Source: a virus. From it: 22,925 nt of DNA. The position numbers were made by a program, and so were the translations under genes. How positions within the stretch are numbered: the stretch's first letter is position 1; every line of letters starts with the position of its first letter. Location of the stretch: positions 1-22,925 of the IMG/VR virus record IMGVR_UViG_3300042340_000088; one strand, given 5' to 3'. Below, one piece after another: positions 1-22,925 of this stretch. The notes beneath the pieces were generated by a model that did not search any database, was not told the origin of the DNA, and saw nothing but the letters and a program-made list of their open reading frames with translations.

Positions 1-912
1 ACCTGAGCCTAGTATAGAATTACCATTAACTGTTTTTACATTAGTACCACTAACTAAAGCAGCTTGTTTGCTATTAAAAGTACTCCAATCAGCGGCTGTT
101 AAGACACCTCTGGCCGTTGCGCTAGCGCTAGGTACATTAATTGTAATTACTGGAGTCGATGTACTTGTGACTACCGAAGCTGTAATATCGGTTCCTGTTG
201 TAGTAATAGTTGGTGCCGCAACAGATGTAACTGTGCCAGCAGGATTACTTGCGGCAACTGTTGGTGTTTCTAACAATCTCCAATTAGTTGTTGCTTGATT
301 ATACACAAAAGAAACAGAAGCACCGCTAATGTCTAAAATTAATGAAGTTGAATCGCCTTCAATAGTACCGCCATTTGGCAATACAGTAAGTTTATTAGCT
401 GTAAAAGTGTTATAAATATCCACAACACCTACAATATCTCCGTCTGTTGGTGTCGATGGCATACTAACTGAAAAAGCTCCAGCCGTAGTATTACATCTAA
501 CTAATTCGTTTTTAGCCGCTGTATATGCAGCAGTCTTAATGCCTGTCGGTAAAAGACCTCCCCCACTAGGACTGCCACTACCGACAAATGAACTCCAAGT
601 GTAGTCAGCAGCAACAGTTGATTCTGTAGCACTTGTTTTATTAACAGCAATACCGATAAAACTCATTCCTGCTGGGTTATCTGTCAAACCAGTCCCAATT
701 GCATCAGTAGCGTATTTAACCCATGTGTATAGAGAATTACCGTCATTGACGATTAAAGTCCAAGCAGTAGTGTCTGTGGGCAACGCACTTGTAGCGCCTT
801 TTGCAATATATGATGCATTATTATATCTAACTAAATCTAATGCTTTATAGGTTCCAGCCGCCCAATCTCCTTTTGGGACTACGGCAACTCTACCTAAATT
901 CGTTGTTGTCAT
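1..912 (-). CDS. Tail fibre / receptor-binding protein, C-terminally truncated by the window edge
   Basis: The frame is open from an ATG at 912 to base 1 (304 codons with no stop), so the gene continues beyond the window. The N-terminus carries a segment of the form G-D-W-x-A-G-T-Y-K-x-x-D-L-V-R-Y-N, like the small aromatic carbohydrate-binding modules found in phage fibres. Further along are RGVLTAADWSTFNSKQ and VKTVNGNSILGSG, both of a type very common in phage tail fibres. Composition is rich in Thr, Ser, Ala and Gly with few charged residues, as expected of a beta-structured trimeric fibre. It is the last gene seen of the late operon and directly follows another fibre gene. A role in adsorption is inferred; the receptor cannot be deduced. 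Confidence 0.8.
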   Translation of the reverse strand, partial: MTTTNLGRVAVVPKGDWAAGTYKALDLVRYNNASYIAKGATSALPTDTTAWTLIVNDGNSLYTWVKYATDAIGTGLTDNPAGMSFIGIAVNKTSATESTVAADYTWSSFVGSGSPSGGGLLPTGIKTAAYTAAKNELVRCNTTAGAFSVSMPSTPTDGDIVGVVDIYNTFTANKLTVLPNGGTIEGDSTSLILDISGASVSFVYNQATTNWRLLETPTVAASNPAGTVTSVAAPTITTTGTDITASVVTSTSTPVITINVPSASATARGVLTAADWSTFNSKQAALVSGTNVKTVNGNSILGSG

Positions 913-1368
913 TTATGTGTACTCCACAATAAATTCGCCGTTTACTAGCGAAAGTGTAAAAGAAGAAGAATGCTCGACTATTAGTTCGCTATCGACTATA
1001 GAAAATGTTGAAAATGAAGAAGGGGCACCACCGCCACTACCACCACCAACAGCTGTTATAGTACCAGCGCCATCTATTGTAATGGTTGTACCATCAACTT
1101 TAACACCGCCAAGAATAGAAGTTGTCGCTGCAGGGATTGCTGCAAGTAAGGTGATATCTCCAGCACCAAGGATGGTTGCTCCATTAATTGTTTTTATATT
1201 TTGTCCAGATGATAACTCTTTTTGTAAAGGGAAACCACCCGGTGTACTGCCATCGTGTACCACAACTGTGCGCTTTGTTGTGTCTATGGTAGACTCACCT
1301 ATAAGACCTGTAAATGTTGCATGTTCAGTTGTAGTACCGCGTCTAGATTGAACTGCGACGGTTGTCAT
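913..1368 (-). CDS. Tail fibre protein with major-tropism-determinant-like N-terminal domain
   Basis: 151 residues. The N-terminus (QSRRGTTTEHATFTG, then a VDTTK-like stretch and VVVHDGSTPGGFPL) matches the beta-prism domain that opens many phage fibre and hyaluronidase-like proteins, known from the Mtd N-terminal family. IKTINGATILGAGDITL in the middle is a common fibre motif that recurs in the next gene. A Gly-Ser linker (GGGSGGG) then leads to a short C-terminal end with two similar strands of about 15 residues, each ending IVE followed by H or Y. The start ATG overlaps the upstream stop (ATGA), so translation is probably coupled. Likely a structural fibre or fibre-base component of the virion. 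The exact place in the tail is unknown. Confidence 0.8.
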   Translation of the reverse strand: MTTVAVQSRRGTTTEHATFTGLIGESTIDTTKRTVVVHDGSTPGGFPLQKELSSGQNIKTINGATILGAGDITLLAAIPAATTSILGGVKVDGTTITIDGAGTITAVGGGSGGGAPSSFSTFSIVDSELIVEHSSSFTLSLVNGEFIVEYT

Positions 1369-2123
1369 AATAGGGTACCATAGTCAAATGTTTTTGTAGA
1401 GGCTTCAGTAATAAAGCCATAATCTCGTGTGCTATCTGGAGTTAAATACACATAACCTAAATCTGTTATAATAGCAAACCCGCCTGCAACTAATACGTAT
1501 GTAATTGTATCACTTAAATATGCAATATCTTGAGGTAAAGTACGATCTGCAAATTGACGTTGCATAATGTCATAAGCGATGCCTTGCGATTTCGAAATAA
1601 GGCTTATATCTTTATTGACAAAGTCTGAACTCAGCGCAGTATCTTTTACGTTAGACTGTATATCTCTAAAAGAATTATCAACAATCGAATAAGTGCTTAA
1701 TAGTCTTTTATTTAAATTGAAAGTTGATTTTTCAGATAAAGTACTCGAATCAGAGAAGGGTCTTTGAGTTTGGACTCCAGCTGCAATATTGTCATAACAT
1801 GTTATAGTATCTTTAATATTAATCGGAGTAAAATCATACGCATAGGTAATGAGAATTTCTCTACCATTATAACTACTATTAGTTAATAGATAAGTATTTT
1901 GGTATTCACCAGGCAATAATGGTGTCACTGTATCAGTTAAAAGCCAATTCCATGATATATTATTTTTAGGCTTTGAGAAAGGCTTTATTTTACCGTCAGT
2001 AACTATAAGACGCTCTGATTTAAAACCTATGCTAGAATTACTCTCAAGATATTTAAGATTGGCGTCCATCTCATCATTCGTTAAGGGACTGCCTTTGCCA
2101 GCTCTTGTGATGAGTGAAGACAT
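1365..2123 (-). CDS. Tail fibre-associated structural protein
   Basis: 252 residues. It opens with SSLITRAGKGSPLTNDEMD, a signature seen at the start of many phage tail and fibre proteins (usual form ITRxGKGxxLTxxExDxNF). The rest shows alternating polar and hydrophobic residues, many Ser, Thr, Asn and Tyr, and no catalytic motif I recognise. AAGGA seven bases before the ATG supports the start. It sits between a paralogous pair of tail proteins upstream and two fibre genes downstream, so a baseplate or fibre role is the natural reading. The N-terminal signature is seen directly. The function of the other roughly 220 residues is unknown. Confidence 0.75.
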   Translation of the reverse strand: MSSLITRAGKGSPLTNDEMDANLKYLESNSSIGFKSERLIVTDGKIKPFSKPKNNISWNWLLTDTVTPLLPGEYQNTYLLTNSSYNGREILITYAYDFTPINIKDTITCYDNIAAGVQTQRPFSDSSTLSEKSTFNLNKRLLSTYSIVDNSFRDIQSNVKDTALSSDFVNKDISLISKSQGIAYDIMQRQFADRTLPQDIAYLSDTITYVLVAGGFAIITDLGYVYLTPDSTRDYGFITEASTKTFDYGTLL

Positions 2124-2132
2124 AGCTATTCC

Positions 2133-2591
2133 TTAGGCTTGTTGGAGTTTCCAAGTAATAGTCAATGTATCTTCAGGCCCTTTTGTTATTAATCCAAATG
2201 TAGTACGAGCTAGCATTACTCCGCCTGTTAACGCGGAGAATAGACCGGCTTCTTTAATAAGAAGAGTCGTTGCACCTACTCCGATACTGACTTCGAATTG
2301 AACACTATCATTAGCTATTGTAGTCATGGCCAAGACAGGAGTTACAGAAGCGATTCTAGCACCTAACGCGGCTATTAAACCTGTTTGAGTTACTGCTACA
2401 GCTGTTTCGTCACTGCCTACACCAATACTATACGCAACAGTGTCAGATGTTATTGGCAATAATCTATTTACCATAAATAGCTTGCCTGTATTGACGACAG
2501 TATTTGAGACTTTCTTTTCTTTTACATTGCCATTAGAGTCTGTAACAACAAGCTCCACATATCCTTTGGCCTCTAACGAATCATTAATCAT
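2133..2591 (-). CDS. Tail protein, paralogue of the next gene upstream
   Basis: 152 residues. It shares its whole plan with the 2601-3056 gene: an opening strand ending in a D-x-x-G-N-V-K turn, then V-x-N-T-G, a hydrophobic helix, a glycine-rich segment (GVGSDETAV), the block N-D-S-V-Q, then E-A-x-L, MLARTTF or MIARTVF, and a closing I-x-K-G-P-x-D-x-L-x-I-x-W-K. This layout occurs in small phage tail proteins that accompany fibres. The ribosome binding site AAGGA lies seven bases before the ATG. The two genes look like a tandem duplication that has diverged strongly. I infer a structural role in the distal tail; no enzyme motif is visible. Confidence 0.7.
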   Translation of the reverse strand: MINDSLEAKGYVELVVTDSNGNVKEKKVSNTVVNTGKLFMVNRLLPITSDTVAYSIGVGSDETAVAVTQTGLIAALGARIASVTPVLAMTTIANDSVQFEVSIGVGATTLLIKEAGLFSALTGGVMLARTTFGLITKGPEDTLTITWKLQQA

Positions 2592-2600
2592 TTTTAATCC

Positions 2601-3056
2601 TTAGTAAATTGTAATTTTCCAAACAATCGCTAATACGTCTAGCGGGCCTTTGTTAATAATAGGGAATACTGTTCGAGCAATCATTGTACCTTCCGTTTCA
2701 GCATTATATAGCGCTGCTTCAGTAATACCACCAGTTGCAACACCAGCTGCAAAAGCACATGTATATTGTACAGAGTCGTTTAAGACATTAGTTGTCACTT
2801 GACTAGCAGCTGTTAGAGCCGCTCTAAGGCCTAATGGGATTTCTAATCCAGTATCAAGCAATGATGCAGCAGTTGTGCCAGTCCCCAAAGCCATATAGCC
2901 AACAGGTGTAATTATATTATTTAAAATTCGTCCAGTAATGTAACTGAGGCCTGTGTTAACAATTAAGTTAGTAGATCCAGAGTCTTTAACATTACCGAAT
3001 TCATCTGTAAGCTCAAAGGACACTGTCCCTAAAGCCTTAATTTCTTCAGTTAACAT
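2601..3056 (-). CDS. Tail protein, paralogue of the next gene downstream
   Basis: 151 residues with the same sequence skeleton as the 2133-2591 gene, including VNTG near residue 34, YMALGTGTTA around 53-62, NDSVQY around 92-97, EAALYNAETEGTMIARTVFP and the end motif INKGPLDVLAIVWK. The GxGxxAx turn is common in phage tail proteins described as fibre-associated. AAGGAT seven bases before the ATG supports this start, and the gene follows its neighbour after two bases. It is probably a virion protein. The duplication suggests two related subunits of one structure, for example a hetero-oligomeric ring or collar, but this is inference. Confidence 0.7.
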   Translation of the reverse strand: MLTEEIKALGTVSFELTDEFGNVKDSGSTNLIVNTGLSYITGRILNNIITPVGYMALGTGTTAASLLDTGLEIPLGLRAALTAASQVTTNVLNDSVQYTCAFAAGVATGGITEAALYNAETEGTMIARTVFPIINKGPLDVLAIVWKITIY

Positions 3057-3058
3057 TT

Positions 3059-3961
3059 TTATCCTTGAATTGTGTAATCGCTTGCAACATAGTCAAAACT
3101 GACATAGTCTTCAGCAAAGTAATTTTGTAGGAATATTTGCAATGTATCCCTAATTTGTTTAGAGTCATCCACTTCAGAGGTGTTTCCGGAATCACCACCA
3201 ATAGTTATAATATTGTCAAGTACATATATAGACTCTTGTATATTTTTGTAAATAGTCTTTAGAAATAGATCTACACTATTTTTAGAATCTGCACGATTAA
3301 GTATAGGTTGCATAGAGACATCATCTACACTTCTTTTACCATCGTGACCGCCACGAGAATTACCTGCATAATAATCGATAAATTCAATAGCACGAACTTC
3401 ATCATTAAAGAACTTTACTAATGTTTTAATTAGTTCTTCAGTGACCAGTTCCGATATCATTACAATATCTTCTTTATTGGCGGTAGGGTTTAAAGTTATT
3501 TCTTCACGTTTAAAGAATTCATCAAGTGTTTTAGAAGTAAGCTGTAAAGATATTTCTTCAGGTATTTGGAATTCTTCAAATAACTCTCGATTGTATTGCA
3601 GTATCTTTACTAATGATTCAGTTGATGATAATTTTTCTGGAAAATATTGAAAGGCACCTACTAACATTGCTGTGTTTTCAGCTAAGTTAGCTTTATTACC
3701 AATAATATCTTTATCAACTAAATCGGCTATACTTTCATTTATAACTTCTGTAGCAGTTATTTCATTAGCGGACACACTAGATACTAATTCTGGAGTAATA
3801 ACTGTAGAAAGTAATTCTAAAGTAGCATATAAAGCCTCTAAATCTATTGATGATGTATCTGTAACAATATCTGTCACTACATCATTAGCAGTTATTTCAT
3901 TTATTATAGCATCAGTAATTATTTCACTGAATACTAAATCAGTATCTAGTTGTTCACTCAT
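3059..3961 (-). CDS. Acidic helical protein of the tail gene cluster, function unknown
   Basis: 300 residues, rich in Glu, Asp, Ile and Thr. The first 80 residues hold imperfect repeats of the type N-E-I-T-A-(N/T)-(D/E)-V, as in NEITANDVVTD and SANEITATEVINESI, separated by short acidic helices. The middle (about 105-190) looks like a folded helical domain. Near residue 200 is a basic turn, GNSRGGHDGKRSVDD, followed by another helical part. I recognise no family. The start ATG overlaps the upstream stop (ATGA). Its position between a carbohydrate-binding-like tail protein and the paralogous pair argues for a structural or assembly role, possibly a connector with a flexible N-terminus. Confidence 0.65.
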   Translation of the reverse strand: MSEQLDTDLVFSEIITDAIINEITANDVVTDIVTDTSSIDLEALYATLELLSTVITPELVSSVSANEITATEVINESIADLVDKDIIGNKANLAENTAMLVGAFQYFPEKLSSTESLVKILQYNRELFEEFQIPEEISLQLTSKTLDEFFKREEITLNPTANKEDIVMISELVTEELIKTLVKFFNDEVRAIEFIDYYAGNSRGGHDGKRSVDDVSMQPILNRADSKNSVDLFLKTIYKNIQESIYVLDNIITIGGDSGNTSEVDDSKQIRDTLQIFLQNYFAEDYVSFDYVASDYTIQG

Positions 3962-4539
3962 GGCACTAGATCCGTTGGACTGAATTGAATTTCAACTAAG
4001 CCACGAACAGGTTTCCATGTACGAGGAAATGTAGCGCTGTTCTCAGTGACTCTTAACTCAAAGAATCCATAAGACGACTTAGCAACTGTCGGCTGTGTAA
4101 CCCATGTAGAACCTAATGTACTAGGGAATCTAATGTATATTTTATTTAATTGAGTAGTAATCCACGTAGCATCTAAATCAGGCGTTAATGCGCTAACACG
4201 AATTAAGCCATCATATAATCGATAGTATACGCCATTATATAACACCACATCTTCTCTGTTATAAGCTTGTGCTGCATCCCATGTACCACGGTTAGTAGGT
4301 ACTCTAGTAGCGATTGTTGTTTGTACACCACTAGTTAATGCTGCTGTAGGCAATCCTTTATTATTAGCATTATCTGCTTCAATTACTACAGCTTCATATG
4401 TATAACCAGCAGTGGCATCATCTAAAAATTTAAGTGTAATAGGAAATTCTAATTGCTCACCCTTGATAAATGACCATAATACACTACCTGTATCTGTAAC
4501 TAAATCAGTTGTTGGTGCATTAATTTTGCTTCTAGCCAT
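3958..4539 (-). CDS. Tail protein with carbohydrate-binding-like segment
   Basis: 193 residues. Around residues 87-110 is WDAAQAYNREDVVLYNGVYY, the spacing of aromatic residues seen in small chitin or cellulose-binding type modules (W-x-x-x-x-x-Y-x-x-G-D-x-V-x-Y-x-G-x-x-Y), although Asp replaces the usual Gly-Asp pair. The flanking parts are predicted beta strands (EFPITLKFLDD near the start, LVEIQFSP at the end). It starts at an ATG with GGAGG five to six bases upstream, overlapping the preceding gene by eight bases. It is the first of the tail gene run after the terminase, probably a virion surface or adaptor protein. Sugar binding is inferred from the motif only. Confidence 0.65.
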   Translation of the reverse strand: MARSKINAPTTDLVTDTGSVLWSFIKGEQLEFPITLKFLDDATAGYTYEAVVIEADNANNKGLPTAALTSGVQTTIATRVPTNRGTWDAAQAYNREDVVLYNGVYYRLYDGLIRVSALTPDLDATWITTQLNKIYIRFPSTLGSTWVTQPTVAKSSYGFFELRVTENSATFPRTWKPVRGLVEIQFSPTDLVP

Positions 4540-4900
4540 TGCCCCTCCAATCTGTCTTATCAGCTTTTCTTTCTAGTTTATCGAGTATTTGATCTAATTT
4601 CTTTCCTAGGCTTTCACCTAGGGTTTTAAGATCTTCTTTACGAGCATATTGCGTAGCCATTTGAGTTTCTAAATCTTCTAACTTATCTAACTTTTTAGAG
4701 ATATCTTGTAGCTGTTGATTAAGTTCGACTTTCTTCACATAATCGTTAGCAATAAGGATTTTAACATCACTAATAGCCTTTGCAACAGAATCGTTATCTG
4801 CCTCTAACTTATTAAACTTAGACATAAGTAGTCCCAATGCGGCTGTGGCAATCGTGCCTCCAGCACTCAATACGACATTTACCCAATCTTGTGCTTCCAT
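4532..4900 (-). CDS. Membrane-anchored coiled-coil protein, possible lysis or tail-associated protein
   Basis: 122 residues from the ATG at 4900, chosen because AAGGAT stands eight bases upstream. The longer in-frame reading to 4990 would overlap the terminase by about 80 bases. The N-terminus has one hydrophobic segment (about residues 7-27, rich in Ala, Gly, Leu and Val). Then follows a long charged coiled coil with Leu and Ile at heptad spacing (KLDKLEDLETQ, KLDQILDKLERK) and a short basic tail. This topology, one membrane anchor and a rod, occurs among phage spanin-like and injection-associated proteins, but no specific family is recognisable. Position directly after the large terminase and before tail genes fits late expression. 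Confidence 0.65.
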   Translation of the reverse strand: MEAQDWVNVVLSAGGTIATAALGLLMSKFNKLEADNDSVAKAISDVKILIANDYVKKVELNQQLQDISKKLDKLEDLETQMATQYARKEDLKTLGESLGKKLDQILDKLERKADKTDWRGNG

Positions 4901-4910
4901 TTTATTATCC

Positions 4911-6236
4911 TTAAAAGTTGAAACCACGAGAAACCCGTTTCCCGCCCGTTTGTATTGGATAGAGGTATTCTGTGGCATATCTAATACCATCAGAAAAATG
5001 CTCTATATTTTCGGACTTATCAATAGTCGCGATATCTAAGTTGCGGTCTGTCCATTTTGTTCTTTCAAGAGATAAAATAGTACCGGAACATCTAGGATGT
5101 ACATACAGGTCTATTTTACCTGAAGCTGTTAATAGTTTACGGTTTACAGCGGCTACACTATCAATAATAGGTGGTGCAGCCCTGTGCGCTCTACATATAA
5201 TGCCATATGTCTCTAATATACTAAAGTCAGTACGGCCTACTGGAGCTGAAGTCTTTCTAGCACGACCAGAAGGATCTGGATATGCATATATCTTATGGCC
5301 TTTATATTTTTCTTTAATAGCAATAGCTAGTGATTCTGTATCAGGATGCCCTTGGAACTCATCAATAAATTGCATTTGATGCCCTCTAAGTGTGAAGACA
5401 CTAGAACATTGACGCATGACGTTAAAGTCAATACATATATGAACATCTTCACCTTCCATAAGGTCTTCTAATGTAGCGTCAACATGTCTCTTACGATCAA
5501 AACAGTAGAATACACTGTTGCCTGATTCAGCAAATTGTGCTAAATACTCAGATGCCCATGTTACTGGGTCAATCTTATCTTTAATCTTTTCTATTTCTTG
5601 TTGATCTAAGAATGGCGATTGTAAATAATCATATTGATAAAATCCCCAATCAGGATCTGTTTCATGATATGTAGATAATGTATGAAAGAAATTATATCCT
5701 TTGGGTGTACTAATAACTAGTGAACGCCCAGGACTTCTAGCACCATAACTTAATGCTCTTTTATTAGACCATCTAGTGGCAATAGTAGGCTGTATTACAG
5801 ACATCCATGCATCTTCAGCACCAAGACCTTTGGTACATGATGATATCTCATCCCATACGACAAAATAAGAACCCTTGCCACGCATACGTTCTACTGATTC
5901 ATATGATAATAATCTTAATTCAACATTATTAGCGAACCAAAATCGTCCTAAGTCACGAGACATTTTGATAGCATAGTCTTCTATTCCCAAGTCGTATGCT
6001 ATTAAAGGAAAATAAATATCCTTTACTTGATCATAAGTAGGAGCAATGATGTACACTGTCTTATTAGGCACCTTAGCTGCTAGTTCGAGTAATTCAAATA
6101 CAGCTGTAACTGCACATACAGCAGCCATATATGATTTACCCCAACCCCTTGCACAGCACACTACAGCATATCTTAATTTCTGCTCTACAAATAAATGTTT
6201 ATATATTTCAGATTGTGCTGGATGAAGGTTAATCAT
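4911..6236 (-). CDS. terL: Terminase large subunit (packaging ATPase/nuclease)
   Basis: 441 residues, a normal length for the family. It pumps DNA into the prohead and cuts the concatemer. The ATPase domain shows Walker A at about residues 29-36 (ARGWGKSY) and Walker B at 124-130 (YFVVWDE, with D129 and E130), followed by an ISTPKG segment typical of motif III. The C-terminal RNase H-like nuclease has its acidic residues in ICIDFNV (D270), YPDPSGRARK (D321) and HFSDGIRY (D416). Its ATG overlaps the end of a tiny membrane-protein gene, with no clear ribosome binding site, suggesting translational coupling. The terminase small subunit candidate lies just upstream. Identification is firm from motif order and spacing. 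Confidence 0.95.
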   Translation of the reverse strand: MINLHPAQSEIYKHLFVEQKLRYAVVCCARGWGKSYMAAVCAVTAVFELLELAAKVPNKTVYIIAPTYDQVKDIYFPLIAYDLGIEDYAIKMSRDLGRFWFANNVELRLLSYESVERMRGKGSYFVVWDEISSCTKGLGAEDAWMSVIQPTIATRWSNKRALSYGARSPGRSLVISTPKGYNFFHTLSTYHETDPDWGFYQYDYLQSPFLDQQEIEKIKDKIDPVTWASEYLAQFAESGNSVFYCFDRKRHVDATLEDLMEGEDVHICIDFNVMRQCSSVFTLRGHQMQFIDEFQGHPDTESLAIAIKEKYKGHKIYAYPDPSGRARKTSAPVGRTDFSILETYGIICRAHRAAPPIIDSVAAVNRKLLTASGKIDLYVHPRCSGTILSLERTKWTDRNLDIATIDKSENIEHFSDGIRYATEYLYPIQTGGKRVSRGFNF

Positions 6237-6405
6237 ATAGTACTAAGTCAATGAGATCATTTAAAACGCATATACCTAAATACACCAATACAACAACAAC
6301 CCATGTTGATGTCTCTAAAAAGGCATATGATGCAAACATAATTAAATTAGTAAACATTATAATGTAATCCAAATCAATAATAATATCGCTACTGCTGTCT
6401 GACAT
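6229..6405 (-). CDS. Small two-segment membrane protein between the terminase genes
   Basis: 58 residues. After a short acidic N-terminus (MSDSSSD) there are two hydrophobic segments, about residues 14-30 and 35-48, separated by a short loop (LETST), and a hydrophobic, acidic tail ending in D. The stop TAA overlaps the terminase large subunit ATG, and the start lies inside the upstream membrane-protein gene, so three frames interlock here. A hairpin of two membrane segments is the usual build of class II holins. In T7 relatives the lysis genes also sit beside the terminase genes. A holin or holin-regulator role is therefore plausible but not shown. Confidence 0.6.
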   Translation of the reverse strand: MSDSSSDIIIDLDYIIMFTNLIMFASYAFLETSTWVVVVLVYLGICVLNDLIDLVLYD

Positions 6406-6512
6406 AGTAGGGCCTTAATTGCTAGTTGTTCGTTTTTAGGGATAAAATAAATTGTTAACATCATCAATGCTACTTGTGAGAACACAAATAACAGTTGAGC
6501 ATTTTCACTCAT
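6357..6512 (-). CDS. Small membrane protein overlapping the terminase small subunit end
   Basis: 51 residues. There are two hydrophobic stretches, about residues 7-24 (LLFVFSQVALMMLTIYF) and 38-51, joined by a short loop PKNEQLAIK containing the charged residues. The ATG overlaps the stop of the upstream terminase small subunit gene. The C-terminal part overlaps the next small membrane protein by about 49 bases in another frame. Two adjacent, overlapping membrane peptides could form a holin/antiholin-like pair. Against that, I see no endolysin in the window. No sequence family is recognised, so the call rests on topology and location. Confidence 0.6.
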   Translation of the reverse strand: MSENAQLLFVFSQVALMMLTIYFIPKNEQLAIKALLCQTAVAILLLIWITL

Positions 6513-6939
6513 AATCGTCGTCGTCACTATCATTGTACTCCCCTATAACATGTGTATCACCTTCTTTAGTTAAATTAATAACTAATGGGGATCTCATTTT
6601 ATCTTCTATAATATTAGTCTCTGGAACACGTCCATATTTATAGCGCAACAGTTTATCTGACACAGCTGTCATCTTATCTATTAGGTTCATATGTGTCTGT
6701 TCATTATACCATTTAGTCTTACCTGTAGATGTTAATGGTACTATTTTGTTATCACGCCAGTCATTATAATATTGTAATTGTTCTTCTAAGAATCTATACT
6801 GGTGCACTAATGCTTCAATAGGATCAAACCCTAAATCTTTAAGCTTAGCTACACTCAAACGTCCACCAGCAGTTAAATTACTCAGACGTTGTATCTTGAC
6901 ACCATCTTCTCTCTTCAGTGGCTTTGTCTGTGTGTCCAT
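6505..6939 (-). CDS. terS: Probable terminase small subunit
   Basis: 144 residues, mostly helical and charged. It has a basic N-terminus, a central helical region (about residues 30-100, including EALVHQYRFLEEQLQYYNDW and LIDKMTAVSDKLLRYKYG) and a very acidic tail (DSDDDDYE). Size, helical content and position just upstream of the large subunit fit the DNA-recognition subunit of the packaging motor. It is the first gene after the terminator and two copies of the 22-nt motif, so it probably opens the late operon. The ribosome binding site is weak (GTGAG-like). The family assignment is contextual, since I see no diagnostic motif. Confidence 0.65.
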   Translation of the reverse strand: MDTQTKPLKREDGVKIQRLSNLTAGGRLSVAKLKDLGFDPIEALVHQYRFLEEQLQYYNDWRDNKIVPLTSTGKTKWYNEQTHMNLIDKMTAVSDKLLRYKYGRVPETNIIEDKMRSPLVINLTKEGDTHVIGEYNDSDDDDYE

Positions 6940-7025
6940 AGTTTACTCACATTTCAGTTTGCATTCAATGAGTTACGTCTCCGTAGCCCTCTATTTTAAA
7001 AATTAACAATTATTTATTATTAATC

Positions 7026-7047
7026 TTAGGGTTAATTTAACGGGGTT
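7026..7047 (-). promoter_or_regulatory. 22-nt conserved motif, copy A (candidate phage promoter or operator)
   Basis: On the minus strand the site reads AACCCC then GTTAAATTAACCCTAA, identical over 22 bases to copies at 7182-7203 and 11623-11644. It contains the 11-base palindrome GTTAA-A-TTAAC. The part AATTAACCCT equals the first ten bases of the phage T3 RNA polymerase promoter consensus, but the T3 initiation part is absent. It lies about 90 bases before the terminase small subunit start. A promoter for a phage polymerase or a binding site for a phage regulator are both possible. Confidence 0.6.
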
Positions 7048-7070
7048 TTCTATATGTCTCAGCGCTCTGC

Positions 7071-7102
7071 CCTTTAGGAAAAAGTCAGGGATCCCCTAAA
7101 GG
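7071..7102. repeat. Inverted repeat CCTTTAGG / CCTAAAGG
   Basis: Two perfectly complementary 8-base arms are separated by 16 bases that include the palindrome GGGATCCC. The element lies between copies A and B of the 22-nt motif. With no T-run directly after it on the minus strand it is not a standard terminator. It may be an mRNA leader hairpin for late transcripts started at copy B, or a protein-binding site. Confidence 0.5.
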
Positions 7103-7181
7103 ATATATTTATTAGATTAATTATTATTGATTAATAACTAAGGATTAACAACTAATGGATTATAATTCAGGGGGAGCGGCT

Positions 7182-7203
7182 TTAGGGTTAATTTAACGGG
7201 GTT
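7182..7203 (-). promoter_or_regulatory. 22-nt conserved motif, copy B (candidate phage promoter or operator)
   Basis: Exactly identical to copy A over 22 bases while the flanks differ, which indicates a selected site and not a recent duplication of a larger segment. It sits about 30 bases beyond the T-run of the terminator that ends the small-gene operon, the classic place for a promoter restarting transcription. Confidence 0.6.
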
Positions 7204-7232
7204 AGTTTAAAGGAATAAGTATAAAACAAAAG

Positions 7233-7281
7233 AAAAAAAAAAAATAAGGGGCCTCCTACCACCCCGAAGGGCAGTAGGAGG
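7233..7281 (-). terminator. Strong intrinsic terminator after the small-gene operon
   Basis: On the minus strand the arm CCTCCTACTGCCC pairs with GGGTGGTAGGAGG around a UUCG tetraloop (7252-7281). That is 13 pairs, including two G-U pairs. After a short CCCCTTA spacer comes a run of 12 T (7233-7244). It starts ten bases past the stop of the 7291-7647 gene. Confidence 0.9.
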
Positions 7282-7290
7282 GGGTAGGGA

Positions 7291-7647
7291 TCAGAATATC
7301 TCTTTAATTAAATCATGACTTGTTTCTTCGTGTTTATAATATCTCCCATCCTCATAGAACCAAGAACCATTACACGCTTGACCAAGTCTAGCAGCCCAAT
7401 AATTACCATAATTATCGTAGTATTTAACAATATACCGATCACCGTCTGCGTTACTATATATGTGATTGATTTCTAGTTTCATAGGCATCACTAGAGACTC
7501 ATTAGCAGATGTACATACACCATTCCCAAAATACCAATCAAGCTCTTCATTGAATAAATCAACACCGACAAATTTATCATCTTTTTCATATATTATATAA
7601 ACACGATGATTGTCCCCATTTCTATACTCTTTGCCAACTTCAATCAT
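7291..7647 (-). CDS. Family A small protein with two modules
   Basis: 118 residues made of two copies of a roughly 55-60 residue module that recurs in this window: (I/L)-x-V-G-K-x-Y at the start, a glycine turn, hydrophobic strands, a W/Y-containing strand near the end and a closing D-L-I-K-E. Module 1 starts MIEVGKEYRNGDNHRVY; module 2 starts LEINHIYSNADGDRY and ends SHDLIKEIF. Such proteins are frequent in accessory regions of T7-like phages and have no known function as far as I know. The ATG overlaps the upstream stop (TAATG). It is the last gene before the strong terminator and is paired with the family B gene just upstream. Confidence 0.7.
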   Translation of the reverse strand: MIEVGKEYRNGDNHRVYIIYEKDDKFVGVDLFNEELDWYFGNGVCTSANESLVMPMKLEINHIYSNADGDRYIVKYYDNYGNYWAARLGQACNGSWFYEDGRYYKHEETSHDLIKEIF

Positions 7648-7841
7648 TATCTTAACCCCATTGCAATTTCAATTTTAGCCAGATCTTCTTCAGTTAACAA
7701 ATAGCTTGACCAAGCATCAAGTTCATCATATGAAATCTTTACAGAGAAATTCTTTCCAGATTTTGAAATACATACTTCTGAGATTCTATCAAGGTTAATC
7801 AATACATTAGTCCCTTGATCTGTGACTTTTATAAAGTTCAT
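7647..7841 (-). CDS. Family B small protein (FlbD-like pattern)
   Basis: 64 residues: MNFIKVTDQGTNVLINLDRI, then two beta strands and a C-terminal helix (LTEEDLAKIEIAMG). The pattern F-I-K-V-T, V-x-I-N-x-D-x-I and a final helix recurs in three other genes here (8185, 8959 and 9150). It resembles the layout of the small FlbD/YlzI family of bacteria, which I note as a similarity of pattern only. AAAGGAG eight to nine bases before the ATG is a strong ribosome binding site. Function unknown. It alternates with family A genes on both sides. Confidence 0.65.
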   Translation of the reverse strand: MNFIKVTDQGTNVLINLDRISEVCISKSGKNFSVKISYDELDAWSSYLLTEEDLAKIEIAMGLR

Positions 7842-8197
7842 TTTATTTTCTCCTTTAAAGGGTAGTGACTAGCGCATTCTGCTTTACCATCTATAGCATA
7901 GAGTGCAGTTGTGTGCCCGATGGTGTTAGGGTACATAATACCGATAACAGGATACCTTCCGCTAGGGCTAATACTAGCGATAAACACGTGGTTATTCCAG
8001 TGATCTAACCATGTATCCCCTGCCTTAAGATCTAGTGGTTGTTCTAAGACTAAATCAACATATCCATGACCTTCTTTACTGTACCATTCAAGATCACCAC
8101 TAAACATGTTCTCGCCTACAAACTGATCGTGTTCTTTAAATAATATCCGAATACGTTGACCATTAAGATTCTTATACTCTTTGTCTACTTCAAGCAT
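7838..8197 (-). CDS. Family A small protein with two modules
   Basis: 119 residues. Module 1 opens MLEVDKEYKNLNGQRIRILF and resembles the first half of the 7291-7647 protein closely, including K-x-D-x-F-V-G and an L-(D/E)-W-Y core. Module 2 begins LKAGDTWLDHWNNHVF, has YPVIGIMYP typical of the family's central strand (Y-P-V-(I/L)-G), and closes with YPLKEKIK. The ribosome binding site AAAAGGAG lies eight bases before the ATG. It is followed, with a four-base overlap, by a family B gene, exactly as the other A/B pairs. No catalytic residues are apparent and no function can be assigned. Confidence 0.7.
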   Translation of the reverse strand: MLEVDKEYKNLNGQRIRILFKEHDQFVGENMFSGDLEWYSKEGHGYVDLVLEQPLDLKAGDTWLDHWNNHVFIASISPSGRYPVIGIMYPNTIGHTTALYAIDGKAECASHYPLKEKIK

Positions 8198-8403
8198 CTT
8201 GTAAGCTCCTTTTTTAATTTAATTGCTTCATCATCATCCACTGTAAATACTTCAAAAGGAGTATTTGGATTATCCTTATGATAACAACGTACTTGAATAT
8301 TGTTGTTATCTAGTATTCTAGTTATAATTGATGAAACACCGTCAAGATTTATATACACTGTAGTATAGACATCTTTACAATTTGTTGTAAGCGTTATGAA
8401 CAT
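8185..8403 (-). CDS. Family B small protein
   Basis: 72 residues from the ATG at 8403, chosen because GGAG stands six bases upstream. Longer in-frame readings start at TTG and overlap the upstream gene. MFITLTTNCKDVYTTVYINLD followed by a V-S-S-I strand gives the family B pattern with an insertion of a few residues. The C-terminus is a helix with D-D-E-A-I-K-L-K-K-E-L. It overlaps the following family A gene by 13 bases. Unknown function. Its place between two family A genes supports the idea of a repeated A/B unit. Confidence 0.6.
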   Translation of the reverse strand: MFITLTTNCKDVYTTVYINLDGVSSIITRILDNNNIQVRCYHKDNPNTPFEVFTVDDDEAIKLKKELTRCLK

Positions 8404-8404
8404 A

Positions 8405-8572
8405 TCATTCTCCACAGGTCGCTTCATTTTGTTCAATGAAGTGATTCAGAATCTCTTGAGTGACAACAATAGTTGTCATACCTGGAATCGGTTGATTTGA
8501 GTACACAGCGCTGTCATAGATAACATATGGTGTACCGACTAAACTAATAAAATATAATGCACAGTAACTCAT
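8405..8572 (-). CDS. Small unknown protein
   Basis: 55 residues. The ATG overlaps the stop of the upstream family A gene (ATGA), and the stop TGA lies just before the next ATG at 8403, so the reading frame fills the gap exactly. The N-terminal half (YCALYFISLVGTPYVIYD) is hydrophobic with aromatic residues; the C-terminal part is helical and acidic (EILNHFIEQNEATCGE). No family is recognised. It is too short to judge alone, but the stop/start geometry on both ends is the same as that of its neighbours and supports real translation. Confidence 0.55.
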   Translation of the reverse strand: MSYCALYFISLVGTPYVIYDSAVYSNQPIPGMTTIVVTQEILNHFIEQNEATCGE

Positions 8573-8775
8573 TTCACTTCCTCAATCAGGTCATTATCAT
8601 CAAAATCGCCATTAATAAATTTTCCATCTAATGTAAATGTCGCGGGATCTAATATCCAGTCTTCGTATGTTGCAGCAATAACAGGATACGTAATATCTTT
8701 ATCACCGATGTACACGACTTCCCAAATCTGTCCGTCTATGCTTTTGTACTTTTTGCCCACTTCTAATTTTAACAT
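8569..8775 (-). CDS. Family A small protein, single module
   Basis: 68 residues, one complete module and the clearest view of it: LKLEVGKKYKSIDGQIWEVV, then TYPVIAATY, then a strand with FTLDGKF, ending D-N-D-L-I-E-E-V-K. GGAG seven bases before the ATG is a good ribosome binding site and fixes this start, although an upstream reading frame overlaps the first 74 bases. The C-terminal D-L-I-E-E-V matches D-L-I-K-E-V of the 290-residue protein at 13049. A small beta-rich fold is expected. No function is known. Confidence 0.7.
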   Translation of the reverse strand: MLKLEVGKKYKSIDGQIWEVVYIGDKDITYPVIAATYEDWILDPATFTLDGKFINGDFDDNDLIEEVK

Positions 8776-8968
8776 TGTGTTTCTCCACTTTTGCTATGAA
8801 TGTATGAATATGATGTCCACCAAGAATATCTCCAACCCATGCCATGACAATAGGTTTCTTAGAATACATCATATTGTGTTTGTACTCAAACTTATCACCA
8901 TCGATGTCAACGCCCGTGAAGGCGCTGACGTTTGACGATAATATTAAAAATAATATTATTAGAGGCAT
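8702..8968 (-). CDS. Small secreted or membrane-anchored protein with signal peptide
   Basis: 88 residues from the ATG at 8968, which overlaps the upstream stop. The in-frame GTG three codons earlier is less likely. The N-terminus MPLIILFLILSSNVSA is a short hydrophobic segment ending in an A-x-A-like signal peptidase site (V-S-A, then F). The next part, FTGVDIDGDKFEYKHN, resembles a family A opening turn. The C-terminal third overlaps the following gene by 74 bases, which is longer than usual for this genome, so the real product could be shorter in effect or the frame could be decayed. If exported, it would act in the host envelope, for example in superinfection control; this is speculative. 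Confidence 0.45.
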   Translation of the reverse strand: MPLIILFLILSSNVSAFTGVDIDGDKFEYKHNMMYSKKPIVMAWVGDILGGHHIHTFIAKVEKHNVKIRSGQKVQKHRRTDLGSRVHR

Positions 8969-9156
8969 TCTTCCCACTTCTTGAATTGTTCAATTACCTT
9001 CATTGAAGTTTCTCTTGAAACAATATACCGTCTAGTGTGTTCATTTGGCCCTTTATACTTTAGCGCAATTATACGCTTATCAACAGCAATATTACGAACA
9101 CTATTAGTATCAACACAAACGAGACTGCCTCTTTTTGTCATAAACTTAATTAACAT
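8959..9156 (-). CDS. Family B small protein
   Basis: 65 residues from the ATG at 9156, chosen because GGAG lies six bases before it. The in-frame ATG at 9168 has no binding site. MLIKFMTKRGSLVCVDTNSV gives the family B opening (I-K-F-x-T, then a V-D-x-N-x-V turn). Strands with YIVSRET and a final helix (MKVIEQFKKWEECL) complete the pattern. It directly follows another family B gene, with a seven-base overlap, so here two B copies are adjacent. Basic overall. Function unknown. Confidence 0.65.
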   Translation of the reverse strand: MLIKFMTKRGSLVCVDTNSVRNIAVDKRIIALKYKGPNEHTRRYIVSRETSMKVIEQFKKWEECL

Positions 9157-9356
9157 AATTTGCTCCATTGGAATCTTAATGCACGAGCTATTTCATGCCA
9201 AGTTTCATATGTGACAGTGTGGCATTTATTGTGAGTAGGATATGAAACGCCTACATAGTACTTCTTATCATCTGAATAAAGTGCTACACTCTCTGTTGCA
9301 TTGAAGTTGATTGTAATTAACTCATCTTCTGTACTCTTAACTATTATAATGTTCAT
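9150..9356 (-). CDS. Family B small protein
   Basis: 68 residues: MNIIIVKSTEDELITINFNA opens with the family pattern (I-I-I-V, then I-T-I-N-x-N). The middle strand YYVGVSYPTHN and a C-terminal helix (YETWHEIARALRFQW) follow. The ATG overlaps the stop of the upstream HNH-like gene (ATGA). It is the most upstream member of the B series and, with the 8959 gene, forms a direct tandem. No function can be named. Confidence 0.65.
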   Translation of the reverse strand: MNIIIVKSTEDELITINFNATESVALYSDDKKYYVGVSYPTHNKCHTVTYETWHEIARALRFQWSKLC

Positions 9357-9814
9357 GCGTCCATCCCAATAAATTTCATACCAAGTTCACTTCGTTGAGC
9401 ATTTCTATACTCTAGTGCTTCTGTCAATGTTCTACATCTTTTTGAAATAACTTTACCTTTGTGATTCATAGCCACATCATACACAACTCTTTCAGCTGAT
9501 ACTGTTGGTCTAATATTTCTATAAACACTTTTAACGCTTGTGCCATCTTTCAGATATAGATTTTCAATTCTAGTGTTCTGTTTATTATTGTCAACATAGC
9601 CCAGATAATCCAATTGCGTAAGTTCATCGCCATGATGATATGTCCACACAAGGCGTGCCGCAACATACATCCTATGGTTTACCTGAATGATTCGATTTCT
9701 ATCAGGATCGAACCTTACAGCGTTGTGGCTTTGCTTAAATTTTGAATCTCTCCAATATAAGCAACCTGTTATCGCGTCATAATCGAATAATCTTCTAACT
9801 TCTTTTTGATTCAT
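9353..9814 (-). CDS. HNH-fold protein lacking the catalytic residues, with AP2-like C-terminus
   Basis: 153 residues. The skeleton is that of phage homing HNH endonucleases: LFDYDAITGCLYWRD near the start, then AARLVWTYHHGDE where active enzymes have A-H-R-L-x-W, then LGYVDNNKQNTRIENLYLKD where active enzymes have I-D-H-x-N-G-x-x-x-D-N-R-I-x-N-L. The first His is Ala, the central His is Tyr and the DNR Asn is Thr. Residues about 105-150 (VVYDVAMNHKGKVISKRCRTLTEALEYRNAQ) resemble the AP2-type DNA-binding domain that often follows HNH. So DNA binding may remain while cleavage is probably lost. AAAGG lies about eight bases before the ATG. It overlaps a second protein of the same type. Confidence 0.65.
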   Translation of the reverse strand: MNQKEVRRLFDYDAITGCLYWRDSKFKQSHNAVRFDPDRNRIIQVNHRMYVAARLVWTYHHGDELTQLDYLGYVDNNKQNTRIENLYLKDGTSVKSVYRNIRPTVSAERVVYDVAMNHKGKVISKRCRTLTEALEYRNAQRSELGMKFIGMDA

Positions 9815-10139
9815 TTGAAATACCTTTTAGTAATGTTGAAAATTTTCCGACAGCTGGTAGCTCCCGGTTTGCAATGTATAAGTTACAAATCTTTATGTTG
9901 AATGAATTTCCATCTTTATACTGCAGTCTTTTATCAGGCCATTCACCATAATATAATCGCCATGCAAGACGCCCCATTGTTGTTTGCATTCTCCCTTGAC
10001 GTGAATTAATTAAATATTGTCCACCTCTTTGGCTATTTGCAGTAAAGCCTAAAATCCAACCAAAGATAGACACAACTTTACCTTCTATAGGATCATATTT
10101 GTAATAGCCACTCTCTATCCACTTATCAAATTCTTTCAT
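9795..10139 (-). CDS. Second HNH-fold protein lacking the catalytic residues
   Basis: 114 residues. GYYKYDPIEGKVVSIFGW matches the opening of HNH homing enzymes. MGRLAWRLYYGEWPDKRLQY replaces the usual A-H-R-L-A-W segment and has Gly for the first His. LQYKDGNSFNIKICNL aligns with I-D-H-I-N-G-x-x-x-D-N-R-I-x-N-L but has Tyr in place of the central His and Ile for Asn. The hydrophobic and Gly residues of the fold are kept. It is followed by the second degenerate copy with a 20-base overlap. An inactive nuclease fold used for DNA binding is my inference. An undiscovered alternative active site cannot be excluded. Confidence 0.6.
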   Translation of the reverse strand: MKEFDKWIESGYYKYDPIEGKVVSIFGWILGFTANSQRGGQYLINSRQGRMQTTMGRLAWRLYYGEWPDKRLQYKDGNSFNIKICNLYIANRELPAVGKFSTLLKGISNESKRS

Positions 10140-10144
10140 AACTG

Positions 10145-10819
10145 TTAACCATTGTTAATAAAACCTAATACATCACGACCTAAGATAATTAAATCGTTTT
10201 CACTAATATTGTCTGCTAAAATCAATATTGAGCCATTCTTAATTTCTACTAAGAATTCATAATCATTTCTAGCAAATTTAATTGTTCTACCTTCCGAACT
10301 TATAACACTAAATGCGCCTGATGTTACGTCAGGTTTGAGGCTAATGCCTGATTGAGTGGAAATAATTTCCTTTAAGCGTTTAAATGCTTCGTCACTTGCT
10401 AAAGATACTTTAACTTCCATCCCATCAATTTTACAAGCAGGATATAAAAGTTTTATTAATTCCAATTCAGCATTAGTAGAGCATTTTAATGTTTTATACT
10501 CAAGTGTAACAATTGCATTTTTAGGAAAAGTCTGTAAGGCTTTATCTAAAGCCAATCCTAAAAATTCATTGATTAAACCTCTTTTTCTATATGCAGCGTA
10601 CGGAATATTTGCATACATTTGAGTCTCTTCTGGTAATTCAAATACTACACGCATTTGAGCTTCCCTTGAAGTATTTAAAAGATCTTCTTCAGAAACTAGA
10701 GACACACCTATTAGCGCTAATTCATTGCATTTTTCAACTAAAGTTTTACCTTCATTACGAGCAATAGTTATAACCTGGTCACGAACTTTATGTGTTGTGT
10801 ATATGGTAATTGTTTTCAT
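10145..10819 (-). CDS. Unknown protein with possible ribbon-helix-helix segments
   Basis: 224 residues. Two segments have the strand-helix-helix look of ribbon-helix-helix DNA-binding domains: residues 1-42 (MKTITIYTTHKVRDQVITIA, then a second helix) and about 55-95 (MRVVFELPEETQMYANIPYA, then RGLINEFLGLALDKAL). The C-terminal 130 residues form a mixed alpha/beta part with no recognised family. It is the first gene after the terminator at 10844-10873 and has AAAGGA eight bases before the ATG. If the reading is right, it could be a phage transcription regulator, for instance acting on the 22-nt sites. This is untested inference. Confidence 0.6.
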   Translation of the reverse strand: MKTITIYTTHKVRDQVITIARNEGKTLVEKCNELALIGVSLVSEEDLLNTSREAQMRVVFELPEETQMYANIPYAAYRKRGLINEFLGLALDKALQTFPKNAIVTLEYKTLKCSTNAELELIKLLYPACKIDGMEVKVSLASDEAFKRLKEIISTQSGISLKPDVTSGAFSVISSEGRTIKFARNDYEFLVEIKNGSILILADNISENDLIILGRDVLGFINNG

Positions 10820-10843
10820 TTGGCATTTCCTTTGAATTTGATT

Positions 10844-10873
10844 AAAAACCCCTCAACCATTAAGGTCAAGGGG
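10844..10873 (-). terminator. Intrinsic terminator after the 204-residue gene
   Basis: On the minus strand CCCCTTGACC pairs with GGTTGAGGGG around a TTAAT loop (ten pairs, two of them G-U), followed immediately by TTTTT. It begins 14 bases after the stop of the 10887-11501 gene and closes that transcription unit. Confidence 0.9.
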
Positions 10874-10886
10874 TGTTTGTTAAAAA

Positions 10887-11501
10887 TTACTTACCAGCTT
10901 TTGCTTCACGTTTTAAACGATTAGCTTCACGTTTTGCAGCCAATTCAGCTACAGCTTCTGGGCCTTTAGACTCAGCTTCTGCATCTTCTTCAGCACGTTT
11001 CTTAGCTTGGTATTCTGCTAAACCAGCAGCAGCTTTGGGTGACACTTCGCGTTTTTCAACGCCAGCGCTATAAGCTTCCAAGATAGCAGCAGAGTTACTA
11101 ACAACATAATCAGCAAGTTCAGGATTACCTGATGCTTGTAAGATTTCTGTTTTAGCGGCTTCTACTTTTTCTTCAGCAGTTAAACGTTTTACAGCAGGCC
11201 ATCTGAACGAATCTAAGACAGCTTTTGCATTGTCAAATAAGAAACCTGAAGTGATTTCCGCAAGTGCTTTTTCCAATTTGTTATAATCAGATTTAGTCAC
11301 ACGACGAATAGTACCACTTTCGAAAGCAGATTCAACTGTGTCTTGGTTATCAACTAACCATTCTGCAACGTCTGTTTGATTGCTTACAGCTGTTAACATA
11401 GCTGCTAAAATCAATGGACGTCTAACAAAGTTTAATGCTTCTGCTTTAGTTGCAAATGTTTGACCGTTTACTACGAATGCTTGTTGGATTTGGACTGACA
11501 T
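10887..11501 (-). CDS. 204-residue protein in its own transcription unit, function unknown
   Basis: Helical protein. The N-terminus (MSVQIQQAFVVNGQTFATKA) has a short beta hairpin followed by a long helix, and the middle is mixed. The last 50 residues are a charged Ala/Glu/Lys/Arg helix (EYQAKKRAEEDAEAESK, AAKREANRLKREAKAGK). Codons are less AT-biased than in the neighbours. It has AAGGA nine bases before the ATG, a leader of roughly 120 bases with a 22-nt motif and an inverted repeat, and a strong terminator directly behind. This single-gene arrangement suggests a protein needed in large amount, such as a DNA-binding or scaffold-like protein. I do not recognise the family. Confidence 0.75.
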   Translation of the reverse strand: MSVQIQQAFVVNGQTFATKAEALNFVRRPLILAAMLTAVSNQTDVAEWLVDNQDTVESAFESGTIRRVTKSDYNKLEKALAEITSGFLFDNAKAVLDSFRWPAVKRLTAEEKVEAAKTEILQASGNPELADYVVSNSAAILEAYSAGVEKREVSPKAAAGLAEYQAKKRAEEDAEAESKGPEAVAELAAKREANRLKREAKAGK

Positions 11502-11514
11502 GATGAATTCCTTA

Positions 11515-11541
11515 AGATAAATTATTAATTAATATTTATCT
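11515..11541. repeat. AT-rich inverted repeat in the leader of the 204-residue gene
   Basis: AGATAAAT and ATTTATCT form perfect 8-base arms around an 11-base AT loop, just upstream of the ribosome binding site of the 10887-11501 gene. On the mRNA this gives a weak hairpin that could protect the 5' region or influence ribosome access. A dimeric protein-binding site is equally possible. Confidence 0.5.
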
Positions 11542-11622
11542 GTGCGGTCCCACTTAGTGCGCTTTTGCCCAATGCTCTTACAGTTCTTAATACGAGATGA
11601 GAATCTAACTTCTTATTTGAAA

Positions 11623-11644
11623 TTAGGGTTAATTTAACGGGGTT
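11623..11644 (-). promoter_or_regulatory. 22-nt conserved motif, copy C (candidate phage promoter or operator)
   Basis: Identical over 22 bases to copies A and B, 4.4 kb away, while the flanking bases differ. It stands 120 bases upstream of the 204-residue gene, so again at the head of a transcription unit, downstream of the preceding gene's stop and in the same orientation as A and B. Confidence 0.6.
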
Positions 11645-11676
11645 GGCACACTCGCATTACACCCAAAACCCGTTAA
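11634..11676. repeat. Inverted repeat using half of copy C
   Basis: TTAACGGGGTT (11634-11644, part of copy C) is mirrored by AAACCCGTTAA at 11666-11676, with one extra base in one arm, across 21 bases. On the minus-strand transcript this could form a hairpin just past the stop of the 11690-12016 gene. It lacks a T-run, so it is not a typical terminator. Confidence 0.45.
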
Positions 11677-11689
11677 TGGCCTGCTTTTG

Positions 11690-12016
11690 CTACGCAGACG
11701 GCACGAGGAACCTGTCCCATGCCTGCAGGGATGCCTCAGACGCGGTTGCCAGCTCTGCCCCAGTTTCTGGCCCAAATTTGGGCACCCTGATGCCAGCGGG
11801 TAGCACGGGCTGTGAGTCACCAACTTCCACAAGATTGAGGTCATTGTACGGATCATTCTTATTAACTAATCCCTCCATAGTCCATGAAGTATGTTCCCAA
11901 TCACCCTCATCTAAATACAACCCAAGTACAGGATAGCCATAACGCTCTTCAATAATGCCCAAAAGCACAACTTCGCGGCCATCTTGTGTCTCATATGCTT
12001 TATCTAAATCAATCAT
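11690..12016 (-). CDS. Family A protein with a GC-rich C-terminal extension
   Basis: 108 residues. Residues 1-65 are one family A module (MIDLDKAYETQDGREVVLLG, YPVLGLYL, a W-containing strand, closing DLNLVEV). Residues 66-108 (SQPVLPAGIRVPKFGPETG, then a helix ending DRFLVPSA) have no counterpart in the other members. The DNA for this tail is strikingly GC-rich: 40 of 60 bases at 11701-11760 are G or C. The ATG overlaps the upstream stop (ATGA). The extension looks like a segment of other origin fused to a phage module, or a read-through into acquired DNA. Function unknown. Confidence 0.65.
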   Translation of the reverse strand: MIDLDKAYETQDGREVVLLGIIEERYGYPVLGLYLDEGDWEHTSWTMEGLVNKNDPYNDLNLVEVGDSQPVLPAGIRVPKFGPETGAELATASEASLQAWDRFLVPSA

Positions 12017-12234
12017 TTTCTTATTACCCCTTGACTTGGATCACTTAATTCAACAAGCTCATAGATGTGCTTGCCTTCGATTACAACACCACCAATGTTT
12101 GTTTGGTGGACTTGACGATAGCCTTCGTACTTAATATTAACTACAACTACCGATACAGCTATTGCTATCATCATTCCGATAATAGCAGATATTAAATCAA
12201 ATTTGTGTAACATGTTTTTAACCTCTTGGTTCAT
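12013..12234 (-). CDS. Small membrane protein with one N-terminal membrane segment
   Basis: 73 residues if started at 12234, where ATG overlaps the previous stop. An ATG at 12213 has the better ribosome binding site (AGAGG eight bases upstream) and would give 66 residues. Residues about 13-33 (LISAIIGMMIAIAVSVVVV) form one membrane segment, followed by a polar domain of about 40 residues with G-G-V-V-I-E-G-K-H-I-Y-E-L. The topology suggests an inner-membrane protein with a short soluble tail. It lies between two family A genes. Possible roles include superinfection exclusion or membrane tethering, but nothing in the sequence decides. Confidence 0.65.
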   Translation of the reverse strand: MNQEVKNMLHKFDLISAIIGMMIAIAVSVVVVNIKYEGYRQVHQTNIGGVVIEGKHIYELVELSDPSQGVIRK

Positions 12235-12440
12235 CTTTCTTCCAAATCTAAATCATTATCTACAATGCTTTCATCGCATCGCCCATCTAACATCCATCTT
12301 TCATCAATCCATTCTGCATAATCGGTGTCATAATAACGCCCTAACACTGGATAATCAGTTTTAACTGATGTGATGATTTGATGTACTTCCGCCTTGAAGC
12401 CACATCGCGTTTTGTACTTCTTTTGAATCTCTATTTTCAT
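12231..12440 (-). CDS. Family A small protein, single module
   Basis: 69 residues: MKIEIQKKYKTRCGFKAEVH opens the module and is close to the first residues of the 290-residue protein at 13049 (MKIKLNKKYRTRHGKVVRI). YPVLGRYYD is the central strand, WMLDGRCDE the third strand, and V-D-N-D-L-D-L-E-E-R the end. The stop overlaps the ATG of the membrane protein gene. Similarity to the 13049 gene, only 600 bases away, suggests local duplication. No function is known. Confidence 0.7.
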   Translation of the reverse strand: MKIEIQKKYKTRCGFKAEVHQIITSVKTDYPVLGRYYDTDYAEWIDERWMLDGRCDESIVDNDLDLEER

Positions 12441-12443
12441 AAA

Positions 12444-12593
12444 TTACCCCGGTGGATTGCATGAGTAGCACATGCAGTTTCTGTGATAGCCGTGTGGGCC
12501 AAGAATTCTATCACCATCTTCTTCCCAGTTTTCTTCTTGAGGTTCTGGATCATAATCCCACTCTTGTTCTTCAGTTAATTTACCTAATATCAT
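12444..12593 (-). CDS. Small acidic protein with cysteine knuckle
   Basis: 49 residues that exactly fill the gap between two genes. The ATG overlaps the end of the 12580-12918 gene by 14 bases, and the stop lies three bases before the next ATG. The first 30 residues are acidic with Trp and Pro (EEQEWDYDPEPQEENWEEDG). The C-terminus has GPHGYHRNCMCYSCNPPG, with H-x-x-C-x-C-x-x-C spacing that could bind a zinc ion. Too short for a full zinc finger domain of a known class. A protein-protein contact or adaptor role is possible. Confidence 0.5.
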   Translation of the reverse strand: MILGKLTEEQEWDYDPEPQEENWEEDGDRILGPHGYHRNCMCYSCNPPG

Positions 12594-12918
12594 TTTTAAC
12601 CCTCTCACAAATTTTACGGAATATAGGCATGTAGATCAGCATCTTAGTGTCTTCAACCTCTCTTACAATTTTCTTAGGAATATTTATCCAGATATTGCTC
12701 AATAAAACTGAATAGCATGTATCCCTTTCAATAACCTTTTCAAATAATACCCAATCATCATAATAATTATGATTGGGCATAAAGTGCTTCGGTGGTCTTG
12801 AGGGCTTATGATACATTTTTGCAAATTCAACACCTTTTAAATTAGGTGTATATTCATAATAATTGTCATAATCTCCATCCATGGGGTAAAATTCTTCCTC
12901 GCCACAGTAATCCAACAT
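12580..12918 (-). CDS. Unknown protein with acidic, tyrosine-rich N-terminus
   Basis: 112 residues. The first 35 residues are acidic and Tyr-rich (GDYDNYYEYTP); the middle has Pro, His and Asn (PSRPPKHFMPNHNYYDDW). The C-terminal half has hydrophobic strands (CYSVLLSNIWINIP) and a basic helix (FRKICERVKNDIR). The ATG overlaps the stop of the superacidic gene upstream (TAATG), indicating coupled translation. I recognise no family. The split between a negative N-terminus and a positive C-terminus is notable but not diagnostic. Confidence 0.6.
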   Translation of the reverse strand: MLDYCGEEEFYPMDGDYDNYYEYTPNLKGVEFAKMYHKPSRPPKHFMPNHNYYDDWVLFEKVIERDTCYSVLLSNIWINIPKKIVREVEDTKMLIYMPIFRKICERVKNDIR

Positions 12919-13046
12919 TATTCATCCTCCTCTTCCCATTCATCATCAAGTTCTTCTTCATCATCGTCGATCCAAGTCTCGTCCTCATCTTCAGCTGCTA
13001 CTTTACCCCAATCTACTTCTTCGCCATAATTTTCATATAGATCCAT
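12918..13046 (-). CDS. Superacidic 42-residue protein
   Basis: 24 of 42 residues are Asp or Glu against one Lys, with three Trp spaced through the chain (VDWGK, TWIDD, DEWEEEDE). The ATG at 13046 has AGAGGTG about six bases upstream, and the stop TAA overlaps the next ATG. Such a charge is typical of DNA-mimic proteins that phages use against host DNA-binding enzymes (T7 Ocr is a much larger example), but a 42-residue chain could also be a disordered chaperone-like or charge-partner peptide. Existence is well supported by the start and stop context. Function is inferred only from composition. Confidence 0.6.
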   Translation of the reverse strand: MDLYENYGEEVDWGKVAAEDEDETWIDDDEEELDDEWEEEDE

Positions 13047-13048
13047 TG

Positions 13049-13921
13049 TTACACCTCTTTAATTAAGTCTTCATAACTATAAGTACCACACTTATTGTAA
13101 CAACCCTTACGTGTATATATACGTAAGGAATCATCATTCGCGCCCATTGCAACAACATGTTCATTATCTCTAATATGTATTATTTCATACTTATCACCAC
13201 GCTCGTTAACATACATACTGCCAACTTCTAAACAGAGTCCATTGAATTCCCCCACAAGATTCATTTCTGCGATAGGAAATTGCTGTCCCTTGAGCAATCC
13301 TGTTAATTTAGTTGCAAGCCCTGGTTCAACTCTATACACATGACCTTTGGCACCAATATAGAGCTTCTTATCTTCTGGAGTAAAGACATCAACTATATCA
13401 AAATCAGACTGTTCATTTTCAAATATTTCACCATATTTACTTACACTAAACTTGGAGCCATTAGTTGTACTATATTCATATCTATAGAACCCTACGTCAC
13501 TGGTTGTTTTTGTTATACCAGCCATTTGACCGCTACGTGTTACGTACATGCCACCTACTTTAATTTTAGGCGGTCTCAGCAAATCACACTCAGATTTTGT
13601 ATCAATATACATTTTACCATCTATTGTGTAGTCATAGCCATTATCACCACTAAATACATATCTACCATAATGCTCTATATCTGTTAATGTTACAGGATTT
13701 CCCTCTCGTGTAAAATACTGACGACCCGCTTTAAACTTAAAATTACGCACACGTTCTACTAAATCCCAGTCTGAGTCTTCATAATCAAATCTCTTACCAT
13801 TCTTTGTTACTGTGTAATCAGCATTTGTACCAAATGGATATACAGGACTCTCTGTAGTTTCCATGATTCTAACAACTTTACCGTGACGTGTTCTATACTT
13901 CTTGTTCAGTTTTATTTTCAT
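13049..13921 (-). CDS. Multi-module family A protein (290 residues)
   Basis: The chain is built from repeated family A modules at about residues 3-56, 61-116, 119-178 and 230-290, with a shorter degenerate one near 185-225. Each begins with a strand of the type (K/L)-x-(A/V)-G-x-x-Y-x-T-R-x-G (FKAGRQYFTREG, IKVGGMYVTRSG, LEVGSMYVNERG) and ends with a D-L-(V/L/I) motif (SDWDLVE, SECDLLR, SDFDIVD, YEDLIKEV). Single and double modules occur as separate genes elsewhere in the window. The start has AAGGA eight bases upstream, inside the small coiled-coil gene. A multivalent binding protein is conceivable. I know of no function for the module. Confidence 0.75.
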   Translation of the reverse strand: MKIKLNKKYRTRHGKVVRIMETTESPVYPFGTNADYTVTKNGKRFDYEDSDWDLVERVRNFKFKAGRQYFTREGNPVTLTDIEHYGRYVFSGDNGYDYTIDGKMYIDTKSECDLLRPPKIKVGGMYVTRSGQMAGITKTTSDVGFYRYEYSTTNGSKFSVSKYGEIFENEQSDFDIVDVFTPEDKKLYIGAKGHVYRVEPGLATKLTGLLKGQQFPIAEMNLVGEFNGLCLEVGSMYVNERGDKYEIIHIRDNEHVVAMGANDDSLRIYTRKGCYNKCGTYSYEDLIKEV

Positions 13922-14066
13922 TTTCGATTTCCTTCTGGATTTTAAATAGATTCTTTAACTGTCTGTTTCTCATCAAAAGCTCTTGTTCTAGCAACTGAAT
14001 AGCATGCTTCTTTTCAATTATTAGAATTTCCACCTGCCTTTCATAAATGTAAAGTGGCGTCATCAT
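13893..14066 (-). CDS. Small coiled-coil protein overlapping both neighbours
   Basis: 57 residues. The start is the ATG at 14066, exactly six bases after a perfect AGGAGG (14073-14078), the best ribosome binding site of the window. The first 26 bases lie within the ligase 3' end and the last 29 within the start of the 290-residue gene. After MMTPLYIYERQ the chain is one long charged helix with Leu and Ile at heptad positions (VEILIIEKKHAIQLLEQELL, LKNLFKIQKEIENENK), so it should form a coiled coil. It has no signal or membrane segment. Probably an oligomeric partner of a larger phage or host protein. No family is recognised. Confidence 0.65.
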   Translation of the reverse strand: MMTPLYIYERQVEILIIEKKHAIQLLEQELLMRNRQLKNLFKIQKEIENENKTEQEV

Positions 14067-15411
14067 ACATACCCTCCTGAATGTTCAACAAATGTTCTAG
14101 AGTATCTGCTTCATCTTTATCGTAGCGTCTCTCAATGAACTTAGGCTCAAATAATGAGTAGTTACCCTTCTCATCGCAAATCACCTCTGAGTATGTTACA
14201 CCTATAATTGCGTATAACCAGTCTCCACTGTTTTTACAAATTTCTGCTGTTAATGCATCTGTCAAATTGCCCACACCAACGCTTAAATCGCCATCTTCTG
14301 TTACACACAATAATGAGCCAAATGTATCTTTATTAGCACCAGTGCCCGGTATAAAATCAATTACTCTTAACTCACACTCAAACTCTTTCTTAAACTTAAC
14401 ACCACTAGTTGTAGTGCCATCTCTCCATAGCATATCTTGTTTCTTAAGCATACTGCCTTCTTTACCTTGTCTAACAAGCTCTATGAAATGCGTTTCTGCT
14501 TCTTGAAGATTATTAACAATCCGTGTATCAATTATTCGTGTCCATTTACATGCAATACCTAGATTAACATCAGATAAGTGTAGCAAATCAAAGTGTAAGT
14601 TATTCAATCTAGAGTAATAAGGCTCATCATCTGCCCCGTTAGCAATACCCGACAACTTTACTCGATCCCAAACCATGAATACAGGTTTTTCTTCTGGCTT
14701 AAAGCTGCCGCCTAAATTAACCCTGCGTATGATACCGTTACTAGTCTTACGCTCTAGGATCTCCCCGTTCACTTCTATTAATAATTCACCATGATACTGA
14801 TATCCATCTTTCATATGAGGACTTAATTCAAATATCAGATCATAGTACTCATAGACATTCATTGGCTGGTAATTACGTGATAACATTGAAATATCACCAG
14901 CACTCTTGGTGATGTTTACAAACAAGCCATTAGCCTTTTCTTGGGAGAATGCAGGAAATGGAAACTTATCCATCTTAACATTCTTAGGAAGGCTAAACCG
15001 CATATATTTCTTAATAGGTATGAATTCAGATTGCTTTGCCTTGTTAATAGATTTCACATCAAAGCCAGCATCTAAACTTTTATTAAGAATTTGACAGAAT
15101 AAAACTTGAGATTTAGATGTTAGTGTTTGCAAGTGAGCGTTAATGTTTGCCTTTGCATGATTACCTGTTAGCCTTCTCTTAGCTAAGTTATCTAACAAAG
15201 TAAATGTAGAATCATTAAACACATCCCGACCATTTTTGAAAAGCTCTTCTACATTTCTAATACCATACATGATGAATGGGTCATATGCATGCCATATAAT
15301 ATCTTCAAACATCTCATCTTCAAGACCATATGCTAACATTATAATCTTTTCATTTTTAGACGGCTGTTGCGCTATTGCTTGTAATAAATCGTATACGTCA
15401 TCACTTGTCAT
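14041..15411 (-). CDS. ATP-dependent DNA ligase
   Basis: 456 residues. It seals nicks in DNA through a lysine-AMP intermediate. The adenylation motif I is EKANGLFV (K159, A, N161, G162), with Asn where most enzymes have Asp (K-x-D-G). Motif III is YHGELLIE (E209), motif IIIa PVFMVWDRV (243-251), motif IV EGSMLKK (E318 to K323) and motif V VKFKKEFE (K339, K341). An N-terminal helical domain of about 140 residues precedes them, as in T4-like ligases. GAGG eight bases before the ATG lies inside the preceding 21-codon frame, whose stop overlaps the ATG (ATGA), so expression is probably coupled. It probably joins Okazaki fragments in the phage replisome. Confidence 0.93.
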   Translation of the reverse strand: MTSDDVYDLLQAIAQQPSKNEKIIMLAYGLEDEMFEDIIWHAYDPFIMYGIRNVEELFKNGRDVFNDSTFTLLDNLAKRRLTGNHAKANINAHLQTLTSKSQVLFCQILNKSLDAGFDVKSINKAKQSEFIPIKKYMRFSLPKNVKMDKFPFPAFSQEKANGLFVNITKSAGDISMLSRNYQPMNVYEYYDLIFELSPHMKDGYQYHGELLIEVNGEILERKTSNGIIRRVNLGGSFKPEEKPVFMVWDRVKLSGIANGADDEPYYSRLNNLHFDLLHLSDVNLGIACKWTRIIDTRIVNNLQEAETHFIELVRQGKEGSMLKKQDMLWRDGTTTSGVKFKKEFECELRVIDFIPGTGANKDTFGSLLCVTEDGDLSVGVGNLTDALTAEICKNSGDWLYAIIGVTYSEVICDEKGNYSLFEPKFIERRYDKDEADTLEHLLNIQEGMYDDATLHL

Positions 15412-15473
15412 TTCTTAATCCTCAATAAGAGTTTAATGATATCCCACGCCAGTTCAGCTAATTGTTTGTACAT
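15408..15473 (-). CDS. 21-residue leader peptide coupled to the ligase
   Basis: A frame of 21 codons starts at an ATG with GGAG six bases upstream and ends in a TGA that overlaps the ligase ATG. The peptide (MYKQLAELAWDII, then KLLLRIKK) would form an amphipathic helix with a basic end. It is the first frame after the terminator at 15488-15509. Likely roles are delivering ribosomes to the ligase start or acting as a small membrane-active peptide. The geometry supports translation, but so short a frame cannot be proven from sequence. Confidence 0.5.
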   Translation of the reverse strand: MYKQLAELAWDIIKLLLRIKK

Positions 15474-15487
15474 AAGATTCTCCGATT

Positions 15488-15509
15488 AAAAGGGGAACCG
15501 AAGTTCCCC
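15488..15509 (-). terminator. Intrinsic terminator with UUCG loop
   Basis: On the minus strand GGGGAAC-TTCG-GTTCCCC forms a seven-pair stem with an extra-stable c(UUCG)g loop, followed by TTTT. It begins seven bases after the stop of the 15517-15921 gene and ends the replication gene block. The short T-run may allow partial read-through into the ligase unit, since no copy of the 22-nt motif follows it. Confidence 0.85.
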
Positions 15510-15516
15510 AGTAAGA

Positions 15517-15921
15517 TTATTTTAAATAGTTTCTAAACATGCCAGCATTGTCAAACACCATAATATATGTTTCAGCTTTTTCATAATACAAGTCAATATA
15601 TCTATCAAGACCCGGAATATTACTTGTTCGGCCATGTGATTTTAGTTCAGGTCTACGGCCTGGGTAGGGACTTGTAATTACAACAATACGGCCATCTTTA
15701 CATCTAAATCTATCTAAATGATCTGCATAATATTCCCATTTTTGATGTAATATAGCAGCTTGGCGTCCAGTTAAAGGCATATGTCTTTGCAAATCAAATT
15801 CTTTTGCAAATTTATTCATATTGTCACAAAGAAAGAAATCATCACTTCGCGAATTACGATCCCATTTTGTATCTTTAAAAATTTTAGGATAATCTGTTTT
15901 TCTGCTTGGTCCAATTGTCAT
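15517..15921 (-). CDS. Unknown basic protein downstream of the reductase genes
   Basis: 134 residues from the ATG at 15921, which has GGA seven bases upstream. An in-frame GTG four codons earlier overlaps the previous gene. The chain is rich in Arg, Lys, Asp and aromatic residues: FKDTKWDRNSRSDDFFLCDN, a helical part (GRQAAILHQKWEYYADHLDRF), a strand RIVVITSPYPGRRPELKSHG, and a C-terminal helix. The GRRPELKSHGRTS segment could bind nucleic acid. No family is recognised. It is the last gene of the replication block and probably co-translated with the 63-residue gene before it. Confidence 0.65.
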   Translation of the reverse strand: MTIGPSRKTDYPKIFKDTKWDRNSRSDDFFLCDNMNKFAKEFDLQRHMPLTGRQAAILHQKWEYYADHLDRFRCKDGRIVVITSPYPGRRPELKSHGRTSNIPGLDRYIDLYYEKAETYIMVFDNAGMFRNYLK

Positions 15922-15923
15922 TA

Positions 15924-16115
15924 CTAATTCCACGCTAAATATTCATTAATACGATAACCAGTAGTTCCCCACTGATATGCTTGAACATACTTATACTTAC
16001 GATACAACGCCCGTAATTGTTTTCTGCGGTCTCTGCTATTACCCCTTAGCACGAAATGACTTGGGCTAAGCGTGACAACTGAGGCACTCCCCTGCTGCGT
16101 TTGATTTGATTCCAT
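15924..16115 (-). CDS. Small basic protein overlapping the nrdA end
   Basis: 63 residues from an ATG at 16115 with AGGA nine bases upstream. The first 50 bases lie in the reductase gene in another frame. Translation continues past the reductase stop and fills the gap to the next gene. After a polar start (MESNQTQQGSAS) comes VVTLSPSHFVLRGNSRDRRKQ, a basic helix (LRALYRKYKYVQAY) and a final strand, WGTTGYRINEYLAW. A longer in-frame reading up to 16325 exists but is a shadow within nrdA. The charge suggests nucleic acid binding. No family is known to me. Confidence 0.6.
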   Translation of the reverse strand: MESNQTQQGSASVVTLSPSHFVLRGNSRDRRKQLRALYRKYKYVQAYQWGTTGYRINEYLAWN

Positions 16116-17766
16116 TAGTAGTCCTGATATAATATAATGACTTAATTCCTTCATCCTGAAATGCCATTTGATGAATCTGTGAGATATAAGCTTCACTCTC
16201 ATCGGCACTAAAGAAAAGGTTAATAGATTGAGCCTGATCAATATATCTTTGACGAGCAGATGCAAGTCTAATAATTGCTTCAGGTGAAATTTCAAATGCT
16301 GTTTTAAACACAGCCTTTTCTTCATCAGTTAAATAGTCTTCATTCTGAACTGAACCATTATCGTCTACAATACGCTTCATTGCAGCTGTTACATCTTCAC
16401 CGTGCGACTTAATGATTTCTCTAAGCTTAGGTGATGATCTAAACATTTTGCCACCAGCAGTGTTTTGTACAAATGCATTCTTGTAGATTGGTTCAATGCC
16501 TTGCGACATACCTCCTGCAAATAATGCCGATGATAAGTTAGGTGCAATAGCTATTAAATGTGTATTACGCATTCCATGACCGCGACACCATTCGGGTTCA
16601 CCCCATTCACGAGCCATCCATCTTGATGCATCTCGCGCTTTGTCATACAAGTGATAGAACATTGATTGACTGAGATTGTGAGCTTCAAATGAATCAAATG
16701 GTAGCATCTTTTCTTGTAAGTAACTGTGGAAGCCTAGCATGCCTAAACCTAATGCTCTAGATTTTTCAGAGAACCTTACAATACGCTCCATACCCTTACG
16801 CTTCTTACCAATTTCAATTTGATCTTGGTTAACGCAATCTAAGAACACTGTAGCAATGAATACAGCATCTGTCTTACTCCAATCATCATAGTATAATGCA
16901 TTCATAGATGATAATACACATGCAAATGTATATTCTTCTTCTTTATATTTACCACTGAACAATGCTATTTCAGTACATAAGTTTGAAGCTTTAACTTCTA
17001 ACCCTTTAGCTGCATACATTGGAGGATTAGCACGATTTACTTTATCGATGAAGAAGAAGTAACCTTTACCAAGTAGTCTAAGCTTCATTGCACGCTGGTA
17101 ACGTCTGATAGCATCTGCATCACCGTTGTTAAGACGTTCAATAAACGCATCATTGATAATCCAACCTACATTGGCATCATCAGGATGCTTTGTGATATGT
17201 GTCACAAGCTCATCAAAGTCAGCATGGTCAATTTCTAAGTAACCTGCCCATGCACCACGTCTTTGTGACCCCTGAGAGATATCTTGTGCTACCTTTACAA
17301 AGCCTTTAAATACAGGCAATACACCAGAAGCACTACCAGCAACACCACTGATAGCGCTACCTCTAGAACGGATATTCCCAAGGTAGTTAGACGTTCCGTA
17401 ACCTTGTTGACTAAGTACTGCAACTTCTTTTTGTTTTTCATAAAAGTCATATACTTGATCCTCTATTGAGCCACCTGAACAACTGACAGGGCATCCGAAA
17501 CCTGTACCCATATTTGCCATCACAGGCGTACTAGGGATTAACCAACCTTTCCACATGATATCAAAGAACTTCTCTTCCCACATCTCAGGATCAGGTGTAT
17601 AGGATGCTGCATGTCTAGCTATTCGTGTGTATATTGATAACAAATCAGGATACTTCTCTGACACGTACTTTTCTTTCAATAATTGCCAACTGTTTGTGAT
17701 AATCCAAGGTGGTAATCTACCCTCCGCTTGTAATCGTTTACGTTCTAAACTTAACTCTCTATACAT
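16066..17766 (-). CDS. nrdA: Ribonucleotide reductase large (alpha) subunit, class I
   Basis: 566 residues from the ATG at 17766, which overlaps the nrdB stop by eight bases. The longer frame to 17859 lies within nrdB. The enzyme makes deoxyribonucleotides from ribonucleotides with the NrdB radical subunit. Active-site residues are visible: C96 in PVSCSGG, N262, C264 and E266 in SNLCTEI, and C283 in FACVLSSMNAL. The redox-active C-terminal pair is CLSC (C561, C564). The N-terminus lacks the roughly 90-residue ATP-cone of bacterial NrdA, so dATP feedback inhibition through a cone should be absent. It supplies dNTPs for phage DNA synthesis. Confidence 0.95.
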   Translation of the reverse strand: MYRELSLERKRLQAEGRLPPWIITNSWQLLKEKYVSEKYPDLLSIYTRIARHAASYTPDPEMWEEKFFDIMWKGWLIPSTPVMANMGTGFGCPVSCSGGSIEDQVYDFYEKQKEVAVLSQQGYGTSNYLGNIRSRGSAISGVAGSASGVLPVFKGFVKVAQDISQGSQRRGAWAGYLEIDHADFDELVTHITKHPDDANVGWIINDAFIERLNNGDADAIRRYQRAMKLRLLGKGYFFFIDKVNRANPPMYAAKGLEVKASNLCTEIALFSGKYKEEEYTFACVLSSMNALYYDDWSKTDAVFIATVFLDCVNQDQIEIGKKRKGMERIVRFSEKSRALGLGMLGFHSYLQEKMLPFDSFEAHNLSQSMFYHLYDKARDASRWMAREWGEPEWCRGHGMRNTHLIAIAPNLSSALFAGGMSQGIEPIYKNAFVQNTAGGKMFRSSPKLREIIKSHGEDVTAAMKRIVDDNGSVQNEDYLTDEEKAVFKTAFEISPEAIIRLASARQRYIDQAQSINLFFSADESEAYISQIHQMAFQDEGIKSLYYIRTTNGIKSNAAGECLSCHA

Positions 17767-18757
17767 TTTTTGGTGTCCATGTAAATTTGGCTTCTGCCCA
17801 ATCCCTACGATAATCATTGCCTTGCGCAATGAAAGTGTCATGTAATGTACTTGATTCAATATCTAAATAAAACCAATCAGCAATCGGATTATATTTAGGT
17901 TCAAAGATAGCTGGATAACCTAATCTCTCTAGACATATATCTAACCTAGATTGTACAAAGTTTTCAAGCATTAATGCATTAATGCCAGGAATATCTCCTT
18001 TATCAAAGATTTTCTTAATGATTTGTTTTTCATGTTCAAACAAAATCCATGCAGTAATCTCTAGTTCATTAGCAAGTCTTTCATGTGCTAAGTATTCCTC
18101 AGCCTCTATTGCTTCATGATATAGCGTGTTAAACAAATAAGCACCAGCTTGACTATGAATGTTCTCGTCAATAGCGGAGAAATTAATTCCTGCATTAATA
18201 TTTTGAAATTTATTTTTGCCATTATTATTAAAGTGCTTTAAGAATGCAAAACTAGAGTAAAGAATAGCGCCTTCAATCATGCTAAACACACCTACTGATT
18301 TTAACTTATCATAGGTTGTTTCTGATTGTGTAGCTACTTTCTCTAACCATTCCATTCTATCTTTAAGAATGGGATCATCTAAGTATGCTAAATAAAACTC
18401 AGGGTTATCTAACCCTAGCAATTCATTAATTTTATTATAGAATGGTGCATGAATGTTCAGTTCAAACATTGCAAATACTGAAGCCATTCTTTGAACATCT
18501 GGACGTGGAAAATGCTTACATATATAATCACGCCAGTAGTTATTTCCAACATTAACTTCATAGTGTACAAAAAGCAAAAGAACACTGACAATTCCGTGGT
18601 ACTCTGCTGCTGTACAATTTGTTCGTAATTCATGGATATCTTTTTCCACTTCAACTTCATCTGCTGTCCACAATATGGACGTTTGTTCTTCAGCGAAGTT
18701 GATTAACGCTGGATAGTCTGTACCGTAGCATTCTCTTTCTTCAAGAATTTGTGCCAT
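17759..18757 (-). CDS. nrdB: Ribonucleotide reductase small (beta) subunit, class I
   Basis: 332 residues. This ferritin-like subunit generates the radical used by NrdA. Visible metal-site candidates are E67 (FVHYEVN), E99 and H103 (FELNIH), E162 (IEGAILYSSFAF), and E198 and H201 (DENIH), with Y107 (HAPFY) at the position of the radical tyrosine. Two points differ from the E. coli protein: Glu instead of Asp as first ligand, and four residues instead of three between the second Glu and His. Both seem to me to occur in related phage NrdB proteins, but I state this with caution. GGAG lies before the ATG. The gene is contiguous with the primase-helicase stop. Confidence 0.93.
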   Translation of the reverse strand: MAQILEERECYGTDYPALINFAEEQTSILWTADEVEVEKDIHELRTNCTAAEYHGIVSVLLLFVHYEVNVGNNYWRDYICKHFPRPDVQRMASVFAMFELNIHAPFYNKINELLGLDNPEFYLAYLDDPILKDRMEWLEKVATQSETTYDKLKSVGVFSMIEGAILYSSFAFLKHFNNNGKNKFQNINAGINFSAIDENIHSQAGAYLFNTLYHEAIEAEEYLAHERLANELEITAWILFEHEKQIIKKIFDKGDIPGINALMLENFVQSRLDICLERLGYPAIFEPKYNPIADWFYLDIESSTLHDTFIAQGNDYRRDWAEAKFTWTPKNV

Positions 18758-20374
18758 TTAAATCTCCATAAAATCATCTGGTTGTAATAGTATTGAAGCT
18801 GATAACCTACCTGTTGGATAGTCATAATCAACACCTGGTACGTTTCCTGTTAGACCTGTGAATCTACATTTCAGTACTCTCATCTTAATATGATTTCTTA
18901 TTCTATCATCATCATGTGACATGTCACGTGCGAATGCTATGATATCATTTGAAATCTGTTTAATTGAGCCTGAACCCTTAATATCATCTAAAGATGGTAA
19001 TTGACCTTCTTCAAATGATGTCTTACCTGTAGGTGTCTTTCTTAAATGTGATACTAAGCCAATCCATACGGGATATCTTTTACATAATCTAAGTAAATCA
19101 TTCATAGTTTTATCTATGGCTTCATTACCTGTTAATCCATCTACACCTTCTGAAACTAGGATTGTAATGTGATCGATGAATAGATATTTACAACCCGATA
19201 ATGCCATATATTCTAGCTTTTCAAATAGAGTTGAATCTTCCATAGAACCTTGATGATCTAATACCATAATTCTATCATCACCGAACACTGCTCTAAAGCC
19301 TGATTCTAATTCATCCTCTGTTAACTCTCTATATGAAGGATTGATATTCAACGGAATACCTGAGAGTTTACGTGTAGTCTCAGCAGGTGATTCTTCTAAT
19401 GATACAATACCTACCATTGCAGGGGTGGTATCTATAATATGCCACACAATTTCTCTGAGAATAGTTGACTTACCTGAGCCTGTACCAGAAGTAAATAGTA
19501 CAATCTCATTTTCACGCATACCTTTAGTCTTAGTATTTAATGCATCTAAACACATGGGATATGGTACAGATTCAATATCATTGTAAGCTTTTAAAGCTTC
19601 CCATAGTTCATCTCTACCTAAGATACCTACAGGCGTGTATTTAGACGCTTCCCAAATGGCAATTAATAATTGTTGACCGCCTTTCTCAAGTAACATTTGA
19701 CTTGGATCTTTAACAGGCAATTTAGCTAATCTTACTTTATCAGCACCTATATATTTAATAGCTTCTGCTTTAGCTTTTTCACCAGCTTCATCAGTATCAA
19801 GGCATAATACTACTGTGTCAAATGATCTTACCCAATCTCTATGCGCTAAGAGTGTCTTAACATTAGATGCTGAGGGGATTGAGACTACAGGATAAATTTT
19901 CCCATACTTATCTAATGATGCTTGTGCTACTGCCATTGCATCTAACTCACCCTCAGTTACAATCAACCTCTTACCGCCTGTGCCAAACTTATCCATACCG
20001 AATAAAGTTGTTGGTTTACCTATACATGAAAACATCTTAGGTAATTTTCTAACTTTATAAATACCTTCACCGTAAGGATAATAGTGTGTGTCTATTTCGC
20101 CATCTTCATTAAATGCTGATTTAACATCAAAGAATTCCGCTACTTCCTTAGATATCTTTCTATCTTTAAAGCCAGCAGTTCTTAGTTTTTCTACATCTAG
20201 TACAAAAGGTTTCTTAGGTTTTTCCACGTGAGTGAACTCCTTATTTTTGTTAGCGGGAAACCAAGTTTGACAGCTAAAGCATGTAGCTGTGCCGTTCTCA
20301 TAGATCTGAAGTGCATCTGAAGAACCGCAATCTGGATTTGGACACGGTTGATTGTGAATTACTATTTTACCCAT
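18758..20374 (-). CDS. Primase-helicase, T7 gp4-like
   Basis: 538 residues. It unwinds DNA at the fork and lays down RNA primers. The N-terminal zinc-binding domain has C11, C16, C32 and C35 (CPNPDC and CFSC). The Toprim primase core shows IVTEGELDAM (E141) and LCLDTDEAG (D193, D195). The RecA-like hexameric helicase has Walker A SGTGSGKST (296-304), the acidic SLEES segment, Walker B YLFIDH (D401) and GLVSHLRK (H443). Order and length match T7 gp4. It starts eight bases inside the end of the GIY-YIG gene and is followed without gap by nrdB, so fork and dNTP supply genes are co-transcribed. Confidence 0.95.
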   Translation of the reverse strand: MGKIVIHNQPCPNPDCGSSDALQIYENGTATCFSCQTWFPANKNKEFTHVEKPKKPFVLDVEKLRTAGFKDRKISKEVAEFFDVKSAFNEDGEIDTHYYPYGEGIYKVRKLPKMFSCIGKPTTLFGMDKFGTGGKRLIVTEGELDAMAVAQASLDKYGKIYPVVSIPSASNVKTLLAHRDWVRSFDTVVLCLDTDEAGEKAKAEAIKYIGADKVRLAKLPVKDPSQMLLEKGGQQLLIAIWEASKYTPVGILGRDELWEALKAYNDIESVPYPMCLDALNTKTKGMRENEIVLFTSGTGSGKSTILREIVWHIIDTTPAMVGIVSLEESPAETTRKLSGIPLNINPSYRELTEDELESGFRAVFGDDRIMVLDHQGSMEDSTLFEKLEYMALSGCKYLFIDHITILVSEGVDGLTGNEAIDKTMNDLLRLCKRYPVWIGLVSHLRKTPTGKTSFEEGQLPSLDDIKGSGSIKQISNDIIAFARDMSHDDDRIRNHIKMRVLKCRFTGLTGNVPGVDYDYPTGRLSASILLQPDDFMEI

Positions 20375-20882
20375 CTTTTGGCCATTGAATTAAACATTCT
20401 GGTGACATTTTAGTAATCATAGTTAATCGTACTCTGTGATCGTGTGATACATTTTCTTTGACATCCCATGATACTTTCTCGATTTGTTTATTATACCACT
20501 TGAGTGTTACTGGAGTTTCAACATGACATAATGACCATGTCTCTGCCCAAGCTAAGGAGCCTTTGGTAGTGTATTCATCAAGGACAATAAACTTGAACTC
20601 TTTCTTCGGTCTGCTAGCGAAATGAGCCGCCAAACTGTTAGAGCTAGATTTATATCTACGCCAATCAGATTCTTGTCCATAAGTAGCTTTACCATATGAT
20701 CTGTAATTCTTCTTGCCAAGATAGAATCTATCCAAGACCGTATCATATATAATGTAGATGAATCCCACATATTGTTTATTTCCTACGTTCATCTGTCTAT
20801 TAAAACACCAGTGTCCATTATCAAATTTACTAATATCTGAATTGGACACGGTGTGGTTTATTTTACCTTTAAATTCAGCCAT
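20367..20882 (-). CDS. GIY-YIG endonuclease
   Basis: 171 residues. The GIY-YIG core runs from about residue 40: GFIYIIYD (41-48) stands for the first strand, FYLGKKNYRSYG (53-64) for the second, DWRRYKSSS (73-81) carries the conserved Arg, AETWSLCH (113-120) the catalytic Glu (E114), and WYNKQIEK (129-136) the Asn (N131). The N-terminal 35 residues and C-terminal 35 are not recognised. It sits between exonuclease and primase genes and not as an insertion, so it may serve DNA degradation or branch resolution rather than be a selfish homing enzyme. AGGA eight bases before the ATG supports the start. Confidence 0.82.
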   Translation of the reverse strand: MAEFKGKINHTVSNSDISKFDNGHWCFNRQMNVGNKQYVGFIYIIYDTVLDRFYLGKKNYRSYGKATYGQESDWRRYKSSSNSLAAHFASRPKKEFKFIVLDEYTTKGSLAWAETWSLCHVETPVTLKWYNKQIEKVSWDVKENVSHDHRVRLTMITKMSPECLIQWPKDG

Positions 20883-21666
20883 CTCTAATTTCCTGTGCTA
20901 ATGGCCAGTTATCAAAACAGAAATAATCATCATATGTATTCTGTATGTTGATAAGCTTTGCATTAGCTAATAAATATTCAGGCCATTCATCACCATTAGC
21001 TTTTATATATTGTTCAATTACTGCCTCTTGGAATTCCTCATCTGTTGTGCAATGTGCTAAAGCTTTTGATGCTTTCACTGGCCCCATTTTCCAAATGCCA
21101 GGTATATTATCCGTGGCATCACCTTTTAATACTTGTTCGTAGAAGTTTCTTTTAGCATCAAGCTCTGAGACTTCTGTAATTGTTTTATGCTTTATATTAT
21201 AGTGCTTTCCAGGGATCATTAATAGATCCTTATCTATTGAGCATATAACATAATCTATATTATGAGACCTACATTCATTTGCCCATATACGTAATAAATC
21301 ATCAGCTTCGCGCCCATCTGCAGCTATAGCAATCTCGTGCATTACTGCTAGCTTTCTTACAAATGGTACAAAAAGATTAGGTGGACCCGCTGTACGATGC
21401 TTCTTATAGTCTACAAATATTTCGTCTCTATAGTTGCCCTCACCCTTAACAGCCATACAATAATCGTCTGCAAATGTCTCCTCCATAATCACTTCTAACA
21501 TACTTTCAAAGTTACGCCATATTGCTTTACGATACTCTGTATCTTCTTCTTTAGTGAATACTTGAGGTATTACGTTACCCTCATCATCAAGATATGTGAC
21601 ACCATCAGTACGGTTGTAACAGCAGTTGTGGGCAAGTATATCACCATCAATCAATGCTATCAGCAT
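20875..21666 (-). CDS. 5'-3' exonuclease, FEN/T7 gp6-like
   Basis: 263 residues. It degrades DNA from 5' ends, removing RNA primers and host DNA. The acidic metal-binding residues of the family are all visible: IDGD (D7, D9), GREADDLL (E120, D122, D123), CSIDKDLLM (D145, D147) and GDATDNIPG (D183, D186). The helical arch basic region is GNYRDEIFVDYKKHRTAGPP, and the helix-three-turn-helix is GIWKMGPVKASKAL. GGGAG six bases before the ATG fixes the start. It overlaps the MazG-like gene by 20 bases and the GIY-YIG gene by eight. It is one of the core T7-like replication genes. Confidence 0.95.
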   Translation of the reverse strand: MLIALIDGDILAHNCCYNRTDGVTYLDDEGNVIPQVFTKEEDTEYRKAIWRNFESMLEVIMEETFADDYCMAVKGEGNYRDEIFVDYKKHRTAGPPNLFVPFVRKLAVMHEIAIAADGREADDLLRIWANECRSHNIDYVICSIDKDLLMIPGKHYNIKHKTITEVSELDAKRNFYEQVLKGDATDNIPGIWKMGPVKASKALAHCTTDEEFQEAVIEQYIKANGDEWPEYLLANAKLINIQNTYDDYFCFDNWPLAQEIRDG

Positions 21667-21955
21667 CTAAAACTCCCATTTCCTGAGACAATTTCATTCT
21701 TAATAATGTGCGATCAATCTTGTCTCTAATGTCAGGTACTCTTTCACAATTCAATCTAATATTACATTCTGATGAAAGAAGTATTAAGATAGCTTGTACA
21801 TCAGAAAGTTCTGATTTAAGCTTTTCTTTGTTAGTCTTTTCATACAGCTCGTATTTATGATCAAGTGTGAATCTTAAACATTTAGACGCTTCCTGTGCAG
21901 CTTCTGATAGTTCTTCCATTAAACATACAAGTAAATATTGCTCTTTATTCATCAT
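21647..21955 (-). CDS. MazG-like nucleotide pyrophosphohydrolase
   Basis: 102 residues, one compact all-alpha domain. The metal-binding pattern is ME-ELSEAAQEASK (E15, E18) and, after 30 residues, SELSDVQAIL (E49, D52), the E-x-x-E plus E-x-x-D signature of MazG-type NTP pyrophosphatases. Members hydrolyse NTPs or dNTPs to monophosphates. In phages they are thought to adjust nucleotide pools or alarmone levels. Here the neighbours are DNA polymerase, exonuclease and reductase, which fits pool control. The start has GAGAG upstream. A second in-frame ATG follows directly and cannot be told apart. Confidence 0.82.
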   Translation of the reverse strand: MMNKEQYLLVCLMEELSEAAQEASKCLRFTLDHKYELYEKTNKEKLKSELSDVQAILILLSSECNIRLNCERVPDIRDKIDRTLLRMKLSQEMGVLDADSID

Positions 21956-22538
21956 TTTCTCTCATAAATTTAACTATTACAATTCTGCCGTTTCTTTGAT
22001 TGATGCCTTCAGATAACCATGGTTGTCGACCGTGATATAGCTTTGCATCATAGATCAACAATGTATTTGCCTTTGCGTTAAAGAATTCATCTATTGACCA
22101 TTGTCCATCATCTTCGTCAAATATATAGTGCTCTTTAGCTTTAGCATAATTGCCATACACAGGGTGACTGAAGAAAGCTGTACCTGTTATATCACTACTG
22201 TCTAAGTAAAAGAGAGCGGCTACAGTTGGTGTTTGGCCAAATATGTCTTGATCCGCATGTACTCTAAATTCTGTGTCATGTTTGCTAGTATTCAAACGAA
22301 CAAATGATATGATATCCTTTAAATTCTTTCCTAGTGTTTCATTAATAATTTTGTTAATATTATCATTAATATCTCTAGGCATGTCAGCATAATAAATAAA
22401 TGTGCCATTACCCTTAGGCATTCGTTTATAATTTGATGCCCTGCAGTATTGTCTTAATCGCAGAAAATCCTGCATTGATAATACATTATCAATACTAGTG
22501 AATCTCGTACCAATCGTTACCGATCTTTCCACTTCCAT
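21945..22538 (-). CDS. Fe(II)/2-oxoglutarate-dependent oxygenase
   Basis: 197 residues from the ATG at 22538, chosen for GGAG seven bases upstream. It overlaps the polymerase end by 44 bases. The double-stranded beta-helix iron site is H94-x-D96 in FRVHADQ and H169 in LYHGRQPW. R182 or R185 (NQRNGRIVIVKF) would bind 2-oxoglutarate. Related phage proteins hydroxylate proteins or bases, but the substrate cannot be read from the sequence. Its place between polymerase and MazG-like genes makes a base or nucleotide modification thinkable. It overlaps the next gene by 11 bases. Confidence 0.82.
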   Translation of the reverse strand: MEVERSVTIGTRFTSIDNVLSMQDFLRLRQYCRASNYKRMPKGNGTFIYYADMPRDINDNINKIINETLGKNLKDIISFVRLNTSKHDTEFRVHADQDIFGQTPTVAALFYLDSSDITGTAFFSHPVYGNYAKAKEHYIFDEDDGQWSIDEFFNAKANTLLIYDAKLYHGRQPWLSEGINQRNGRIVIVKFMRENDE

Positions 22539-22925
22539 CCATAATCTCCACACCAAATAGTTTAGGGCCGTCTGCAAACGCTTGTTTACCTATCTCAGCT
22601 GCTTGTTCAGCAAACTCTTCAGGCACCATAAAATCAATTTCATCATGCATCATAATCAAGGGTTGGTACGGAATTCCTGCAGATTCGAGTCGCTCCATTG
22701 CAAGCATACATGCTGCTCCGCACGTAATTTTCTCTGCTGATTGCAGTAGATAGACAAGAAGCTTATGGAAGCTGTCAACATACACACGAGTACCAGCCAA
22801 GCTAGGGATATAACCATCTCCCTTTTTCTTTGTGTTTCCATATATTTTCTCCAACTTTTCACTTAAGTCTTTAAACCCTGGAACAGCTTTAATAAAGCCT
22901 GATTTCAATTTCTTACCTTTAACAT
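22495..22925 (-). CDS. DNA polymerase, family A (T7 gp5-like), C-terminal part
   Basis: The frame is open to the right edge of the window, so only the last 142 residues are present and the start lies outside. Motif C of family A polymerases is LIMMHDEIDFMV, with the catalytic Asp-Glu after His. The preceding SFHKLLVYLLQSAEKITCGA matches the T7 polymerase segment S-P-H-A-A-L-N-T-L-L-Q-S-A. The end GSGKIGNDWYEIH parallels the T7 end T-E-G-K-M-G-P-N-W-A-I-C-H. This fixes the T7-like type. The polymerase and exonuclease domains upstream are not visible here. Confidence 0.92.
   Translation of the reverse strand, partial: VKGKKLKSGFIKAVPGFKDLSEKLEKIYGNTKKKGDGYIPSLAGTRVYVDSFHKLLVYLLQSAEKITCGAACMLAMERLESAGIPYQPLIMMHDEIDFMVPEEFAEQAAEIGKQAFADGPKLFGVEIMDGSGKIGNDWYEIH

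Follow-up and report, generated by a model that had tools for sequence, protein, structure and literature searches.

Four copies of a predicted SH3/Tudor-like module in one phage protein, a candidate multivalent binding factor

What would a phage gain from a protein in which the same small module is repeated along the chain, next to genes that encode this module singly or in pairs? The question is raised by P0001, a protein encoded in a window (the whole stretch of DNA analysed) of 22,925 nucleotides, positions 1 to 22,925 of the IMG/VR record IMGVR_UViG_3300042340_000088. The minus-strand genes of this 22.9-kb virus record comprise those for terminase, DNA ligase, ribonucleotide reductase, primase/helicase, exonuclease and HNH proteins. 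The reading favored here, with a probability of roughly one half, is that P0001 is a non-enzymatic accessory factor, produced alongside the replication proteins, which binds proteins multivalently through SH3/Tudor-like barrels.

The coordinates and the length of 290 residues proposed for P0001 by an earlier reading of the bare sequence (hereafter the sequence-only reading) are correct: the ATG is found at 13919-13921 and the stop codon at 13049-13051, on the minus strand. The DNA ligase gene and a 57-aa gene are located upstream. The gene and its parts are given below, with hhalign probabilities calculated against a module profile lacking the P0001-family rows.

13049..13921, minus strand: P0001, 290-aa protein with four modules predicted to be SH3-like (ORF and module profile)
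13930..13936, minus strand: AGAAGGA, likely ribosome-binding site of P0001, 8 nt 5' of the ATG (by eye)
13748..13921, minus strand: module a1, residues 1-58 (Smith-Waterman; hhalign 95.7 %)
13571..13747, minus strand: module a2, residues 59-117 (Smith-Waterman; hhalign 94.8 %)
13382..13570, minus strand: module a3, residues 118-180 (Smith-Waterman; hhalign 75.0 %)
13238..13381, minus strand: segment a4, residues 181-228, unsupported as a module (hhalign 0.8 %)
13052..13237, minus strand: module a5, residues 229-290, closest to gene 8569 (hhalign 97.1 %; weak tree support, 81/80, in a poorly resolved module tree with 4 of 24 inner branches starred)

Four to five copies of the module had been proposed in this chain, with internal repeat detection as a check. 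The internal similarity is significant, as Smith-Waterman alignments gave z scores against shuffles of 9.6 for a1/a2, 13.2 for a1/a3 and 7.9 for a2/a3, with module edges that differ by one residue from those listed. A module HMM was built from 32 of the 48 rows of alignment A1, leaving out the 16 rows that came from P0001-type proteins or from the three-module gene found in a relative. It scored 63.2 bits on P0001, to be compared with no more than 7.3 for 200 shuffled sequences, and returned domain E-values (for a database of one sequence) of 6.3e-7, 3.3e-7, 2.9e-4 (a3, partial) and 5.4e-12. Within P0001, hhalign returned 94.7 % for a1/a2, 92.3 % for a1/a3, 43.1 % for a2/a3 and at most 7.7 % for the pairs with a5. 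The latter is tied to the family via gene 8569 (z 8.9), its direct z to a1-a3 being 2.5 at most. These z, HMM and hhalign values lead to a count of four modules, the last of them recognised only via the wider family. The fifth copy, at residues 181-228, was rejected on its hhalign probability of 0.8 %, and an equivalent of a4 likewise went undetected in the 301/298-aa frame in six of six related records, each of which gave four matches. Segment a4 is either a linker or a very decayed module. No DNA-level repeat is left within P0001, and the module duplications are therefore old rather than recent. A likeness of P0001 to the designed Pizza beta-propeller (whole-sequence E 1.5e-10) was rejected, because it sums weak repeats (in the top match each repeat had E >100) and because a single gene of fewer than 70 residues cannot form a propeller.

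Pairwise and profile searches located the module in five other genes of the window.

12231..12440, minus strand: gene e, single module, 69 aa (pairwise and profile searches)
11690..12016, minus strand: gene f, single module and tail of about 42 residues, 108 aa (pairwise and profile searches)
8569..8775, minus strand: gene d, single module, 68 aa, the structure-predicted chain (pairwise and profile searches; pLDDT 92.6)
7838..8197, minus strand: gene c, double module, 119 aa (pairwise and profile searches)
7291..7647, minus strand: gene b, double module, 118 aa (pairwise and profile searches)

The single genes 8569 and 12231 and the double genes 7291 and 7838, already noticed by eye, were recovered by the profile searches; in 7838 the second copy had an iE of 8.7 in the initial round and was recognised only after iteration. 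The window contains 11 modules in six genes (P0001 with four, 7291 and 7838 with a pair apiece, and 8569, 12231 and 11690 with a single copy), a total close to the earlier estimate of roughly twelve and including gene 11690-12016, which had been missing from that list. Small minus-strand genes at 7647-7841, 8185-8436, 8959-9168 and 9150-9356 sit between or beside the module genes and have the look of a possible second family; a profile made from these four genes matched relatives in related contigs. The alternation of the first two with 7291, 7838 and 8569 could point to the duplication of a unit of two genes. Two HNH endonuclease genes (9353-9814 and 9795-10139, minus strand; PHROG 99) adjoin each other in the middle of the module cluster; of six related loci compared, four contained matches to both.

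The family follows the pattern VGKxYxTRxG ... YP ... W/YTxxG ... DLxEE. Across a set of 56 rows, Gly15 and Gly51 never vary, and Tyr10 (93%), Arg13 (88%) and Asp62 (88%) are highly conserved, Tyr10, Arg13 and Gly15 being fixed or limited by the collecting pattern itself. Arg13 and Asp62 occur together in 44 of the 56 rows. As far as can be judged from these residues, the module has no obvious catalytic set.

A fold prediction was obtained for gene 8569 with the 48 modules as alignment, giving a five-stranded model with a mean pLDDT of 92.6. The nearest PDB folds were PsaE, NdhS, the NusG C-terminal domain and the UvrD/PcrA Tudor domain, with modest scores: Foldseek E was 0.056 or weaker and VIA Z reached 6.1, Z values of this order possibly reflecting, according to the tool's note, only a shared arrangement. 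The prediction of one module and its comparison with known folds, as suggested by the sequence-only reading, thus point to a five-stranded barrel with SH3-like neighbors, in other words to a small beta-barrel of the SH3/Tudor-like type as the predicted fold of the module. The full-length P0001 model, made with ten close sequences as input, reached a pLDDT of 40.9, too low to be informative; the same fold may be extended from the paralogue 8569 to the four modules of P0001.

Two BFVD entries matched the 8569 model at E <=0.001, both uncharacterised phage proteins. The best, A0A873WTU9 (Foldseek E 4.2e-4), was equated by phage name and length with gp062 of Burkholderia phage Mica (QPB08674.1), which carries one module by HMM (E 3.9e-11) and differs from P0001 by its single module, another C-terminal part and its annotation as a hypothetical protein. 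The BFVD-listed phages Salva and Mano were not retained, the HMM finding no module in the sequence examined (45.7 kb for Salva, 22.5 kb for Mano); a module-like stretch seen by eye in Mano_058 is unsupported by the HMM. At a broader scale, the available part of the Viral AlphaFold Database report (PMC12487901) ranks SH3/Tudor-like folds first, fourth and fifth by size among the structural clusters specific to bacterial viruses, with about 1.3% of the proteins in bacterial structural clusters. The fold class is therefore already known and abundant in phages, these clusters being likened to the module by predicted fold class only. The four-module array is a feature of P0001 that this part of PMC12487901 does not mention, and the P0001 sequence family is rated as a new member within a known phage fold class.

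The statement that this module has no assigned function was borne out, as no significant match to a function-named family was obtained in Pfam, PHROGs or PADLOC. The best PHROG match (22518, E 2.6e-4) is a family without function, and PADLOC, a defence library that is little informative on counter-defence, returned nothing for P0001, the five other module proteins and four neighbors. For DUF4222 (PF13973), P0001 scored 9.7 bits for a cut-off of 27, and two of the 48 modules resembled this family weakly, the better of them at E 0.0071. No description of the module or of phage SH3-like arrays was found in the openly accessible literature searched. Two characterised phage proteins were compared. 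According to PMC11984713, Nip of phage phi3T binds a host protein and differs from P0001 by an HU-like C-terminal domain. No homology between Nip (phi3T_120) and the module was detected: its HMM score of 4.3 was reached by 8 of 200 shuffles, and its score of 0.7 with a wider module profile by 74 of 200. T4 MotB, likened to the module by description, is reported in PMC7827196 to possess a KOW/SH3-like N-terminal domain, and differs from it by an OB-fold C-terminal domain and reported DNA binding.

The example of MotB, whose predicted KOW domain accompanies DNA binding (PMC7827196), leads to another interpretation, in which the barrels, as in KOW/NusG or MotB proteins, would bind phage or host DNA or RNA, or RNA polymerase, and steer transcription. 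The presence of the NusG C-terminal domain and other KOW-type barrels among the PDB folds of the 8569 model agrees with it, as does the contact of 2 of 48 modules with Pfam KOW (best E 0.0097). Pfam KOW (PF00467) is however missing, even at E 1, from the matches of P0001 and of the five other module proteins of the window, and the net charge is negative in 8 of the 11 window modules (f -11, d -8, b1 -6, e -5, c1 -5, b2 -3, a5 -3, a3 -1). This charge argument for protein binding is weaker for P0001 itself, which is neutral overall rather than acidic, with modules at +3 (a1), 0 (a2), -1 (a3) and -3 (a5), a1 being basic (pI 9.3), which speaks for the nucleic-acid reading. Nucleic-acid binding is on the whole judged unlikely.

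The shared name of the broad fold class also evokes SH3b-type proteins, and P0001 could in principle bind the cell wall or a surface in the manner of an endolysin. This is considered extremely improbable, as no Pfam SH3b-type match was obtained for P0001 up to E 1, and as 20 neighboring proteins searched against PHROGs gave 9 named functions, none of them lysis, and 11 without function. A 210-aa gene at 21945-22577 (minus strand), although situated among replication genes, matched the PHROG "minor coat protein" (E 2.1e-12); its product may resemble a 2OG-Fe(II) oxygenase.

In the surroundings of P0001, two terminator-like hairpins flank a stretch containing the ligase gene, P0001, 12231 and 11690. 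A hairpin search counted seven such structures in 7000-15700, for a shuffle mean of 3.7, among which are the following.

15492..15509, minus strand: terminator-like hairpin 5' of the ligase-P0001-e-f unit (hairpin search)
10848..10874, minus strand: terminator-like hairpin ending the ligase-P0001-e-f unit (hairpin search)
7252..7281, minus strand: terminator-like hairpin directly 3' of gene 7291 (hairpin search)

P0001 was found in 11 IMG/VR loci, once identical and ten times at 75-94% identity. Whole-gene dN/dS, derived from the printed dN and dS values of 12 pairs, ranged from 0.12 to 0.28 and therefore indicates purifying selection, the alignment comprising ten sequences, namely P0001 and nine full-length relatives 75-94% identical. 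Ratios for single modules rest on few changes, and dN exceeds dS for a3 and a4 in the pair formed by the window and L010. Module number was counted in 12 whole records, which supplied rows of A1 and may be fragments; 11 of them matched, with 11, 12, 12, 12, 12 and 11 modules in the six P0001-type records, 7 in each of three records of a sister lineage, and 3, 0 and 2 in the three others. The sister lineage, compared with the window through L108, retains the ligase (52% identity), the large subunit of ribonucleotide reductase (72%) and the terminase (82%), and neither a P0001 match nor a module was found in L108 from the ligase to the next shared gene. In this lineage the place of 11690, a gene with one module, is taken by a three-module gene, and in L006 two copies of 11690 stand side by side. 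The arrays therefore vary in length, and in more than one gene. In L024, the other locus of the sister lineage that was compared, P0001 itself matches the first module of the three-module gene (31% identity along 80 residues). This gene may therefore be in part a relocated relative of P0001 and not only an enlarged 11690.

Outside this group, two degenerate-pattern scans of viral contigs, with patterns fixing or limiting eight residues, selected 32 loci, 28 of which contain the module at an HMM E of 0.001; 4 of the 28 had supplied profile rows and three (L035, L095 and L101) are weak, with E from 3e-5 to 8e-4. The module occurs in phage contigs alone, in tandem or fused to other regions. A similar scan of a genome collection selected 41 loci, of which a single one (L068, a betaproteobacterial MAG) contained a true module, and none was detected in 369 genomes sampled from the class to which an Enterobacter genome belongs, a result that depends on the outside control G013, the one positive among 6 genomes and itself the donor of a profile row. 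When P0001 or one 63-aa module was searched by tblastn in named phages, nothing was matched, and three other queries gave weak matches only; that of EBPR siphovirus 2 (E 0.04) was confirmed by the HMM, and that of Pectobacterium phage MA13 was not.

Three of the 16 module proteins scanned with Pfam and PHROGs possess a part resembling nucleotide metabolism, the other 13 having no clearly functional part. In L030 the module is fused to dGTP_diPhyd_N (E 3.2e-9). The gp25 protein of EBPR siphovirus 2 (AEI71041.1) shares with P0001 one N-terminal module (E 1.3e-5) and differs in that the remainder is the dATP/dGTP diphosphohydrolase N-terminal domain dGTP_diPhyd_N (E 2.9e-36). The fusion in L028 matches an unnamed PHROG (4.7e-14), PHROG 4897 "kinase" (3.2e-6) and, more weakly, "nucleotide kinase" PHROGs (0.0025 and 0.029) and DUF3310 (14.3 bits, below the cut-off of 24). 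As described in PMC12884076, the DUF5664/dGTP_diPhyd_N protein of Arthrobacter phage Wayne was assayed as a hydrolase of dATP, dGTP and dUTP; dGTP_diPhyd_N is thus likely to be the catalytic part of the fusions, and the module an add-on. The gp25 gene (L079:4001-4675) overlaps that of ThyX by 4 bases, and the two form a possible nucleotide-pool operon.

Such fusions, with dATP/dGTP diphosphohydrolase or kinase-like parts and in one case next to ThyX, could suggest that the module serves oligomerisation or scaffolding, the array bringing ligase, ribonucleotide reductase or similar enzymes together in a single complex. The location of P0001 and DNA ligase in one terminator-bracketed stretch, with ribonucleotide reductase genes nearby, is in line with this proposal, which is rather doubtful in view of the low share of nucleotide-related fusions (the 3 of 16 above) and of the sister lineage, which keeps ligase and ribonucleotide reductase without P0001.

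Multivalent protein binding by P0001 builds on what the tools recorded, namely the repeats, the spread in phage contigs, the changes in array length and the purifying selection. A module joined to unrelated proteins and to itself fits a protein-binding docking barrel, and multivalent binding agrees with the predicted barrel fold, the changes in array length and the absence of a catalytic set. P0001 would then consist of four small barrels joined by short linkers, together with one 48-residue segment, and would lack enzyme activity. Each barrel would present a variable surface to a partner that is presumably a protein rather than a nucleic acid, and the stringing of barrels would confer a higher avidity, in agreement with the idea of the sequence-only reading, or join several partners. 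These partners would probably be host proteins, including targets of defence or takeover, and counter-defence or host takeover are plausible uses of P0001. A bolder and quite unlikely generalisation would make the module a promiscuous, largely virus-specific binding domain, and its arrays sponges for counter-defence or takeover whose number is tuned by duplication. If true, the module would be the phage counterpart of the eukaryotic SH3 domain, added to nucleotide-pool enzymes and arrayed to capture several host proteins. Without a partner, P0001 remains an ordinary phage accessory gene. The module family provides a sequence handle on part of the large and functionally dark group of phage small barrels, and its forms with one, two, three or four modules, along with the enzyme-fused relatives, constitute a good place for learning the ligands of these barrels.

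A last observation concerns five of the loci outside the window, L068, L088, L094, L099 and L101, in which the module is followed by a stretch that ends, as seen by eye, in a YRIKPEP-like motif, preceded in four of the five by TWGEMTD. This stretch looks like another small phage domain, common to several proteins.
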